64,000 nucleotides of DNA from Urbifossiella limnaea. GTDB lineage: Bacteria; Planctomycetota; Planctomycetia; Gemmatales; Gemmataceae. The notes beneath the pieces were generated by a model that saw only the letters and a list, made by a program, of their open reading frames with translations, was not told the origin of the DNA and ran no database searches. A program made the translations under genes and the position numbers. The stretch is taken from positions 3,394,322-3,458,321 of the forward strand of contig NZ_CP036273.1 of assembly GCF_007747215.1 (NCBI RefSeq), read 5' to 3'. Shown in pieces: positions 1-64,000 of this stretch (positions within the stretch are counted from its first letter, which is position 1; each line of letters starts with the position of its first letter).

Positions 1-1
1 G

Positions 2-715
2 GCCCGACCGGACGACGACGAGCCGCGGTCGATACGCGGCTCGCGCTCCGGCCCGCCGCCGACCGACCGCGACTTCGGCTCGGGCCCCGGCTTGCCGCGT
101 CGCTTCCTGCTGTGGGTGGACGGCGTGGCCGGCTACCTGGTCTGCACCGGCAACCGCGTGACGTTCGGACAGGCCGTGCTGGAGGGCGGCCCCGTCGACG
201 TGCCGCTGTTCGCCGACGTGTCGCGCATCCACGCCGAACTGTCCCGCGACGGCGAGGGCTTCCTCATCGAGGCCGGAAAGGCGACCGCCGCCGCCGGCGC
301 GCGGACGCTGATGGTGAACGGCAAGGACGTTGGCCGCTCGGTCCTCAGCCCCGGCGACCGCATCACGCTCGGCGCGACGTGCCAGTTTCAGTTCCACCGC
401 CCGGTGCCGGTCAGCAGCACGGCCAAGCTGGAACTCACCAGCGGCCACCGACTCGTCCACTGCGTCGAGGGTGTCCTGCTAATGGCCAACGAGATCATCC
501 TCGGTCCAGCCGGGGCGTCTCACGTCGTCGTGCCCGGGGTGACGGAGCGGGTGCTGCTGTACCGCTCGAAGGACGGGCTCGGCGTGCGCGTGCCGGGTGG
601 CAAGGTGTTGGTGAACGACCGGCCGCACGCCGAGCGCGCGCCGCTGCCGCTGCCGGCGTCGGTCGAGGCGGACGGCGTGACGTTTGCACTGGAGCCGGTC
701 GGCCCCCGCGTCTGA
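2..715 (+). CDS. FHA domain protein, 5' truncated by window edge
   Basis: The reading frame is open all the way to base 2, so the true start lies outside the window; the internal TTG at 92 is not convincing. The visible part begins with a Pro/Arg/Asp-rich linker, then two beta-rich halves. The first half carries the forkhead-associated signature: a Ser-Arg-Ile-His segment (SRIHAEL) followed by VNG and LSPGDRITLG. In known FHA domains these residues contact phosphothreonine. The protein is therefore probably a phosphopeptide-binding partner of the many Ser/Thr kinases found in this organism. The second half looks like a weaker, divergent FHA-like repeat. Domain family is clear; the partner is unknown. 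Confidence 0.8.
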   Translation, partial: ARPDDDEPRSIRGSRSGPPPTDRDFGSGPGLPRRFLLWVDGVAGYLVCTGNRVTFGQAVLEGGPVDVPLFADVSRIHAELSRDGEGFLIEAGKATAAAGARTLMVNGKDVGRSVLSPGDRITLGATCQFQFHRPVPVSSTAKLELTSGHRLVHCVEGVLLMANEIILGPAGASHVVVPGVTERVLLYRSKDGLGVRVPGGKVLVNDRPHAERAPLPLPASVEADGVTFALEPVGPRV

Positions 716-799
716 TTTGCCCTCTGGCCCTGCGACTGCCCTGGGGGTAGGATGCGGGGGCTCGGACGCCAACCCCTCTCCCCGGCGCGGAGCCCGCCC

Positions 800-1240
800 A
801 TGATCCAGGTCCGCCGCATACTGTACCCGACCGATTTCAGCAGTTACTCCAACCTGGCGTACTTCCACGCCGTCGGCCTAGCCGAGACGTACCGAGCCAG
901 CCTGACAGTCGTTTACGTGGTCGCCCCCGGCTCGGCCGAAGCGGCGAAGGGCCGCGACTACTGGCACGGCCAATTGGAGCAGGTCCGCCCCGCGAACGAC
1001 CGCATCGCCGTCCACCACGTCCTCCTCGAAGGCGACCCGGCCGGAGAGATCGCCCGCTACGCCGCCGACGCCGGCATCGACGTGATCGTCATCGGCACCC
1101 ACGGCCGAACGGGCGTGGACCGGCTAGTAATGGGGAGTGTCGCCGAGCGGGTGATGCGCGAGGCGCCGTGCTCGGTACTGGTCGTGAAGCTACCGAAGGG
1201 CGGTGGTGGGAGTCGGCCGCACGTGGTGACCGCGAGGTGA
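800..1240 (+). CDS. Universal stress protein (UspA family)
   Basis: A 146-residue single-domain Usp. It starts MIQVRRILYPTDFS, the usual first beta strand with the conserved Asp, and ends with the nucleotide-binding signature G-x2-G-x9-G-S (GTHGRTGVDRLVMGS), which marks the ATP-binding subclass. The ATG at 800 is preferred over the upstream in-frame start at 752, because it places the core strand at the N terminus as in the family. Cytoplasmic stress or hypoxia response is the usual role; the specific trigger here is unknown. It is convergent with the next gene, with a strong inverted repeat between them. Confidence 0.92.
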   Translation: MIQVRRILYPTDFSSYSNLAYFHAVGLAETYRASLTVVYVVAPGSAEAAKGRDYWHGQLEQVRPANDRIAVHHVLLEGDPAGEIARYAADAGIDVIVIGTHGRTGVDRLVMGSVAERVMREAPCSVLVVKLPKGGGGSRPHVVTAR

Positions 1241-1250
1241 CGGAGACGAT

Positions 1251-1280
1251 CGAGCCCACCCGCCGCGGCGGGTGGGCTCG
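1251..1280. terminator. Bidirectional hairpin between convergent genes
   Basis: A 30-base perfect palindrome: the arm CGAGCCCACCC is repeated inverted around a GCCGCGGC centre. It lies 11 bases after the usp stop and just before the stop of the opposing gene. There is no T tract on either side. The position argues for a shared terminator; the lack of a U tract is the caveat. Confidence 0.7.
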
Positions 1281-1289
1281 ATGACGCGC

Positions 1290-2192
1290 TCACTCTTTCG
1301 GCTTCTTCGCGTCCTTGACGACCCACAGGTGCAGTCGGTACTCGTCGCCGTCGGCGCCCATCACGGTGATCGACCGGTCCGGCGCCCAGTCGCCAAGGAT
1401 GAACCGGTGCGACACGATCCGCGTGCCCGGCTTCAACTGACGGGCGAGGATCGGCCGCAGCAGGTTGTTGAACTCGTTGCCCATGTACAGGAACACCACC
1501 GACGCCTCGCTGTAGTCGCGGTCCTTCAGCGCGTCGCCCTCGATCACGGTGATCTGCTTCTCCAACCCGGCCTTCTTCACGTTGTCCTTGGCTTCGAGCA
1601 CTTTCTTGCCGTCGAGCTCGATGCCGACGGCCTTTTTCGCGCCCGCCTTCACGCCGGCGATCAAGACGCGGCCGTCGCCCGGCCCCGGCTCGTATACCAC
1701 GTCGCCGTCCTTCACGCCGGCCAGCTTCACCATCTCCGCGACGACGTCGTCCGGCGTGGGCACCCAGCGGATGACGGCCTTGTCCTGCACCTTCGGGTCG
1801 ACCTTCGTCAGGTCGGCGACCACGTCGTCGCCGCCCTTGAACTCCACCGTCTTGGTGCGGGTCAGCACGGTGTAGTTGTTCGGCCGCCAGGTCGCGCTGA
1901 ACGTGTACTCGTAGAGCTTGCCGGCGTCGATCTCGGGCGTCTCGAACTCGCGGACGGCCGGGTTCTTGTCCGGCGTCTTGGTGTCCTTGCCCTCGATCTT
2001 CAACTCAGTGTCGTCCTGCGGGACGGTGACCTTGAGCTTCGACTTGACCTTCTTGCCGGCGGCCGGCTGGGCCTCCTTGGTCGTCGCCTTCTTGTCCTGG
2101 GCCGTGGCCGGGGCGTACGCCCCGAGCAACCCGGCGGCCGCGACCGCTACGGCGGTGAGCCCGGCGAGCCGGGCGTGACGGAGCGTGAACAT
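1290..2192 (-). CDS. Exported TIGR03000-like / SAM methyltransferase fusion
   Basis: A 300-residue protein with three parts. First is a signal peptide (hydrophobic run, then ATAQD at about 30-34). Next is a planctomycete-type beta domain at about 50-125, with a REFETPEIDAGKLYEY core like TIGR03000. Last is a class I methyltransferase domain at about 140-295 with the SAM motif YEPGPGDGRVLI and acidic IELDGKK. The start ATG at 2190-2192 follows an AGAAAGGA ribosome site; the open frame runs much further upstream but antisense to the next gene. The catalytic part resembles the bacterial relatives of FAM173-type lysine methyltransferases. The combination suggests a methyltransferase outside the cytoplasm, which is odd because SAM is cytoplasmic. 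Substrate unknown. Confidence 0.82.
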   Translation of the reverse strand: MFTLRHARLAGLTAVAVAAAGLLGAYAPATAQDKKATTKEAQPAAGKKVKSKLKVTVPQDDTELKIEGKDTKTPDKNPAVREFETPEIDAGKLYEYTFSATWRPNNYTVLTRTKTVEFKGGDDVVADLTKVDPKVQDKAVIRWVPTPDDVVAEMVKLAGVKDGDVVYEPGPGDGRVLIAGVKAGAKKAVGIELDGKKVLEAKDNVKKAGLEKQITVIEGDALKDRDYSEASVVFLYMGNEFNNLLRPILARQLKPGTRIVSHRFILGDWAPDRSITVMGADGDEYRLHLWVVKDAKKPKE

Positions 2193-2338
2193 CGGGGTCC
2201 TTTCTGGAACCAGGCGCGGGGGCGGCCGTCGGGGGGAGGGCGGCGACGACAGTCTCACCGAAAGGAAGTAGGTCCGCAAGCGTCCGCCGACAAGCGGGGA
2301 AACGCTCACGGCGCCCTCATCGTTTGCGAGCCGGGTGG

Positions 2339-2366
2339 TTGCATCCGCCCGGGTGTTTGGGATAAT
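2339..2366 (+). promoter_or_regulatory. Candidate sigma-70-type promoter
   Basis: TTGCAT at 2339-2344 and GATAAT at 2361-2366 are separated by 16 bases, about 36 bases upstream of the ATG at 2403. It is one of few AT-rich, consensus-like boxes in this GC-rich window. Assigned by eye only. Confidence 0.45.
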
Positions 2367-2402
2367 CACCATACCCACCCTTGCCCCACGCGGATCACTT
2401 CC

Positions 2403-3638
2403 ATGCGCCGCCTCGCGTTGCCCGCTGTACTCCTCGCGTCGTTCGTCGGCCTCGGCGCCGACTGGGCACGCTTCCGCGGCCCGAACGGTACCGGCGTCGC
2501 CGCCGGCAAGCTGCCCGACATCGACGCGAAGGCGCCGCTGTGGAAGGTGGCTGTGCCCGGGGAGGGAATCAGTTCGCCGATCGTCGTCGGCGGGAAGGTG
2601 TTCGTGCAGAGCGGGGCGAAGGACGGCTCGAAGCGAATGCTGACGTGCCTCGACGCCGTGACCGGCAAGACCGAATGGACGAAGGACGTGCCCGGCCACG
2701 CGGCGAAGAAGCACGCCAAGAACAGTTATGCCTCCGGCACCCCGGCCAGCGACGGCAAGCACGTCTACTGCGCGTGGTGGGACGGCGACGCGATGACGCT
2801 CGCGGCCTACGACTTCGCCGGCAACGAGAAGTGGACCGCCTCGCTCGGCTCGTACATCAGCGACCACGGGGCCGGGCACTCGCCGATGGTTCACGACGGC
2901 GTCGTCTACCTGAACGCCGACGGCAGCAAAGACCTGGGCGGCCACGCCACCCTCGTCGCCTACGACGCCGCGACGGGGCAGAAAAAGTGGGCCGTCGAGC
3001 GGCCGGCGCACCGGGCCAGCTTCTCGACGCCGTTCGTCTGGGAGCGGCCGGGGAAGAGGACCGAACTCGTCGTCGGCACGACGACCGAGATCACGGGTTA
3101 CGACCCGGCCACGGGCAAGGCCAATTGGACCCACCCGATCGAGTGGGGCGGAGCGAAGATGAAGCTGCGCGTGGTCGGCTCACCGGTCGCGTCCGGCGGG
3201 CTGATCGTGTGCCCGAGCGGCGACGGCGGCGGGTCGCGCTACATGCTCGCCGTCGACCCGAACGGCGGCAGCCCGAAAAAGGTTTGGGACAGCAAGAACA
3301 GCGGCGTTCCGTACGTGCCGTGCCTGCTGGAAAAGAACGGCCTCTTGTTCTGGGTGGCCGACAACGGCGTGGTCGCGTGCGCCGACGCCAAGTCGGGCAC
3401 GAAGCTGTGGGAGGATCGGCCGACGACGAAGGAGGTGTTGTCGTCTCCGATCATGGCGGGCAGCGAAATCCTGGCGATCGTCACGACGGGCGAGTTCTTC
3501 GTGTTGAAGGCGGAGCGCGAGTACGAATTGGTCCGTCGCGGGTCGATCGGCGAGCCGGTGTCGGCGTCACCGGCGCTCGCCGACGGGCGGCTGTACGTCC
3601 GTGGGGCGACGCACCTGTTCTGCTTCGGGGTGAAGTAA
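2403..3638 (+). CDS. Exported PQQ-like beta-propeller protein
   Basis: 411 residues. The ATG at 2403 gives a signal peptide (MRRLALPAVLLASFVGLGAD) followed directly by WARFRGPNGTG, the standard opening of planctomycete outer-membrane assembly BamB-like/PQQ repeat proteins. Repeated blade motifs of the type DAATGQKKW, DPATGKANW and DAKSGTKLW mark at least five to six blades. Such proteins are usually periplasmic. Despite the name, most do not carry a PQQ cofactor, and there is no dehydrogenase catalytic signature. The longer upstream open frame is rejected because it is antisense to the neighbouring methyltransferase gene. A candidate promoter lies just upstream. Confidence 0.88.
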   Translation: MRRLALPAVLLASFVGLGADWARFRGPNGTGVAAGKLPDIDAKAPLWKVAVPGEGISSPIVVGGKVFVQSGAKDGSKRMLTCLDAVTGKTEWTKDVPGHAAKKHAKNSYASGTPASDGKHVYCAWWDGDAMTLAAYDFAGNEKWTASLGSYISDHGAGHSPMVHDGVVYLNADGSKDLGGHATLVAYDAATGQKKWAVERPAHRASFSTPFVWERPGKRTELVVGTTTEITGYDPATGKANWTHPIEWGGAKMKLRVVGSPVASGGLIVCPSGDGGGSRYMLAVDPNGGSPKKVWDSKNSGVPYVPCLLEKNGLLFWVADNGVVACADAKSGTKLWEDRPTTKEVLSSPIMAGSEILAIVTTGEFFVLKAEREYELVRRGSIGEPVSASPALADGRLYVRGATHLFCFGVK

Positions 3639-3675
3639 CGTGAACCCGCCCGCCCCGGGCCGCGTCCCTGTTCGC

Positions 3676-3762
3676 GGAAGCGACCCGGCCGGATGAGGAG
3701 CCTGTCTCGAAAACAGGTAACGGGCTTGCGGCCCGTCGTGGGTTCGAGTCCCACCGCTTCCG
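3676..3762 (+). tRNA. tRNA-Ser (CGA)
   Basis: The acceptor stem GGAAGCG (3676-3682) pairs with CGCTTCC (3755-3761), with discriminator G at 3762. The anticodon stem CCTGT/ACAGG encloses loop CTCGAAA with anticodon CGA at 3708-3710. A long class II variable arm (ACGGGC/GCCCGT) and a T arm with GTTCGAGTC are present. 87 nt, no encoded CCA. The long variable arm and anticodon fix it as serine, reading UCG. Confidence 0.95.
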
Positions 3763-3772
3763 CTCGCCGCCC

Positions 3773-3845
3773 AGCCCCGTCGTCTAACGGCACAAGGTAG
3801 CCGGATCACGCCTGAGGGATGGGGGTTCGATTCCCTCCGGTGCGA
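3773..3845 (+). tRNA. tRNA-like sequence, probably degenerate (Val CAC?)
   Basis: Eleven bases after tRNA-Ser. A good T arm (GGGGG-TTCGATT-CCCTC, 3821-3837) and a D arm (GTCT-AACGGCACA-AGGT) are present and the length is 73 nt. However, the putative acceptor AGCCCCG/CGGTGCG has two mismatches. The anticodon arm GCCGG-ATCACGC-CTGAG also closes poorly, with two mismatches at its base. If the fold is right the anticodon is CAC (Val). It could be a tRNA pseudogene, an unusually divergent tRNA, or misfolded by eye. Confidence 0.4.
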
Positions 3846-3950
3846 CTCACCCGCCAATTCTGTTGAATGACCCCCGTCCGGGGTCTAAACTGTACTTACC
3901 CACCCGGCCCGCTCGTGGGCCGCCGCGCGACCTCCCCCCGGGGCCGTTCC

Positions 3951-5420
3951 ATGACCCTCCCCCGCGCACTTCTCGCGCTCGGCGTCGCCGTTGCCGGTAC
4001 CGTTACCGGCACGACCCAGGACGCCAAGCAACCCGCTACCCCCGGCAAGGTCAGCTTCTACAAGGACGTTCGCCCGCTGTTCGCGCAGCACTGCAACGGC
4101 TGCCACCAGCCGGCGAAGGCGCAGGGCGGCTACGTCATGACCGCGTTCCCCGACCTGTTCAAGGCCGGCGAACGGGGCAAGGCGGGCGTCGTGGCCGGGA
4201 ACGCGGACAAGAGTTACCTGCTGGAGCTCGTCCGCGGCCACAACGGCAAGGCCGAGATGCCGAAGAACCGTGACCCGCTCGCCGCCCCGCAGGTGAAGCT
4301 GATCGCCGACTGGATCGCCCAGGGTGCCACCGACGACACCCCCGCTTCCGCGAAGGAAGCGCTGATCGACATGGCCAACCCGCCGAAGTACGCCGCGCCG
4401 CCGGTCGTCACCTCGCTGGCGTTCGACCCGCAGGGCGACTTCCTTGCCGTGGCGGGCTTCCACGAGGTGCTGCTGTACTCAGGGAAGGACTACAAGCTGT
4501 CGTCGCGGCTCGTCGGCATCTCGGAGCGGATTAACGCGGTCGCGTTTAGTCCGAACGGCGAGCGGCTTGCGGTCGCCGGTGGCGCCCCGGGCCGCTTCGG
4601 CGAGGTGCAGGTCTGGAACCACAAGCGCGACGACCTCGTGGTCTCCGCCCCGGTCACGTTCGACACGGTGTACGGCGTCAGTTGGTCGCCGGACGGCAAG
4701 ACAGTGGCCTTCGGGTGCATCGACAACACCGTCCGCGCCATCGACACGGCCACCGGCAAGCAGACGCTCCAGATGGGCACGCACACCGACTGGGTGCTCG
4801 GCACTGTCTTCAGCCAGGACGGCCAGCACCTCGTGTCCGTGAGCCGCGACATGAGCCTGCGGCTGACCGAGGTGCCGACGCAACGGTTCGTTGACAACGT
4901 GACGAGCATCACGCCCGGCGGCCTCCGCGGCGGTCTGATGGCCGTGGACCGCCGGCCGATGAAGGACAAGAAGATGCAGAAGGTGCCGGAGGACACGCCG
5001 GGCGTGCCCCCGAAGGTGTACGACGAACTCATCATCGGCGGGGCCGACGGCACGCCGCGGCTGTACAAGATGCACCGCGAGGTGAAGCGGCAGATCGGCG
5101 ACGACGCCAACAAGTTGCGCGAGTACGAGAAGATGCCCGGCCGCATCTCCGGCCTCGCATTCAACGCCGACGGCAAGTTGTTCGCCGCCGCCAGCAGCCT
5201 CGACGGCAAGGGCGAGGTCCGCGTCTACGACACGGACACCGGCAAGAAGGTGGTGTGTGAGGGCGTCTCCGGCCCGGCCTACGCGGTGGCGTGGCACCCC
5301 GACGGCAAGTCGATCGCGTCCGCCGGCTTCGACGGCACCGTGTGGCTGCACGACCCCGCGACCGGCAAGCTACTCAAAAGTTTCGTCGTGCGGCCCACCG
5401 CGGCCGCCGCTTCACGCTAA
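3951..5420 (+). CDS. Planctomycete cytochrome c (PSCyt1) / WD40 protein
   Basis: 489 residues with a signal peptide, then a class I haem site CNGCH at about 47-51 in the YKDVRPLFAQHCNGCH context typical of the PSCyt1 (planctomycete cytochrome C) domain. This is followed by WD40 repeats with blade ends such as VAFSPNGERLAVAGG, VSWSPDGKTVAFG and VAWHPDGKSIASAG. Such proteins are exported and often sit with a DUF1549/DUF1553 partner, which is exactly the next gene. Start chosen at ATG 3951 because the signal peptide begins there; an upstream in-frame ATG at 3867 would bury it. Function in the family is not experimentally settled. Confidence 0.88.
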   Translation: MTLPRALLALGVAVAGTVTGTTQDAKQPATPGKVSFYKDVRPLFAQHCNGCHQPAKAQGGYVMTAFPDLFKAGERGKAGVVAGNADKSYLLELVRGHNGKAEMPKNRDPLAAPQVKLIADWIAQGATDDTPASAKEALIDMANPPKYAAPPVVTSLAFDPQGDFLAVAGFHEVLLYSGKDYKLSSRLVGISERINAVAFSPNGERLAVAGGAPGRFGEVQVWNHKRDDLVVSAPVTFDTVYGVSWSPDGKTVAFGCIDNTVRAIDTATGKQTLQMGTHTDWVLGTVFSQDGQHLVSVSRDMSLRLTEVPTQRFVDNVTSITPGGLRGGLMAVDRRPMKDKKMQKVPEDTPGVPPKVYDELIIGGADGTPRLYKMHREVKRQIGDDANKLREYEKMPGRISGLAFNADGKLFAAASSLDGKGEVRVYDTDTGKKVVCEGVSGPAYAVAWHPDGKSIASAGFDGTVWLHDPATGKLLKSFVVRPTAAAASR

Positions 5421-5430
5421 CAGCACCCCA

Positions 5431-5458
5431 AAGCCCACCGGTCGCGACCGGTGGGCTT
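5431..5458. terminator. Perfect 28-base palindrome after PSCyt1/WD40 gene
   Basis: Arms AAGCCCACCGGTCG / CGACCGGTGGGCTT, 10 bases after the stop codon at 5420 and 31 bases before the next ATG. Its AGCCCACC/GGTGGGCT outer arm resembles the hairpin at 1251. It may attenuate rather than fully stop transcription into the partner gene. Confidence 0.65.
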
Positions 5459-5488
5459 CGCCCCGTACACACTCCGAGGCACCCCGAG

Positions 5489-8400
5489 ATGACCCGCTTC
5501 CTCCCCGCGGCGGTGGCCCTCCTGCTCACCGCCGCCCCGGCGATCGCGCAGCCCGCGGCCGAATCGCTCCCGCCCGGCGCCAAGGTCGTCGCGCTGGAAG
5601 TTAAGCCGGCCGCGGTCGCGCTTGACGGGCCGTTCCAGTACACGCAGCTACTCGTAACCGCAAAACTCGACAACGGCGAGACGGTGGACGCCACCCGCAT
5701 CGCGCAGTTCACGCTGCCCGGGAAGCTCATCACGCACAAAGCGGGGCTCGTCCGCCCCGCCGCGGACGGGAAGGGCGACATTTCGATCGTCGTCGGCGAG
5801 AAGTCCCTCCGCGTCCCCGTCGAGGTACGCGGCGCGACGGCCGACCCGGCGGTGAGCTTCGTCCGCGACGTGCAGCCAGTGCTGTCGAAGCTCGGGTGCA
5901 ACGCCGGCACCTGCCACGGGGCACAGGCCGGGAAGAACGGTTTCAAGCTGTCCCTCCGCGGCTACGACGCCATCTTCGACTACCGCGCCCTTACCGACGA
6001 CCTGGAGAGCCGCCGCATCAACCGCGCCGCCCCGGAGCGGTCGTTGCTGCTGCTGAAGACGAGCGGCGCCGTGCCCCACCAGGGCGGCGTGCTGACGCAG
6101 CCCGGCGAGCCGAACTACGAGGTCATCCGCCGCTGGGTCGCCCAGGGGGCGAAGCTCGACCTGGACGCCGTTCGCGTGAAATCGATCGACATCTTCCCCA
6201 AGAATCCGACGTTGACGCGGATCGGCACGCGGCAGCAGTTCGCCGTGATTGCCACCTACGCCGACGGCCGCACCCGCGACGTGACCGCCGAGGCGTTCAT
6301 CGACAGCAGCAACACCGAGGTCGTGGCCGCCGACCGGGGCGGCGTCGTCACCGGCGTCCGCCGCGGCGAGGCGACGATGCTCGCCCGCTACGAGGGCGCC
6401 TACGCCGCCTCCACCGTCATCGTGCTGGGCGACCGGGCCGGGTTCGTCTGGGAGCAGCGGCCCGTACAGAACTGGATCGACGAATTGGTGGACCGGAAGT
6501 TGAAGCAGGTGATGGTGCAGGCCAGCCCGCTGTGTACCGACGAGGAGTTCGTCCGCCGCGTGTTCCTCGACCTGACCGGGTTGCCGCCGGAGCCCGAGGA
6601 CGTGCGCGCGTTCCTGGCCGACGCCCGCCCGAGCCCGGCGAAGCGCGACGCGCTCATCGACCGGCTCGTCGGCAGCGAGCAATTCATCGAGCACTGGACG
6701 AACAAGTGGGCCGACCTGCTCCAGGTGAACCGCAAGTTTCTCGGCGACGTGGGCGCCAGCAGCTTCCGCGGCTGGATTCGCAACGCCCTGGCCACGAACC
6801 AGCCCTACGACAAGTTCGCCCACGACATCCTGACCGCGAGCGGCTCGAACGTCGCCAACCCGCCGGCGTCGTACTACAAGGTGCTCCGCGCGCCGGACGC
6901 CGTGATGGAGAACACCACGCAACTTTTCCTGGCCGTGCGGTTCAACTGCAACAAGTGCCACGACCACCCGTTCGAGCGGTGGACGCAGGACAACTACTAC
7001 AACCTCGCCGCCTACTTCGCGCAGGTGAAGCTGAACGAAGACCCCGCCTACAAGGGTCAGCGGATCGGCGGCACCGCGGTCGAGACCGCCAAGGCGCTGG
7101 TAGAGGTCGTGAGCGACGGCACCACAGGCGAGATCAAGCACGACCGCACCGGCGAGGTGGCGGCGCCGCGGTTCCCGTTCGTCATCAACGCTGACGTCGG
7201 CCCCGCGGCCCAGCGGCGGCAGCAGGCCGCGAAGTGGATCACGTCCGCCGAGAACCCGTACTTCGCCCGCAGCTACGTGAACCGCCTGTGGGGCTACCTC
7301 CTCGGCGTCGGGCTGATCGAGCCGATCGACGACATCCGCGCCGGCAACCCCCCGACGAACCCCGAACTCCTCGACCGCATGACGACCGAGTTCGTGAAGT
7401 CCGGGTTCGACGTGCGGGCCATGATCCGCACCATCTGCAAGAGCCGGACGTACCAGCTGAGCATCGGCACGAATAAATGGAATCGCGACGACGACATCAA
7501 CTACTCGCACGCCCTGGCCCGCCGGCTGCCGGCCGAGGTGCTGTACGACAGTATCCACCGCGTAACGGGTTCGGTGAGCCGGCTGCCGGGCCTTCCGCCG
7601 GGGTCGCGGGCGGCGCTGCTGCCGGACAGCAACGTCGATCTGCCGGGCGGCTTCCTCGACCTGTTCGGCAAGCCGGTCCGCGAGAGCGCCTGCGAGTGCG
7701 AGCGCACCGGCGGCATGAACCTCGGCCCGGTGCTGGCGATGGTGAACGGGCCTATCGTCGGCGACGCCCTGAAGGATCCGAACAACCGGCTGGCGAAGCT
7801 GGTGACCGGCGAGAAGGACGACGCGAAGGTGGTGAACGAGATCTACCTGGCCGTACTGGCACGGCAGCCGTCGGCGAAGGAACGGGAAGCGGGGGTGTCC
7901 GCGCTCCGCGCCGCCGGCCCGGACCACGCCCGCATCCTGGCCGACTACAAGGTGAAGGCCGACGCCTTCGCCGCGTACAAGACGACGCTCGACGGCCGGC
8001 AGACGGCGTGGGAGCAGGCCCGCATCGCCGAGAAGCCGACGGCGTGGATGCCGCTCGAGGTCGTGAAGGCCGAGTCGAAGCAGGGGCCGACGCCGGCATC
8101 GCTCAAGGACGGGGCGACGCTGACGATCGGCAAGGACGGGTCAATCCTGGCCAGCGGCAAGTCGGCTCAGGTGGACGTGTACACGGTGGTCGGCAAGGCG
8201 AAGATCGGCAAGGCGATTACCGCGGTCCGCATCGAGACGCTGTCCGACCCGGCGCTTCCGAACAAGGGGCCGGGCCGCGCTGAGAACGGCAACTTCGTCC
8301 TGAACGAGCTCAAGCTGACGTACCAGAAGGCCGGCAAGGACGACGCCGCGAAGCCAGCCGTGGTTCGGCTGACGGGCGGCCAGGCGACCATCCAGCAGGA

Positions 8401-8851
8401 CGGTTTCCCGGTCGGGAACGCGGTGGACAACAACCCCGCGACCGGATGGGCGGTCGGCAACGGCGTCAGCAAAAACCAGGCGGCACTGTTCAAGTTCCAG
8501 AGCCCGGTGCCCGCCGTGGCCGACGGGGTCACGTTCACCGCAACGCTCGACCAGCGTTTCGGCACGAGTCACGTCGTCGGCAAGTTCCGGCTGTCGGTGA
8601 CGGCGGACGCGAACCCGAAGCTGACGAGCCCGCTATCGGCCGCGGAGGTGGCGCTGCTGGAAACGCCTGCGGCCGAGCGGACGGATGCCCAGAAGGCCCG
8701 GCTAAGGGCGATGTATCTGGCGCAGGACCGCGAGTACCAGCGGCTCGCGGCCGACGCCGCCGACGTGCCCCCGACCGACCCGCGCGTGCTCGGAGCGCAG
8801 GACCTGGCGTGGGCGCTCATCAACACGCCGGCGTTCTTGTTCAACCGCTGA
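5489..8851 (+). CDS. DUF1549/DUF1553 (PSCyt2-PSD1) haem protein with Ig-like domain
   Basis: 1120 residues with a signal peptide (about 1-20). A haem-like site CNAGTCH at 137-143 has four residues between the cysteines rather than two. A BIG2 Ig-like domain follows at about 225-315. Then comes the PSCyt2/DUF1549 domain (about 325-520) with a standard CNKCH at 487-491, and then DUF1553/PSD1 (about 590-850; ENPYFARSYVNRLWGYLLG). A C-terminal galactose-binding-like region ends the protein. Family members are exported multi-domain proteins very abundant in planctomycetes, and are proposed to act in breakdown of complex polymers, but unproven. Paired with the preceding PSCyt1/WD40 gene, 68 bases upstream. 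Confidence 0.88.
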   Translation: MTRFLPAAVALLLTAAPAIAQPAAESLPPGAKVVALEVKPAAVALDGPFQYTQLLVTAKLDNGETVDATRIAQFTLPGKLITHKAGLVRPAADGKGDISIVVGEKSLRVPVEVRGATADPAVSFVRDVQPVLSKLGCNAGTCHGAQAGKNGFKLSLRGYDAIFDYRALTDDLESRRINRAAPERSLLLLKTSGAVPHQGGVLTQPGEPNYEVIRRWVAQGAKLDLDAVRVKSIDIFPKNPTLTRIGTRQQFAVIATYADGRTRDVTAEAFIDSSNTEVVAADRGGVVTGVRRGEATMLARYEGAYAASTVIVLGDRAGFVWEQRPVQNWIDELVDRKLKQVMVQASPLCTDEEFVRRVFLDLTGLPPEPEDVRAFLADARPSPAKRDALIDRLVGSEQFIEHWTNKWADLLQVNRKFLGDVGASSFRGWIRNALATNQPYDKFAHDILTASGSNVANPPASYYKVLRAPDAVMENTTQLFLAVRFNCNKCHDHPFERWTQDNYYNLAAYFAQVKLNEDPAYKGQRIGGTAVETAKALVEVVSDGTTGEIKHDRTGEVAAPRFPFVINADVGPAAQRRQQAAKWITSAENPYFARSYVNRLWGYLLGVGLIEPIDDIRAGNPPTNPELLDRMTTEFVKSGFDVRAMIRTICKSRTYQLSIGTNKWNRDDDINYSHALARRLPAEVLYDSIHRVTGSVSRLPGLPPGSRAALLPDSNVDLPGGFLDLFGKPVRESACECERTGGMNLGPVLAMVNGPIVGDALKDPNNRLAKLVTGEKDDAKVVNEIYLAVLARQPSAKEREAGVSALRAAGPDHARILADYKVKADAFAAYKTTLDGRQTAWEQARIAEKPTAWMPLEVVKAESKQGPTPASLKDGATLTIGKDGSILASGKSAQVDVYTVVGKAKIGKAITAVRIETLSDPALPNKGPGRAENGNFVLNELKLTYQKAGKDDAAKPAVVRLTGGQATIQQDGFPVGNAVDNNPATGWAVGNGVSKNQAALFKFQSPVPAVADGVTFTATLDQRFGTSHVVGKFRLSVTADANPKLTSPLSAAEVALLETPAAERTDAQKARLRAMYLAQDREYQRLAADAADVPPTDPRVLGAQDLAWALINTPAFLFNR

Positions 8852-8878
8852 TCGCGGGCTGGGCGTGACGGTCGGTAC

Positions 8879-8909
8879 AAGGCCCGGGGACAGGCGTCCC
8901 CGGGCCTTT
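8879..8909 (+). terminator. GC-rich hairpin terminator
   Basis: A 13-bp perfect stem (AAGGCCCGGGGAC / GTCCCCGGGCCTT) with a four-base AGGC loop and a short T run, 27 bases after the DUF1549/1553 stop and before the pilT ribosome site. This is the most canonical intrinsic terminator in the window. Confidence 0.8.
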
Positions 8910-8938
8910 GCCACTATTGGAGGTGTGAGGAAGACATA

Positions 8939-10036
8939 ATGAGCGAACCCGCAGCGACCTCACTCACCGTTCCGGACCCGCTCCGCGGCTGGCTCGCCGT
9001 CGCCGTCGAGGGCGGCGCGTCCGACCTGCACCTGATTGCCGGCCACCCGCCCGTCCTGCGCCTGCACGGCGAGCTGACCGCGCTCTCCGGCCCGCCGCTG
9101 AGCGCCGACGCGCTCGGCCCGCTGCTGCTCACCGGGTGCCCTCCCGTAGCCGCCGACCGGCTGGCGGCACAGCGCAGCGCCGACTACTCGTTCGACCTCG
9201 TGGTAGGCGGCCGCTCGGCGCGGTTCCGCGCGAACCTGTTCCACGCCGCCGGCCAGCTCGCGGCGTGCTTCCGCGTCATCCCTGCCGACATCCCCGACCT
9301 GGAGTGGGCCGGCTTTCCGCAGCCGCTCGCCGACCGCATCGCCACGCTCCGCGACGGGCTCGTCGTCCTCACCGGCCCGACCGGCTCGGGGAAGACGACG
9401 ACGCTGGCGATGGTCGTGAACCGCCTCAACCTCGCCGGCGGCTACCGCATCATCACGGTCGAGGAGCCCGTGGAGTACGTCTTCCCGCGGCTCCCGCACT
9501 CGGTCGTAACACAGCGAGAGGTGGGTGCCGATGTGCCGACCTTCGCCGACGGCCTACGCTCGGGCCTGAGGCAAGACCCGGACGTGATCCTGGTCGGCGA
9601 GGTGCGCGACCGCGAGACGGCGCAGATGGCCCTGAGTGCCGCCGAGACCGGGCACCTCGTGTTCACGACGCTCCACACCCGCGACGCGAAGGGGGCCGTG
9701 ACGCGCTTCGCGGACCTGTTCCCGCAGGACCTGCAGCAGCCGATCCGGGCGCAGCTGGCGCTCGGGCTGCGGGCGGTCGTGAGCCAGCGGTTGTTGCCGG
9801 GTGTCGAGCGCGGGACGAAGCGCGAACTGGCGCTGGAGGTGCTCTGGGTGACGCACCCGGTGGCGTCTGCGATCCGCCTCGGGAAGGTCGAGGGGATCGA
9901 CATGCTGATCGTCACCGGACGGGCCGAGGGGATGCAGTCGTTCGACGAGTCGCTGCGTCAGCTCCTGATCGCCGGCCGGATCACGCGGGCGGTCGCCGAG
10001 CAGAACGTCAGCGACCCGAATCTGCTGTACCGCTGA
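8939..10036 (+). CDS. pilT: PilT-type twitching motility ATPase
   Basis: 365 residues, start ATG 8939 behind a strong GGAGG site at 8919. The N-terminal PAS-like GspE/PilT domain contains ASDLHLIAGHPPVLRLHG. The core has Walker A GPTGSGKTT at about 146, the Asp box ITVEEPVEYVF, Walker B DPDVILVGEVRD and the His box ETGHLVFTTLHT. These identify a PilT-family hexameric ATPase that drives type IV pilus retraction, acting at the inner face of the cytoplasmic membrane. In planctomycetes the pilus/type II-like system also includes DUF1559 pilin-like proteins, one of which is at 45932. No other pil gene is adjacent. Confidence 0.93.
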   Translation: MSEPAATSLTVPDPLRGWLAVAVEGGASDLHLIAGHPPVLRLHGELTALSGPPLSADALGPLLLTGCPPVAADRLAAQRSADYSFDLVVGGRSARFRANLFHAAGQLAACFRVIPADIPDLEWAGFPQPLADRIATLRDGLVVLTGPTGSGKTTTLAMVVNRLNLAGGYRIITVEEPVEYVFPRLPHSVVTQREVGADVPTFADGLRSGLRQDPDVILVGEVRDRETAQMALSAAETGHLVFTTLHTRDAKGAVTRFADLFPQDLQQPIRAQLALGLRAVVSQRLLPGVERGTKRELALEVLWVTHPVASAIRLGKVEGIDMLIVTGRAEGMQSFDESLRQLLIAGRITRAVAEQNVSDPNLLYR

Positions 10037-10039
10037 CCG

Positions 10040-10195
10040 CTACTTCGCCGCGTCCTTCTGGATGCGCTCGGCGTCGCCGCGAAGTATCGGCACCATCACC
10101 TCGCGGAAAAACACCATCAGCGCCAGCCCGGCGACGAACACGCCCGCCAGCCGGAACAGCACACCGGCCCAGAACGGCGGTTCGGGGCGCCGCAC
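10040..10195 (-). CDS. Small membrane protein coupled to 5-FCL gene
   Basis: A 51-residue reading frame starting GTG at 10193-10195, only three bases after the stop of the upstream folate gene (TGA-GCC-GTG), so translation is probably coupled. It contains one predicted membrane helix (WAGVLFRLAGVFVAGLALMV) followed by a charged tail ending GDAERIQKDAAK. No family recognised. Support is the spacing, membrane helix and codon pattern; it is below usual gene-calling length. Confidence 0.6.
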   Translation of the reverse strand: MRRPEPPFWAGVLFRLAGVFVAGLALMVFFREVMVPILRGDAERIQKDAAK

Positions 10196-10198
10196 GGC

Positions 10199-10801
10199 TC
10201 AACTCCGCCCGCGGCCGGCGATGGCCCGTGTCTCGGTCAGCACTTGATCCATGAACACGTCGTGCGGCGCGACCGGGATTTCGTCGAAGATTTGGCAGTC
10301 GAACGAGAGGGCGACGAGCGGCGCGTCCGGCCTGGCGTTCGCCAACAAGCGGTCGTAATAACCCTTCCCCTGACCCATCCGCCCGCCGCGCGCATCGAAG
10401 GCGGTGCCCGGCACCATCACCAGGTCCAGCTCCTCGGGCTGTACCACCTTCGCCGGCAAGCGTCGGAGTTCGTCCTTGGGTTCGAGAATCTTGTACGCCC
10501 CCTCCACCAGTTCGCTCATGTCTTCGAGCAGGAACAGCTCCAGCGTGTTCGTCTCGACCACGCACCACGGCACGACGACGCGCTTGCCGTGGGTGAGTGC
10601 CTCGGGCAGGGTGTGGCGCGTGCGGACCTCGCTGCCGGCGTCCACGTACCACATCACCGTTTTCGCGGCCTGGTACGCCGGCAGGGCCATGAACCGGCCG
10701 CAGATCGTGCGGCTCAGTTCGTCCTTGTCCTTCTGGGCGACGCGGTTCTTGCGGGCCTGCTCGCGGATGGCGGCCTTGCGGGCCTGCGGGTCGTCGGCCA
10801 T
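10199..10801 (-). CDS. 5-formyltetrahydrofolate cyclo-ligase
   Basis: 200 residues, full length for the MTHFS/YgfA family. It converts 5-formyl-THF to 5,10-methenyl-THF using ATP. The family hallmark GQGKGYYDR is present near residue 140, preceded by MVPGTAFDARGGRMG. The basic N-terminal segment (RKAAIREQARKNR) is typical. ATG at 10801. It acts in cytoplasmic one-carbon metabolism; a formaldehyde/C1-type gene (FhcA-like) is found elsewhere in the window at 40672. A small membrane protein gene follows with coupled start. Confidence 0.92.
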   Translation of the reverse strand: MADDPQARKAAIREQARKNRVAQKDKDELSRTICGRFMALPAYQAAKTVMWYVDAGSEVRTRHTLPEALTHGKRVVVPWCVVETNTLELFLLEDMSELVEGAYKILEPKDELRRLPAKVVQPEELDLVMVPGTAFDARGGRMGQGKGYYDRLLANARPDAPLVALSFDCQIFDEIPVAPHDVFMDQVLTETRAIAGRGRS

Positions 10802-10924
10802 GTCGCGCCTCGGGAGGGTCGATTTCCCATAACTTACCGGCCGCCGCGGCTACCGACATGGGGGTGAGTGGCCATGCGGGTAAAATGAATAGGAAGACCC
10901 GAACGACCCCTCCAACCTGTAGCC

Positions 10925-11242
10925 ATGACCACCCTCACACCCAAGCCGTCGTTCGCCCTCATCACGCTGTTGCTGCCCGGCCCCGACCGCAAGCGGAAGC
11001 CGAGCCCGTACCACTATCGAATCACTTACCGTAACCCGGACCCGTCGGAGCCCGGTTGTGTGATGACGTGGGACGTGCTCGGCGGCCGCGAGCCGTACCA
11101 GATCGCCCTGGAGCGGACCGACGCCGGCAACACCGTTTGGCACTGCACTTGTGCCGACGCGGTGTTCCATGGCGAGAACGACCACGCCCACCACTGCAAG
11201 CACGTCAGCGGCCTGCGTGACACACTCCCGCGGGCGGCGTAG
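10925..11242 (+). CDS. Small SWIM-type zinc finger protein
   Basis: 105 residues. The C-terminal part carries C-T-C, 14 residues, then C-K-H, matching the SWIM zinc-binding pattern CxC-xn-CxH. The middle (YHYRITYRNPDPSEPGC) is basic and beta-like. SWIM fingers bind DNA or proteins; nothing else in the sequence tells the target. An AT-rich TAAAAT at 10881 may be part of its promoter. Convergent with carB through a long inverted repeat. Confidence 0.7.
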   Translation: MTTLTPKPSFALITLLLPGPDRKRKPSPYHYRITYRNPDPSEPGCVMTWDVLGGREPYQIALERTDAGNTVWHCTCADAVFHGENDHAHHCKHVSGLRDTLPRAA

Positions 11243-11322
11243 GCGAACGGCCGGTGTGAGCCGGCTGGTCGTTGGTGGAAGTGCCTGCCATCCTGAATAG
11301 CCGGCTCACGACGGCCGTTCGC
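11243..11322. terminator. Large inverted repeat between convergent genes, overlapping carB stop
   Basis: The left arm GCGAACGGCCG-GT-GTGAGCCGGCT (11243-11266) pairs with AGCCGGCTCAC-GA-CGGCCGTTCGC (11299-11322). That is 22 paired bases with one 2-base internal mismatch and a 32-base loop. The right arm contains the carB stop codon (11306-11308). Likely a bidirectional terminator. Confidence 0.7.
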
Positions 11323-14300
11323 CCCGAACTGGGAACCGGTCTTGAAGCGGCACCACGGTCAATTCCTGTTCGCGGAGTGCCCGGCATGCATCGGCGGCGG
11401 CCTCCGCGGCGGACAGCGTAGTGATGCACGTCACCCGGTTGGAGACCGCCCCGGCCCGAATCTTGCGCTCGTCGGACGAACTGCCCCGGCCGCTCGGGGT
11501 GTTGATGACGAGCGCCACCTCGCCGTTCTTCATCTTGTCGAGCAGGTTCGGCCGCCCCTCGGCGATCTTCGGCACCACCTCGACGGGAATGCCGCGCTCG
11601 GCCAGGAACTTTCCTGTGCCCCGGGTGGCGATCAGTTTGTAGCCCATGTCGGCGAACGCCTTCACGACCGGGGCCACGCCCTCCTTGTCGCGGTCGGCCA
11701 CCGACACGAACACGGTCCCGCTCAGGGGCAGGGGGGCGCTCGCGGCCATCTGACTCTTGGCGAACGCCATCGGCAGCTGGTCGTCGATCCCCATCACCTC
11801 GCCGGTCGACTTCATCTCGGGGCCGAGGATGATGTCCACGCCGGGGAACTTGTTGAACGGGAACACGCTCTCCTTGACCGAGTAGTGCGTCGGCACCACC
11901 TCGTCCTTCACGCCCAGCTCGTCGAGGGTCTTTCCGGCCATCACCAGCGCCGCGAGCCGGGCCAACGGCACGCCGGTCGCCTTACTCACGAACGGGACTG
12001 TGCGGCTGGCGCGGGGGTTGGCCTCCAGGATGTACACGACGGGGGCGGCACCGCGCATCCCGGCGACGGCGAACTGGATGTTCATCAGCCCCTTCACGTT
12101 CAGGGCCGCGGCCAGCTTGCGCGCCTGACTCTTGATCTCCTCGATGACGGCAGCCGGCAGGCTGTACGGCGGGATGACGCACGCCGAGTCGCCGCTGTGG
12201 ATGCCGGCTTCTTCGATGTGCTGCATCACGCCGCCGATCACCGTGCGGGTGCCGTCCGAGAGGCAATCGACATCGACTTCGGTCGCGTTTTCGAGGAACT
12301 GGTCGATGAGGACGGGCCGGTCCTTGCTCACGTCCGGGCCGACTCGCTCCATGTACGCTTCGAGCTCGTCCTCGGTGTAGACGATCTTCATGTCGCGGCC
12401 GCCGAGCACGAAGCTCGGGCGGACGAGGACCGGGAAGCCGATCTTCCGCGCCGCGAACACCGCCGCCGGGGCGTCCACGGCGGTGCTGTTGGCCGGCTGC
12501 CTTAGGCCGATTTCGTCCACGAGCACGGCGAAGCGCTTGCGGTTCTCGGCAACGTCGATCGAGTCCACACTGGTGCCGATGATGGGCACGCCCGCGGCCT
12601 CGAGCGGCTTGGCGAGGTTTAGTGGCGTCTGCCCGCCGAACTGCACGATGACGCCCTCGGGCTTCATGCGGTCGTGGATGTTCAGCACGTCCTCGACCGT
12701 CAGCGGCTCGAAGAACAGGTGGTCGGACGTGTCGTAGTCGGTGCTGACGGTTTCGGGGTTCGAGTTCACCATGATGACCTCGTACCCCGCGGCGCGCAGC
12801 GCGAACGCCGCCTGCACGCAGCAGTAGTCGAACTCAATCCCCTGGCCGATTCGGTTCGGGCCGCCGCCGAGAATCATGATGCGAGACTTGCCGGTCGCCG
12901 GCCGGACCTCGTCCTCCACGGCCGTGCCGGCCGCGGTCCGCGTCGGCGTCTCGTAGGTCGAATAGTAGTACGGCGTGTACGCCTCGAACTCGGCGGCGCA
13001 GGTGTCCACGCTCTTGAAGACCGCCTCGACGCCGAACCCCTGGCGGACGCGGCGCACCTCCGACTCGGGGCAGTTCCACAGGTTCGCCAACTGCCGGTCC
13101 ACGAAGCCGTGCTGCTTGGCCTTTAGCATCAACTCGGGCGTCACCGCGCTCAGCGACCCGAGCGCCGCCAACTCGTCTTCGACGGCGACCAGGTCCGCGA
13201 TGCCGCGGAGGAACCACGGGTCGATCTTGGTGCGCTGGTGGAGGTCGTCGAGCGACATGCCGCCCTTGATCGCGTAGCGGATGTACCACAGCCGCTCGCT
13301 GTTCGGCCGGGCCAGCTTCTGGGCGATCTCGGCCGGCGTCGGCGGGTTGTCGGAGCCCCACCGGTCGCGGCGGTCGCACCCGAGCCCGAACCGACCAACC
13401 TCCAGGCCGCGAAGTGCCTTCTGCAACGACTCCTTGAACGTCCGGCCGATCGCCATCGTCTCGCCGACCGACTTCATCTGCGTCGTCAGCGTCGGGTCGG
13501 CCTCCGGGAACTTCTCGAACGCGAACCGCGGCACCTTCGTCACCACGTAGTCGATCGTCGGCTCGAAGCACGCCGGCGTCTCGCGGGTGATGTCGTTGCG
13601 GAGCTCGTCGAGGGTGTAGCCGACGGCCAACTTCGCGGCGATCTTGGCGATCGGGAAGCCGGTCGCTTTCGACGCCAGGGCGCTGGAGCGGCTGACGCGG
13701 GGGTTCATCTCGATCACGATCATGCGGCCGTCCGCCGGGTTGCACGCGAACTGGATGTTCGACCCGCCCGTCTCGACGCCGATCTCGCGGATGATGGCCT
13801 TCGCCTGGTCGCGCATCCGCTGGTATTCCTTGTCGCTCAGCGTCTGGATCGGGGCGACGGTGACGCTGTCGCCGGTGTGGACGCCCATCGGGTCGAGGTT
13901 CTCGATCGAGCAGATAATGACGACGTTGTCGGCCACGTCGCGCATCACCTCCAGCTCGAACTCCTTCCAGCCGATGACCGACTCCTCGATGAGCGTCTCG
14001 CCGACCGGGGAGAGCTGTAACCCCTTGGTGACGAGGTCAATGAACTCCTCGCGGTTGTAGGCGATGCCGCCGCCGCTGCCGCCCATGGTGAAGCTCGGCC
14101 GGAGCACGCACGGCAGGCCGATACTCTCGACGATGTCGAGCGCTTGCGACAGCGACCGGGCGACGCCGCTCCGCGGCACGTCCACCCCGATCTTGAGCAT
14201 GGCGTCCTTGAACTTCTGGCGGTCCTCGGCCTTGTCGATCACGTCGGCGCGGGCGCCGATCATCTCGACGCCGTACTTCGCCAGTACGCCGTGTTTGACG

Positions 14301-14605
14301 AGGTCCATCGCGGTGTTCAGTGCCGTCTGCCCGCCGAGGGTCGGCAGGAGGGCGTCGGGCTTCTCCTTGGCGATGATCTTCTCGACGACCTGCCAGGTGA
14401 TCGGCTCGATGTACGTCCGGTCGGCGGTCTCGGGGTCGGTCATGATCGTCGCCGGGTTGGAGTTCACCAGGACGATCTCGTACCCCTCCTCGCGCAGCGC
14501 CTTACAGGCCTGGGTGCCGGAGTAGTCGAACTCGCAGGCCTGTCCGATGACGATGGGGCCGGAGCCGATGAGGAGGATCTTCTTGATGTCGGTGCGTTTC
14601 GGCAT
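11306..14605 (-). CDS. carB: Carbamoyl-phosphate synthase large subunit
   Basis: 1099 residues from [22 protein letters not shown], the near-universal CarB start (ATG at 14603-14605; a TTG nine bases earlier is less likely). It has two homologous ATP-grasp halves: carboxyphosphate domain with [19 protein letters not shown] and GSGGGIAYN, and carbamoyl-phosphate domain with [15 protein letters not shown] and [15 protein letters not shown]. The C-terminal MGS-like allosteric domain contains [16 protein letters not shown]. It makes carbamoyl phosphate from bicarbonate, glutamine-derived ammonia and two ATP, for arginine and pyrimidine synthesis. The small subunit carA is not in the window. Full length and intact. 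Confidence 0.97.
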
Positions 14606-14761
14606 GGAATCCAAGGTGGCGGTCGGGGGCGTGGTCGGCGCAAACTCCGATCAGCTTATGGACCCCCGGCGGGGAGTCTACCGAACCTGGGCGCCGACCC
14701 GCTTGACCCTCGCGGTGGTGCCCTCACAATCAGAGTGCCCACCCTTCCCGGAGGAACGCTC

Positions 14762-15175
14762 GTGATCCGATGTGCAACGCTCCTGACCGCCGCGGCGTAC
14801 CTGTTCTTCGGCACCGCTACGCCGGCGCAGGACAAGGCCGACGCCGGCGTGAGCCTCAAGGGGAGCGTGGACGACCTGACGCTCCAGGACAAGGCGCCCA
14901 AGAGCGGGGTCGTGGTGAGCGCGGCCGGGTGGAAGACACTGCAGGAGGTGTGGGGGATCAAGGACGCGCCGAAGCTGGACTTCGGCAAGACGATCCTCGT
15001 CGTCGCCACTACCCGCGGCAGTCAGCTGAAGCTGACGCCGCGGGTCACGAACGGCGATCTCAAGGTACTCGCCATTTCCACGCGCGACCTGCGACCGGGC
15101 TTCCGCTACGCGATCGAGTCGGTGTCGCGGGACGGTGTGAAGTCGGTGAACGGGCAGCCCCTGCCGAAGGAGTGA
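14762..15175 (+). CDS. Exported protein, possible PrcB-like domain
   Basis: 137 residues, GTG start at 14762 behind CGGAGGAACG. The signal peptide has TPAQDK near the cleavage site. The mature part (about 25-137) contains GWKTLQEVWGI, then KLDFGKTILVVATTRGSQLKL. This resembles the lone W-x-x-L...VDF...VVA.G pattern of PrcB-C-like domains, but the likeness is weak and judged by eye. Divergent from carB. No function assigned. Confidence 0.65.
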   Translation: MIRCATLLTAAAYLFFGTATPAQDKADAGVSLKGSVDDLTLQDKAPKSGVVVSAAGWKTLQEVWGIKDAPKLDFGKTILVVATTRGSQLKLTPRVTNGDLKVLAISTRDLRPGFRYAIESVSRDGVKSVNGQPLPKE

Positions 15176-15190
15176 TGGTTGAGTTTGCCT

Positions 15191-15242
15191 TTCGCCGCTT
15201 GCGGCGTTGCGGCGTCCGCGCTGCAACGCCGCAAGCGGCGAA
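15191..15242. terminator. Long GC-rich inverted repeat, possible REP-like element
   Basis: Perfect 20-base arms (15191-15210 and 15223-15242) around a 12-base loop. Each arm also contains CGCCGCTTGCGGCG, itself self-complementary, so alternative small hairpins can form. It sits between the ends of two convergent genes, so it can act as a bidirectional terminator, but the nested palindromes look like repeated extragenic palindromes. Confidence 0.6.
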
Positions 15243-15255
15243 GCCCCGAACCGAG

Positions 15256-16116
15256 TTACCGCCCACCGTCCGGGTTGGGCCGCGGTGTCCGCGGCCGCTC
15301 AGGGGTGTTTGGTTCCCCCCGCTCGGGTCGGCCAGGCGGCGTCTCGCCATACTGGAAGGGCGTCGGGAACAGCGGCCGCCCGCGCGGCATCAGCCGTTCG
15401 AGGGTCGCGCGCTGCTCCGGCGTGAGCGCGCGGTTGAGTTCCGCGGTCGCCTCGGCGATCAATTTCGGGACCGCCTCGCGCATCTCGTCACGGTCGATCT
15501 TCCCGCCCCGAACACCGTCCAGCAATTCGCGCAACTTCGTGGTGTAGTTCTCGATCGCCTTCTCGACTAGCGTCTGCTGCTTCGCGTCGAGCTTGAGCTC
15601 GTCCAGAGCCCCTCGCAGCGGAACGGGCGAGCCGGGGGCTGCGTCGGGGACGGGGCGGCGACCCGGTGGCGTTCCCATCGGGCCACCCGGGACCGGCATC
15701 GGCGGCGGACCACCCGGCGACGGGAACACACCCGGACCACCGAACCCGCCGGGCACGGCCATGCCGCCGGCCACACCGAAGCCGCCCATGACGGCGCCGC
15801 GCTCGATTTGCTGGACAAGCCGGCGCGCGGTGAACGCCTTCGCGTCGTTCCCGCCGGCCAGCCCGCGGAGTGCTGGGAGCGCGGGGTTGCCGACCGCCAC
15901 CAGCGCGGCCCGGGCGCTCTCGCGGATGGCGTCGTGCGGGTCGTTCATCTTGTCGGTCAGCGTCTTCACCCACGCCTCGACCTGCGGGTCGGCCTTCTCG
16001 ACCGGCCCGCCCGGCCCATCCGGCCTGAAGCCGGGCTGCGGGCCGCCACCACCCGGCGGCTGCCCCCACGCCACGCCCGCGGTCAGCAGCGCGACCGCCA
16101 CCGATGTCCATCTCAT
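15256..16116 (-). CDS. Exported Pro/Gly-rich protein with HEAT-like and Spy/CpxP-like segments
   Basis: 286 residues with start ATG at 16114-16116 and a signal peptide ending near AWGQPPGG. About 45-110 is helical with a HEAT-like repeat (DAIRESARAALVAVGNPALPALRGL). About 115-175 is very rich in Gly and Pro. About 180-250 has LKLDAKQQTLVEKAIENY and LTPEQRATLERL, reminiscent of LTxxQ periplasmic proteins (Spy/CpxP). The tail is Pro/Arg-rich. A GGGAGGG site precedes the start. The open frame extends 480 bases upstream but that part shows no protein-like composition. Function unknown. Confidence 0.72.
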   Translation of the reverse strand: MRWTSVAVALLTAGVAWGQPPGGGGPQPGFRPDGPGGPVEKADPQVEAWVKTLTDKMNDPHDAIRESARAALVAVGNPALPALRGLAGGNDAKAFTARRLVQQIERGAVMGGFGVAGGMAVPGGFGGPGVFPSPGGPPPMPVPGGPMGTPPGRRPVPDAAPGSPVPLRGALDELKLDAKQQTLVEKAIENYTTKLRELLDGVRGGKIDRDEMREAVPKLIAEATAELNRALTPEQRATLERLMPRGRPLFPTPFQYGETPPGRPERGEPNTPERPRTPRPNPDGGR

Positions 16117-16664
16117 CGCACACCCTCCCGGAGAGATCGTCCCGTCCGATTGTCGCCCGTGGCCCATCTGGTGGAAACGAAATTCGCCGCCGGTCGCGAC
16201 ACTCGGCCGGCTCGGGGGAGATTGTCGCCACGGGGGCTTGATTAGTGAACGGATGTTCCGTATGGTGGTGGTGTGGTGTCGGGTGGGGTTCAAGCCTGAG
16301 TTCGCCGCGGCCCGGAACCGCGCAACGAAAAATGGCCGGTCAACCCCGCTCGACCCGCGGACCCAACGTGAGACGCACCGGCCCCTAGAGGGGGGCGTCG
16401 GGTGTCGCCGGTCGTCCGGGCGACTGGCCGCAGGAGACGAGCCTGCAAGCCCCTGACAAACGTGTGCGGCCCGGATAGGGCGCGACTGTGCCGAAACCCG
16501 ACACCCCGCCGCCGGCGGCCGTTGCACCGCGTTCCCGCGCGGCCCACGGCCGCCGGTTGGCGTTCCGCCTGCCGCCCGAGTGGCATAGTTGCTCATTCGC
16601 GGTCTACGCCGCTGCCCCGCTGCCGTTTACGATGGTGGGGGAGTGAAACCCCAGGGCTCCGCTG
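16117..16664. other. Intergenic region with hairpin, no gene seen
   Basis: 548 bases between divergent genes. Open frames here have skewed Arg/Pro-rich composition and no recognisable protein. A strong inverted repeat is present at 16512-16556: CCGGCGGCCGT and ACGGCCGCCGG, loop 23. It lies about 110 bases upstream of the sigma factor gene. The region probably holds two promoters and possibly a regulatory RNA or leader structure. Confidence 0.5.
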
Positions 16665-17294
16665 ATGGCCACCGACCCCGACCCGGAGATCGTCGCACTC
16701 GTGGACCGGCTCCGCACCGGCGACCAGGCCGCACTCGGCGTCCTGTTCGACCGGCACCGCGACAAGCTGCGGCGGATGATTTCGTTCCGCCTCGACGCGC
16801 GGCTGGCCGGCCGGGTGTCCGCGTCGGACGTGCTGCAAGAGGCGTACATCGACGCGCTGAAACGGGTCGAGCACTACTTCGCCAAGCCGGATCAGCCGTT
16901 CTTCGGGTGGCTGCGGCTGGTGGTCGGGCAGCGGCTCGCGGACGTGCACCGGGAACATCTGGCCGGCAAGCGCGACGCCGGCCGCGAGGTCGGGCTGCAC
17001 GCCGGCCCGCCCGGCGCCGACTCGGCGTGCATCGCGGCGTGCCTCCTGGCCGGCGGGTCGTCGCCGAGCGCGGCGGCGAACCGGAACGAGCGGTTCGCCC
17101 AGCTCGAAGCGGCGCTGGCGCGGATGGACCCGCTCGACCGCGAGGTGCTGGCCCTGCGGCACTTCGAGGAGCTGAGCAACACCGAGACGGCCGAGTTGCT
17201 CGGTATCCTGCCGCCGGCCGCGAGCAAGCGGTACGTCCGGGCGCTGGCCCGGCTGAAACAGATTCTCGAAGAAGTGCCCGGATTCGAGGGATGA
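16665..17294 (+). CDS. ECF-family RNA polymerase sigma factor (planctomycete type)
   Basis: 209 residues. Region 2 (about 12-85) has LFDRHRDKLRRMISFRLD and the -10-recognition stretch ASDVLQEAYIDALKRV. Region 4 (about 140-205) has LDREVLALRHFEELSNTETA followed by a helix-turn-helix. No anti-sigma gene adjoins it. Instead its stop codon overlaps the start of a membrane Ser/Thr kinase (ATGA), the usual arrangement for planctomycete ECF groups thought to be controlled by phosphorylation. Predicted to redirect RNA polymerase in the cytoplasm; target promoters unknown. Confidence 0.9.
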   Translation: MATDPDPEIVALVDRLRTGDQAALGVLFDRHRDKLRRMISFRLDARLAGRVSASDVLQEAYIDALKRVEHYFAKPDQPFFGWLRLVVGQRLADVHREHLAGKRDAGREVGLHAGPPGADSACIAACLLAGGSSPSAAANRNERFAQLEAALARMDPLDREVLALRHFEELSNTETAELLGILPPAASKRYVRALARLKQILEEVPGFEG

Positions 17295-19639
17295 CCGTGG
17301 ACCGTGATCCGTTGGATTTGCTGGCCGAGGACTTCTCCGCCCGGCTACGCCGCGGGGAGCGCCCGAGCGTCGCCGACTACGCCGCCGCGCACCCGGAACA
17401 CGCCGCCGAGCTGCGCGACCTCCTCCCCGCCGTCGCGCAAATCGAACTCCTGAAGCGCCACCGTCAGTCGCTGCCGGCGGAGCGGTCGCTGCCCGACCGG
17501 TTCGGCGACTACCGCATCGTCCGCGAACTCGGCCGCGGCGGCATGGGCGTCGTCTTCGAGGCGGTGCAGGAGTCGCTCGGCCGCCGCGTCGCGCTCAAGG
17601 TGCTGGCGACGCACACGTCGATGGACGCCGACCGCCGCGAACGCTTCGTCCGCGAGGCGAAGGCGGCCGCCCGGTTGCATCACACGCACATCGTGCCGGT
17701 GTTCGGGGCCGGCGAGCACGACGGGCTGCCGTACTACGTCATGCAGTTGATCCCCGGCCGCGGGCTGAACGCCGTCGTGTCGGCGTGGCACGCCGCGGCC
17801 CACGCCGACACGCCCGCCCCCGCCCGTGCCGACGACACCTGGCCGCACGCCGCCCCGACCGCTGCGCCGTCGTTCGAGATGGTGTTGGACGGCCCGAGGT
17901 ACGACGACTGGCGGTTCGTCGCCACCGTCGGCGTGGAGGTGGCCGACGCCCTGCAGTACGCCCACGATTCGGGCGTCGTCCACCGCGACATCAAGCCGGC
18001 GAACCTGCTGCTGGACGACCGCGGGCAGGTGTGGGTCGCCGACTTCGGCCTCGCCAAGCTGGACGACGCCGGCGGGCTGACCGCGACCGGGCACGTGCTC
18101 GGCACGTTGCAGTACATGGCCCCCGAAGGGCTGACCGGGGCGCCGGACGCCCGCGGCGACGTGTACGGCCTCGGCGCCACGCTGTACGAGTTGCTGACGC
18201 TCAGGCCGCCGGTCACCGGCGAGACTCCGGCCGAGCTGATGAAGCAGTTGGCCGACGGCGTCCCCGTCCCACCGCGGAAGGTGAACCCGGCGGTGCCGCG
18301 CGACCTGGAAACGATCGTGCTGAAGGCGCTGGCCCGCGAGCCGGAGCGACGCTACGCCACCGCCGGCGACATGGCCGCCGACCTGCGCGCGTTCCTCGAC
18401 GACCGCCCCATCCGCGCCCGCCGCGAGTCGCTGACGAGCCGCGCGGCACGGTGGTGCCGGCGAAACCCGGCCGTCGCCGGCCTCTCGCTGACGACCGCCG
18501 CTGCGCTGCTGCTGGCCGCGGTCGTGGGCTGGGTCGCCTACGCGCGGACGACGAAGGCGCTGGCCGACGAGACGGCCGCCCGCGGCGACGCAGAGCACGG
18601 CCAGAAGGAGGCGAAGGAGGCGTCGGAGAAGCTGGAGGCCAATCTGCGGCTGACGCTTCAGGAGTTCGAAAAAGTGTTCGAGGCCGCAGCCGGAGGCGAG
18701 AACCGGCCGGGCTTCGCACTCGGATTCGGACCGATGAAGGGCTTCGGCCCGAAGGACGGCTTCGGCGCGAAGGACGGCTTCGGCCCGAAGGACGGGCCGA
18801 AGGACGGCTCCAAAGACGGCCCGATGGTTGGTGAAGCGGCGGATCGGGCGTCCGTGCTGGAGGCGGTACTCGGCTTCTACGACAAGTTCGCCGAGCGGAA
18901 CGCGACGCAGCCGGCGCTGCAGCTCGAAGCCGCGAAGGCCCACCGCCGCGTCGCCGAGCTGCACCAGTGGCTCGGCCGGCAGGAGAAGGCGACCGCGTCG
19001 TTCCGCCGCAGCGCCGCACTGCTCGCCGGACTGACCGCCGAATTCCCCGACGACGCCGACGTGCGGTTCGAGCGGATGCAGCTCTTGGCACACGCCCCGC
19101 CTGCCATCGTCGGGATGCCGTCGATCGCGGACCAGTTGGCCGCCGCGGTCGCGCTCGGGGCCGGGTTCACCGACCCGCCGCGACGCTGGGCGGTCGGCTC
19201 GGTCGAACTGAAGCTCGGCGCCGCGCGGGAGCAGTCGAACGATCCCGTCGGCGCGGCTGCGGCGTACCGCACGGCGATCGTGCACCTGGCGGCCGGGCCG
19301 GGCCGCGAGGGGCGACCGCCGGTCGTGGTGTTCGAGCAGGCGATGGCCCGCCGGCGACTCGCGGCACTGCTGGCCGCCGAGGGGAACATGCCAGCCGCGC
19401 GGCGTGTGCTGGAGGAGGCCGTTGCGGACGTTCGGCCGTTCGGCGGGGGGGGGCCGGGTCGGTTCGGCGGCGAATTCCCGACCGCGACGCTGAACCAGCT
19501 CGCCGGCGTCCTGGAGACGATGGGCGACTACCCTGCTGCGGCTCGCACGCGGCAGGAGATCGGGCGGATGGCGCCGGGCGGGTTTCCCGGCGGGCCGGGC
19601 GGCGGTCAGCCGCGCCCGAACCCGCCGCCGAAGAAGTGA
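17291..19639 (+). CDS. Membrane Ser/Thr protein kinase paired with ECF sigma factor
   Basis: 782 residues starting at ATG 17291, four bases overlapping the sigma factor gene. The N-terminal RRGERPSVADYAAAHPEHA segment is typical of planctomycete sigma-linked kinases. The kinase domain (about 75-370) has GRGGMG at 81, Lys at 103, HRDIKPANLL at 231 and DFGLAKL. A roughly 45-residue Ala/Pro-rich insert lies in the hinge region. One membrane helix (about 398-420) is followed by a coiled coil, a GFGPKDG repeat tract, then TPR-like helices. It likely senses a signal through the C-terminal part and phosphorylates the sigma factor or its partner; that link is inferred from gene order. Confidence 0.9.
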   Translation: MTVDRDPLDLLAEDFSARLRRGERPSVADYAAAHPEHAAELRDLLPAVAQIELLKRHRQSLPAERSLPDRFGDYRIVRELGRGGMGVVFEAVQESLGRRVALKVLATHTSMDADRRERFVREAKAAARLHHTHIVPVFGAGEHDGLPYYVMQLIPGRGLNAVVSAWHAAAHADTPAPARADDTWPHAAPTAAPSFEMVLDGPRYDDWRFVATVGVEVADALQYAHDSGVVHRDIKPANLLLDDRGQVWVADFGLAKLDDAGGLTATGHVLGTLQYMAPEGLTGAPDARGDVYGLGATLYELLTLRPPVTGETPAELMKQLADGVPVPPRKVNPAVPRDLETIVLKALAREPERRYATAGDMAADLRAFLDDRPIRARRESLTSRAARWCRRNPAVAGLSLTTAAALLLAAVVGWVAYARTTKALADETAARGDAEHGQKEAKEASEKLEANLRLTLQEFEKVFEAAAGGENRPGFALGFGPMKGFGPKDGFGAKDGFGPKDGPKDGSKDGPMVGEAADRASVLEAVLGFYDKFAERNATQPALQLEAAKAHRRVAELHQWLGRQEKATASFRRSAALLAGLTAEFPDDADVRFERMQLLAHAPPAIVGMPSIADQLAAAVALGAGFTDPPRRWAVGSVELKLGAAREQSNDPVGAAAAYRTAIVHLAAGPGREGRPPVVVFEQAMARRRLAALLAAEGNMPAARRVLEEAVADVRPFGGGGPGRFGGEFPTATLNQLAGVLETMGDYPAAARTRQEIGRMAPGGFPGGPGGGQPRPNPPPKK
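18722..18817 (+). repeat. In-frame 18-base tandem repeat (GFGPKD)
   Basis: Three near-identical 18-base units at 18740-18793 (GFGPKD, GFGAKD, GFGPKD) are preceded by a diverged copy (GFGPMK) and followed by truncated 12-base units (GPKD, GSKD). They encode a flexible charged linker between the coiled coil and TPR-like part of the kinase. A likely site of length variation between strains. Confidence 0.85.
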
Positions 19640-19657
19640 CCTTGAGCGGAGACTCGA

Positions 19658-20677
19658 TCAGCGGAACAGGTCGGCCGGTGTCTGCCCCTTCTTGTGGCCC
19701 GGGTTGCGGAACCGCGTCGGGGCGTAACTGCCGACCAGGTCCACCTTCGTCGCCTCCGGGATGCGGCTCTCCAGACCCATCGCCCACAGCGAGCCGTTCA
19801 CGATCAGCCGCCGCGTCCCCTCGTGCGACAGGTCTTCCGACGCGCCCATCGTCGTGTTGAAAGCCCGCCCCTTGGCCCCCTCCGGCACCTGGTACTCGCG
19901 CGTCCACGCCACCGGCATCATCGGGTCGTTCTTCTTGCCCGTCACCGCCTTCGACGTGGGCTCCAGCGTCTCCGTCACCTCACCCATCACCAGCGGCGTA
20001 CAGCCGGGTAGCGGCAGCGTCACCGTGTACACGTCGGTAGTGCCGAAGATGCTGCCGGGGGCGATCCCCTTCAGGATCGGGTGTTTTTCCTGCCCGGGGG
20101 CGACCACGCCGCGGGTGCCCTCCTTGCCGTGGTTGCCGTGGTGAGCCACCCACCGCTCGCCGAGCACGACCTTGCCGAAGCCGCCCTCCCAGCGCTTCAC
20201 GCCGCTCCCGTTGCCAAACTTGGCGAACGGCGACTTCGAGCCGCCCGGGTAGTTGAAGGCGTGCGTCGAGGTGCGGAGCCCGACCACCGGCTTGCCCGCG
20301 GCGACGTACTCGGCGATCGGCGCCATCTGGTCGTCGGGCAGGGCCAGGAACCGCGTGAAGATCAGGAACAGGTCCGCGCTCTTGAGCACGTCGGTGCCGG
20401 GGACGTTGTTCACGTGCGGGTCCACGTGGCCGTTCTTGTCCACGGTGAACAGCGTCGTCGTCTTGAAGCCGTGGTGCGTGCTGAGGATCTTGGCCAGCTG
20501 CGGGATCGCCTCCTCGGACCGGTACTCCTGGTCGCCGCTGAGGAGCACGACGTGCTTCCCTTTTCCGATGCCCTCGCCGCCGGGCAGTGTGATTGAGGAC
20601 GGCGGGCCCTCGGGCCGGGCGTCGGCAGGGACGAGGGCGAGGGCCGCGAAGAGGGCGGCGGGTGCGAACCGGGTCAT
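19658..20677 (-). CDS. Exported ThuA-like protein
   Basis: 339 residues, ATG at 20675-20677 giving a signal peptide; the 25-residue upstream extension is rejected. The core (about 45-300) has the ThuA/glutamine-amidotransferase-like fold. It begins HVVLLSGDQEYRSEEAIPQLAKIL, then LFLIFTRFLALPDDQMAPIAEYVAAGKPVVGLRTSTHAF, in which the nucleophile Cys position of amidotransferases is absent. Planctomycete genomes carry many such proteins beside sugar oxidoreductases. Proposed roles are in carbohydrate use; none is proven. Convergent with the kinase. Confidence 0.85.
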   Translation of the reverse strand: MTRFAPAALFAALALVPADARPEGPPSSITLPGGEGIGKGKHVVLLSGDQEYRSEEAIPQLAKILSTHHGFKTTTLFTVDKNGHVDPHVNNVPGTDVLKSADLFLIFTRFLALPDDQMAPIAEYVAAGKPVVGLRTSTHAFNYPGGSKSPFAKFGNGSGVKRWEGGFGKVVLGERWVAHHGNHGKEGTRGVVAPGQEKHPILKGIAPGSIFGTTDVYTVTLPLPGCTPLVMGEVTETLEPTSKAVTGKKNDPMMPVAWTREYQVPEGAKGRAFNTTMGASEDLSHEGTRRLIVNGSLWAMGLESRIPEATKVDLVGSYAPTRFRNPGHKKGQTPADLFR

Positions 20678-20778
20678 GGCGGGTCCGGTGGGTGAGGCGG
20701 GTAGCGAACCGCGGCCAGTATACGGCGGCGGGTCGGCCGGGTACACTGGCACCGCCTCCCCGCCGCGGAGTCCGCCCC

Positions 20779-23184
20779 ATGCGGGTTCTTGTCGTGTCCA
20801 GCGTCCTGCTCGCGTCCGCCGCCGCCGCCGACGGCCAGACCGGATACTCGAAGCCGCCGCCGGGCGTGTCCGCCATCTTGAACGCCCCGCCGCCGCCGGA
20901 CGTGTCGGTGAGCCCGGCCCGGGACCGCGTGCTGCTGACGCACAAAGACCGCTACCCGCCGATCGCCGAACTGGCCGAGCCGATGTTGAAGCTGGCCGGG
21001 CTGCGCATCAACCCGGCGACCAACGGCCCGTCCCGCCCCGGCCGGGTCGTCGGCTTCACGCTCGCCGCCCTCGACGGCACCAAGACGCAGATCCCGCTCC
21101 CGGTGGGTGTTCGGCTCGGCACCGCCCGCTGGTCGCCAGACGGTAAGCGCTTCGCGGCCCTCGGCACGACGGAAAAGGGTATCGGCGTTTGGGTTTACGA
21201 CCTCGCCGCCGCGAAGTTCACGCAGCTGCCGGGCGTGACCGTGAACGCCGCGATCGGCGTTCCCGTGCAGTGGGCGTCGGCCGACGAGCTGCTGGTGCAG
21301 TCGATCCCTGCCACCCGCGGCACGCCGCCGGTCGCGCCGCCGGAACCGCCCGGCCCGGTGATCCAGGAATCGAGTGGCAAAGCAGGTCCGGTTCGCACCC
21401 TTCAAGACCTGTTGCAGAACACGCACGACGAGGCACTCTTCAGTTACTACGGCACGTCGCAGCTGGCGTTCGTGAACGTGGTGACGGGCGGGTCGCAGCC
21501 AGTCGGGCCGCCGGCCATCGTGTCCGGCTGCGACGTGTCGCCCGACGGAAAGCTGGTGCTGCTGACGCGGTTGAACAAGCCGTTCTCATACCTGTTAAGC
21601 TACGCCTCGTTCCCCAAGACGGTCGAGGTCCGCGACCGGAGCGGGGGGGTGGTCGCCACGATCGCCGACAAGCCGCTGCAGGACCGCATTCCGATCGAGG
21701 GCGTCCCCACCGGCCCGCGGCTGGTGCAGTGGATGCCGACGCGGCCGGCCGGACTGTGCTGGGTCGAGGCGCTCGACGGCGGCGACCCGCGGGTGAAGGC
21801 CGAGGCCCGCGACAAGGTCGTGTTCCAGCCGGTCCTCGGAAAGGCGGCCCAGTCGTCGGTCACGCTCACGCACCGCCAGTCGGCGATCAGCACGACAACG
21901 ACCATCGGGTTCTTTGAGGACGGCAAGCGGGTGCTGCTGAAGGACTACGACCGCGACCGGAAATGGGCGCGCATGATGGTCGCCGAGGTCGCCGGCGGTC
22001 CGCCGAAGGTGCTTTTCGAGCGCTCGACGCAGGACCGCTACGGGAACCCAGGGACTCCGCTGACGCGCACCCTCTCGAACGGCCAGCGGGTACTGAACGA
22101 ACTCGGTGATCGGTTGCTGATGGCGAACGAAGGCGCGACCCCGAAGGGGGATCGCCCGTGGGTACTCCGGTACGACCTCACCACGGGCCGGAGCGTGGCC
22201 GTCCACGAATGCCCGTTGGATGAGTACCACAAGGTCGTCGCCGTTCTCGACGACCTGGGCAAGCGCCTCCTGATCGAGCGTGAGTCGCCGACGCTCGCGC
22301 CGCACGTCGTCTTCAGGGCCGAACTAGGCGACGCTTCGCGCGAGGTGAAGTTGACCGAACCCGTTGACCCGGCGCCCGCGCTCCGGTCGGTGAAGCGGGA
22401 GATCGTGACCACCAAGCGCGCCGACGGCACGGCCGTCAACTTCACCCTCTTCACGCCGCCCGGACACACCCCGGGGCAGAAGCTGCCGACCGTCTTCTAC
22501 GCCTATCCGACCGAGTTCGCCGACGGCGACACCGCCGGGCAGGTCAAGGGGTCTGCTTTCCGGTTCACGACCTTCACCGGCTACTCGCACCAGTTCTTCC
22601 TCACGCAGGGCTATGCCGTCATGGAAGTGTCAATGCCCGTCGTTGGTCCACCGGCGTCGGCCAACGACACGTTCGTCGAACAGCTGGTCGCCAACGCCAG
22701 CGCCGCGATTAACAAGGGGGCGGAGCTCGGCGTCGTTGACCCGGGCCGCGTCGGCGTGATGGGGCACAGCTACGGGGCGTTCATGACGGCGAACTTGCTC
22801 GCCCACTCCGACCTGTTCCGCGCCGGCATTGCCCGCAGCGGGGCGTACAACCGCACCCTCACGCCGTTCGGCTTCCAGAACGAGCGCCGCACGTTCTGGG
22901 AGGCGCCGGATGTGTACGCGAAGATGTCGCCGTTCAACGCCGCCCACAATATCAACGAGCCGCTACTGCTAATCCACGGCGCCGCGGACAACAACCCCGG
23001 CACGTTCACGGTGCAGAGTGAGCGGCTGTACCAGGCCGTCCGCGGCAACGGCGGCACCTGCCGGCTCGTGCTGCTGCCGCACGAGTCGCACGGGTACGAG
23101 GCCCGCGAGTCGGTCGAGCACGTGCTCGCCGAGCAGATCGCGTGGTTCGACCGGCACGTGAAGCAGGCCGGGCCGCGAAAGTAG
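20779..23184 (+). CDS. Exported S9-family prolyl oligopeptidase-like peptidase
   Basis: 801 residues with signal peptide (MRVLVVSSVLLASAAAADGQ). The N-terminal half is a beta-propeller with blade motifs such as ARWSPDGKRFAALG and DVSPDGKLVLL. The C-terminal alpha/beta hydrolase (about 560-801) has the nucleophile GHSYGAF, the acid in IHGAADNNPGT and the catalytic His in PHESHGY. Together these make an S9C/dipeptidyl-peptidase-like serine peptidase acting outside the cytoplasm on peptides. It heads the plus-strand run leading to the sugar genes, but with a 32-base gap may be independent. Confidence 0.9.
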   Translation: MRVLVVSSVLLASAAAADGQTGYSKPPPGVSAILNAPPPPDVSVSPARDRVLLTHKDRYPPIAELAEPMLKLAGLRINPATNGPSRPGRVVGFTLAALDGTKTQIPLPVGVRLGTARWSPDGKRFAALGTTEKGIGVWVYDLAAAKFTQLPGVTVNAAIGVPVQWASADELLVQSIPATRGTPPVAPPEPPGPVIQESSGKAGPVRTLQDLLQNTHDEALFSYYGTSQLAFVNVVTGGSQPVGPPAIVSGCDVSPDGKLVLLTRLNKPFSYLLSYASFPKTVEVRDRSGGVVATIADKPLQDRIPIEGVPTGPRLVQWMPTRPAGLCWVEALDGGDPRVKAEARDKVVFQPVLGKAAQSSVTLTHRQSAISTTTTIGFFEDGKRVLLKDYDRDRKWARMMVAEVAGGPPKVLFERSTQDRYGNPGTPLTRTLSNGQRVLNELGDRLLMANEGATPKGDRPWVLRYDLTTGRSVAVHECPLDEYHKVVAVLDDLGKRLLIERESPTLAPHVVFRAELGDASREVKLTEPVDPAPALRSVKREIVTTKRADGTAVNFTLFTPPGHTPGQKLPTVFYAYPTEFADGDTAGQVKGSAFRFTTFTGYSHQFFLTQGYAVMEVSMPVVGPPASANDTFVEQLVANASAAINKGAELGVVDPGRVGVMGHSYGAFMTANLLAHSDLFRAGIARSGAYNRTLTPFGFQNERRTFWEAPDVYAKMSPFNAAHNINEPLLLIHGAADNNPGTFTVQSERLYQAVRGNGGTCRLVLLPHESHGYEARESVEHVLAEQIAWFDRHVKQAGPRK

Positions 23185-23216
23185 CACGCGGCCGGCCGCG
23201 TCGATAAACCAACGAC

Positions 23217-24164
23217 ATGACCACGCCCTCCCTCCCGGCCCTCGTCATCGGCATCGACGGCGGCGCCACGCACACCGCCGCGCTGCTCGCCGACGCGGCG
23301 ACGGGAACGGTGCTGGGCCGCGGCGAGTCCGGCCCGTCGAACATCCAGGCGGTCGGCGTCGAAGCCGCTCTGAAGGAGTTGGATGTCGCGGTGGCCGCCG
23401 CTTTCGCCGCGGCCGCGCGGCCGCGCGCGAACGTGGCCGCGGCGTGTCTCGGTCTCGCGGGCGTCGATCTGGCCGAAGGGCTGGACATCATCGGTGGCTG
23501 GGCGCAGCGGGTTGGGCTGGCCGACCACGTCTCCGTGGCGAACGACGCGACGCTGCTGTTCGCCGCCGGCACACCCGAGGGCTGGGGGCTGGCGGTGATC
23601 GCCGGCACCGGGTCGATCGCCTTCACCCTCGACCGCGACGGCAACGACGGCCGCGCCGGCGGCTGGGGCTACCTCCTCGGCGACGAGGGGAGCGCCTGGC
23701 TCGTGGGCCTGAACGGCCTCCGTGCCGCGTGCCGCGCCGCCGACCGCGCCGGCCCGCCGACCCGCCTCGTGGACGACTTCCTGAAGCGCCTCGGCACGAC
23801 CGACCCGCGCGACTTCATCCCGGCGACCTATCGTGGGGTGTGGGACCGTTCCGCCATCGCCGGTCTGGCTCCGCTGGTGCTGGAAGCCGCGGAGGCCGGC
23901 GACGACGTGGCCCACAAGCTCGTGGTGCGCGAGGTCACCGAGCTTGCCCGCACCGCGGCGACGGCGGTGGACGCGGCGAAGCTGCCGAAGTTGGGCCTGC
24001 CGGTGGCCGTGGCGGGTGGCCTGATCGCGGGCAGCCCCTTCTACCGTGGCCTGTTCGTGGAAGCCCTCCGAGGCCACGGCATCCACCCCGGCGCCGTCAC
24101 CGTCGTGGACGACCCCGCGGTCGGGGCCGTCGTCCTGGCGCGTAAAGCCGCCGCCTCCCGCTGA
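23217..24164 (+). CDS. BadF/BadG/NAGK-type sugar kinase
   Basis: 315 residues of the ASKHA fold. Phosphate-1 motif GIDGGATHT lies at the N terminus, phosphate-2 VIAGTGSIAF at about 125, and an adenosine motif near GLPVAVAGGLIAGSPFY. Closest by eye to the BadF/N-acetylglucosamine kinase group, which phosphorylates GlcNAc or related sugars. The following genes (hydroxyacid dehydrogenase, Gfo/Idh/MocA, DUF6807) are within 7-45 bases, supporting a sugar-use operon. GlcNAc specificity is not shown by the sequence. Confidence 0.82.
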   Translation: MTTPSLPALVIGIDGGATHTAALLADAATGTVLGRGESGPSNIQAVGVEAALKELDVAVAAAFAAAARPRANVAAACLGLAGVDLAEGLDIIGGWAQRVGLADHVSVANDATLLFAAGTPEGWGLAVIAGTGSIAFTLDRDGNDGRAGGWGYLLGDEGSAWLVGLNGLRAACRAADRAGPPTRLVDDFLKRLGTTDPRDFIPATYRGVWDRSAIAGLAPLVLEAAEAGDDVAHKLVVREVTELARTAATAVDAAKLPKLGLPVAVAGGLIAGSPFYRGLFVEALRGHGIHPGAVTVVDDPAVGAVVLARKAAASR

Positions 24165-24171
24165 GCCGCCT

Positions 24172-25119
24172 ATGTCGAACCTGCCGCGCGTCCTCGCCGA
24201 CCTGCCCGTCTCGGCCGACGTGACTGAACTGTGCGCCGGCCGGGTCGAACTCGTGCCGTGGACCGGCAACACGCACGGCGTCGTCGGCATTTACACCTAC
24301 GGCCACCCGACCGTGGACGCCGCGCTGCTTGACGCACTCCCCGCGGTGCAGGTCATCAGCAACAACGGCGTCGGCGTCGATCACATCGACGTGGCCGCCG
24401 CCGCGGCGCGGAACGTCCCCGTCGGCAACACGCCCGGCGTGCTCAACGGCGCCACGGCCGACCTGGCGTTCGCGCTCCTCCTCGCAGCCGGGCGGCGGCT
24501 CGTCGAGGGCGACCGATACGCCCGCGGCCCGGACTTTCACCGCTTCGACCCGTCGTTCATGCTCGGCCGCGAGGGCCACGGCAGCACACTCGGCGTCGTC
24601 GGCATGGGTCGCATCGGCGAGCAGGTGGCGAAGCGTGCCCGCGGGTTCGGCATGACCGTGCTGTACTGCAACCGCCGCCGCAACGAGGCCGCCGAGGTGG
24701 CGCTCGGAGCCACCTTCGCCCCGCTCGACGACCTGCTCGAGCGCTCCGACTACGTCGTGCTCACGGTGCCACTGACCGCCCAGACGCGCGGCATGATCGG
24801 CCGGGCGGAGTTGGCGCGGATGAAGCCGACGGCCAGCCTAATCAACGTCGCCCGCGGCGCGGTCGTGGACGTGGCCGCTCTCACCGACGCTCTCCGCGGC
24901 CGCCGCATCCACGCGGCCGCGCTCGACGTCACCGACCCCGAACCGCTGCCGCGCGACCACCCGATATTGGCGCTGCCGAACGTCATCATCACCCCACACC
25001 TCGGCAGCGCGACGGTGGAGACGCGCCGCCGCATGGCCGAGGTGTCAATCGACAACCTGATGCTCGGCCTCGCGGGGAAGGCGCTCCTGCACCCGGTTCA
25101 GCCGCTTGCTCACGGCTGA
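24172..25119 (+). CDS. D-isomer 2-hydroxyacid dehydrogenase
   Basis: 315 residues; ATG at 24172 is seven bases after the kinase stop. The Rossmann signature VVGMGRIGEQVAKRARGFGM is at about 143. The catalytic trio is Arg in INVARGAVVD, Glu in DVTDPEPLPRDHP and His in ITPHLGSAT. It reversibly reduces a 2-keto acid (glyoxylate, hydroxypyruvate or a gluconate derivative) with NAD(P)H in the cytoplasm. The substrate cannot be read from sequence, but its place in a sugar operon suggests 2-keto-gluconate or hydroxypyruvate type compounds. Confidence 0.88.
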   Translation: MSNLPRVLADLPVSADVTELCAGRVELVPWTGNTHGVVGIYTYGHPTVDAALLDALPAVQVISNNGVGVDHIDVAAAAARNVPVGNTPGVLNGATADLAFALLLAAGRRLVEGDRYARGPDFHRFDPSFMLGREGHGSTLGVVGMGRIGEQVAKRARGFGMTVLYCNRRRNEAAEVALGATFAPLDDLLERSDYVVLTVPLTAQTRGMIGRAELARMKPTASLINVARGAVVDVAALTDALRGRRIHAAALDVTDPEPLPRDHPILALPNVIITPHLGSATVETRRRMAEVSIDNLMLGLAGKALLHPVQPLAHG

Positions 25120-25164
25120 CCCACCGGTTACGCTTCATCCATCTCACCCACCGGAGGTCTCGCC

Positions 25165-26430
25165 GTGTCCCTCACCCGCCGCACGTTCCTCGGCGCGTCG
25201 GCCGCCGCCGTCGCGTCCGCCCCCGCCCTCACGGCCGCGGCCAACGACAAGGTTGTCGTCGGCGTGATGGGCTGCGGCGGCCGCGGGATGCACCTGGCCC
25301 GGTCGTTCGCGGCCCTGCCGAACGTCGAGGTCGCGGTCGTCAGCGACCCCGACCCGGGCCGGGCGGCTTCGGTGCAGAAGGCCGTCGCCGAGGGGATGCG
25401 GTCGTCGCCGCGCGTCGTCGCCGACTTCCGCCGCATCCTCGACGACCGCACCATCGACCTGTTCGTCTGCGCCGCGCCGAACCACTGGCACGCGGTGTCC
25501 GGCATCCTCGCGTGTCAGGCCGGAAAGCACGTGTACGTCGAGAAGCCGTGCAGCCACAACGCCGCCGAGGGCGAGATGCTCGTCGCCGCCGCCCGCCGCG
25601 CCGACCGCAAGGTGCAGATGGGCAACCAGCGCCGCTCGATGCCGAAGGTGATCGAGGGCGTCCAGGCGCTCCGCGACGGCGTCATCGGCCGCGTCTACTT
25701 CGCGCAGAGTTGGTACACGAACAACCGGCCCACAATCGGAATCGGCACGGAGGGCGGGATGCCGGCCGGGCTCGACTACGCCCTTTGGCAGGGGCCGGCG
25801 CCGGCGAAGCCGTTCCGGTCGAACTACTTGCACTACAACTGGCACTGGTTCTGGAACTGGGGCAACGGCGAACTTGGCAACAACGGCGTGCACACCATCG
25901 ACCTGTGCCGCTGGGGGCTCGGCGTGGACTACCCCACCGCCGTCACGTCGGCCGGCGGCCGCTACCGCTTCAAGGACGACCAGGAGACGCCCGACACGCA
26001 CGTCGTCAGCTTCGACTTCGCCGACGGCAAGACGATTACCTGGGAGGGCACGAGCTGCAACCAGATTCCGGGGGGCTCGAAGCCGACCGCGCTGTTCCAG
26101 GGCGAGAAGGGGAGCCTGGCGCTGAACGACAACGGCTACACCGTCTACGACGAGCGCGGCCGCGAGGTGAAGAAGGAGGCCGGCGGCGCCACCAGCGACA
26201 ACCTCCACTTCAACAACCTGCTGGCCGGCATCCGCGAGGGCACCCGTCTGAACAGTGAGATCGAGGAGGGGCACAAGACGACGCTCCTCTGCCACCTCGG
26301 CAACATCGCCCACCGCACCGGCAAGCGACTGATCTGCGACCCGGCCAAGAAGGGCGCCATCACCAACGACGCGGCCGCGCAGGCGATGTGGCGGCGCGAG
26401 TACCAGCCCGGCTGGGAGCCGCGCGTCTGA
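25165..26430 (+). CDS. Tat-exported Gfo/Idh/MocA oxidoreductase
   Basis: 421 residues, GTG start at 25165 preceded by GGAGG. The N terminus is a twin-arginine signal (TRRTFLGASAAAVASAPAL). The NAD-binding motif VGVMGCGGRGMH and the dinucleotide-fold catalytic stretch VEKPCSHN (EKP motif) are intact. The C-terminal domain is the usual alpha/beta fold with NGVHTIDLCRWGLG. Family members oxidise or reduce sugars with tightly held NAD(P), which fits a folded Tat substrate. The stop overlaps the next start by one base (TGATG), so the two are translationally coupled. Confidence 0.9.
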   Translation: MSLTRRTFLGASAAAVASAPALTAAANDKVVVGVMGCGGRGMHLARSFAALPNVEVAVVSDPDPGRAASVQKAVAEGMRSSPRVVADFRRILDDRTIDLFVCAAPNHWHAVSGILACQAGKHVYVEKPCSHNAAEGEMLVAAARRADRKVQMGNQRRSMPKVIEGVQALRDGVIGRVYFAQSWYTNNRPTIGIGTEGGMPAGLDYALWQGPAPAKPFRSNYLHYNWHWFWNWGNGELGNNGVHTIDLCRWGLGVDYPTAVTSAGGRYRFKDDQETPDTHVVSFDFADGKTITWEGTSCNQIPGGSKPTALFQGEKGSLALNDNGYTVYDERGREVKKEAGGATSDNLHFNNLLAGIREGTRLNSEIEEGHKTTLLCHLGNIAHRTGKRLICDPAKKGAITNDAAAQAMWRREYQPGWEPRV

Positions 26431-27338
26431 TGCCGCGCTGTACGCTACTGCCGCTGCCCGACCACCAAGTCGCGTTCCTGGTGGACGGGGCGGAGCGCCT
26501 CCGATGGCACTTCGGGCCGCAGTACCCGCGGCCGTTCTTCTACCCGCTCGTCGGTCCGGCCAGCGGTCTGTCGCTCACGCGGATGGGGCACCCGGGCGCG
26601 CCGAACCACGACCACCACCGCTCCGTGTGGTTCGCCCACGAGAAGGTCGCTGGCGTCAACTTCTGGGGCGACACGGGCACGGCGCGAATCCGCCAGAAGG
26701 AGTGGCTCGCCTACCACGACGGCGACGCAGAGGCGGTGATGGCTGTGCGCCTCGGTTGGGCCGACGGGCACGACCCGCGCGAACTGCTGACACAAGACCT
26801 GTTCGTCGCTCTCATCCCCGGCCCCGGTCGCGAGACGCTGCTCGAACTGCAGACGTCATTCCGCCCAACCGCGAACCAGCTCGAATTCGGCATGTCGAAC
26901 TTCGGCTTCCTCGCCGTCCGCGTCGCCAAGCCGATCTCGGCGTTCTTCGGCGGCGGTACGCTGACCAACAGCGAAGGCGCCGTCGGGGAACCGGCGATCT
27001 TCGGCAAGTCGGCCCGGTGGGTGGACTACAGCGGCGAACAGCCCGGCGGTCACCGCGAGGGCGTGACGTACTTCGACCACCCGACGAACCCCAGCCATCC
27101 GGCCGCGTGGCACGTCCGCGAGGACGGCTGGATGGGAGCGTCGGCCTGCTTCGCCGGGCCGCGGACGACGACGCAGGCCGATCCGCTGACGCTCCGCTAC
27201 CTCCTCCACGCCCACGCCGGAGTTCTCGACGCCGGCCGCGCCGCGGACGAGTTCGCCCGCTTCCGCGACCGGCCGCCGATGGAGCTCGTCCGCGCCCCGT
27301 CCCGGCACGTCACCTGGGGCGTCCGCCGCCGCGGTTGA
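26430..27338 (+). CDS. DUF6807 (PmoA-like) family protein
   Basis: 302 residues; start shares one base with the preceding stop. No signal peptide. Motifs GHPGAPNHDHHRSVWFAHEKVAGVNFW and SFRPTANQLEF are those of the planctomycete/Bacteroidetes PmoA family (DUF6807), which often accompany Gfo/Idh/MocA genes in glycan utilisation loci. Despite the name, it is unrelated to methane monooxygenase. The conserved His cluster hints at metal binding, but no activity is established. Confidence 0.82.
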   Translation: MPRCTLLPLPDHQVAFLVDGAERLRWHFGPQYPRPFFYPLVGPASGLSLTRMGHPGAPNHDHHRSVWFAHEKVAGVNFWGDTGTARIRQKEWLAYHDGDAEAVMAVRLGWADGHDPRELLTQDLFVALIPGPGRETLLELQTSFRPTANQLEFGMSNFGFLAVRVAKPISAFFGGGTLTNSEGAVGEPAIFGKSARWVDYSGEQPGGHREGVTYFDHPTNPSHPAAWHVREDGWMGASACFAGPRTTTQADPLTLRYLLHAHAGVLDAGRAADEFARFRDRPPMELVRAPSRHVTWGVRRRG

Positions 27339-27415
27339 CCGCCCCACGCACACGTCCTACGGTTCGGCACGTCCTCGCCCCTGACCGGGACGTGGCTCCA
27401 ACCCGGGAGTGCGCC

Positions 27416-28066
27416 GTGCTCGGCTTGCCGTGGTGGGTCGGTCTCGTTGTCGTGCCCGTCGTCCTGTTCGTCGGCTGGAAGGTGTTTGCGTGGTATGTCC
27501 GCCTGCTGTTCGACCAGATTGTTCACGATGCGGTCCTGGGTGCCGGCTCCGCGCTGGCGGGGGCCACGGCCGTCGTGCATTCCGTCGTCGCGGTCGCGGC
27601 CCCGAAGGAGCCGTCGCCCTACGACGCGGTCGAGGGCGACGAGGATTACTGTGAGGAGATCGATGGCACGCCCTGGGAGGCGGACGAAGCCGACTTCTAC
27701 GTCATCGACGCGACGATCACGCCGGCCGACCCGACAGTGCTTTGGGACCCCACCGGGCTCGGCGTGACGCCGGCCGACTTCTCGCCGGACGACCCAGCCG
27801 AATGCTCGGAACACACGGGCGCGATGCACTCGGCGGAGCGGTTCGTGAACGGGAACTGGAAGTCGGCGCGCGAGGGGAACCTGACCGGCCCGCAGCGACT
27901 CCGGATGCTGTTCGGTGTGCCGAAGGGCGTGCGGGCGGTCAAGTTCGCGGTCGTCGTCACCTACTTCGGCCGCGTCGAGTTGCCGCCGCCGCTGCCGGCT
28001 ACTCCCGCCCCCGTCGGGCCGCGCCGGGGGACGGGGAAGAAGTCGTCGTTACCGTGGAACGGTTGA
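27416..28066 (+). CDS. Membrane-anchored hypothetical protein
   Basis: 216 residues, GTG at 27416 after CCCGGGAG. An N-terminal membrane helix (LVVVPVVLFVGWKVFAWYV) is followed by a second hydrophobic Ala-rich stretch, then a strongly acidic region (YDAVEGDEDYCEEIDG...). The C-terminal half includes ERFVNGNWKSAREGNLTGPQRLRMLFGVP. The tail is basic. No family recognised. The 3' end overlaps antisense to the continuation of the DUF1559 remnant frame. Confidence 0.6.
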   Translation: MLGLPWWVGLVVVPVVLFVGWKVFAWYVRLLFDQIVHDAVLGAGSALAGATAVVHSVVAVAAPKEPSPYDAVEGDEDYCEEIDGTPWEADEADFYVIDATITPADPTVLWDPTGLGVTPADFSPDDPAECSEHTGAMHSAERFVNGNWKSAREGNLTGPQRLRMLFGVPKGVRAVKFAVVVTYFGRVELPPPLPATPAPVGPRRGTGKKSSLPWNG

Positions 28067-28080
28067 GAATCACCTGGCGG

Positions 28081-28329
28081 GAACGTTAGCACCTCTCCGC
28101 CGTCGCGGGTGACGGCCGCGCGGACGGCAGCCTCGTCGGGCTTCACCCCGATGAAGCGAACGCTGCCGTTGCCCAAGCTTATGGCGAAGAACCCGTTCGG
28201 CCCGCCGAATCGCGGCAGCGGCAGGCGGCCGTCGTAGGGGAGGTCGTCCGGCTTGGCCTCCGGCACCGCGTCGGCCGCTTCCGCCACCACGAACGTGTTC
28301 GACGTTCCGTCAGGTAGCTCGGAGCCGTG
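28081..28329 (-). pseudogene. C-terminal fragment of a DUF1559 pilin-like gene
   Basis: Directly after the rfbG stop, and in the same frame, the sequence reads HGSELPDGTSNTFVVAEAAD, then LPLPRFGGPNGFFAISLGNGSVRFI and AAVTRDGGEVL. These are the conserved C-terminal motifs of DUF1559 proteins (DGTSNT, DGSVRFI, GGEV). The N-terminal pilin-like methylation motif, signal helix and middle are missing, and there is no start codon of its own. Best read as the decayed end of a once complete gene displaced by the sugar cluster. Readthrough of the rfbG stop would fuse it to RfbG. Confidence 0.65.
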
Positions 28330-29322
28330 TCACGGGGAAGAGGGGGCCAGGAAGGCGCGGTACCAGTCGATCGTCTCACCGAGGGCGGCGTCCAGCGTGT
28401 AACGCGGCGCCCAACCCAGTACGCGCTTGGCCTTCTCGGCCGACAGGTACTGGTGCTTGATCTCGTTCCCGGCGGTGTTCTGCACGTCCGGTGTTAGCGA
28501 CGAGCCCATCAGCGCGAGCAACTGCCGCACCAGGTCGATGGCGGGGACGCGGATCTCGGTCGAGAAGTTGAACGCCTCGCCGTTCACCGCCGGGTTCGCC
28601 GCCATGCACTCAGCGAGGTGGAGGTAAGCCGCGGCGCCGTCCTTGACGTAGAAGTAGTCGCGGACGTTCGTGCCGTCGGACCGCAGCACCGGCCGCTCGC
28701 CGGCGAGGATGCTGCGGATCGTGCCGGGCACGATCCGGTTCCAGTTCAGGTCGCCGCCCCCGTAGAAGTTACCGCACCGCGTCACGCACACCGGCATCTT
28801 GTACGAGTGCGCGTACGTCAGCGCCAGGATGTCGGTGCAGGACTTGCTCGCGTCGTAGGGGTGCCGCCCTTGCAGCGGCGCGTCCTCGGTGTACGGCAAC
28901 ACCGGCTGGTCACCGTAGGCCTTGTCCGACGACGCCACAACCACCTGCGGGTTGAACCCGCAGCGGCGCGCGGCTTCGAGCAGGCACCACGTCCCTTTGA
29001 TGTTCGCCTCGAACGTCGAAAGCGGGCTGCGGTTGGCGATGCCGACGATGGTCTGGGCGGCGAGGTGGAACACCGTCTGCACCTCGTACTCGGCCAGCAC
29101 CCGCTCCAGGAACTCGGCCGATCCCAGGTCGCCGCGCACCACGTCGATGCGGCGGTCGAGGCCGGCGCGGACGAGTTCCGAGCCGGCCACCTGGTCGCGG
29201 ATCAGGCCGATGACGTGGGCGCCGCGGTCGAGCAGGGCGCGGACCGTCCACGCGCCGACGAGGCCGGTGCAGCCGGTCACGAACACGCGGCGGTGCCGCC
29301 AGAACGCGGGGGGCGTCGTCAT
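28330..29322 (-). CDS. rfbG: CDP-glucose 4,6-dehydratase-like SDR enzyme
   Basis: 330 residues, extended SDR fold. N-terminal NAD motif [10 protein letters not shown] follows FWRHRRVFV, the typical RfbG opening. Active-site YDASK (Tyr-x3-Lys) and SSDKAYGD are intact. It converts CDP-glucose to CDP-4-keto-6-deoxyglucose, the second step to CDP-3,6-dideoxyhexoses. Last gene of the eight-gene minus-strand operon; RfbF lies 19 bases upstream. Its stop is followed in frame by a DUF1559 remnant. Confidence 0.88.
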
Positions 29323-29341
29323 CGGTGGGTTCCTTCCGTGG

Positions 29342-30142
29342 TCACGCGGCGAGCCGCAGGCCGGGCGGCTTCGACTCCCACGGGGCCGTGCCGCTGTCCC
29401 ACAGCTGGTTCAGGTACTGGTGGTCGCGGCTGCTATCCATGCACTGCCAGAACCCGTCGTGCTGGTACGCCGCCAGCTCTCCGTCGCGGGCCAACTGGAT
29501 CAGCGGCTCCTGCTCCAGCACGAGGCTCGGGTCGTCGCTCAGCCGATCGAGGAAGCGGCGCTCGAAAACGAAGAACCCGCCGCTGATCCGCCCGCGCGAC
29601 AGCAGCGGCTTCTCGGCGAACTCGGTCACCAGCGGGCCGTCGATCTCCACCTCGCCGAAGCGGCCCGGCGGGCGGACCGTCGTGACGGTGCCGATACGGC
29701 CCGCGGCCGTGTGCGCGTCCAGCAGGGCGTGCAGGTTCATGTCGGCGAGGCCGTCGCCGTAGGTGAGCATGAACCGGTCGCCGTCGAGGTAGCGGGCCAC
29801 CTGCCGGACGCGGCCGCCGGTCATGGTGTTCAGGCCGGTCTCGGCCATGGTGATCTGCCAGTCGTCGCCGGCCGGGTGGGCGTGGACCTTCACCGGGGCG
29901 TTCGGCCGCAGCCCGACGGTCACGTCGGCGGACGCGAGCCCGTAGTTGAGGAAGTACTGTTTGATGACCCAGCTCTTGTACCCGAGGCAGAGCACGAACC
30001 GGCGGAAGCCCTGGCGGGCGTACCCGTTCATGATGTGCCACAGAATCGGCTTGCCGCCGACCGGCACCATCGGCTTGGGGATGTCGTCGGCCACGTCGCG
30101 GATGCGCGTGCCCATCCCGCCGCACAGAATCACAACCTGCAT
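29342..30142 (-). CDS. rfbF: Glucose-1-phosphate cytidylyltransferase
   Basis: 266 residues from ATG 30140-30142 ([14 protein letters not shown]); the longer frame start at 30169 is less likely. Nucleotidyltransferase signature [26 protein letters not shown] and the conserved LTYGDGLAD are present. C-terminal [17 protein letters not shown] is characteristic of RfbF. It forms CDP-glucose from CTP and glucose-1-phosphate, the committed first step of the pathway completed by RfbG and RfbH in this operon. Length matches the family (about 257). Confidence 0.93.
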
Positions 30143-30169
30143 CGGCCCGCCCTCCCTGGCGTACCCCAC

Positions 30170-31828
30170 TCAGCTGTTTACGCGCCCGGCCGCGCCGGGG
30201 AGCCGCACCCGCCACCTTGTCGGCACCTTAATCCGCGTCAGCCCCACGACCGCCGCGACCCCGAGCACCACGCCGCACAGCCCGGCCAGCATCAGCGCCT
30301 CGCCGAGGACGTGGAAGAACGGGTACGCCCAGAACAGCGGCAGCATCGACCCGCCGAAGCCGGCCAGGGCGACGACCGCCGGCACGCCCCAGCTGTCTGC
30401 GGTCGGCCGACGGGCGGCCAGCAGCAGACAGCCGGCGAACGCGGCCAACATACCGATCGCGTCCGGCCGGCGGGTGCCCGGGCGGATCCACTTCCAGTCG
30501 TCGGCGACGAACTTCGCCAACAACTTCGGCTTATGCACGAGGAACAGCTCCAGCATGTATTTCGGGTGCGACCGCGCGAACTCGAGGTAGATCTGCTTGC
30601 ACAGCCGGTCGTGCAGCCGGGCCTTGTACGCACCGGTCAACGGCGAGACGGCGTACTTGTGGCCAATCCCCTCGTCGTCCAGCCGCTTGGCCACGGTCTC
30701 CCACGCGGTCGAGTCGTTGTTCCCCTTGCCGGGGTAGATCGCCTGCTGCTTCCACTCCGGGTGAAACTCCAGGGCGATCAGCGCGTTGTGCCAGAACAGG
30801 TGGTTCGGCAGCCCGTCGTCCCCGTGGTACGTCCAGTGCGTCGCCGACGAGACGTAGGCCTTCTGCGCCACGAGGCCGATCACGACCAGCACCGCCGGCC
30901 ACCGCGCGGCCGCGAGCTTGCCGGCGGCCGCGGCCGTGACCGGGTGCGTGAGCATGCCGCGGCGGTTCCGCCACAGCCACAGCGCGGCGGGCGTGGCGGC
31001 GAGCACGAACAGCGTGGCGAACATCCACATCGCCGAGCCGCGGAAGTGGAGCGCGAGCCCGAGCAGCCCGGCCTGGACGGCGGCCACGGCCACCCGCCCC
31101 GCCGTCGCCCGCGGCCACGTCAGGAGGCAGCCGGCCAGGTGGAAGAACGGCACCAGCCCGAGGGTGCCGAGAAACCGCCCGTTCGTCACCGTCGCCAGCT
31201 GGAAGCGGGTCTGCGGCGAGACGTCGTAAGCGCCGATCTGCGGCAGCGCCCGGACGAGCAGGAACAGGGTGATCTGGAACGCGACGATCAGCAAGAGCAT
31301 CGGCACGTCGCGGCGGTAGGCGAACAGGTAGAGCGCCAGGCTCGCCCCAAGGACAACGAAATACGCCCCGTACAACGCCCCGAGTTTGTAGCCGAACAGC
31401 ACGAACCCGAGCTTGACGAAGTCGGCATACCCCACGTCCTCGGCGAAGACCGGCAGGTGGTCCACGCCGTCCTTTTCCGGATGGGACAGGCTCGTCGCCC
31501 GCGCCAGGCCGTAGTCGAGGCGGTCGCGGGCGGTCATGTTCTCCGGGTAGCTCAGGCCGGTCTGCTTCAGGATGTCGGTGTTCCACGTCCAGCCGTTGGT
31601 CTGCAACTCGGCCCGCACTGCGCGATAGGCGGTGTAGCCCTTCAGCCCGTAGCGGAGGTCCGACACGGCCACCGAGACACACGACTCGTGCCGCTCGATC
31701 GCCTCCGGCATGACCCGGTGGAGCCCGGCCGACTGCCCCTCGCGGATCGTCCAGCCGAACAGGAACAGCGAGAACGCGACGAGCGCGATCCACAGGCGGT
31801 CGGTCCGCGGCGGGAGGTCGGTGGTCAT
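30170..31828 (-). CDS. Polytopic membrane protein of sugar cluster, possible GT-C
   Basis: 552 residues from ATG 31826-31828, with roughly ten membrane helices separated by a loop of about 100 residues after the first and another loop of about 100 before the last group. The first long loop is extracytoplasmic in the likely topology, as in GT-C glycosyltransferases, but no clear DxD or family motif could be confirmed. Between GT2 and rfbF, with gaps of 19 and 27 bases. Inference: it may transfer the polyprenyl-linked sugar made by the adjacent GT2, as GtrC-type proteins do. Not recognised by family. Confidence 0.75.
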   Translation of the reverse strand: MTTDLPPRTDRLWIALVAFSLFLFGWTIREGQSAGLHRVMPEAIERHESCVSVAVSDLRYGLKGYTAYRAVRAELQTNGWTWNTDILKQTGLSYPENMTARDRLDYGLARATSLSHPEKDGVDHLPVFAEDVGYADFVKLGFVLFGYKLGALYGAYFVVLGASLALYLFAYRRDVPMLLLIVAFQITLFLLVRALPQIGAYDVSPQTRFQLATVTNGRFLGTLGLVPFFHLAGCLLTWPRATAGRVAVAAVQAGLLGLALHFRGSAMWMFATLFVLAATPAALWLWRNRRGMLTHPVTAAAAGKLAAARWPAVLVVIGLVAQKAYVSSATHWTYHGDDGLPNHLFWHNALIALEFHPEWKQQAIYPGKGNNDSTAWETVAKRLDDEGIGHKYAVSPLTGAYKARLHDRLCKQIYLEFARSHPKYMLELFLVHKPKLLAKFVADDWKWIRPGTRRPDAIGMLAAFAGCLLLAARRPTADSWGVPAVVALAGFGGSMLPLFWAYPFFHVLGEALMLAGLCGVVLGVAAVVGLTRIKVPTRWRVRLPGAAGRVNS

Positions 31829-31847
31829 CGCGGCGTCTCCGGGTGGG

Positions 31848-32825
31848 TCAGGCGGCGCGGGCCGGGGCGGCGGGCTCGGCGTCGAAGTTGATCCGCTCGC
31901 GCTCCACCACAAGTGGTCGCTTGCGGACCTGCGCGTGGATCGCCGACACGTACTCGCCGAGGACGCCGAAGAAGAACAGCTGGATGCCGGAGAACAGGAA
32001 CAGCGCCGTGATGAGCGTCGGAATGCCCGGCGGGGCCGTGCCGCCCACGAACAGGTGGTAGGCCACCGTGAACGCCGCGTACAGCAGGCTCAGCCCGGCG
32101 ACGGTGAAGCCGGTCGCCATGCACACCCGCATCGGCACGTTGGTGAACGAGATCAGTCCGTTCAGCCCCTGGTCGATGAGGTGGTACAGCCGGTTCTTCG
32201 AGAACCCGCGCTTCCGCGCCCGCCACGTGTACTCGACGCCGGTGCGGCGGAACCCGCAGTTGGCGACCAGCCCGCGGATGTACGGGTAATAGTCGTCGCA
32301 CCGCCGCAGCGCTTCGACGACTCGGCGGTCCACGAGCTGGAACTCGCCGGTGTTCTGCGGGATGGAGATGTCGGCGAACTTGCTGACGGTCCAGTAGTAC
32401 AGCCGGCGTGTGAGCCGCATCAGGCCGCCTTCTTCGCGGACCTTGCGCACGCCGAATACGACTTCGTTCCCCTCCGCCCACAGCCGCACCATCTGGGGTA
32501 GCAACTCGGGCGGGTCTTGCAGGTCGGCCGCGAGCATGAGCAGGCAGGCGTCGCCGCGGGTGGCCAGGATGGCGTTGAAGGCGGAGCGGAACGGGCCGAC
32601 GTTGCGGGCGTTGAGGATGACCTTCACCCGCGGGTCGCGCGCGGCAAGCTCGCGGAGCACGCCGGGCGTGGCGTCGGTGGAGGCGTTGTCGCAAAAGACG
32701 TGTTCGTAGTCGTACCCTGGCAGTTCGCGCGCGAACACCGCCCGCACGGCCTCGTGGCACGGGCCGACGTTGTCCTGCTCGTTGTAGCAGGGGGTGACGA
32801 CGCTGATGACCTTCGGCGCGGGCAT
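31848..32825 (-). CDS. GT2 polyprenyl-phosphate glycosyltransferase (GtrB/DPM1-like)
   Basis: 325 residues. The GT2 catalytic domain (about 1-230) begins VISVVTPCYNEQDNV, with the metal-binding stretch LAADLQDPPE typical of DPM1/ArnC/GtrB enzymes. Two C-terminal membrane helices (about 240-310: FTVAGLSLLYAAFTVAYHLF and ITALFLFSGIQLFFFGVLG) complete the GtrB architecture. Such enzymes load a sugar from a nucleotide onto undecaprenyl phosphate on the cytoplasmic face. Start ATG 32825. Within the operon it is the natural enzyme to take the CDP-sugar onto a lipid carrier, although family members more often use UDP-sugars. Confidence 0.88.
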   Translation of the reverse strand: MPAPKVISVVTPCYNEQDNVGPCHEAVRAVFARELPGYDYEHVFCDNASTDATPGVLRELAARDPRVKVILNARNVGPFRSAFNAILATRGDACLLMLAADLQDPPELLPQMVRLWAEGNEVVFGVRKVREEGGLMRLTRRLYYWTVSKFADISIPQNTGEFQLVDRRVVEALRRCDDYYPYIRGLVANCGFRRTGVEYTWRARKRGFSKNRLYHLIDQGLNGLISFTNVPMRVCMATGFTVAGLSLLYAAFTVAYHLFVGGTAPPGIPTLITALFLFSGIQLFFFGVLGEYVSAIHAQVRKRPLVVERERINFDAEPAAPARAA

Positions 32826-32837
32826 GGTTTTCCGGGG

Positions 32838-34166
32838 TCAGGCGGCGGCGCGGCCGGTGCGGCGGACGGCGACGAAGAAGTCGTCGAGCACCGTCCCGAG
32901 GTAGTCGAGCATCGGCCCCGTGAGCCCGGGGTAGACGCCGAGGAAGAAGGCGTCGGCCATCAGCTTGTCGGTGTTCGCCAGGTCGCCGACGACGCGGTGC
33001 TCCACCCCCTCGAACGCCGGCTGCCGCAGCAAGTTGCCGGCGAACAGCTGCCGCGTCTGAATCTGCCGGGCTTCCAGGTACTGGACGATCTCGCGGCGCG
33101 AGAACGGCGATCCGTCGCGGACCGTGGCCAGGAAGCCGAACCACGACGGTTCGCTGCCCGGCGTCGCTTCGGGCAGCGCCACGAACTCCTCGTAGGGCTT
33201 CAGCATGGCGCGGACGCGGGCGTGGTTAGCCTTGCGGGCGGCGGTGAAGCCGTCCACCTTCTTCAGCTGCTCGCGGCCGATGGCGGCCTGCACGTCGAGC
33301 GGCTTCAGGTTGTAGCCGAGGTGGCTGTAGACGTACTTGTGGTCGTACCCCTCCGGGAGCGTGCCGAGCTTCCACCCGAAGCGCTTGTTGCAGGTGTTGT
33401 CCTTCCCCGACGGGCACCAGCAGTCGCGGCCCCAGTCGCGGAACGACTCGGCGATCCGCTTCAGCCGGCCGTCGCTCGTCAGCACGGCGCCGCCTTCGCC
33501 CATGGTCAGGTGGTGCGGCGGGTAAAAGCTCTGCGTCGCAAGGTGGCCGAACGTGCCGGTGCGGACGCCGCCATAGGTGCTGCCGAGGGCGTCGCAGTTG
33601 TCCTCGACGAGGTACAAGTCGTGCCGCCGGACCACGTCCATCACGGCGTCGAGCTCGAACGGGTTGCCGAGGGTGTGCGCCATCATCACGGCGCGGGTCT
33701 TGGGGCCGACCGCCGCCGCGACGCGGTCCACGATGGCGTTGGCGGTGTCGAGCCGCACGTCCACGAACACCGGGACGCAGCCGTGCTGGACGATCGGCGC
33801 CACCGTCGTCGGGAAACCGGCGGCCACGGTGATGACTTCGTCCCCGGGCTTGAGCGGCCGGTCGAGCTGGTTGCTGGTGAGGGTGGCGAAGGCGACGAGG
33901 TTGGCGCTCGAACCCGAGTTCACGAGCAAGGCGTTACGGGTGCCGACGTACTTCGCCAACTCTCGCTCGAAGGCGTCGCCCTGCGGCCCGAGCGTGAGCC
34001 AGAAGTCGAGCACCGAGCTCACCGCGGCGACCACTTCCGCCTCGTCGAAGACGCGGCCGGCGTAGGGGACGCGGCTCGACCCCGGCAGGAACGGCTTGGG
34101 GCCGTGCCGGGCGGCGACGTAGTCCCGAACCTTGTCGAGAATCTCGGCGTGCAGCGGTTCCCACAT
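32838..34166 (-). CDS. rfbH: CDP-4-keto-6-deoxyglucose 3-dehydrase (E1, iron-sulphur/PMP)
   Basis: 442 residues of the aspartate-aminotransferase fold. The catalytic Lys of ordinary aminotransferases is replaced by His (SFYPPHHLTMGEGG), the hallmark of E1/RfbH. The [2Fe-2S] ligands follow the exact known spacing C-x57-C-x-C-x7-C (EDNCDALG ... DCWCPSGKDNTC). It removes the C3 hydroxyl of CDP-4-keto-6-deoxyglucose using PMP, with electrons from a reductase (E3, RfbI/AscD) that is not seen in this window. Completes the RfbF-G-H set. Confidence 0.95.
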   Translation of the reverse strand: MWEPLHAEILDKVRDYVAARHGPKPFLPGSSRVPYAGRVFDEAEVVAAVSSVLDFWLTLGPQGDAFERELAKYVGTRNALLVNSGSSANLVAFATLTSNQLDRPLKPGDEVITVAAGFPTTVAPIVQHGCVPVFVDVRLDTANAIVDRVAAAVGPKTRAVMMAHTLGNPFELDAVMDVVRRHDLYLVEDNCDALGSTYGGVRTGTFGHLATQSFYPPHHLTMGEGGAVLTSDGRLKRIAESFRDWGRDCWCPSGKDNTCNKRFGWKLGTLPEGYDHKYVYSHLGYNLKPLDVQAAIGREQLKKVDGFTAARKANHARVRAMLKPYEEFVALPEATPGSEPSWFGFLATVRDGSPFSRREIVQYLEARQIQTRQLFAGNLLRQPAFEGVEHRVVGDLANTDKLMADAFFLGVYPGLTGPMLDYLGTVLDDFFVAVRRTGRAAA

Positions 34167-34191
34167 CGGGGTGCGACTCCTTCGCGGTGTG

Positions 34192-35127
34192 TCACGCGGC
34201 CCAGCTCAGCCCCGCGGTCTGGCGGCGCAAGAACTCCTCGACCCGCCTCGCGACCGAACCGGCGTCCAGCCCGTGCTCGCCGAGCAGGTACTGGTAGCTG
34301 CCGCACTTCTCCGAGAAGCGGTCGTCAACGCCGACGCGGCAGACGAACGTCGGCGCCCGGTCGGCGGCGATTTCCGCGACCGCCCCGCCGAGCCCGCCGA
34401 AGACGCTGTGTTCTTCGACCGTCACCACGGTTCGGTGCCGGCGGCACACGGCGGCGACCTCCTCGGCGTCGAGCGGCTTCAGGCACGGGGCGCTGTAGAC
34501 GGCGCTCCCCGGCCAGCGCGCCGCGGCAACCATCGCGGTTCGGACCATTGATCCGGTGGCGATCCAGGCCAGCGGCCCGTCGCCGGCGCGGACTGGCACC
34601 AGCCCGCCGAGCGTCATCCGCGGCGGGGCGTCGTGTACGACGCCGAGGTCGGCCTTACCCATCCGCAAGTAGACAGGCCCGTTAAGCGTCAGGGCTAGCT
34701 CGAAGCAGGCGGTCAGTTCGGCGGCGTCGGCGGGGGAGAGGATGGTGAGGTTCGGTACGGCCCGGATCGCGGCCACATCCTCGGTGCTCTGGTGGCTGGT
34801 GCCCAGGTGGCTGTAGACGAATCCGGCCCCGTCGCCCACGAACAGCACCGGCAGGTTCTCGTAGCAGACATCGATCTTGATCTGCTCCAGCACCCGCACC
34901 GGCACGAAGGCGCTGAGCCCGTACACGACCGGCCGGAAGCCACCCTTGGCAAGCCCCGCGGCGACGCCGACCATGTTCTGCTCGGCGACGCCGGCGTTCA
35001 GGAAGCGGTCCGGGCAGGCCTGGCGGATGCCGTCAAACAGGGCGTACCCGTGGTCGCCGGTCAGCAGCAGTACCCGCTCGTCGGCACGGGCGGCGGCCAC
35101 AAGGGCGGTCGAGAAGGCGTCACGCAT
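34192..35127 (-). CDS. Transketolase-like C-terminal subunit
   Basis: 311 residues from ATG 35125-35127; a GTG at 35134-35136 is also possible. Either way it overlaps the upstream gene (8 or 17 bases), so the two subunits are coupled. It has the pyrimidine-binding transketolase domain with the essential Glu in FLNAGVAEQNMVGVAAGLA and His in TSHQSTEDVAAIRAVPNL, plus the C-terminal transketolase domain (about 190-310). Split transketolases of this kind in carbohydrate clusters transfer ketol or acyl groups. Here the likely acceptor is a CDP-4-keto-3,6-dideoxyhexose; inferred from context only. Confidence 0.88.
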   Translation of the reverse strand: MRDAFSTALVAAARADERVLLLTGDHGYALFDGIRQACPDRFLNAGVAEQNMVGVAAGLAKGGFRPVVYGLSAFVPVRVLEQIKIDVCYENLPVLFVGDGAGFVYSHLGTSHQSTEDVAAIRAVPNLTILSPADAAELTACFELALTLNGPVYLRMGKADLGVVHDAPPRMTLGGLVPVRAGDGPLAWIATGSMVRTAMVAAARWPGSAVYSAPCLKPLDAEEVAAVCRRHRTVVTVEEHSVFGGLGGAVAEIAADRAPTFVCRVGVDDRFSEKCGSYQYLLGEHGLDAGSVARRVEEFLRRQTAGLSWAA

Positions 35128-35941
35128 GTTGAACACCCCCGGCCGCGGGGGCCAACTCGCGGACGGCCGCGGCGTAGGTTTCCGGCGTCAACCGGGTGTA
35201 GTGCCAGCGGTTGTCGTCCGCCATGAACGACACGCCCTTGCCCTTCACGGTGCGGGCGACGATCGCCTTCGGACGCGGCTCCGGGTCAGCCAGTGCCGCG
35301 CGGACCGCCGCGTCGAACGCCGCCTCGTCGTGCCCGTCCACTTCCCGCGCGTGGAGGCCGAACGTGGCGAACTTGTCGGCCAGCTTGCCGAGGCCCATCA
35401 CCTCGTCGGTGCGGCCCATCGCCTGGAACCCGTTGGCGTCCACGACCACTACCAGGTTCGACAACTTGAAGTGCGCCGCGAACAGCAGCGCCTCCCACAT
35501 CGACCCCTCGTTCATCTCGCCGTCGCCGACCACCGCGAAGCAGCGCTGGCCGGTGCCCTTCCGCCGCGCGGCGAGCGCCAGCCCGACGCCGACGGACAAC
35601 CCGTGCCCGAGCGAACCGGACGTTACCTCCAGCCCCGGGACGTGGGCGTCGGACAGCCCCTTGAGGCGGGTGCCGTCGGCGAAGTAGCGGTCGAGATCGG
35701 CGTCGGTCAGCCAGCCGAGTTCGTACAGGCAGGCGTACTGGGCCATGACGCCGTGCCCCTTGCTGAGCACGAGGTAGTCGCGGGTTACGTCGTCGGGGCC
35801 GGCGCCGAGCCGGAGGTGCGAGCGGTACAGCACCGCGAGCACCTCGACCAGCGAGAACGCGCAGCCGATGTGGACGGTGGACCCGGCGTGGGCCATCCGC
35901 AGCACGGTCGCGCGCAATCGGGTCGGGTCGAACCGCGTCAT
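35120..35941 (-). CDS. Transketolase-like N-terminal (ThDP diphosphate-binding) subunit
   Basis: 273 residues. Diphosphate motif GDGEMNEGSMWEA followed about 30 residues later by VVVDANGFQ, and GSLGHGLSVGVGLA, are standard for the transketolase N-terminal half. With the next gene it makes one complete ThDP enzyme. No full-length housekeeping transketolase features such as the fused middle domain. Located 13 bases after the reductase gene in the eight-gene operon, it points to a dedicated biosynthetic role rather than the pentose phosphate pathway. Confidence 0.9.
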   Translation of the reverse strand: MTRFDPTRLRATVLRMAHAGSTVHIGCAFSLVEVLAVLYRSHLRLGAGPDDVTRDYLVLSKGHGVMAQYACLYELGWLTDADLDRYFADGTRLKGLSDAHVPGLEVTSGSLGHGLSVGVGLALAARRKGTGQRCFAVVGDGEMNEGSMWEALLFAAHFKLSNLVVVVDANGFQAMGRTDEVMGLGKLADKFATFGLHAREVDGHDEAAFDAAVRAALADPEPRPKAIVARTVKGKGVSFMADDNRWHYTRLTPETYAAAVRELAPAAGGVQHA

Positions 35942-35954
35942 CCGCCGCTCCCTT

Positions 35955-36902
35955 TCACGCCGCCCGCGAGGGGGCCAGTGCCGCCCACATCCGTTCGAGC
36001 CCCTGCCGCAGTGTCGTCCGCGGCGCCCAGCCGGTGAGCGCTGTCGTGTCCGTCAGGTCCGCGACCCACGTCGTCGGCTCGTCCGGCCGTGGCGGCTCGC
36101 TGCCGTACTCGGGCCGCAGGCGCCCGCCGGAAACCGCCACGGCCGTCTCCACAAGGTCTCGCACGGTTTGCCGCCGGCCGCCGCCGGCGTGCAGGATTCG
36201 CCCGCGCGCCGCGGGGCAGTCCGCGGCCTGTTGAAGCAGTTCGATCACGTCGTCGGCGTACACCCAGTCGCGCGGCTGGTGCCCGGCGGTGACGCGCGGG
36301 GCTTCGCCGCGGGCGCAACTGGCGAGGACGCTGGACGCGAGCCGGGTCGGGTCTTCGAGCGGGCCGTAGGCGGAGAAGATGCGGACGGTGCAGACCGGCG
36401 CCCCGCGGAACGCCTCGGCCTGGCACAGCAGCGTCGCCGCGGCCTTCGTCACGCCGTAGTCGCTGCGCGGTTCCAGTGAGTCGCCCGGTTTCATCGGCGC
36501 GGCCTTGTGGCCGTACTCGGACGAGCTGCCGGCGTGAACGAACGCCCGGTAGTCGCGGCCGGCGAGGGCGCCAAGCAGGTTCGCGGTGCCGCCGAGGTTC
36601 GTGGCAAAGATGGTCCCGCGGTCGTGCTCCGACGGGTGTGCCCCGTGCGTCGCCAGGTGATACACCACGTCCGGCCGCGCGGCCTCGACCGCCCGACGGA
36701 CGGCCCCCGCCTCTCGGAGGTCGGCGTCGTGCCGCGTGAATCGCCCGGTCAATTCCAGGAGCCGACCCGGGCGGGCTTCCGGGCGCAGCAAGAGGTGAAC
36801 GTCGCGGCCGGCGGCGACTTCGGCGCGGGCCAGGGTCGCGCCGAGGAACCCACTCCCGCCGGTGATCAGGACTCGCTGGTGTCGCCCGATGACGCACTCC
36901 AT
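35955..36902 (-). CDS. NAD-dependent epimerase/reductase (RfbS-like)
   Basis: 315 residues from ATG 36900-36902 (MECVIGRHQRVLITGGSGFLG); a GTG 30 bases earlier is possible. Extended SDR with GGSGFLG, active-site Tyr-Gly-Val-Thr-Lys (SDYGVTKAAAT) and HAGSSSEYG. Resembles CDP-paratose synthase and other nucleotide-sugar C4-reductases. First gene of the operon. Depending on the order of reactions, it would reduce either the C4 keto group or a ketone in the two-carbon branch. Exact substrate not readable from sequence. Confidence 0.82.
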   Translation of the reverse strand: MECVIGRHQRVLITGGSGFLGATLARAEVAAGRDVHLLLRPEARPGRLLELTGRFTRHDADLREAGAVRRAVEAARPDVVYHLATHGAHPSEHDRGTIFATNLGGTANLLGALAGRDYRAFVHAGSSSEYGHKAAPMKPGDSLEPRSDYGVTKAAATLLCQAEAFRGAPVCTVRIFSAYGPLEDPTRLASSVLASCARGEAPRVTAGHQPRDWVYADDVIELLQQAADCPAARGRILHAGGGRRQTVRDLVETAVAVSGGRLRPEYGSEPPRPDEPTTWVADLTDTTALTGWAPRTTLRQGLERMWAALAPSRAA

Positions 36903-36966
36903 GCTGGCGCACACGGCCGCCCGGCCGGGCACGGCTTATAGTCCCACACCGGGGAGGCGGTCAACG

Positions 36967-37680
36967 TCACTCTGGGGGAGGCACGACGGCCGCGTGGGCG
37001 GCCCACGCGGCGGCAGCGACCGCGGCCGTTTCGACCCGGAGCACCCGTGGCCCGAGCCCGACGCGCGCCCAGCCGGTGGCAGCCTCGACTTCGGCGTCGG
37101 TGAACCCGCCTTCGGGGCCGACCGCGATCACCACTCCGCCCGCGCTGGCAGCCCCGAGTGGCATCCTCTCGACTGCGGTGTGCAGAATCAGCCGCCGCGG
37201 TGGAAGGTCGGCCGACGCCAGGAACGCGCCCCACGTCGTCAGCGGGGCGACGCGCATGAGCACGTTCCGCCCGCACTGCTTGCTCGCCTCGATCACCGCG
37301 TGTTGGAGCTTCTCCAGCCGTGCCTCCTTCGGCTGGACGATCGTGCGTTCGGTGACGAGCGGTGTGAAGCGGCTGACGCCAAGCTCGGTGAGCTTCTCGA
37401 CGAGAAAGTCGCCGCGGTCGCCCTTCGGCAGTGCCACCGCGAGTTCGAGCGGGAAGGGGAGTTCGCGGTCAACGGGCACCGCCGGGTGCACGTGCAAGAG
37501 CGTTCGCTTGCGGTCCGCGGCGACGACCTCGGCGGGGTGATCGGCGCCGTCGCCGTTGAAGAGCACGACGCGGTCACCGGGGCCGAAGCGGCGGACGGCG
37601 GCGAGATGATGTGCCTCAGGCCCGGTCAGGACGTACTCGCCCGGTGGGAGTGCGTCGGGCGTGTAGAAGCGGTCGGCCAT
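36967..37680 (-). CDS. rsmE: 16S rRNA m3U1498 methyltransferase
   Basis: 237 residues, the usual length. It has an N-terminal PUA-like domain (LTGPEAHHLAAVRRFGPGDRVVLFNGDG) and a C-terminal SPOUT knotted domain with IAVGPEGGFTDAEVEAA and the deep-knot motif LGPRVLRVETAAVAA. Uses SAM to methylate U1498 in 16S rRNA. It sits 3 bases downstream of a small gene in the same direction, and 64 bases before the sugar operon, which may have its own promoter. Confidence 0.94.
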   Translation of the reverse strand: MADRFYTPDALPPGEYVLTGPEAHHLAAVRRFGPGDRVVLFNGDGADHPAEVVAADRKRTLLHVHPAVPVDRELPFPLELAVALPKGDRGDFLVEKLTELGVSRFTPLVTERTIVQPKEARLEKLQHAVIEASKQCGRNVLMRVAPLTTWGAFLASADLPPRRLILHTAVERMPLGAASAGGVVIAVGPEGGFTDAEVEAATGWARVGLGPRVLRVETAAVAAAAWAAHAAVVPPPE

Positions 37681-37683
37681 CGG

Positions 37684-37866
37684 TCAGTCTACTTCGAGCC
37701 GGTCCACCGTGAGCACGGCGGGCGCGGCTTCGGCCGCGTGGGCGAAATGGGCGTACGCGTCACCCGTCGGCGGTTTGGCTGCGGGGGGCGTGTCCACCGG
37801 TATGGCGTCCCAGAACGTCGGGTACGACTGGGCGGGTGACGCGTCCTCGGCTGGCGGGCGGGTCAT
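37684..37866 (-). CDS. Small hypothetical protein upstream of rsmE
   Basis: 60 residues, Ala/Pro-rich and acidic, no membrane helix (SYPTFWDAIPVDTPPAAKPP in the middle). ATG at 37866 preceded by GAGGGA at good distance; the stop is 3 bases from the rsmE start, suggesting coupling. No homologue recognised. The tight spacing and ribosome site are the main support. Confidence 0.5.
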   Translation of the reverse strand: MTRPPAEDASPAQSYPTFWDAIPVDTPPAAKPPTGDAYAHFAHAAEAAPAVLTVDRLEVD

Positions 37867-37884
37867 CGGCGGTCCCTCGGTCGG

Positions 37885-38082
37885 TCAGGCGGCGACGCCA
37901 CACGCCCGGGCGCCAACCCGATGCCACTCGCCTTCGCGCCACTCGAACACCACCTCGTCGCGGCCGCGCCAGGCGACGCAGTATGACCCGGTGAACGACG
38001 AGATGGCCCAGCCGGCGCACCGGAGAAGCTCGAAATTCGGGCGCGTGGGCGGGACGACGGCGAGCGGCGAAAGCGGGGTCAT
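37885..38082 (-). CDS. Small hypothetical protein, Trp-rich C-terminal half
   Basis: 65 residues from ATG 38080-38082, with a GGGAGG ribosome site eight bases upstream. Contains an aromatic, beta-like stretch YCVAWRGRDEVVFEWREGEW that looks like a real small domain, and two cysteines. Eighteen bases upstream of the 60-residue gene, so probably one transcript with rsmE. A longer open frame extends upstream but has poor composition. No function assigned. Confidence 0.58.
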   Translation of the reverse strand: MTPLSPLAVVPPTRPNFELLRCAGWAISSFTGSYCVAWRGRDEVVFEWREGEWHRVGARACGVAA

Positions 38083-38370
38083 GTCGGCCTCCCGGACGGT
38101 GTGCCCCGGCGGAAGCCGGGGGCGTGTCATCCTGGCGGGCGAATCGCGGCCGGGACCGGCCCCAGGCCGGGCGGAGGGGGCGGTTCGTCGCTCACTCAAT
38201 GTCGGCATCCCGCCGCCGCCGGGTTGAGCCGTCGACCCCGTAACCGCCGTACAACCCAAGCCCGCGCCGTCGCAACCGGTGCCTTCGATAGAACGGCTTC
38301 GAGCTGGTCCCAGCCCGCGGGTGGGGTAAAGTACGGGCACCGGCTCACATTTCTCCACAGGGGCGAACCG

Positions 38371-39645
38371 ATGGCACGGCAGACGCGGCGGGGGTTCTTG
38401 CGGTCCGGGCTGGCGGGTGGGGCGTTCCTCGGGCTCAGCGCGGGCACTTACCGCACGGCGCTCGGTCAGGACGCCCCGAGCGAGCGGGTGCGGGTGGCGT
38501 GCGTCGGCGTCGGCGGGCAGGGGAAGGGGAACATGAACGCCGTCCGGCGGAACGTCGTCGCCGTGTGCGACGTGGACCGCGACCACCTCGCCACCGCCGC
38601 CGCCGACCTGGCCAAGAACAACGTCACCGCCACGACCGCGTCCGACTACCGCCGGCTGCTCGATCGCCGCGACGTGGACGCCGTCCTCGTTTCAACCCCG
38701 GACCACTGGCACGCGCTGCCGACGATCCACGCCTGCGAGGCTGGCAAGGACGTGTACTGCGAGAAGCCGCTGACGCTGTTCGTGGCCGAGGGCCGCGCAA
38801 TCGTCGAGGCCGCGAAAAAGCACAACCGGGTAGTGCAGACGGGGAGCCAGCAGCGATCGAACCGCGGCTTCCGCCACGCCTGCGAGTTGGTCCGCAACGG
38901 GGCGCTCGGCGCCATTCGCACCGTGAAGGTCGGGCTGCCCGGCCCGAACTTCCGCGGCCCGGCCGTTCCCGACGGCACCCCGCCCGCGGCGCTCGACTAC
39001 CCGGCCTGGCTGGGGCCGGCGCCGGACCGGCCGTTCAACGAGAAGCGCGTCCACTACTTGTTCCGCTTCTTCTGGGATTACTCTGGCGGCCAGCAGACCA
39101 ACTTCGGCGCCCACGACCTCGACATCGCCCAGTGGGGCCTCGGCACGGACGGCGCCGGCCCGCTGTCGGTCGAGGGCACGGCGACGTTCCACAAGGACGG
39201 CTGGTTCGAGACGCCGGAGAAGGCGACGCTCACCTACTCGTACCCGAACAATGTGACGCTCCAGTGCAGCCTCGGCGGCGGCTTCCCGGGTGGCGTGACG
39301 TTCGAGGGCGCCCGCGGCACCATCCACGTGAACCGGAGCGGCCTGACGGTAACGCTGAACGGCGAGCGCGTGGCCGACCCCTACGCACTGCCGACTGGCG
39401 AGACGCGGCTTTACGTGAGCAACAACCACCACCAGAATTGGCTCGACTGCGTGCGAAGTCGGCGGGCGCCGATCTGCGAGGCGGAGATCGGCCACCGCAG
39501 CGCAACGGTCTGTCACCTGGGCAACATCGCGCTGCGGACGAAGCGGAAGATCACGTGGGACGCGGTGAAGGAACAGATCGTCGGCGACGCCGCGGCGAAC
39601 GAGATGCTGACGCGGCCGTACCGGGCGCCGTACCGGTTGGGGTAA
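38371..39645 (+). CDS. Tat-exported Gfo/Idh/MocA oxidoreductase
   Basis: 424 residues, ATG 38371, with a twin-arginine signal (QTRRGFLRSGLAGGAFLGL). NAD motif VACVGVGGQGKGN and the EKP active-site motif CEKPLTLF are intact; C-terminal QTNFGAHDLDIAQWGLG is typical of the planctomycete secreted group. Related in family and layout to the protein at 25165 but clearly diverged, so paralogues rather than a recent duplication. Standing alone: its neighbours point away or toward other functions. Sugar substrate unknown. Confidence 0.9.
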   Translation: MARQTRRGFLRSGLAGGAFLGLSAGTYRTALGQDAPSERVRVACVGVGGQGKGNMNAVRRNVVAVCDVDRDHLATAAADLAKNNVTATTASDYRRLLDRRDVDAVLVSTPDHWHALPTIHACEAGKDVYCEKPLTLFVAEGRAIVEAAKKHNRVVQTGSQQRSNRGFRHACELVRNGALGAIRTVKVGLPGPNFRGPAVPDGTPPAALDYPAWLGPAPDRPFNEKRVHYLFRFFWDYSGGQQTNFGAHDLDIAQWGLGTDGAGPLSVEGTATFHKDGWFETPEKATLTYSYPNNVTLQCSLGGGFPGGVTFEGARGTIHVNRSGLTVTLNGERVADPYALPTGETRLYVSNNHHQNWLDCVRSRRAPICEAEIGHRSATVCHLGNIALRTKRKITWDAVKEQIVGDAAANEMLTRPYRAPYRLG

Positions 39646-39656
39646 AACGACCAGTT

Positions 39657-39678
39657 CCCACCCGCCCCGGCGGGTGGG
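39657..39678. terminator. Hairpin between convergent genes
   Basis: CCCACCCGCC / GGCGGGTGGG with a minimal CC loop, 12 bases after the oxidoreductase stop and 11 before the PII stop. Its CCCACCC/GGGTGGG arms recall the palindromes at 1251 and 5431. No clear T tract. Confidence 0.65.
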
Positions 39679-39688
39679 CACTCCCGGG

Positions 39689-40036
39689 TCAAATTGCTTC
39701 GGGGCCGCGCTCGCCGGTGCGGATCCGGACGCAGTCTTCGAGCGGAAGGATGAAAATCTTGCCGTCGCCGATCCGCCCCTCAGGTCCGGTGCGCGCGGCT
39801 TCCATGATGGCGTTCACCGTCGGCTCGACGAAGTCCTCGTTCACGGCGATCTGCAACTGCACCTTCCGCAGCATGTTGACGGTGAGTTCGTGCCCGCGGT
39901 AGACCTCGGTGTGCCCCTTCTGCCGACCGAAGCCGAGTACGTCCACCATCGTCAGGCGGAAGACCTCGACCTTGTTCAGCGCCTCCTTCACGGCGTCGAG
40001 CTTTTCGGGCTTGATGATGGCGAGGATGAGTTTCAT
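39689..40036 (-). CDS. PII signal-transduction protein lacking Tyr51
   Basis: 115 residues, standard PII fold: MKLILAIIKPEKLDAVKEAL, T loop GFGRQKGHTEVYRGHELT, B loop ARTGPEGRIGDGKIF. Tyr46 is kept but position 51, the uridylylation site in proteobacterial GlnB, is Leu. A short C-terminal extension (RIRTGERGPEAI) follows. PII trimers bind ATP/ADP and 2-oxoglutarate and control nitrogen or carbon targets. No amtB or glnA is nearby; instead it is the last gene of a tight operon, 6 bases after a metallophosphoesterase and behind an FhcA-like gene. Confidence 0.93.
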   Translation of the reverse strand: MKLILAIIKPEKLDAVKEALNKVEVFRLTMVDVLGFGRQKGHTEVYRGHELTVNMLRKVQLQIAVNEDFVEPTVNAIMEAARTGPEGRIGDGKIFILPLEDCVRIRTGERGPEAI

Positions 40037-40042
40037 GGCACC

Positions 40043-40666
40043 TCAGCAGTCGGGAAGGGTGTGCGGGATCACAACGCCGCGGTCGGTGTCCACGACCGCG
40101 AACGAGCGCTGAAAGATCGGGGCGACGACGATCAAGTATCGGTCCTCCGCGGCGAGCCGGAGCGGGGCCGACCCGTCCCAAGAAACCCGTCCGGTCGGCG
40201 TTGTCGCGAACCAGCAATGATGGTGGCCGACGAACGCCGCCCGGTGCGGGAACGATGCGAAGGTCTTCCCCAGCATCTCGTCCGTCCGCGGCAGCCCGCC
40301 GAAGTGCCAGAGCGCGGCGGGGTCGTGGGCGTCGATCCACGGCTCGACGTGCGAGAAGTGACAACCCGCGAGTTCGATGCGCGGCGATGCGGACGCGAAA
40401 GTTGCGAGCGTGTCGGCGTCGTACCGGGCCTTTACCACCGGGTCGGAGTCGTGGCACAGGCCGTGGTCGTGATTACCCCAAACCAGTTTGGCCCCGGCAT
40501 CCCGGAACAACGTCGCGACCTCGGCGGCCCGATTGCGGGGGCCGAACTGGTCGGTCGCGTCTCCCAGACAGACGACCGCGTCCACGCGCTCGGTCCGAAG
40601 CACGGCCAGCGCGCGGGCCAATTCCTCGGCCGCGTCGTGGATGTCGGTGACGACACCGATCCGCAT
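40043..40666 (-). CDS. Calcineurin-like metallophosphoesterase
   Basis: 207 residues from ATG 40664-40666 (MRIGVVTDIHD); longer upstream frame rejected because it overlaps the amidohydrolase gene. Metal ligands are in order: D-x-H (DIHD), GDATD, GNHDHG and GHHH. The YfcE-like small phosphoesterase group hydrolyses phosphodiesters or monoesters; cyclic nucleotides, phosphosugars and others are possible. It lies 5 bases after the FhcA-like gene and 6 before the PII gene, so co-expression is near certain. Confidence 0.87.
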   Translation of the reverse strand: MRIGVVTDIHDAAEELARALAVLRTERVDAVVCLGDATDQFGPRNRAAEVATLFRDAGAKLVWGNHDHGLCHDSDPVVKARYDADTLATFASASPRIELAGCHFSHVEPWIDAHDPAALWHFGGLPRTDEMLGKTFASFPHRAAFVGHHHCWFATTPTGRVSWDGSAPLRLAAEDRYLIVVAPIFQRSFAVVDTDRGVVIPHTLPDC

Positions 40667-40671
40667 CGAGT

Positions 40672-42312
40672 TCAGCGGGTGACGACCCGCTCCCCGTGTG
40701 TCGCGTACTCCGGTCCGACCGCGTAGTTGTCGAACGCCAGCGAGTAAGCCGACCCGAACCACTTGCGCACGTGGGGCAGCACGCCCGGGTCGAAATCCGG
40801 TCGCGACACCAGCGCCGGGCCGAAGGGCACCGACCGCAGTTCCCCCTGCTCGACGACCAACTCGCCGGCCTTGAATACGTAGCGTGGTAGCTCGAACATC
40901 GCACGCCGGTCCGCGGCCGGCGTGTAGACCGTCACGTCGGCGTCGGCCTCGGGGCCGAGGTGGCCCTTGTGCGTGAGCCCGAGGATGCGGGCGGGGCCGG
41001 CGCGGGTGATGATGGCGATCTCGTTCAGCGTGTACTCGCGCGTCAGGTCCGGGAGTGAACAGCGATCGCGCAGCTTCTCCGGTAGTCGCTTGAGCACCTC
41101 ACGGCGGTAGTCGCGGCTCATCAGCAGGGCGCAGATTTCCGGGTACGCCAGGAACGACCCGCCGTTCGGGTGGTCCGTGCTCATGCAGACGCGCCACGGG
41201 TCGTCCACGAGTAGATACCACTCGAGGCCGATGGCCCATTGGAGGGCGTGTACGAGGCTTTTTTCCTTGTACTCGATCGGCACGATGCCGCAGCCGGCCT
41301 CGCACTCGGCGTCGCCGTTGAACCACTTCCGCCCGGTCACTCGGTGCAGGAAGTGCCCGAGGGGGCCGTCGCCGGTCATCGAAGTCGTGTCGCCGAACAG
41401 CACCTGCCCGACGTCCACGGTCAGATTCGGGTGGGCGTTCACGTAGTCCGCCAGCGGTGGAACCTTCGAGCAGAACGTGCCCTGGTCGTCGGGCCCGCCG
41501 CCGTAGCTGTGGAACTGCACGTGCGTGAAGTGCGCACGGCTCGCCTCCGCGGCGCGCATCGTCTCCAGCGTCGTGGCCCAGTTGCCGGGCATCCCCAGCT
41601 GGTTGCAGTGGACGTGCAGCGCGTGTGGCACGCGGATGTCGTCGGCGGCGCGGGCCAACTCGCGCACGATTGCGCGCGGCGTGACGCCAAACCCGGGCAC
41701 GAGTTCGTCGAAGCCCGACATGGCGCCGCCCTGCTTCCACACCTCGACGCCGCCGGGGTTCACCACCTTGAGGGCGTAGCCGCGGGTGGCGTGCAGCAGC
41801 CAGCCGAGGAAGCCGCGGAGCCGGGCGTGCTCGCCGGCGGCGATCTGGTCCATCACGTAGTGGTTGTTACCGACGAGGACGAAGAAGCCCTTGTCGATCA
41901 CGGGCGTGTCGTGGAACTCCTCGTGCGTGTGCCGCGCCCCGAGCGGCGGGATGGCGGCGTCGAAGACGGTGGTGTAGCCGAGGCCGGCGTACAAATAGCC
42001 GGTGGCGAACGTGGTCGGCGTGCTGCCGAGGGTGCCGGAGCGGAGCCTGTCGGTGCGGCGGAACGGGGCGTGGTCGCGGCGGTCCTCGGGGCGGAGCTTG
42101 CGGGCGACGTTCACCTTCGGGCCGGCGATGTGGGCGTGAATGTCCACGCCGCCCGGCATCACGACCAGGCCGGTGCAGTCGAACACGCGCCCGGCAGGTT
42201 CCGCGGGCGGGTCGATGATGCGACCCCCGTCCATCCAAATGTCGCGGACCTGACCGTCGATCCCGTTGGCGGGGTCGAACACGGTGCCGCCGGCGAGCTT
42301 GAGCAACCCCAT
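40672..42312 (-). CDS. Formylmethanofuran dehydrogenase/Fhc subunit A homologue
   Basis: 546 residues, amidohydrolase fold with MGLLKLAGGTVFDPANGIDG at the N terminus, as in FwdA/FhcA. Metal-site residues are visible: GVDIHAHIAG (H-x-H), a carboxylated-Lys candidate in ALKVVNPGG, HVHCNQLG, HFTHVQFHSYG and STDHPNGG. In methylotrophs and planctomycetes, FhcA works with FhcBCD to release formate from formyl-methanofuran-like carriers in formaldehyde oxidation. FhcB, C and D are not in this window. Start ATG 42310-42312 overlaps the divergent cutC start. Confidence 0.88.
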   Translation of the reverse strand: MGLLKLAGGTVFDPANGIDGQVRDIWMDGGRIIDPPAEPAGRVFDCTGLVVMPGGVDIHAHIAGPKVNVARKLRPEDRRDHAPFRRTDRLRSGTLGSTPTTFATGYLYAGLGYTTVFDAAIPPLGARHTHEEFHDTPVIDKGFFVLVGNNHYVMDQIAAGEHARLRGFLGWLLHATRGYALKVVNPGGVEVWKQGGAMSGFDELVPGFGVTPRAIVRELARAADDIRVPHALHVHCNQLGMPGNWATTLETMRAAEASRAHFTHVQFHSYGGGPDDQGTFCSKVPPLADYVNAHPNLTVDVGQVLFGDTTSMTGDGPLGHFLHRVTGRKWFNGDAECEAGCGIVPIEYKEKSLVHALQWAIGLEWYLLVDDPWRVCMSTDHPNGGSFLAYPEICALLMSRDYRREVLKRLPEKLRDRCSLPDLTREYTLNEIAIITRAGPARILGLTHKGHLGPEADADVTVYTPAADRRAMFELPRYVFKAGELVVEQGELRSVPFGPALVSRPDFDPGVLPHVRKWFGSAYSLAFDNYAVGPEYATHGERVVTR

Positions 42313-43054
42313 GCCAACCAGTGTATCGGGCCGACGAATCACGCTCGAAGTCTGCGTCACCACAGCCGACGAGGCCGTCGCCGCCGTCGGGGCGGGAGCC
42401 GATCGGCTGGAGTTGTGTTCGGTGCTGGAGGTCGGGGGAGTTACCCCCTCGCCGGCGACATTTCTTGACGTGCGAAAGGCGGTAGCGGTGCCCGTGTGCG
42501 TACTCCTCCGCCCTCGGCCCGGGGGATTCGTTTACTCTCCGCGCGACTGGACGACGCTCCACGGCGACGCCGACTGGTTCCTCACCCACGGGTCGGACGC
42601 CATCGTTTGCGGCGGGTACGACGACGCCGGCCGCCTCGAACCGTGCCGGGACCTGGTCCGACTCGCCTCAGGGCGGGCAGTGCTAAACCGCGCGTTCGAT
42701 TTCCACCCGGACCCGTACGACGCCATGTCGCAAGCGATAGACCTGGGATTCTCACGCGTCCTGACGAGCGGCGGAGGGCCGACCGCGATTGCGGGTGAGG
42801 GGATGATCCGGGAACTCATTCGGTGGGCGCGGGGTCGGATCGAGGTGCTGCCGGGCGGCGGGATCAAGCCGGGGACCGCGGCCGACCTCGTCCGGGCGAC
42901 GGGGTGCGACCAAGTCCACGGGTCGTTCCGGCGAGAAACCGGGTCGCCGGGCCGGAGTATGAGGGTCGCGGCCGGGATGGGAGTGACCACGCGAACTGAT
43001 CCCGAGCAAGTTGCCGCGGTCCGCGCGGAGTTGGACCGCCTCACGGGGGGCTGA
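42311..43054 (+). CDS. cutC: CutC family protein
   Basis: 247 residues, TIM barrel, with TLEVCVTTADEAVAAVGAGADRLELCS and LEVGGVTPS at the N terminus and DQVHGSFRR near the end, all family signatures. Family members were named for copper homeostasis in E. coli, though copper binding has been disputed. The only ATG in a sensible place is 42311, so its start codon overlaps that of the divergent gene (shared bases of CATG). The 3' end overlaps phoU tail-to-tail by 14 bases. Confidence 0.9.
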   Translation: MPTSVSGRRITLEVCVTTADEAVAAVGAGADRLELCSVLEVGGVTPSPATFLDVRKAVAVPVCVLLRPRPGGFVYSPRDWTTLHGDADWFLTHGSDAIVCGGYDDAGRLEPCRDLVRLASGRAVLNRAFDFHPDPYDAMSQAIDLGFSRVLTSGGGPTAIAGEGMIRELIRWARGRIEVLPGGGIKPGTAADLVRATGCDQVHGSFRRETGSPGRSMRVAAGMGVTTRTDPEQVAAVRAELDRLTGG

Positions 43055-43712
43055 GCACCTCCGGGTGGTGGCGAACCATCTCGCCCCTCACCAAATAGAT
43101 CACGTCCTCGGCGATGTTCGTGGCGTGGTCGGCGATCCGCTCCAGGTGCCGCACCGCGGTGAACAGCGACATCGCCGGCTCGACGAGGTGTGGCTCGGCC
43201 TGCATCCGGGCGATCAGCCCCTGGATGATCTCGGCGTTGTCGCGGTCCACCTCGTCGTCGGCGCGGATCACCCGGCAGGCCGCGGTCGTGTCGAGGTGCA
43301 CGAACGCATCGAGGCTCGCCCGCAGCATTTCGAGCGTCCGCCGAGTCATGCCACCGATCGCTTCCGGGATCGGGACGTACGGCGCCCGCGCCACCACCGC
43401 CGCGCGCTCGGCGATCCCGACGGCCATGTCGCCGATCCGCTCCAGGTCGGTCGTAATCATCAGCACCGCCGAGACGCGCCGCAGATCGACCGCGACCGGC
43501 TGGTGGAGCGCCAGGATCTTCAGGCACTCGTCCTGGACTTCGTTTTCGAGCCGGTCGATGTCGGCGTCGCCGGCGATCACGCGGGCGCAGCCGTCGGGGT
43601 CGCGGGCCTGGAGCGCGGTCGCGGCCGTGACGACGGCGTCCTCCACGTACCCGGCCATTCGCAACAGCGACCGGTGCAGGCGCTCCAGGTCCATGTCGAG
43701 GTGCTTGGACAC
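43041..43712 (-). CDS. phoU: PhoU-type phosphate signalling regulator
   Basis: 223 residues from GTG 43710-43712 behind GGAGGGGG; this gives VSKHLDMDLERLHRSLL, the normal PhoU opening, rather than the internal ATG. Two three-helix repeats carry the E/D-x3-D motifs (DADIDRLENEVQDE; DDEVDRDNAEIIQ) and RHLERIADHATNIAEDV. PhoU links the Pst transporter and PhoR kinase to repress phosphate-starvation genes, on the inner membrane face. No pst or phoR gene is present in the window. Confidence 0.92.
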   Translation of the reverse strand: MSKHLDMDLERLHRSLLRMAGYVEDAVVTAATALQARDPDGCARVIAGDADIDRLENEVQDECLKILALHQPVAVDLRRVSAVLMITTDLERIGDMAVGIAERAAVVARAPYVPIPEAIGGMTRRTLEMLRASLDAFVHLDTTAACRVIRADDEVDRDNAEIIQGLIARMQAEPHLVEPAMSLFTAVRHLERIADHATNIAEDVIYLVRGEMVRHHPEVLSPP

Positions 43713-43835
43713 GACCCCCTCCGCGGACAGAACGGATTCGGACTTCTTAACCGAAGCGGAGCCGCAGGAACAGCCCGGTGGCCGGCGCGGCGCGGCCGGT
43801 CTACGATGAGTCGAATCCCACCCGAGACGCGAGCG

Positions 43836-45074
43836 ATGGCCGAGACGGACCCGGCCGACTTCTTCCTCGCCGCAACCCGCAGCGGGCTCATCAGCGCGGA
43901 CGACCTCGCCGCCGTCCCTCGCGTCGACAGCCGGGCCGCGGCCGACCACCTCGTCGCCGCCGAGAAGCTGACGCACTTCCAGGCCGAGAAACTCCTCCGC
44001 GGCCGCTGGCAGGGCTTCTTCATCGGCCCCTACGTCATCCTCGCGCCGGTCGGCCGTGGCGGCATGGGGGCCGTCTACCTCGCCCGCCGCCGCGACCGAA
44101 CCGGCGGCCTCCTGGCGCTGAAGGTGCTGTCGCCGAAGCGCGCGAAGGCGGAGGCGCGGACGCTCGCACGGTTCCTCCGCGAGATGCAGTTGGGGCGGCA
44201 CCTGGAGCACCCGAACGTCACCCGTACCCTCGACGCCGGCGAGGCCGACGGGACGTACTTCATCGCCATGGAGTACGTCCCGGGCCTGTCGCTACGTCAA
44301 CTCGTGGAGGGCGGCGGGCCGCTGTCTGTGCCCGACGCTGCGCGGGTGTTCGCCGACGTTGCCGCAGGGCTGGCCCACGCCCACGCCCGAGGGCTGGTCC
44401 ACCGCGACCTGAAACCGGCGAACATCATGGTGACGCCGGAGGGCCGTGCGAAGCTGCTCGACCTCGGCCTCGCCATCATGGCCGGCGAGCGCCAACTGGA
44501 TGATTCAAAGATCCTCGGCACCAAGGGGTACGTCCTCGGCACGATGGACTACATCGCCCCCGAGCAGACGACTGACCCCACGGCCGTCGGTCCGGCCGCC
44601 GACCTGTACGCTCTCGGGTGCTCGCTGTACTTCGCGCTCGCCGGCCTGCCGCCGTTTCCCGGCGGCACGTCGAAGCAAAAAATCCAACGGCAGCGGGCCG
44701 AGGAGCCGCCGCCGCTCGCGCAGTTCAACCCCGCCGTGCCGGCCCCGCTGGTCGCGCTCGTGCGCTCGCTCATGGCGAAGAACCCTGCGGACCGGCCGTC
44801 CAGCGCCGACGCCGTGCAAGCCGTTCTGAAGCCGTGGGCGGGTGACGCCCTGAGCCGGCCGTCGGGCGATCCCGCCGTAAACAGCACGCGCGAGACCGTC
44901 GCCGCTCTCGATGCTCCCGGCAGCGACCCGGAGTTGTGGGACGCGGAGCCCATTCCCGGTGTGGCGGTCGGTGCTCCGGACCTGAAGCCGTGGGTGCTCG
45001 TCGCGGCCGGGTGCGGCGTGCTCGCCGCGCTGGTCGGCCTCGTCGTGTTGGTCGGGCTCGTGTCGCGGCTCTGA
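43836..45074 (+). CDS. Ser/Thr protein kinase with C-terminal membrane anchor
   Basis: 412 residues; ATG 43836 (an in-frame ATG at 43806 is possible). An N-terminal helical module of about 65 residues (ending HFQAEKLLRGRWQGFFIGPYVIL) is shared with the kinases at 55076 and 57839. The kinase domain follows: VGRGGMG, catalytic HRDLKPANIM, LDLGLA in place of the common DFG, and APEQ. The last 25 residues form one membrane helix, so the protein is tail-anchored with the kinase in the cytoplasm. DLG instead of DFG is common in planctomycete kinases. Substrate unknown. Confidence 0.88.
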   Translation: MAETDPADFFLAATRSGLISADDLAAVPRVDSRAAADHLVAAEKLTHFQAEKLLRGRWQGFFIGPYVILAPVGRGGMGAVYLARRRDRTGGLLALKVLSPKRAKAEARTLARFLREMQLGRHLEHPNVTRTLDAGEADGTYFIAMEYVPGLSLRQLVEGGGPLSVPDAARVFADVAAGLAHAHARGLVHRDLKPANIMVTPEGRAKLLDLGLAIMAGERQLDDSKILGTKGYVLGTMDYIAPEQTTDPTAVGPAADLYALGCSLYFALAGLPPFPGGTSKQKIQRQRAEEPPPLAQFNPAVPAPLVALVRSLMAKNPADRPSSADAVQAVLKPWAGDALSRPSGDPAVNSTRETVAALDAPGSDPELWDAEPIPGVAVGAPDLKPWVLVAAGCGVLAALVGLVVLVGLVSRL

Positions 45075-45137
45075 CTCTTTGACCACGCCGCAAGGACCGG
45101 GTACGATTGCAAGGGCCACTCGCAGGCGGATCGACCG

Positions 45138-45743
45138 ATGCGGCGGATCGAATACTACAAACGCTACCGGATGGAACTCGACCTGCGCCGCCCGCCGACT
45201 GGCGCCGCGGACGAGAGTGGCCACATCCTCCGCGCCACGCTACCGGCCGGCTGCCACTGGCTGCCGTGGCACGACTCCCTCCTCGGCACCCACGCCGAAG
45301 TCAAGGCGCTGAGTTTCCTCGACGAACTCGACACGGCCGTATTCCCTTGCCTCGGTTCGCTCGCCGGGTGCCACGACCTGATGACCGCCATCCGCACGAG
45401 GCCCGGCTTCTGCCCGCAGGCCACGTGGCTCGTGGGTACCACTCCCGACCACGCCGCGCTGGCCCGTGGCTGTGTCGGCACCATCCAGGGGCTGATCGAC
45501 GACGCCGGCCACGGGGGCGTGCAAAACATCGGCGTCCTACCCGAACTCCGCGGCCGCGGCATCGGCCGGGCCCTTCTGTTGAAGGCGCTCGCCGGGTTCG
45601 CGGCCGTCGGCGTGAAGCGCGTGTTCCTGGAGGTGACGGCGCTGAACGAGCCGGCCGTGCGGATGTACCGCTCGATCGGCTTCCGCTGCACCCGCACCAC
45701 GTACCGTGGCGTGCCCGCGGCCGAGGTCCGGGCCGGCATCTGA
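45138..45743 (+). CDS. GNAT-family N-acetyltransferase
   Basis: 201 residues. The acetyl-CoA motif GVLPELRGRGIGRALLLKAL is at about 135, followed by FLEVTALNEPAVRMYRSIGF, the B-motif typical of GNAT enzymes. The first 100 residues are a less conserved extension with FLDELDTAVFPCLGSL. No informative neighbour. It could act on a protein N terminus, an amine metabolite or an antibiotic; sequence does not decide. Confidence 0.85.
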   Translation: MRRIEYYKRYRMELDLRRPPTGAADESGHILRATLPAGCHWLPWHDSLLGTHAEVKALSFLDELDTAVFPCLGSLAGCHDLMTAIRTRPGFCPQATWLVGTTPDHAALARGCVGTIQGLIDDAGHGGVQNIGVLPELRGRGIGRALLLKALAGFAAVGVKRVFLEVTALNEPAVRMYRSIGFRCTRTTYRGVPAAEVRAGI

Positions 45744-45931
45744 CTCGGGCCGTATGGCGCCGGCACCCGCGAGCCAACTTTTTAAGATCGCGCTGGCGGC
45801 CGGCCGATTCTCGGTGTATGGTGGGACTCGACTCATAGCTCTCACCGGGCTCGCCGGCCCGCGACGAACTCGCACTCACTCGCGCCCGCCCGGCCCTTCC
45901 CGGTGCCTCCCTCATCTCCCGGGGGTCTCCG

Positions 45932-46957
45932 ATGCTTCGCCGTCGTATCGGGTTCACGCTGATCGAACTGCTCGTCGTCATCGCCATCATCGCCGTGCTG
46001 ATCGGGCTGCTGTTGCCGGCCGTGCAGAAGGTCCGAGAGGCCGCCGCCCGCGCCAAGTGCATGAACAACATCAAGCAGCTGGGCATCGCCTGCCACAGCT
46101 ACCAGGACCGGACCGGGGCGCTGCCGGTGGCCGTGCAGATGCGCCCGGGTGTGAGCCGAACCAACTCCGGCGGACAGGGGCCGAACTGGGCCGTATTCAT
46201 CCTCCCCGACATCGAGCAGGGGCCGCTGTACAACGCGCACGCCGCCAACATCACCGCCTACGCCGCGACTGGCAGCGCGGCGTGGAAGGCCATCCGCACG
46301 ACGCTCATTCCGACCATGTTGTGTCCGTCCGACCTGGGTATCGACGCGGCATGGACCGGCGACGGCGGCGGGTGGGCGCGCGGTAACTATGCGTGCAACG
46401 CCGGCGGCCTCCACCAGGGGGCCACCGTCAGCCCGGACAACGGCGTCGGCTACATCAGCAGCGAGATGGGGAACAGCCCGCGGCTGACCAACAACCCGAC
46501 CAACCTGGGCGTACCGAACAACACCCTGTCCGGCGGCGTGATGTGCATCAACTGGGCCACCATGGTCAACCGTATCGAAGACGGCTCGTCAAACACCATC
46601 ATGCTGGCAGAGCTGCGGATCGGCTCGCAGCTCGGGTCGCAGGACTCGCGCGGCGTGTGGGCGCTCGGCTTCCCCGGGGCCAGCGTCATCGCCGGCAACG
46701 GGTGGGACTGCACCACCCCGAACACGACCGAGGACAACGCCGACGACTGCGAGGGCTGCATCAACGACCCCAGGAACGGCATGGGCGCGTGGCCCGGTTG
46801 TCCCTTCCAGCAGGCCACGTCGCGCGGGAAGCACACCGGCGGCGTCGTGGTCGGGTTCGGCGACGGCAGCACGCGCTTCGTCCGCAACTCGGTCAGCAAG
46901 GCGAACTGGTTCCTGATGCTCAGCCGCAACGACGGCCTGAACTGGACCGACAACTGA
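45932..46957 (+). CDS. DUF1559 pilin-like protein
   Basis: 341 residues. The type IV pilin-like N terminus (RRIGFTLIELLVVIAIIAVL) with Glu five residues after the Phe methylation site shows prepilin-peptidase processing. Then LLLPAVQKVREAAARAKCMNNIKQLG is the DUF1559 hallmark. The C-terminal motifs DGSSNTIMLAE and GFGDGSTRFV match the family's DGTSNT and DGSVRF signatures. Such proteins are extremely abundant in Gemmata-like genomes and are thought to be pseudopilins of a T2SS-like system. The gene next to it starts 10 bases later. Confidence 0.92.
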   Translation: MLRRRIGFTLIELLVVIAIIAVLIGLLLPAVQKVREAAARAKCMNNIKQLGIACHSYQDRTGALPVAVQMRPGVSRTNSGGQGPNWAVFILPDIEQGPLYNAHAANITAYAATGSAAWKAIRTTLIPTMLCPSDLGIDAAWTGDGGGWARGNYACNAGGLHQGATVSPDNGVGYISSEMGNSPRLTNNPTNLGVPNNTLSGGVMCINWATMVNRIEDGSSNTIMLAELRIGSQLGSQDSRGVWALGFPGASVIAGNGWDCTTPNTTEDNADDCEGCINDPRNGMGAWPGCPFQQATSRGKHTGGVVVGFGDGSTRFVRNSVSKANWFLMLSRNDGLNWTDN

Positions 46958-46967
46958 CGCGCCGCCG

Positions 46968-48842
46968 ATGACCCGCCGCACTCGCCCGACCCTGGTCACC
47001 GCGCTCGCCGTGGCGGCCGGGGTCGTGGCTTACTGGTTTCTCCTCCGCCCCGACCCGGGCGACCCCCGGCTGAACGGGTTCGTCGCCGCACGGCCGCCGG
47101 TGGCCGTCGTCTTCACGTCTCGCTCGGAGCCCGCTAGCTTCGAGGCCGCCGCCCCGGACGGCGAAGAGTTCCGCTACCCCGGCCGGCGCCTGTGGGCCGC
47201 ACGCGAGGGGAGGCTTCGGCTTCTCTCGACTCGCGGCACCGTCCACGAACTCACGTGGGGCCGCGCACTTCCCGACGGCGGCACGCTGATCGACGTGATG
47301 AGCCCGTCCGTGACGCTGGACGGTCGGTCGATCCTGTTCGCGGGCCGGAAGGGCGGCGACGACCCCGGGCACTTCCGCCTCTACGAGGTGCAGCTCGACG
47401 GCTCCGACCTGCGGCCGCTGACCGGCCAGCCGGGCGACCTCGGAGCTGTCGCCGTGCCGCCACTCCGTTTCGCCGCGGACGGGTCGCCTCTGTCCGACGC
47501 TCAACGTTGTCGGATCGACTACGACGACGTGGACCCGGTCGAGGTTCGGGCCGAGCCGCGGCAGATCGTGTTCGCGTCGAGCCGCGACCCGGATCTCGGC
47601 CGCGACCACGACCGCCGGTCCACGCAACTGTGGGTGCGCGACGAGCGCGGGCGACTGACGCAAGCGACGGCCAACCGCAACAACGACCGCTGGCCGTGGC
47701 CGATGGCCAGCGGCTACGTCGCGTTCAGCCTCTGGAGCCGGAACCGCGAGGTGGTCAGCGCCGATGCCACCGACGTGCGACCCTTCGACCCCGCGGTGCC
47801 GTCGGCGACGCCGCCGACCGATGCGTGGCTCGGGGCGTTCGTGCGGTTGAGTTCGTCGGGCCACTTCGGGATGCTGGCGAAGCCGCCGGTGCCGGTGTGG
47901 CGGCCAAGGCTTCTGGCCAATGGCCGAGTGGCATTCATGACCCCCGGACCAGACGGCCGCCTCACGGTGGCCCAGGTCGTGCCGGGCACCATCGCCGCTG
48001 TGCCCAGTGCCGCCGCGGCTCCGCTACCGACTCTGTCGGGAGTGCGGTTGCACCGTATTCCCGAAGCCGGTCGAGCAATGTCGCTCGCCACGCCGTCGCC
48101 CTGTCCACCCGCTGGCGTGCTCCTGTCAGCGGCTGGAGGCTCAGCGCCGGGAGCGTTCGGCCTCTACCTCGCCCCCGAGGAGTGGCCGGAAGACGGTGCA
48201 ACGGCAGGACCAGTGGAGCTGAAGCTCCTGTTCGACGACCCCGACCTGGTCGACGCGGAGCCGGTAGCCGTGTACCGCCGCTCGGTCTACGAGGTGCCCG
48301 CCGCGAGCAACGACAACTCGGCGCCAGACCGCACGCTGCAACTACTCTCGGGCAAGAAGTACGTCGGCCCGACCGGCAACCTGTTCGCCACCGGGCTGAC
48401 CGGGATGCAGATGGCCGACCTGCCCGGCCAGCGGACCGACACGGGGAGCGGCCCCGTGTTCGCCGCACCGCCGGCCGGGGCGATCGTCAAGCTGAAGGTG
48501 TGGGCGTCGCGCCGCGACCGGTTCGACGACCCCGTCCGGCCGCGGGTGCCAGGGGCGTGGGAGCCCCTGGTCGAATACCCCGCAGGTGACACCGCCGGCG
48601 GACCGGTACCGACCGACGCGCCAACCGTCCTCGCCGGCTTCGGCCGCGATGGTAAAGTGGTGCGTTGGGAGTCGGCGGCAGCTGATGCGGCGGGGCGGCG
48701 GGCGGCGTTTTACGCCTTCGCTGGTGACCACTACAGCTTGGCGACGTCCGGCGGCCGGCACTTCTGCGTCGGATGCCACCCCGGCCACAGCGGCATGCCG
48801 CCGGCCGACCACCGAAAGCACGCGGAGCAATTCCCACACTGA
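46968..48842 (+). CDS. TolB-like beta-propeller with C-terminal haem c site
   Basis: 624 residues. One N-terminal membrane anchor or uncleaved signal (TLVTALAVAAGVVAYWFLL). The middle is a TolB/WD-like propeller (SPSVTLDGRSILFAGRK, DDPGHFRLYEVQLDGSDLRPLT). The C terminus has CVGCH at about 600-604, a single haem c site followed by HPGHSG. The layout resembles the hydrazine-synthase alpha-subunit-like proteins of planctomycetes, which outside anammox bacteria do not make hydrazine. Likely a periplasmic membrane-bound electron carrier or sensor. Probably in one transcript with the DUF1559 gene 10 bases upstream. Confidence 0.78.
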   Translation: MTRRTRPTLVTALAVAAGVVAYWFLLRPDPGDPRLNGFVAARPPVAVVFTSRSEPASFEAAAPDGEEFRYPGRRLWAAREGRLRLLSTRGTVHELTWGRALPDGGTLIDVMSPSVTLDGRSILFAGRKGGDDPGHFRLYEVQLDGSDLRPLTGQPGDLGAVAVPPLRFAADGSPLSDAQRCRIDYDDVDPVEVRAEPRQIVFASSRDPDLGRDHDRRSTQLWVRDERGRLTQATANRNNDRWPWPMASGYVAFSLWSRNREVVSADATDVRPFDPAVPSATPPTDAWLGAFVRLSSSGHFGMLAKPPVPVWRPRLLANGRVAFMTPGPDGRLTVAQVVPGTIAAVPSAAAAPLPTLSGVRLHRIPEAGRAMSLATPSPCPPAGVLLSAAGGSAPGAFGLYLAPEEWPEDGATAGPVELKLLFDDPDLVDAEPVAVYRRSVYEVPAASNDNSAPDRTLQLLSGKKYVGPTGNLFATGLTGMQMADLPGQRTDTGSGPVFAAPPAGAIVKLKVWASRRDRFDDPVRPRVPGAWEPLVEYPAGDTAGGPVPTDAPTVLAGFGRDGKVVRWESAAADAAGRRAAFYAFAGDHYSLATSGGRHFCVGCHPGHSGMPPADHRKHAEQFPH

Positions 48843-48844
48843 CG

Positions 48845-48908
48845 CCGATTTGTGTACGGCTCACCCACCCCCCTTCAGGGCACGCAATGAGTCCAGTACA
48901 CAAATTGG
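48845..48908. other. Inverted repeat in intergenic region
   Basis: CCGATTTGTGTAC (48845-48857) and GTACACAAATTGG (48896-48908) pair over 13 positions with one G-T wobble and a 38-base loop. AT-rich relative to its surroundings. Either the terminator of the propeller gene or an operator for the lipoprotein gene. Confidence 0.5.
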
Positions 48909-48989
48909 TATCGGAGCGATGCGGGGACTCTACAAGGTGGTTAAACCTCGACCGTAAATGACTTTGCGGCTTCGCACGAGGATGGATCG

Positions 48990-49388
48990 ATGCAACGAAC
49001 TCTCCCGGCGATTGCACTCTTCCTGCTCAGTTGCGGCTGCGGGTCACGCGTACCAATTTGCACCGTCAGCGGCACCGTCACCCGTGGCGGCGAGAAGCTG
49101 ACGTGGCCCGACGGTGGAAGCCTGCTGATCATCTTCCTCCCGGTCGACCCGGCCAAGACGGAACGCTACACCGCCCGTGACACCGACACCGCCAGCAGCT
49201 CGTACAAGCTGTCCGGCGTACCGGCCGGAAAGTACCTGGTGGCGGTACAGCAGTTCAGCCCGCGGTTCATGGACGCCCTCGGCGGACGCTACGACCCCGG
49301 CCACACCGACTACGAAGTGGACGTGACCGCCGACGGCCAGGTGCTGAACATCGACCTGCCGACGAATCCCACGCCGGGCCGCAAGTAG
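48990..49388 (+). CDS. Lipoprotein with carboxypeptidase-regulatory-like fold
   Basis: 132 residues. A signal peptide ends in the lipobox LLSC, so residue Cys15 is likely lipidated. The mature part starts VSGTVTRGGEKLTWPDGG and continues with FLPVDPAKTE and SYKLSGVPAGKYLVAV, the beta-sandwich pattern seen in many small planctomycete lipoproteins that often accompany DUF1559 genes. Exposed at the outer or cytoplasmic membrane. Function unknown. Confidence 0.8.
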   Translation: MQRTLPAIALFLLSCGCGSRVPICTVSGTVTRGGEKLTWPDGGSLLIIFLPVDPAKTERYTARDTDTASSSYKLSGVPAGKYLVAVQQFSPRFMDALGGRYDPGHTDYEVDVTADGQVLNIDLPTNPTPGRK

Positions 49389-49462
49389 CCCGCCACGGGT
49401 CGGAGGTCGTAGAATGCCCCAGCGGCGGCCGCCCGGCCGCCCCGGACGGAAAAGGGGCGGTC

Positions 49463-50704
49463 GTGGGACAGCAGGTTTTCCAGCACACCCTCGCCAACGG
49501 CCTCGTACTGCTCGCGGAGCGGATGGAACACGTCCGCTCGGCCGCCATCAACTTCCTCGTCCCGGCCGGCGCCGCCTACGACCCGCCCGGCCGACTCGGC
49601 CTCGCGTCGGTAGTCGCCGACCTGATGACCCGCGGTGCCGGCGACCGCGACAGCCGGCAACTCGCGCTCGCACTCGACAACCTCGGCGTGGACCGCGACG
49701 AGAGTGTCGGTGCCGTCAACATGCGCTTCTGGGGCTCGACGCTGGCCCGCAACGTTCCCGCGACCCTGGACATCTTCGCCGACGTACTCCGCCGCCCGCA
49801 CCTGCCCGACGACGAACTCGAACCGGTGCAGGCGCTGGCGCTGCAGGACTTGCAGAGCCTCGAGGACGCGCCGCAGCAGAAGGTCATGGTCGAGCTGCGC
49901 CGCCGCTACTACCCGCGCCCGCTGAACCAGGACCGCCGCGGCGTCGCCGAGCACATCGAGGCGCTCACCATCGACGACGTGCGTGACCAGTACGCCCGCC
50001 TGTTCCGGCCGAACGGCTCGATCCTGTCCGTGGCCGGGAACGTGGAATGGGAGCCGCTGAAGGCCCAGGTGGAGCGGCTGTTCGGCGACTGGAAGCCGGG
50101 CGAGGACGCCACCCTACCACTGACCGCGAGCACGCCGCTGTCCGAGCACCTGCACAAGGACACCCAGCAGACGCAGATCGCACTGGCGTACCCGGCGGCG
50201 GCCATCGGCAGCCCGGACTATTACCCGGCGCGGGCCGCGGCGTCGGTGTTGAGCGGCGGCATGGCGTCGCGCCTGTTCACGGAAGTGCGCGAGAAGCGGG
50301 GCCTGTGCTACAGCGTGTCGGCGTGGCACGAGACGTTCAAGGACCGCGGCTCGATGCTGGCGTACGCCGGCACCCGCGCCGAGCGCGCCCAGGAGACGCT
50401 CGACGTGACCGTCGGCGAACTGCGGCGACTGAGCCTGGGCGTGACCGACGACGAGATCGACCGCGTCAGAGCGGGACTGAAGTCGTCGCTCATCATGCAG
50501 GAAGAGTCCACGTCCGCCCGCGCGGGCGCCATCGCCACCGACTGGTACTACCTCGGCCGGGTGCGGTCGTTCGACGAGGTGCAGGCGGCCATCGACGGGC
50601 TGACGCCGGCGGCCGTCGTCGGGTACCTGGGCCGCTACCCGGTCCGCGGGATGACGCTCGTGACGCTCGGCCCCGCCCCCTTGACCATGCCGGAGGACCG
50701 GTGA
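49463..50704 (+). CDS. M16 peptidase homologue without zinc site (MPP-alpha-like)
   Basis: 413 residues, GTG start. M16 fold throughout, e.g. HTLANGLVLLAERMEHVRSAA and SVLSGGMASRLFTEVREKRGLCYSVSAW, the substrate-binding R-x4-Y region of the C-terminal half. The zinc motif HxxEH is absent: the corresponding place reads ASVVADLMTRG. It therefore cannot be catalytic alone and probably pairs with the catalytic M16 protein two genes downstream, like the mitochondrial processing peptidase alpha and beta subunits. Overlaps the next small gene by four bases. Confidence 0.88.
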   Translation: MGQQVFQHTLANGLVLLAERMEHVRSAAINFLVPAGAAYDPPGRLGLASVVADLMTRGAGDRDSRQLALALDNLGVDRDESVGAVNMRFWGSTLARNVPATLDIFADVLRRPHLPDDELEPVQALALQDLQSLEDAPQQKVMVELRRRYYPRPLNQDRRGVAEHIEALTIDDVRDQYARLFRPNGSILSVAGNVEWEPLKAQVERLFGDWKPGEDATLPLTASTPLSEHLHKDTQQTQIALAYPAAAIGSPDYYPARAAASVLSGGMASRLFTEVREKRGLCYSVSAWHETFKDRGSMLAYAGTRAERAQETLDVTVGELRRLSLGVTDDEIDRVRAGLKSSLIMQEESTSARAGAIATDWYYLGRVRSFDEVQAAIDGLTPAAVVGYLGRYPVRGMTLVTLGPAPLTMPEDR

Positions 50705-50823
50705 ACGACCCGACCGAGCAGCGCGAACCGGCCACGTCCTTCAAGTGGGTCATCATCACCGGCCTGACGGTGTGGACCCTCGGGGCCGCGATGATCGTGT
50801 GGTCCCGCTTCTTCAGCAACTGA
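50701..50823 (+). CDS. 40-residue single-span membrane protein
   Basis: GTG start at 50701 overlaps the preceding stop (GTGA), and the stop is 13 bases before the next GTG start. The sequence has a charged N terminus (NDPTEQREPATSFKW) and one membrane helix (VIITGLTVWTLGAAMIVW). Overlap, position between the two M16 genes and clean helix argue that it is translated. It may anchor the otherwise soluble peptidase complex; speculative. Shorter than most gene callers accept. Confidence 0.68.
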   Translation: MNDPTEQREPATSFKWVIITGLTVWTLGAAMIVWSRFFSN

Positions 50824-50836
50824 GGAGTCTGCGGCC

Positions 50837-52090
50837 GTGCCGTTCTTTACCCACACACTGCCGAACGGGTTGACCCTGATCGGCGAGCCGAGCCCCGCCG
50901 CCCGGTCGGCGGCCGTCGGCTTCTTCGTTCGCACCGGCAGCCGCGACGAGCGGCCGGACGAATCGGGCGTCAGTCACTTCCTCGAGCACATGATGTTCAA
51001 GGGCACGCCGCGGCGCACCGCCCTGGACGTGAACCTCGACTTCGACCGCATCGGGGCCAGCTACAACGCCTACACCAGTGAGGAGAACACCGTCTACTAC
51101 GCGGCGGTGCTCCCCGAGTACCTGCCGCGGGCCGTGGACATTCTGGCCGACATCCTCCGCCCGAGCCTCCGCACCGACGACTTCGACACCGAAAAGCAGG
51201 TGATTCTCGAAGAGATCGGCATGTACGAGGACCAGCCGGCGTGGGCGGCGTCGGACCACGCGCGGAAGATTTTCTACGGCCCGCACCCGCTCGGGAACAG
51301 CGTGCTCGGGTCGAAGGAGAGCGTGACGGCGCTGACCCGCGACGGAATGCACGCCTACTTCGGCCGCCGCTACGCGCCGACCAACATCGTCGTCTCCGCC
51401 GCGGGGCACTTCGACTGGGACGAACTGGTGAAGTTGGTGACCGCGGCGTGCGGCGGGTGGGCGCGCGGCGAGGCCGGCCGCGGCCCGCGCAGCGAGTGGG
51501 CGGGGGAGGGCGGCCTCCACGTGCTGACGCGGGAGAAGGTGCAGCAGGAACACGTCATGTTCCAGGCCGGCGGTCCGCCGGCCGACAACCGCCTACGGTA
51601 TGCCGCGGACACGCTCGCACTCGCACTCGGCGACGACTCGGGCAGCCGGCTGTACTGGGCGCTGGTGGACCCGGGCTACGCCGACTCGGCCGACAGCGCG
51701 TACTACGAGTACGACGGCGCCGGCTGCGCGTACACGGCGTTCAGCTGCGAGCCGGAGCGGGCCGCCGCGAACCTCGACATCGTGCGGGCGGTGCTGGCCG
51801 AGGTGCAGCGCGACGGCCTGACGGCGGACGAGCTTCACACCGCCAAGAGCAAGATCGCCAGCCGGGTGGTCCGCGGCAGCGAGCGGCCGATGGGGCGGAT
51901 GCAGGCCATCGCCGCGGCGTGGAGCTACACCGGCGAGTACCGCGACGTGGACGCCGAGCTGGCCAACTTCGACGCCGTGTCGCTCGCCGACGTGCGGGCG
52001 TACCTGGACGCCTACCCGATCGACCGCAGCACCGTCATCGCCTTCGGCCCGCTGGACACGCTCGCCGGCGTGGCCGGGAAGCCCGTTTAG
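50837..52090 (+). CDS. M16 zinc metallopeptidase (MPP-beta-like, catalytic)
   Basis: 417 residues, GTG start after GGAGTCTG. The inverted zinc motif HFLEHMMFKGT is intact at about 48-58, with the distal Glu in the EKQVILEEIGMYED region (about 125). The C-terminal half has the substrate-binding motif GDDSGSRLYWALVDPGYADSA. Length matches single-domain-pair M16B proteases. In bacteria such enzymes degrade peptides or process exported proteins. It lies in an operon with the inactive homologue and a small membrane protein. Confidence 0.93.
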   Translation: MPFFTHTLPNGLTLIGEPSPAARSAAVGFFVRTGSRDERPDESGVSHFLEHMMFKGTPRRTALDVNLDFDRIGASYNAYTSEENTVYYAAVLPEYLPRAVDILADILRPSLRTDDFDTEKQVILEEIGMYEDQPAWAASDHARKIFYGPHPLGNSVLGSKESVTALTRDGMHAYFGRRYAPTNIVVSAAGHFDWDELVKLVTAACGGWARGEAGRGPRSEWAGEGGLHVLTREKVQQEHVMFQAGGPPADNRLRYAADTLALALGDDSGSRLYWALVDPGYADSADSAYYEYDGAGCAYTAFSCEPERAAANLDIVRAVLAEVQRDGLTADELHTAKSKIASRVVRGSERPMGRMQAIAAAWSYTGEYRDVDAELANFDAVSLADVRAYLDAYPIDRSTVIAFGPLDTLAGVAGKPV

Positions 52091-52113
52091 CTCACCGCAC
52101 GGACGCCGACCCG

Positions 52114-52926
52114 ATGCCCTACGACTCCGCCCGACTCCCCGAATACCTGGCCGCCGCGCAGGAGGCCGCCCGCGCCGGAGCGGCCGTGTTGGAGTCGTGG
52201 CGCGGCCGGTTCGTCGTCCGCGAGAAGGCCCGCGCCGACCTCGTGTCCGAGGCCGATCAGGCGTCGCAAGACGTGGTGAAGGCGTACCTGCTCGGCCGGT
52301 TTCCCGAGCACCAGTTCGTCGGCGAGGAAGAGTCGTTCGGCAAGCCGATTGAGGCCACGCGGCCGGCGGCGGGGTCAGCCCCGGCGTGGGTGGTGGACCC
52401 ACTCGACGGCACCGCCAACTACGTCCACGACGTGCCGGCCTACTGCGTGTCGATCGGCCTCGTGGTGGACGGCACGCCGGTCGTCGGCGTGATCTACGAC
52501 CCTCGGTTGGACGAGATGTTCGCCGCCGCCGCCGGGCTTGGCGCGACCCTCAACGGCAAGCCGATGAGCGTCAGCGGCATTGCGACGGTCCGCGACGGCA
52601 TGATCGCCACCGGCTTCCCGTCGAACTACGAACGGCAGTTGCGGAATCTGGAGGTGTGGAAGGCGGTCAGCGCCGAGGCGCAGTCGCTGCGGCGCAACGG
52701 CTCGACGGCGCTCGCCCTGGCCTACGTGGCGTGCGGCAGGTTCGACGGGTACTGGGCGTTCGACAACTGGGCGTGGGACGTGGCTGCCGGGTTCGTGATG
52801 GTGACGGAGGCCGGTGGCACCGTGACGACGCTCGACGGCGGCGAGCCCGACCCGTTCCGCCACGACAGCCTGGTGACGAACGGCAAACTGCACGCCGAGC
52901 TCGGCCGCCTAATCCACAACCGCTGA
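52114..52926 (+). CDS. Inositol monophosphatase family protein
   Basis: 270 residues from ATG 52114, 23 bases after the peptidase stop. Metal sites are complete: VGEEESFG, DPLDGTANYVH (the D-P-x-D-G-T-x-N motif) and WDVAAGFVMVTEAGG. Mg-dependent and lithium-sensitive family; substrates include inositol phosphates, fructose-1,6-bisphosphate, PAP or histidinol phosphate. Nothing nearby selects among these. Cytoplasmic, no signal peptide. Confidence 0.92.
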   Translation: MPYDSARLPEYLAAAQEAARAGAAVLESWRGRFVVREKARADLVSEADQASQDVVKAYLLGRFPEHQFVGEEESFGKPIEATRPAAGSAPAWVVDPLDGTANYVHDVPAYCVSIGLVVDGTPVVGVIYDPRLDEMFAAAAGLGATLNGKPMSVSGIATVRDGMIATGFPSNYERQLRNLEVWKAVSAEAQSLRRNGSTALALAYVACGRFDGYWAFDNWAWDVAAGFVMVTEAGGTVTTLDGGEPDPFRHDSLVTNGKLHAELGRLIHNR

Positions 52927-52933
52927 GCACCAC

Positions 52934-53023
52934 TCAGCGGAACAGCCGCTGCGAGAAGCGGTACAGGTCGGCCTTCCACCCAGCAGCGGGCGGCGGGGGA
53001 TGACGCCAGCAGTCCTGCGGTGT
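52934..53023 (-). CDS. Possible very small ORF or gene tail (low confidence)
   Basis: The frame reads VTPQDCWRHPPPPAAGWKAD then LYRFSQRLFR and a stop, with good codon bias and aromatic/basic C terminus that looks protein-like. There is no ATG, GTG or TTG in the right frame after the ispD stop, so it would need a start inside ispD or a rare codon. Could be a remnant. Confidence 0.25.
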   Translation of the reverse strand, partial: TPQDCWRHPPPPAAGWKADLYRFSQRLFR

Positions 53024-53030
53024 GACGGAG

Positions 53031-53777
53031 TCACCACTTCGCTTCGTCGTCGAACCGGACCGGCGGCTGATCCGCCTCGCGGGAGCCAGTCCGGGCCTTG
53101 AGGATCAACTCGGCCAGTGACAGGTCGTCCCGCGTCGTGATCTTGAAGTTCGTCGCCGAGCCCGGCACCACGACGACGGGGTAGCCGGCGGCCTCGACCA
53201 GCTGCGCGTCGTCGGTCACCGGTTGCGGCACGTCAGCCCGGCGGGCGTAGGCGTCGAGCAGCCAGTCGCGGCGGAACACCTGCGGCGTCTGGGCTTGCCA
53301 CAAACCCGTCCGCGGCGTCGTGCCGACGACGCGGTTCGTCGCCGCGTCCACGCGCTTGAGGGTGTCGGCGACCGGAACTGCGAGTAGCGCCGCGCCGTGC
53401 TCCGCGGCGGCGCCGAACACGGCGTCGATCAGCGCCGGCGTACCCAGCGGTCGGACTGCGTCGTGGACCGCGATTAACTCGACACCCGAAGGGACACGGG
53501 CCAGGGCGTTGGCGACCGACTCGAACCGCTCGGCACCGCCGTCGACGAGTTCCACGTTGGCGAACGCGATGAGGTGCCCGAACCGGGCGCGAAAGTCGGC
53601 GCGGTCGTCGGGCGAGAGCACGAGGTAGACCCGGCTCACGTCCGGCCGGTTCCAGAACAACTCGGCCGAGCGCTGCCACACCGGCCGGCCGTCGAGCGAC
53701 ACGAAGGGCTTCTTCTCCAGCCCGCCGAACCGCGACGACTGCCCCGCGGCGGGGATGACGACGGCGACCGACGGCAT
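53031..53777 (-). CDS. ispD: 2-C-methyl-D-erythritol 4-phosphate cytidylyltransferase
   Basis: 248 residues from ATG 53775-53777 (MPSVAVVIPAAGQSSRFGG). CTP-binding glycine-rich PAAGQSSRFGG-x3-KKPF with both basic residues, VHDAVRPLGTPALIDAVF, and TPQVFRRDWLLDAY match IspD. It couples MEP to CTP in the non-mevalonate isoprenoid pathway. The C terminus carries a short acidic extension. An uncharacterised 99-residue gene starts upstream, 20 bases away. Confidence 0.92.
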   Translation of the reverse strand: MPSVAVVIPAAGQSSRFGGLEKKPFVSLDGRPVWQRSAELFWNRPDVSRVYLVLSPDDRADFRARFGHLIAFANVELVDGGAERFESVANALARVPSGVELIAVHDAVRPLGTPALIDAVFGAAAEHGAALLAVPVADTLKRVDAATNRVVGTTPRTGLWQAQTPQVFRRDWLLDAYARRADVPQPVTDDAQLVEAAGYPVVVVPGSATNFKITTRDDLSLAELILKARTGSREADQPPVRFDDEAKW

Positions 53778-53797
53778 GGCAGCTCCGGAGCGGGCGG

Positions 53798-54097
53798 CTA
53801 TTCCGCCGGTTGTTGTATCCGCCCCCGCCACGTGGTGAACGCTTCATTCCACCGACCGACTGCCGCGGCGCCGTCGGCGAACTGCCGCTCCAGCCCCTCG
53901 GCCAGTCGCCCCGCCGCGACCAGTCGCTCGTCCCAGCCCGTCAGCCGTGCCTCGAGTGCTTCTAGCGGCGACTGGGTCGGCAGCGGCGGCGCGTCGGGCC
54001 AGCGGGCCTCGAACGCGTCGAGTTCTGCGAGGGCGGTCGCGACGGCCGCGTCCATCTCGGCGAGGGCGGCGAGCCAGTCGGCGGTCGGGAGCGTCAT
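53798..54097 (-). CDS. Coiled-coil hypothetical protein upstream of ispD
   Basis: 99 residues from ATG 54095-54097 (MTLPTADWLAALAEMDAAVA). Alanine- and leucine-rich with heptad-like spacing over most of its length, about 15% acidic, ending in RGRIQQPAE. Looks like a soluble helical-bundle protein. The open frame extends another 124 codons upstream without protein-like composition. No family recognised; likely in one transcript with ispD. Confidence 0.6.
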   Translation of the reverse strand: MTLPTADWLAALAEMDAAVATALAELDAFEARWPDAPPLPTQSPLEALEARLTGWDERLVAAGRLAEGLERQFADGAAAVGRWNEAFTTWRGRIQQPAE

Positions 54098-54311
54098 CGC
54101 GGCCCCGGGTGGTGCGGCAAGGCGGGCAACCGGGGCGAGCAGATACCGGCCGCGACCGCCGCGTGGAAGGCCGTTTTCGCCAGTTTTTTCCTTGCGTCCG
54201 CCCGTCGCCGCGGGTATGCGGGCGGCTCGTCTTTGGGGGACGGACTCGGCTTCCGCGGGGGCGGGCGGCCGAAACGGATGTCCGACGCGCGCCCACGGGG
54301 AGGGCCACGCC

Positions 54312-55073
54312 GTGTACGTTGCCTGCTCGACTCTGTGCTTCACCCGGATGCCACTGGAGGACGCCCTCCGGACTATCCGGGAGATGCACTTTCCCAAGGC
54401 CGACCTCGCTGTACACAGCGGAGGCCCGCACCTGACGCCCGCGGAGGTGCTCGCCGACCCCGGCCGCACGGCTCAGCGGCTCAAGGCCGCGAACCTGCCG
54501 CTCGCGGCGTTCCACGTAGTCATCGACAACCCGAACCCCGAGCAGGCGCGGGCCGAGCTGCGCGCCGTGTGCCGGCTCGCCAGGGTCATGACCGTTCCGA
54601 CCGTCACCGTGCCCGCCGCCCCGATCGGGGCCGACCTCGACGCCGAGACGACGCGACTGTCCGACTGGGTCCGGACGGCCGAGTCCGAGGGTGTGATCCT
54701 CACCGTGGAGACCCACGGCGAGACGGTCACGGCCGACCCGGCAGGGGCGGTCGAGCTGTGCCGCCGGGTGCCGGGCTTGGGCCTGACGCTCGACCCCAGC
54801 CACTATCATGTCACCCCGCACGGCCCGGTCGGCCACGACGCCGCGTTCCCCTACGTGCGGCACGTCCGCCTCCGCGACAGCGGTACGACCCCGGAACAGT
54901 TCCAGGTCCGCGTCGGGCAGGGCGAGCTGGAGTACAGCCGCGTGCTGACACAGCTCGACCGCGTCCACTACGACCGCGCCCTGACCGTGGACGTGCGCGA
55001 CGTGCCGGACAGCCCGTTCCCGGTCGAGCCCGAGGTGCGCAAGCTCAAGTACCTGCTCGAGTCGCTGATCTGA
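54312..55073 (+). CDS. Sugar phosphate isomerase/epimerase-like TIM barrel
   Basis: 253 residues, GTG start at 54312 after GGGGAGGG. Xylose-isomerase-like fold (AP endonuclease family 2): strand and metal positions visible in LAAFHVVIDN, GVILTVETHGE (metal Glu), LGLTLDPSHYHV (metal Asp-x-His) and YVRHVRLRDSG (His). Such proteins isomerise or epimerise sugars or inositols. No neighbour gives a substrate. Ends two bases before the kinase stop on the other strand, without a terminator hairpin. Confidence 0.83.
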   Translation: MYVACSTLCFTRMPLEDALRTIREMHFPKADLAVHSGGPHLTPAEVLADPGRTAQRLKAANLPLAAFHVVIDNPNPEQARAELRAVCRLARVMTVPTVTVPAAPIGADLDAETTRLSDWVRTAESEGVILTVETHGETVTADPAGAVELCRRVPGLGLTLDPSHYHVTPHGPVGHDAAFPYVRHVRLRDSGTTPEQFQVRVGQGELEYSRVLTQLDRVHYDRALTVDVRDVPDSPFPVEPEVRKLKYLLESLI

Positions 55074-55075
55074 CG

Positions 55076-57547
55076 CTACTCGGCGCCGACGCGCAGCCCC
55101 TCGACGGTCGGCGCGCCGCCGGGGAGGAAGCGGAGGAAGGCCGGGTCGTCGGCCCGATTGGTCGAGAACTCGGGCGCGGGGTTGACGACAACGGCATTCG
55201 GGATCAGGTTGCCGGCGTTGGCGTCGGGCGCCCGGCCGTTCTGCTTCGCGGTCACGCCCGGCAGGTCGGCATCGGTCCGCCCGATCGCCTCGGGGACGCG
55301 GGCGAAGTAGTTGCGGCTCACGGTCAGCACCACGTTCGGCGTGGTGCGGTCCTTGCCGGTCACGACCAGGCCGGTTTTGCACTCGGCGATCATGTTCTGC
55401 GTCACACTCAGCTTGAGCGGTTGACGGTCTGCTGGGCGGGCGGCGGAGATGGCCGAGTCCAGCTGGAAGAAGCGGCAGTTCGTCACGTCAACGCCGTCCA
55501 CGGGAGCCTCGAAGCGGATGCCCGCGCGGCCGGGCCCCTCGAACCGGCAGAACCGCACGACGAGGGCGCGGGCCGACAGGTTCCCCTGCGTCTCCACTTT
55601 CACCCCGGCGTCCTGATTGGGGCCGACCACAACGCGAACCCGGTCCAGCACGACGGGCTTGGCCGAGTTGCCTGCGACGTTGAAGAGCCGTACGCCGCCC
55701 TTCTTGCCACCCTGCACGGTCACGTTTTCCAGCGTCGCTCCGGCGATGTTGCCGCTCATGCCGATGGCGTAGTCGGCCCCGCCCTGGGCATCGACCACGA
55801 ACCCACGCAGCCGAAAGCTCTCGGCCCCGTTCACCACCTCCACGAGCGCCGTGCCGGGGTTGGCCGCGCTCAGCGTTAGTGCCACCGGCTTGCCGTCGGG
55901 GAGGGCCGATTCGATGGTCACGTCGCGTCGCGACACGCGGACCAGGCTCTCCGTCAGCGTCGGCTCCTCGACCGCGATGGTGTCGCCGTTGGCCGCACGG
56001 GCTACGGCCTGCGCCAGCGTTTGAAACGTCCCCTCGCCGGACTTCGACTTCGAGACGATCAGTCGCTTGGCCCCGGACCCCACGGGCGGAAGAGGAGGCT
56101 CGGGTGGCTGACGGAGGAAGTACGCGACGATTCCGCCGCCGATCAGCACAACAGCCGCACCCGCCGCCAGGAGGAGCGGTCGCGTCCGCCGCCGCGACGG
56201 GCCGCTCGGGGCGCGCGTCGCCCGGGCTTCGGGCTGGGCCCGGCCGTTCGGTGGGGTATCGCCGGCGGCTAGCGGTGAAGCGTCGTCCAGCGACTCCCAC
56301 ACGCCGGGCGACGGAGTCGGGGCGGTCGTCACCACGGCAATCTGTGTCGGGGCCGAACTCAGACTCGCAGGTGAACTGAGCCGGATGCCGCTTCCGGCTT
56401 CAGCGCCGAGTTGCATCGTCGGGCTGGCCGTCGAACGAACGGCCGGGCGACCGCCCAGAGACGCGGCCAACGCCGGAGACAACTGCGGCATCTCGGCGTC
56501 GGTGGGCGGGGCGATCGGAATGCTCACCCACGGCTGCAGCGCGGCCATCACCTCGGCCGGCGTCTGGTAGCGGTGCTCGGGTTTCTTCGCCATCATCCGC
56601 GCCAGCACGGCGACGACCGCGTCCGGCACGTCGGCGCGGTACTCGCGCACCGGCCGCGGCTCGCGCGTGCGGTGCCAGATGAGCTTCTGCGGGATCGTCC
56701 CTTCCGGGAAGGGCTGGCTCCCCGTCAGCAGGAAGTAGAACGTGGCGCCCAGCGAATAGATGTCGGAGCGGATGTCGACCGTGTGGCTGTCCTCGGCCTG
56801 CTCGGGGGAGAGGTAGTCTGCGGTCCCGAGGATGTTCTCGTCGTACTTGCGTGTGATGTGGTCGTCCGTGTCGAACGTCAGGCGGGCCAGGCCCATGTCG
56901 AGAATCTTCACCACGCCGGCGCGGTCGAGCAGGATGTTACCCGGCTTGATGTCGCGGTGCACCATCCCGATCGCGTTGGCGTGGTCGAGCCCGACCGCGG
57001 AGGCGTACACGTAGTGGCACGCCCGCACCGGGTCGAGCGGGCCTGTTTTCTTGACCAGGTCCTGGAGGTTGGTGCCGTCGACGTACTCCATCACCAGGAA
57101 GTGCAGGTTCTCGTCCTGGTCGATGTCGAAGGCGCGAACGATGTTGGGGTGGTCCACGGCGGCGGCGGCGCGCGCCTCGCGGTTGAACCGGTCCAGGCTC
57201 GCCTGGTCGGCGGCCTTGGCAGTCGGCAGCACCTTGACCGCCACCCGGCGGCGCATCAGCTTGTGCTCGCACAGGAACACCGTGCCCATGCCGCCGGCCC
57301 CGAGCCGTTCCAGGACGCGGTACTTGCCGATCGTGAACCGCTTCCACTTCCCCTGGAGAATTTGCTCGGCCTGGAAGTACGTCAGCATGGCGTCGCGGAC
57401 GAGTTGGCCGGCGGCCTTGGCCGGCTCGGCGGGGAGGGCGGCCACCCCGCCGATCTTGCCCAGGTACGCTTTCAGCTTGGCCTCGTCGGCGACCCCGCTT
57501 TTCTGGACCAGGTCCAGGAACTCGGGAACCGAAGCGGGGGGAGCCAT
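55076..57547 (-). CDS. Receptor-type Ser/Thr kinase with extracellular beta-helix
   Basis: 823 residues. About 1-75 is the planctomycete N-terminal module (SVPEFLDLVQKSG ... LTYFQAEQILQGKW). About 80-345 is the kinase: LGAGGMG, HRDIKPGNILL at about 195, LDMGLA, SPEQ. A Pro/Ser-rich linker and one membrane helix (about 455-477) follow. About 490-815 is an outward part of a right-handed beta-helix type (repeats such as ATLENVTVQGGKKGGVRLFN, VDVTNCRFFQL), as in pectate-lyase-like or NosD-like sensors. This suggests a kinase sensing a polysaccharide. Same direction as the next kinase upstream, with 290 bases between. Confidence 0.88.
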   Translation of the reverse strand: MAPPASVPEFLDLVQKSGVADEAKLKAYLGKIGGVAALPAEPAKAAGQLVRDAMLTYFQAEQILQGKWKRFTIGKYRVLERLGAGGMGTVFLCEHKLMRRRVAVKVLPTAKAADQASLDRFNREARAAAAVDHPNIVRAFDIDQDENLHFLVMEYVDGTNLQDLVKKTGPLDPVRACHYVYASAVGLDHANAIGMVHRDIKPGNILLDRAGVVKILDMGLARLTFDTDDHITRKYDENILGTADYLSPEQAEDSHTVDIRSDIYSLGATFYFLLTGSQPFPEGTIPQKLIWHRTREPRPVREYRADVPDAVVAVLARMMAKKPEHRYQTPAEVMAALQPWVSIPIAPPTDAEMPQLSPALAASLGGRPAVRSTASPTMQLGAEAGSGIRLSSPASLSSAPTQIAVVTTAPTPSPGVWESLDDASPLAAGDTPPNGRAQPEARATRAPSGPSRRRTRPLLLAAGAAVVLIGGGIVAYFLRQPPEPPLPPVGSGAKRLIVSKSKSGEGTFQTLAQAVARAANGDTIAVEEPTLTESLVRVSRRDVTIESALPDGKPVALTLSAANPGTALVEVVNGAESFRLRGFVVDAQGGADYAIGMSGNIAGATLENVTVQGGKKGGVRLFNVAGNSAKPVVLDRVRVVVGPNQDAGVKVETQGNLSARALVVRFCRFEGPGRAGIRFEAPVDGVDVTNCRFFQLDSAISAARPADRQPLKLSVTQNMIAECKTGLVVTGKDRTTPNVVLTVSRNYFARVPEAIGRTDADLPGVTAKQNGRAPDANAGNLIPNAVVVNPAPEFSTNRADDPAFLRFLPGGAPTVEGLRVGAE

Positions 57548-57838
57548 GTGTCGAGATCCTCGCCGGGCGGCTGAGGCGGTTAGACGGCGTTGTTACTATA
57601 GGGCATGAGCCACAGATGGGAGACGCCCAACACGCTCAGTGTGAGCGCTTTTCGTGCGCGGTTCAACTGCGAACTCTGCAAACGGGACGGCGGGCGCGTC
57701 AGCCCCTGCTTGGGCCACTCTCACGCATCATGGCGGTGGGGTGGAGGGTTTACCGAAGGTATCGACTTGGTCAGGCGAAAGTGTGTTGGAATCTATTCTG
57801 CATGGCCGCGTCGATCGAACCGGCGTGCCGGCAAAGGG
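57548..57838. other. Intergenic region between two kinase genes
   Basis: 291 bases with lower GC than average (for example CTATTCTGCATGG near 57798, GTTACTATAGGG near 57595). It probably contains the promoter of the downstream kinase on the minus strand, reading TATAGT at about 57596-57601 as a candidate -10. An 84-codon plus-strand frame here has no recognisable features and is not called. Confidence 0.4.
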
Positions 57839-59734
57839 TTATCTCGGCACAACCAATAGTTGGCGGTACGTTTCGACCTCGACCGTCGCCGGGCCGGAGG
57901 GCGTCTTCTGCACGGTGCCGCGGACGCGGACCGTCTTCCCGTCGAACCGGATCGCCACCTCGTTTGCATTCGCCGGGTCTGCGAGTTCACGGTCGAGTTT
58001 GGCCACGAACGCCGTCGGCGCCCTGTCGTCTATCGTCGATTTGAGGCACACGGCATCCCCGCCACCGACCGCGGCGACACGGAACTCCACGGTGCAGACT
58101 TTGCCGTCGAGCTGAGCAGTGGCCTCTGGGGCGAAGGCGGCTTCGGTCAGCGTCGGGGCGCGGCGGGCGTCGTCGGGACCAGTCCCCTTCGTCGTTACTC
58201 CGTCCGGCATCTGCCCCTTGCCGAGGAAGTAAGCCCCGGCCGCAATTGCGCCGCAGAACACCAGCCCCACCGCGACGGCGGACGCGACATAAAGGCCACG
58301 CCGCGACGACGCCTGCGGCGCGAAGCGGTAGTCGGTTGCCGAACTGTCGGTCGGCTCGGTGATCGGCTCAGGAGACGGGCGCTGCCGCATCGGGGCCGTA
58401 GCCGCGGCTGCGTTGCGGGTCGTGGACTTGGGGCTCCCCGCGGGCGGATTCCTGGGCGACGAGTTGCCGGCGACTCCGACCCGCCCGGACGCAGGAGCGA
58501 ACCGCCCCGACCCGCCCGTCACCATACGGCCGGAACTTCCGGTACCGCCGCCGCGGAGCGCAGAACGCCCGGGGCCGAAGAGTGCGCGGCCCAGTGGTAC
58601 CGACGCTCCGGTGCCGCTCGCCTTGTCCACGGCGTGGCCGGTCAGTGCCAGCACGAGTGGGCAGAGGCCGGGCATCTCTTTCGCCGGCGGCGGGTCGCTC
58701 GGCAAGTCCGCCCACTCGGCGAGCGCGTCGGCCACCTCGATCGGCGACTGGTAGCGGTCGTCGGCGTTTTTCGCCATCATCACCTGGAGCACGTCGAGAA
58801 TGCCCTGCGGCACGTCCGAGCGGTAGGCCTCGATCGGCTTCGGGTCGCGCGTCTGGTGGGCGACCAGCTTCGCGGCGATGGTGCCGTCCGGGAAGGGCGT
58901 CTGGCCGGTGAGCAGGTAGTAGAGCGTGCCGCCGAGGCTGTAGATGTCGGCCCGCACGTCCACGGTGTTGCTCACGGCCTGCTCGGGGGCCAGGTAGTCG
59001 GCAGTCCCGAGTACGCACTTGTCGTCGTACTTCTCGGTCACGCTGTCGGTGGGCTTGTTGAAGAACCGGGCCAGCCCCATGTCGAGAATTTTCACGACGC
59101 CGGTCCGCTCCAGGAGCAGGTTGCCCGGCTTGATGTCGCGGTGGACCATGCCCAGCTCGTGGGCGTGTTGGATGCCGACGGCGGACTGCGCGACGTAGTG
59201 GGCGGCGCGGACCGGGTCCATCGGGCCGTGCCGGGCCACGATGTCCTGGAGGCTGCACCCGTCCACGTACTCCATGACCAGGAAGTGCAACTTGTCGTGG
59301 ACGTCGATGTCGTACGCCCGGACGATGTTCGGGTGGTCGAGCGCGGCTACGGCCCGCGCCTCGCGGTGGAACCGCTCCAAGTTCGACGGGTCTTCCAACT
59401 TCTCCACCGGCAGCACCTTCAGCGCCACGAGGCGCTTCATGAGGGTGTGCTCGCACAGGTACACGGCCCCCATGCCGCCGGCGCCGATGAGTTCGAGCAG
59501 TCGGTACTTCGAGCCGATTGTGAAGCGCTTGTACCGGCCGAGCTTCAGCTGCTTGGCCTGAAAGAAGGTGAGCAGGCCTTCGCGGACGAAGAGCGCGGCG
59601 GTCGGGTCGAGCGTTGTCGGCAGGGTGCCGGCGGCACGGTGGCGGTCGATGACTTCGTCGACGGTGGCGTCGGGGAGGAGACCGCTCTTGCGGACCAGGT
59701 CGAGGAACTCTGGTACGGTGGCGGGTGCCGGCAT
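57839..59734 (-). CDS. Receptor-type Ser/Thr kinase with small outer domain
   Basis: 631 residues from ATG 59732-59734 (MPAPATVPEFLDLVRKSGLL). It has the N-terminal module (about 1-80, LTFFQAKQLKLGRY), then the kinase (about 85-350: IGAGGMG, HRDIKPGNLLL, LDMGLA, APEQ). A Gly/Ser/Pro-rich linker, one membrane helix (about 480-505) and a roughly 120-residue outer domain ending GKTVRVRGTVQKTPSGPATV follow. The last segment resembles an OB-like beta-barrel. Close paralogue of the kinase at 55076 in its first 350 residues, but with a different sensor domain: module shuffling. Confidence 0.88.
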   Translation of the reverse strand: MPAPATVPEFLDLVRKSGLLPDATVDEVIDRHRAAGTLPTTLDPTAALFVREGLLTFFQAKQLKLGRYKRFTIGSKYRLLELIGAGGMGAVYLCEHTLMKRLVALKVLPVEKLEDPSNLERFHREARAVAALDHPNIVRAYDIDVHDKLHFLVMEYVDGCSLQDIVARHGPMDPVRAAHYVAQSAVGIQHAHELGMVHRDIKPGNLLLERTGVVKILDMGLARFFNKPTDSVTEKYDDKCVLGTADYLAPEQAVSNTVDVRADIYSLGGTLYYLLTGQTPFPDGTIAAKLVAHQTRDPKPIEAYRSDVPQGILDVLQVMMAKNADDRYQSPIEVADALAEWADLPSDPPPAKEMPGLCPLVLALTGHAVDKASGTGASVPLGRALFGPGRSALRGGGTGSSGRMVTGGSGRFAPASGRVGVAGNSSPRNPPAGSPKSTTRNAAAATAPMRQRPSPEPITEPTDSSATDYRFAPQASSRRGLYVASAVAVGLVFCGAIAAGAYFLGKGQMPDGVTTKGTGPDDARRAPTLTEAAFAPEATAQLDGKVCTVEFRVAAVGGGDAVCLKSTIDDRAPTAFVAKLDRELADPANANEVAIRFDGKTVRVRGTVQKTPSGPATVEVETYRQLLVVPR

Positions 59735-59987
59735 TCTGGGTTTCCTCGTCCCCGGGCCGGGGTGGGCGTCACCCGGTCCCGGTCCCTGGGACTGCCCCAA
59801 GGTCGGGTCGGTCCACCGCGTCCGTGGCGGCAATGTGTCTACTCTGCCGAGGCGCGGCGGCGTCCGCAAGCGGCCGAATCAGATTTTTCGGCGGAACCCG
59901 CGGAGTTACTCCAGCCTACCCGGCCCCCGCGGACCGGGCGGCTTCCGGTATCATATCGGTCGCCTCGCCCCCGGGACGGGAGTCACA

Positions 59988-62075
59988 ATGGTCCGGGAAC
60001 TGCCGACGGTCCGCGCCGTGTGCCCGCACGACTGCCCGGATACGTGTGGGCTCGTCGTCACCGTGGACCCCGCGAGCGGGAAGGCCGTGAAGTTGCGCGG
60101 CGACGCCGAGCACCCGTTCACGCACGGCTTCCTGTGCCAGAAGGTCGCCAACTACTTGGACCGCGTCTACCACCCGGGGCGGGTTCTGCACCCCATGCGG
60201 CGCGTCGGGCGCAAGGGTGAGGGGCGCTTCGAGCGGGTCAGCTGGGCGGAGGCCATCCGCACCATCGCCGACCGCTTCCGTGACATCGCGGGGTCGGCCG
60301 ACGGCCCGCAGGCGGTGCTGCCGTACAGTTACGCGGGCACGATGGGGAAGCTGATGTACGGCAGCCTCGACCGTCGCTTCTTCCACCGCTACGGGGCGAG
60401 CTTGCTCGACCGCACCATTTGCGCCACGGCCGGCGCAGCGGGCTGCGACGTGACGCTCGGCACGCGCGCGATGATCGACCCGGAAGCCGCGGTTAACGCC
60501 CGGTACATCGTGAACTGGGGCTCGAACACGGCGGTGACGAACACGCACTTCTGGCGAATCGAGCACGAGGCCCGCAAGCGCGGGGCGCGGATCGTCACCA
60601 TCGACCCCTACCGCTCGCCGACCGCGGCGAAGTCCGACTGGTGGATTCCCGTGCGGCCCGGCACCGACGCGGCTCTGGCACTGGGGGTAATGCACGTCCT
60701 GTTCCGCGAGGGCTGGCTCGACCGGGATTACCTCGACAACCACTGCGTCGGCGTGGAGCCGTTGCGCGACCGCGTGATGAGCGAGTATTCACCCGCCCGC
60801 GTCGCCGGGATCACGGGGCTGTCGGTGAACGAGATCGAGCAGTTCGCCCGCGAGTACGGCTGGGCGCAGAATCTGTTCGGCGGCCCGGCGTTGATCCGCC
60901 TGAACTACGGCCTGCAGCGCCACGGCGGCGGCGGCATCGCGGTCCGCACCGTGGTTTGCCTGCCGGCGCTGACCGGCGACTGGCGCCACGGCGGCGGCGG
61001 GGCGCTCCTCAGCACGAGCAAGGCGTACCCGTTCGACGACACGTTCCTCACGCGGCCCGACCTCATCCCGCGGGGCACGCGCACGATCAACATGACGAGC
61101 CTCGCCGAGGCGCTGCACGGCGAGTTGCCGGGGCCGCCGGTGCGGGCGCTGTTCGTGTACAACTCGAACCCCGCGGCTGTGAACCCGGACCAGTCCCGCG
61201 TGCTGTCGGGCCTGCGCCGCGACGACCTGTTCACGGTCGTTCACGATCAGTTCCAGACCGACACCGCCGACTACGCCGACATCCTTCTCCCAGCGACGAC
61301 GCAGCTCGAGCACTTCGACCTGCACGGCAGTTACGGTCACCTGTACGTGCAGTCGAGCAACGCGGCCGTGGCCCCGCTCGGCGAGGCGAAGCCGAACACG
61401 GAGGTGTTTCGACTGCTGGCCCGCGAGATGGGCTACGAGCCCGAGCTGTTCGACATCACCGACGAGGAACTGGCCCGCGGCGCTCTCTCGAGCGTCCGCG
61501 AGTTCGAGGGGATCACGCTCGAAGACACCCGGCGCGGCCCCGTGCGGCTGAACCTGCCCGCCGGGTGGGCACCGTTCGCGGAGGGGAAATTCCCGACGCC
61601 GAGCGGCAAGTGCGAACTGTACTCGGAGCGCGAGGCCCGCGCCGGCCGCGACCCGCTGCCGCACTACCGGCCGCCGCACGAGGACCCGCAGACCCGCCCC
61701 GACCTCGCGGCGGATTACCCGCTGCAACTGCTAACGCCGCCGGTGCCGGCGTTCCTGAACTCGACGTTCGTGAACGTGGACAAGCAACGGAACAGTGCCG
61801 GCGGGGTGACGCTGGAGATACACCCGAAGGACGCGGCGGCCCGTGGCATCGCCGACGGCGCGGCGGTGAGCGTGTTCAACGCCCGCGGCCGCTTCCGGGC
61901 GACGGCGTCGGTGGGGGGCACGGTCAAGCCAGGAGTGGTAGTGTCGCTGGGCATCTGGTGGAACCGCTACACGCCGGACGGCGTGAACGGCAACACGACG
62001 ACGAGCACGGCGCTAACCGACCTCGGCGGCGGGGCGACGTTCTTCGACAACCTCGTGCAGGTGGAGAGAGTTTGA
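59988..62075 (+). CDS. Molybdopterin-dependent oxidoreductase
   Basis: 695 residues, ATG 59988 after GGGAGTC. The N-terminal [4Fe-4S] ligands CPHDCPDTC, with a fourth Cys in FLCQK about 27 residues later, mark the DMSO-reductase superfamily. Molybdopterin-binding segments YIVNWGSNTAVTNTHFWR and VRALFVYNSNPAAVNPDQ are present, and the dinucleotide-binding C-terminal domain ends NTTTSTALTDLGGGATFFDN. No Tat signal, so cytoplasmic. Related to the polysulphide/thiosulphate or biotin-sulfoxide-like clade. No electron-transfer subunit adjacent. Substrate unknown. Confidence 0.88.
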   Translation: MVRELPTVRAVCPHDCPDTCGLVVTVDPASGKAVKLRGDAEHPFTHGFLCQKVANYLDRVYHPGRVLHPMRRVGRKGEGRFERVSWAEAIRTIADRFRDIAGSADGPQAVLPYSYAGTMGKLMYGSLDRRFFHRYGASLLDRTICATAGAAGCDVTLGTRAMIDPEAAVNARYIVNWGSNTAVTNTHFWRIEHEARKRGARIVTIDPYRSPTAAKSDWWIPVRPGTDAALALGVMHVLFREGWLDRDYLDNHCVGVEPLRDRVMSEYSPARVAGITGLSVNEIEQFAREYGWAQNLFGGPALIRLNYGLQRHGGGGIAVRTVVCLPALTGDWRHGGGGALLSTSKAYPFDDTFLTRPDLIPRGTRTINMTSLAEALHGELPGPPVRALFVYNSNPAAVNPDQSRVLSGLRRDDLFTVVHDQFQTDTADYADILLPATTQLEHFDLHGSYGHLYVQSSNAAVAPLGEAKPNTEVFRLLAREMGYEPELFDITDEELARGALSSVREFEGITLEDTRRGPVRLNLPAGWAPFAEGKFPTPSGKCELYSEREARAGRDPLPHYRPPHEDPQTRPDLAADYPLQLLTPPVPAFLNSTFVNVDKQRNSAGGVTLEIHPKDAAARGIADGAAVSVFNARGRFRATASVGGTVKPGVVVSLGIWWNRYTPDGVNGNTTTSTALTDLGGGATFFDNLVQVERV

Positions 62076-62159
62076 GCGGGACCGGGGTCGGGGTTGACGC
62101 CGTCCCGCCGGCCGGAATACGCTCCGACCGGTTCCCACGCACCCGGGTCCGTGCGCCAA

Positions 62160-63125
62160 ATGATGCTCCACCGCCCGCCGGTCCCCGACGCGACCGACGC
62201 CCCGCGGCCGGCCGTCGCGTGGGAGGACGCCGCGTGCCCCCTCTGCGGCCGTGAGGAGCACGCTCTTCTCCTCGAAGCCCCCGACCCTCTCCCGCCCAAC
62301 GGAACCGGCCTGCGCTTCGCCGTCGTCCGCTGCGAGACGTGCGGCCTCACGTACACCAACCCCCGCCCGACGCCGCGCACCATCGCCCGGTTCTACCCGT
62401 CGGACTACGCCCCGCACCGCCGGCCGCGAAAGATGCGTGAGTCTCGCCCCGCAAGGCCGCTGACCAGCCGCCTCCTCGGCCGGCCGTGCGGCGAGCGCCG
62501 GGGCGACTTGCCTTGGCCCGGCACCGGCCGGCTCCTGGACTTCGGCTGCGGCGGCGGCGCTTTCCTGAAGCGCATGGCCGACCGCGGCTGGGACGTGACC
62601 GGCCTCGACTCCGCCGTCGAGACCGGCCGGGCGGTTCAGGAGGAACTTGGGCTGCGCGTGCTGGCTGGCTCGCTGCCACACCCGGACCTGGCGCCGTGCT
62701 CGTTCGAGGTGGTGACGATGTGGCACTCGCTCGAGCACGTCCACCGGCCGCTGGACGTGCTCCGCGAGGCGTTCCGGCTGCTCGTCCCGGGCGGCAAGCT
62801 GGTCGTGGCCTGCCCGAACATTGAAAGCCTGCCGTTCTACTGGTTCGGCTCCGACTGGTTCGGCCTCGACCTGCCGCGACACCTGACCCACTTCACCCCC
62901 AAGACGCTCCGCTCGGCGCTGGAAACGGCCGGCTATCGCGTCGAGCGCGTGCAGCAGTTGCGGCACTCCGATTGGCTCCGATCCAGCGCCCGGCTGGCGG
63001 CGCGGACCCGCGGCGGCTTCGCCGCGAAGGCACTGACGTGGAAGCCGGCCGCGCGCGCGGTGGCGTGGCTCTGCTACGCCGCCGGCATGAGCGACTGCAT
63101 GATGGCCGTGGCCGGGCGGCCGTAG
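62160..63125 (+). CDS. Class I SAM methyltransferase with N-terminal zinc ribbon
   Basis: 321 residues from ATG 62160 (a second ATG follows at once; the frame opens earlier at 62094 by TTG). The N-terminal ribbon has C-P-L-C (about 26-29) and C-E-T-C (about 58-61). SAM motif LLDFGCGGGAFLKRMADRGWDVTGLD and MWHSLEHVHRPLDVLRE are typical of the Methyltransf_12/23 group acting on sugars or lipid-linked substrates. The RHLTHFTPKTL stretch is common in such enzymes. Context gives no clear partner; a glycan modification role is possible. Confidence 0.87.
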   Translation: MMLHRPPVPDATDAPRPAVAWEDAACPLCGREEHALLLEAPDPLPPNGTGLRFAVVRCETCGLTYTNPRPTPRTIARFYPSDYAPHRRPRKMRESRPARPLTSRLLGRPCGERRGDLPWPGTGRLLDFGCGGGAFLKRMADRGWDVTGLDSAVETGRAVQEELGLRVLAGSLPHPDLAPCSFEVVTMWHSLEHVHRPLDVLREAFRLLVPGGKLVVACPNIESLPFYWFGSDWFGLDLPRHLTHFTPKTLRSALETAGYRVERVQQLRHSDWLRSSARLAARTRGGFAAKALTWKPAARAVAWLCYAAGMSDCMMAVAGRP

Positions 63126-63214
63126 CCCGTTCCCTTGACTCCCTCCACCCTGCCGCCTACCGTGAGGGGGGTTGTACGGACCCTCTCCCCGAGTCAGCAG
63201 CAGGCGGTCCCCAG

Positions 63215-64000
63215 ATGCCGGGTACGTGCGTCGTCGGGTTACAGTGGGGCGACGAGGCCAAGGGGAAGATCGTCGACCTCCTCGGCGACGGCTTCGACTA
63301 CGTGGTCCGCTACAACGGCGGGGCCAACGCCGGGCACACGGTCGTTGTCCACGGCAAGACGTTCAAGCTGTCGCTGCTGCCCACCGGCGTCATACGGCCG
63401 AATGTCACGTCGGTCATCGGCAACGGCGTCGTCGTCTACCCGCCCAAGTTCATCGAGGAAGTCGGCACGCTTAAGGCCGGTGGCATCGACCTCGGCGACG
63501 CGCTGAAGCTGAGCGACCACGCCCACGTCATCTTCCCGTACCACATGGAAGAAGAACGGCTGGCCGAGAGCGGCGGCGAGGGGAAGATCGGCACCACCGG
63601 CCGCGGCATCGGGCCGTGCTATCAGGACAAGGTGGGCCGCCGCTTCGGCATCCGCGTCGGTGAGTTGCTGCGGCCCGACCACCTCCGCGAGAAACTGCGG
63701 TTCGTCGTCCCGTTCAAGAACCGGCTGATGAAGGTGTACGCCAACGGCCACGCCGACCAGCTCGCGCCGATGAGCGCGGACGCCATCGCCGACCAGTACC
63801 TCGGCTACGCCGACGCCCTCCGCCCGCACGTCACCGACACGGCCCGGCTGCTGCACGAGGCGTTCGCGGCCGGGAAGCACGTCCTGTTCGAGGCCGCACA
63901 AGGCAGCCTGCTCGACGTGGACCACGGCACCTACCCCTACGTCACGAGTTCGAGCAGCCTGCCAAGCGGCATCTGGGGCGGGACCGGCGTGCCGGCGAAA
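63215..64000 (+). CDS. purA: Adenylosuccinate synthetase, 3' end beyond window
   Basis: 262 codons visible from ATG 63215. GTP-binding QWGDEAKGK at residues 10-18 and the IMP loop NGGANAGHTV are intact, as is the IGTTGRGIGPCYQDK motif. It converts IMP and aspartate to adenylosuccinate using GTP, the first committed step to AMP. The family is about 430 residues, so roughly 170 lie outside. The start follows GCAGGCGG weakly; no closer alternative. Confidence 0.96.
   Translation, partial: MPGTCVVGLQWGDEAKGKIVDLLGDGFDYVVRYNGGANAGHTVVVHGKTFKLSLLPTGVIRPNVTSVIGNGVVVYPPKFIEEVGTLKAGGIDLGDALKLSDHAHVIFPYHMEEERLAESGGEGKIGTTGRGIGPCYQDKVGRRFGIRVGELLRPDHLREKLRFVVPFKNRLMKVYANGHADQLAPMSADAIADQYLGYADALRPHVTDTARLLHEAFAAGKHVLFEAAQGSLLDVDHGTYPYVTSSSSLPSGIWGGTGVPAK

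Follow-up and report, generated by a model that had tools for sequence, protein, structure and literature searches.

What is a gene for a tiny hydrophobic protein doing between the two halves of an M16 peptidase? The question is raised by a locus of Urbifossiella limnaea (Gemmataceae), whose 7.8 Mb genome is a single contig, in a stretch of 64,000 nucleotides that we call the window and to which all positions refer unless a contig is named. The initial annotation had read three frames here, namely an M16 homologue (A), a short frame (SmA) and a second M16 homologue (B), and all three are found where it placed them (Table 1). Its description of the middle frame as a 40-residue hydrophobic gene coupled to A by a GTGA overlap also stands: the frame is open, its GTG (50701-50703) overlaps the TGA of A (50702-50704) with a GGAGG just upstream, and its product is predicted as one helix (residues 11-39). 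A gap of 13 nt separates the stop of SmA from the GTG of B.

Table 1. Positions of the M16 pair, its small gene and their key residues in the window, with the dispersed copies of draft genome G017 (contig:positions)
Feature	Position	Strand	Description
Gene A	49463..50704	+	413 aa from a GTG start; M16B subunit, predicted dead; R/Y pair present, HxxEH absent
R276...Y283 of A	50288..50311	+	R/Y pair expected to complete the active site of B
GTGA stop/start overlap of A and SmA	50701..50704	+	in the SmA frame in 5/6 genus members
SmA	50701..50823	+	probable single-span membrane protein of 40 residues, with TSFKWV as its conserved core
Gene B	50837..52090	+	417 aa from a GTG start; M16B subunit, predicted active
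HFLEH zinc motif of B, residues 47-51	50975..50989	+	in 72/72 B proteins
E126 of B	51212..51214	+	expected third zinc ligand; in 71/72 B proteins, remaining row gapped
A of G017	C2:27618-28844		open frame
B of G017	C350:1902-3146		open frame
SmB of G017	C425:2113-2241		open frame

We found both M16 domains in each of the flanking proteins, all over the Pfam cut-off (A: PF05193, 2.3e-37, and PF00675, 9e-11; B: PF00675, 4e-36, and PF05193, 3.1e-22). Within the family, 84 genomes encode A; with G028 left out, where A is cut by a contig end, the set comprises 83 proteins, that of the window and those of 82 relatives, and was aligned together with a set of 72 B proteins. B adjoins A in 72 of the 83 genomes, the 11 without it including some at contig ends, and one further genome (G018) has B with no A at threshold. 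HxxEH occurs nowhere in any A protein (0/83), and at the aligned positions both histidines are missing in all 82 rows with letters, the one other row being gapped. The initial reading of one homologue without HxxEH and another with HFLEH is thus borne out across the sample. The reverse pattern is displayed by the R276/Y283 pair, which is present in 83/83 A proteins versus 0/72 B proteins (one of the 72 being gapped there). The locus therefore combines the features of an M16B heterodimer, with both M16 domains in each gene, the zinc site in B only and the R/Y pair in A only; in such heterodimers, it is the dead subunit that supplies the R/Y pair.

The best solved relatives of A and B are two chains deposited together as 7v4y: A matches 5hxk (2.9e-88) followed by 7v4y_B (5e-87), and B matches 3eoq (3.1e-90) followed by 7v4y_A (3.6e-88). 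We take 5hxk to be TTHA1265 of Thermus thermophilus and 7v4y to be the TTHA1264/TTHA1265 complex. In the excerpts of PMC12731061 drawn on here, 3EOQ is given as TTHA1264, the pair is described as a stable heterodimer both in solution and in the crystal, and the zinc site of TTHA1264 is tabulated as 46HFLEH50-E125, a spacing that B matches with HFLEH at 47-51 and E126. Like A and B, the Thermus proteins have a single zinc subunit and are encoded by neighbouring genes; compared by description, they differ in that these excerpts mention no small membrane gene for them. SPH2681/SPH2682 of Sphingomonas (3amj), likewise a heterodimer of an active and an inactive subunit, is more distant (A to 3amj_B, 2.4e-20; B to 3amj_C, 1.6e-24). 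Among NCBIfam models, YfmF (NF047422) is the best for A and YfmH (NF047421) the best for B, and membership in these families was rejected at 76 bits against a curated cut-off of 285 and 99.6 bits against 250, both far below.

The initial annotation had also heard in this pair an echo of the alpha and beta subunits of the mitochondrial processing peptidase (MPP). The inactive/active arrangement that prompted it is confirmed, and MPP and the bc1 core proteins share the two-subunit M16B type, the core proteins sitting on a membrane complex. The parallel itself is weaker, the best relatives being bacterial chains and the R/Y pair being present in A. This pair completes the active site and is missing from MPP and the bc1 core proteins according to section 3.2 of PMC12731061, and a glycine-rich loop is reported in the alpha subunit of MPP (PMC3772902). 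On the best solved matches and the R/Y pair, MPP was set aside as the closest relative in favour of the TTHA1264/TTHA1265 kind. Because the active-site residues of A and B are complementary and A carries the R/Y pair, it is close to certain that the two form a split M16B enzyme; it looks to be of the known bacterial kind, with MPP the less fitting parallel. Both proteins are assumed to be cytosolic, as judged by eye from N-termini that have no hydrophobic signal-like stretch. We predict that together they constitute a cytosolic heterodimeric oligopeptidase with one shared site, to which B would contribute the zinc site (HFLEH...E126) and A the R/Y pair.

That SmA is a protein-coding gene is close to certain. 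A profile search of 95 family genomes returned one strong copy in each of the six members of the genus (E 5.1e-21 or better), the next best match being only E 0.0052, and a search of the same genomes with the single sequence listed 55 matches at E up to 10, of which only the six of the genus were better than 0.01. The initial annotation had proposed conservation of the small gene as a check on its reading, and SmA is indeed kept between A and B in all six genus genomes, the window's included, with the GTGA lying in its frame in all except L067. Synonymous change predominates in every comparison (pN < pS in 15/15 pairs; median dN/dS 0.245 over a 26-codon core), which is a signal of probable purifying selection. 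Among 5000 dinucleotide shuffles of 50701-50836, one yielded a comparable frame (ORF length 35 aa or more, 17-residue hydropathy 2.0 or more). A chance ORF or a spacer as the identity of SmA is rejected on these dN/dS values and shuffles. Against curated families, the SmA of the window has no Pfam or NCBIfam match at E 0.1, and one of the six members matches a Pfam model at E 0.33, which was taken as chance.

The A-B spacers of the 82 relatives also revealed SmB, another family of small proteins that occupies this slot and that the initial annotation had not noted; its members are about 45 residues long (e.g., L068-L071, L073, L084, L121 and L125). SmB is probably single-span, with one predicted helix (residues 12-42); it ends in an AWVFWFRGYA-like stretch, and E, D, Y, V, W, R and G each occupy invariant positions across 21 aligned rows. 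The alignment takes in all 23 spacer copies except L083 and L090, so that the resulting profile finds its 21 rows by construction; its finds beyond them are L083, L090 and a copy in G017. In all, SmB is detected in 24 of the 95 family genomes (E 1.3e-20 or better; next best 0.0054), distributed by genus code as 18/19 in g7, 4/6 in g1 and 2/2 in g33. Its gene sits in the A-B spacer in 23 of these 24 genomes, the sole exception being G017, a draft assembly in which A, SmB and B are on three contigs. Selection again appears to be purifying (pN < pS in 252/253 pairs; median dN/dS 0.297, defined for 230 of them), and third codon positions are on average the most variable. At most two of the 21 members hit any single Pfam model (best E 0.0057) and at most one any single NCBIfam model (best E 0.0083), all taken as chance, and, with E 1 as the limit, the SmB profile met a single chain in the PDB, a subunit of photosystem I (0.41). 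No curated family in Pfam or NCBIfam was found for SmA or SmB, and, judged from their sequences, they appear to be two families without visible kinship. At the start of the A-B spacer, L069 and L089 carry extra sequence ahead of the conserved part of the small gene, e.g., RHSCLCG and QTFLSVCFDGLAAQTGMSVP, which gives the impression that short dispersed repeats have inserted there.

The two small genes co-occur, in the order SmA-SmB, in four genus members, and SmA stands alone in the window's genome and G089. Counted together, SmA and/or SmB accompany 25 linked A-B pairs, a group that takes in every linked pair of genus codes g1, g7 and g33; where SmB is missing from these 25, SmA is present, as if either small protein could substitute for the other. 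No small gene was counted in the remaining 47 of the 72 linked family pairs, of which the 24 with a spacer of at least 70 nt were screened for frames; the other 23 have spacers below 70 nt that could hardly hold a small gene. A hydrophobic frame of 30 aa in L142 passed a first screen, failed a second and was counted as none, and second hydrophobic frames in L070 and L121 were taken as chance. Two A-B spacers, those of L122 (901 nt) and L108 (501 nt), are unusually long and hold no hydrophobic small frame.

Beyond the family, a phylum sample of 294 genomes includes 42 with A, the window's among them, and the loci of 29 of the other 41 were examined. B lies inside the locus in 20 of these and is absent from it in nine; 15 of the 20 linked pairs have an A-B overlap or a spacer of at most 13 nt, and none of the 29 loci shows a hydrophobic small frame. 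Since 47 linked pairs of the family and 20 of the phylum show no small gene, the M16B peptidase does not need one. SmB was found in 24 of 102 genomes of the order, identical to the 24 of the family, and in none of 392 phylum genomes among the best candidates (at most 18 per genome), a result that is weak as evidence of absence. One 8-residue SmB pattern, run across genome contigs, fitted 36 stretches, of which 16 were confirmed, all planctomycete. Within the genomes searched, SmA and SmB are confined to part of one family, the Gemmataceae. Four changes are required to explain the SmB label on the tree built from A alone, and the tree built from A and B together places the 25 small-gene pairs on one side of a branch with a support of only 78; a single origin of the pairs that bear small genes is allowed by these trees, not proven. 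The conservation of the slot, the signal of selection and the absence from other linked pairs together indicate that an M16B pair gained a tiny membrane protein.

As to what it was added for, the reading that we favour, tentatively, is that SmA and SmB tether the A/B pair to the membrane, a role that the initial annotation had suggested for the small protein. SmA would be made from the same message as A and B by translational coupling, insert into the membrane with its N-terminus outside and a short C-terminus inside, and hold or position the pair at the inner face, where the peptidase could meet membrane-derived or exported peptides. In sister lineages, SmB would fill this role, alone or beside SmA, and the window's genome may have lost SmB and kept SmA. 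The basic end of a membrane helix favours the cytosol (the positive-inside rule), the C-end is net positive in 5/6 SmA and 23/23 SmB proteins, and the opening eight residues of the SmB core, which lie before and at the start of the helix, carry a charge of -2 or -3 in 23/23 copies; on this ground a C-end beside A and B in the cytosol is favoured. The charge signal is uneven: the whole N-part of SmB sums to a negative charge in 18 of the 21 aligned rows, to 0 in two and to +1 in one, and SmA has a lysine just ahead of its hydrophobic stretch. Topology drawn from such charges is a weak guide and would orient the proteins only provisionally. Other members of the M16 class are described as opening and closing around short peptides, and QCR7 has been called a membrane anchor for core protein I (both in excerpts of PMC12731061).

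If A and B had adapted to a membrane partner, residues peculiar to the pairs with small genes might mark the contact. Such pairs have 6 specific columns in A, compared with 3-39 in control clades, and 10 in B, compared with 4-15, the control clades being smaller (5-10 rows against 25). As these counts fall within the range of the controls, there is no sign of an adapted docking site. The most conspicuous column, W221 of B (51497-51499), is shared by 23/25 proteins with a small gene beside them versus 0/47 without, and was dropped as a marker of the small gene, clade-marking columns being no commoner here than in control clades. Our confidence in the tether is kept below the middle of the scale by this want of matching changes in A and B, by the many relatives without a small gene and by G017.

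The same three points bear on a somewhat unlikely alternative, in which the small proteins serve some separate function in the membrane, e.g., as part of a different complex, and are linked to the peptidase by no more than a common operon. It would account for an SmB that is intact apart from A and B in G017, for the A-B pairs of other genera that have no small gene and for the lack of a docking signal in either subunit. It fits less well with two families of no visible kinship occupying one slot, or with the retention of SmB in the A-B slot in 23 of 24 genomes while the single downstream neighbour tested is not kept: the inositol-phosphatase-like gene that follows B in the window was found in 2 of 83 stretches, several of which end shortly past B.

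Less likely again is that SmA and SmB regulate the peptidase, for instance as a helix-based inhibitor or activator, instead of anchoring it. A place between the genes of both subunits, the stop/start overlap with A in most SmA cases (5/6) and the invariance of R and G near the SmB C-terminus throughout the aligned rows would all suit a regulator, against which the long hydrophobic helix points to the membrane. Small precursor genes occur beside M16 genes, and SmA and SmB might in principle be substrates or precursor peptides cut by the adjacent pair. A model would be AlbE/AlbF, an M16B pair named in excerpts of PMC12731061 as involved in the maturation of subtilosin; the long hydrophobic helix speaks against this too, no peptide-modifying enzyme was recognized by Pfam among the three neighbour genes scanned, and SmB is conserved through its C-terminal half instead of having a conserved leader and a variable core, so that we regard the idea as improbable. 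A last reading, on which the frame codes for nothing and serves only as a spacer that adjusts the A:B ratio, as its shortness, its coupling and the various spacer lengths elsewhere might suggest, is largely refuted by the selection signal in both families, the variable third codon positions and the shuffles.

Returning to SmA and SmB as tethers of the A/B pair, we consider it possible, though doubtful, that an M16B peptidase gained dedicated tiny membrane subunits twice in one lineage, with SmB arising in an ancestor of part of the Gemmataceae and SmA in one genus, and with SmB giving way to SmA in two genomes, the window's and that of its nearest relative. If this were true, the result would be a membrane-docked M16 machine convergent with the bc1 complex, which holds its M16 core proteins via small subunits. 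What is already known is the kind of M16B pair; what is new is a tiny conserved membrane-protein gene between its halves in one group of planctomycetes. Among the matches listed for literature on M16 heterodimers, planctomycete small proteins and protease adaptors, the titles and opening lines of abstracts describe no M16 pair with a gene for a small membrane protein within it. For prokaryotic M16 proteins in general, data on cellular function are scarce and substrates poorly defined, as stated in an excerpt of PMC12731061. A small membrane partner, if real, tells where the enzyme works and offers a means of isolating its substrates. The sharing of one gene slot by two unlike tiny proteins would also make a compact case for studying how new small membrane proteins originate and displace one another.

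Upstream of A, the window encodes a protein of 624 residues (46968-48842), which has one weak beta-propeller match (PD40, E 0.0064, below the cut-off) and a C-terminal CVGCH motif that resembles those binding haem.
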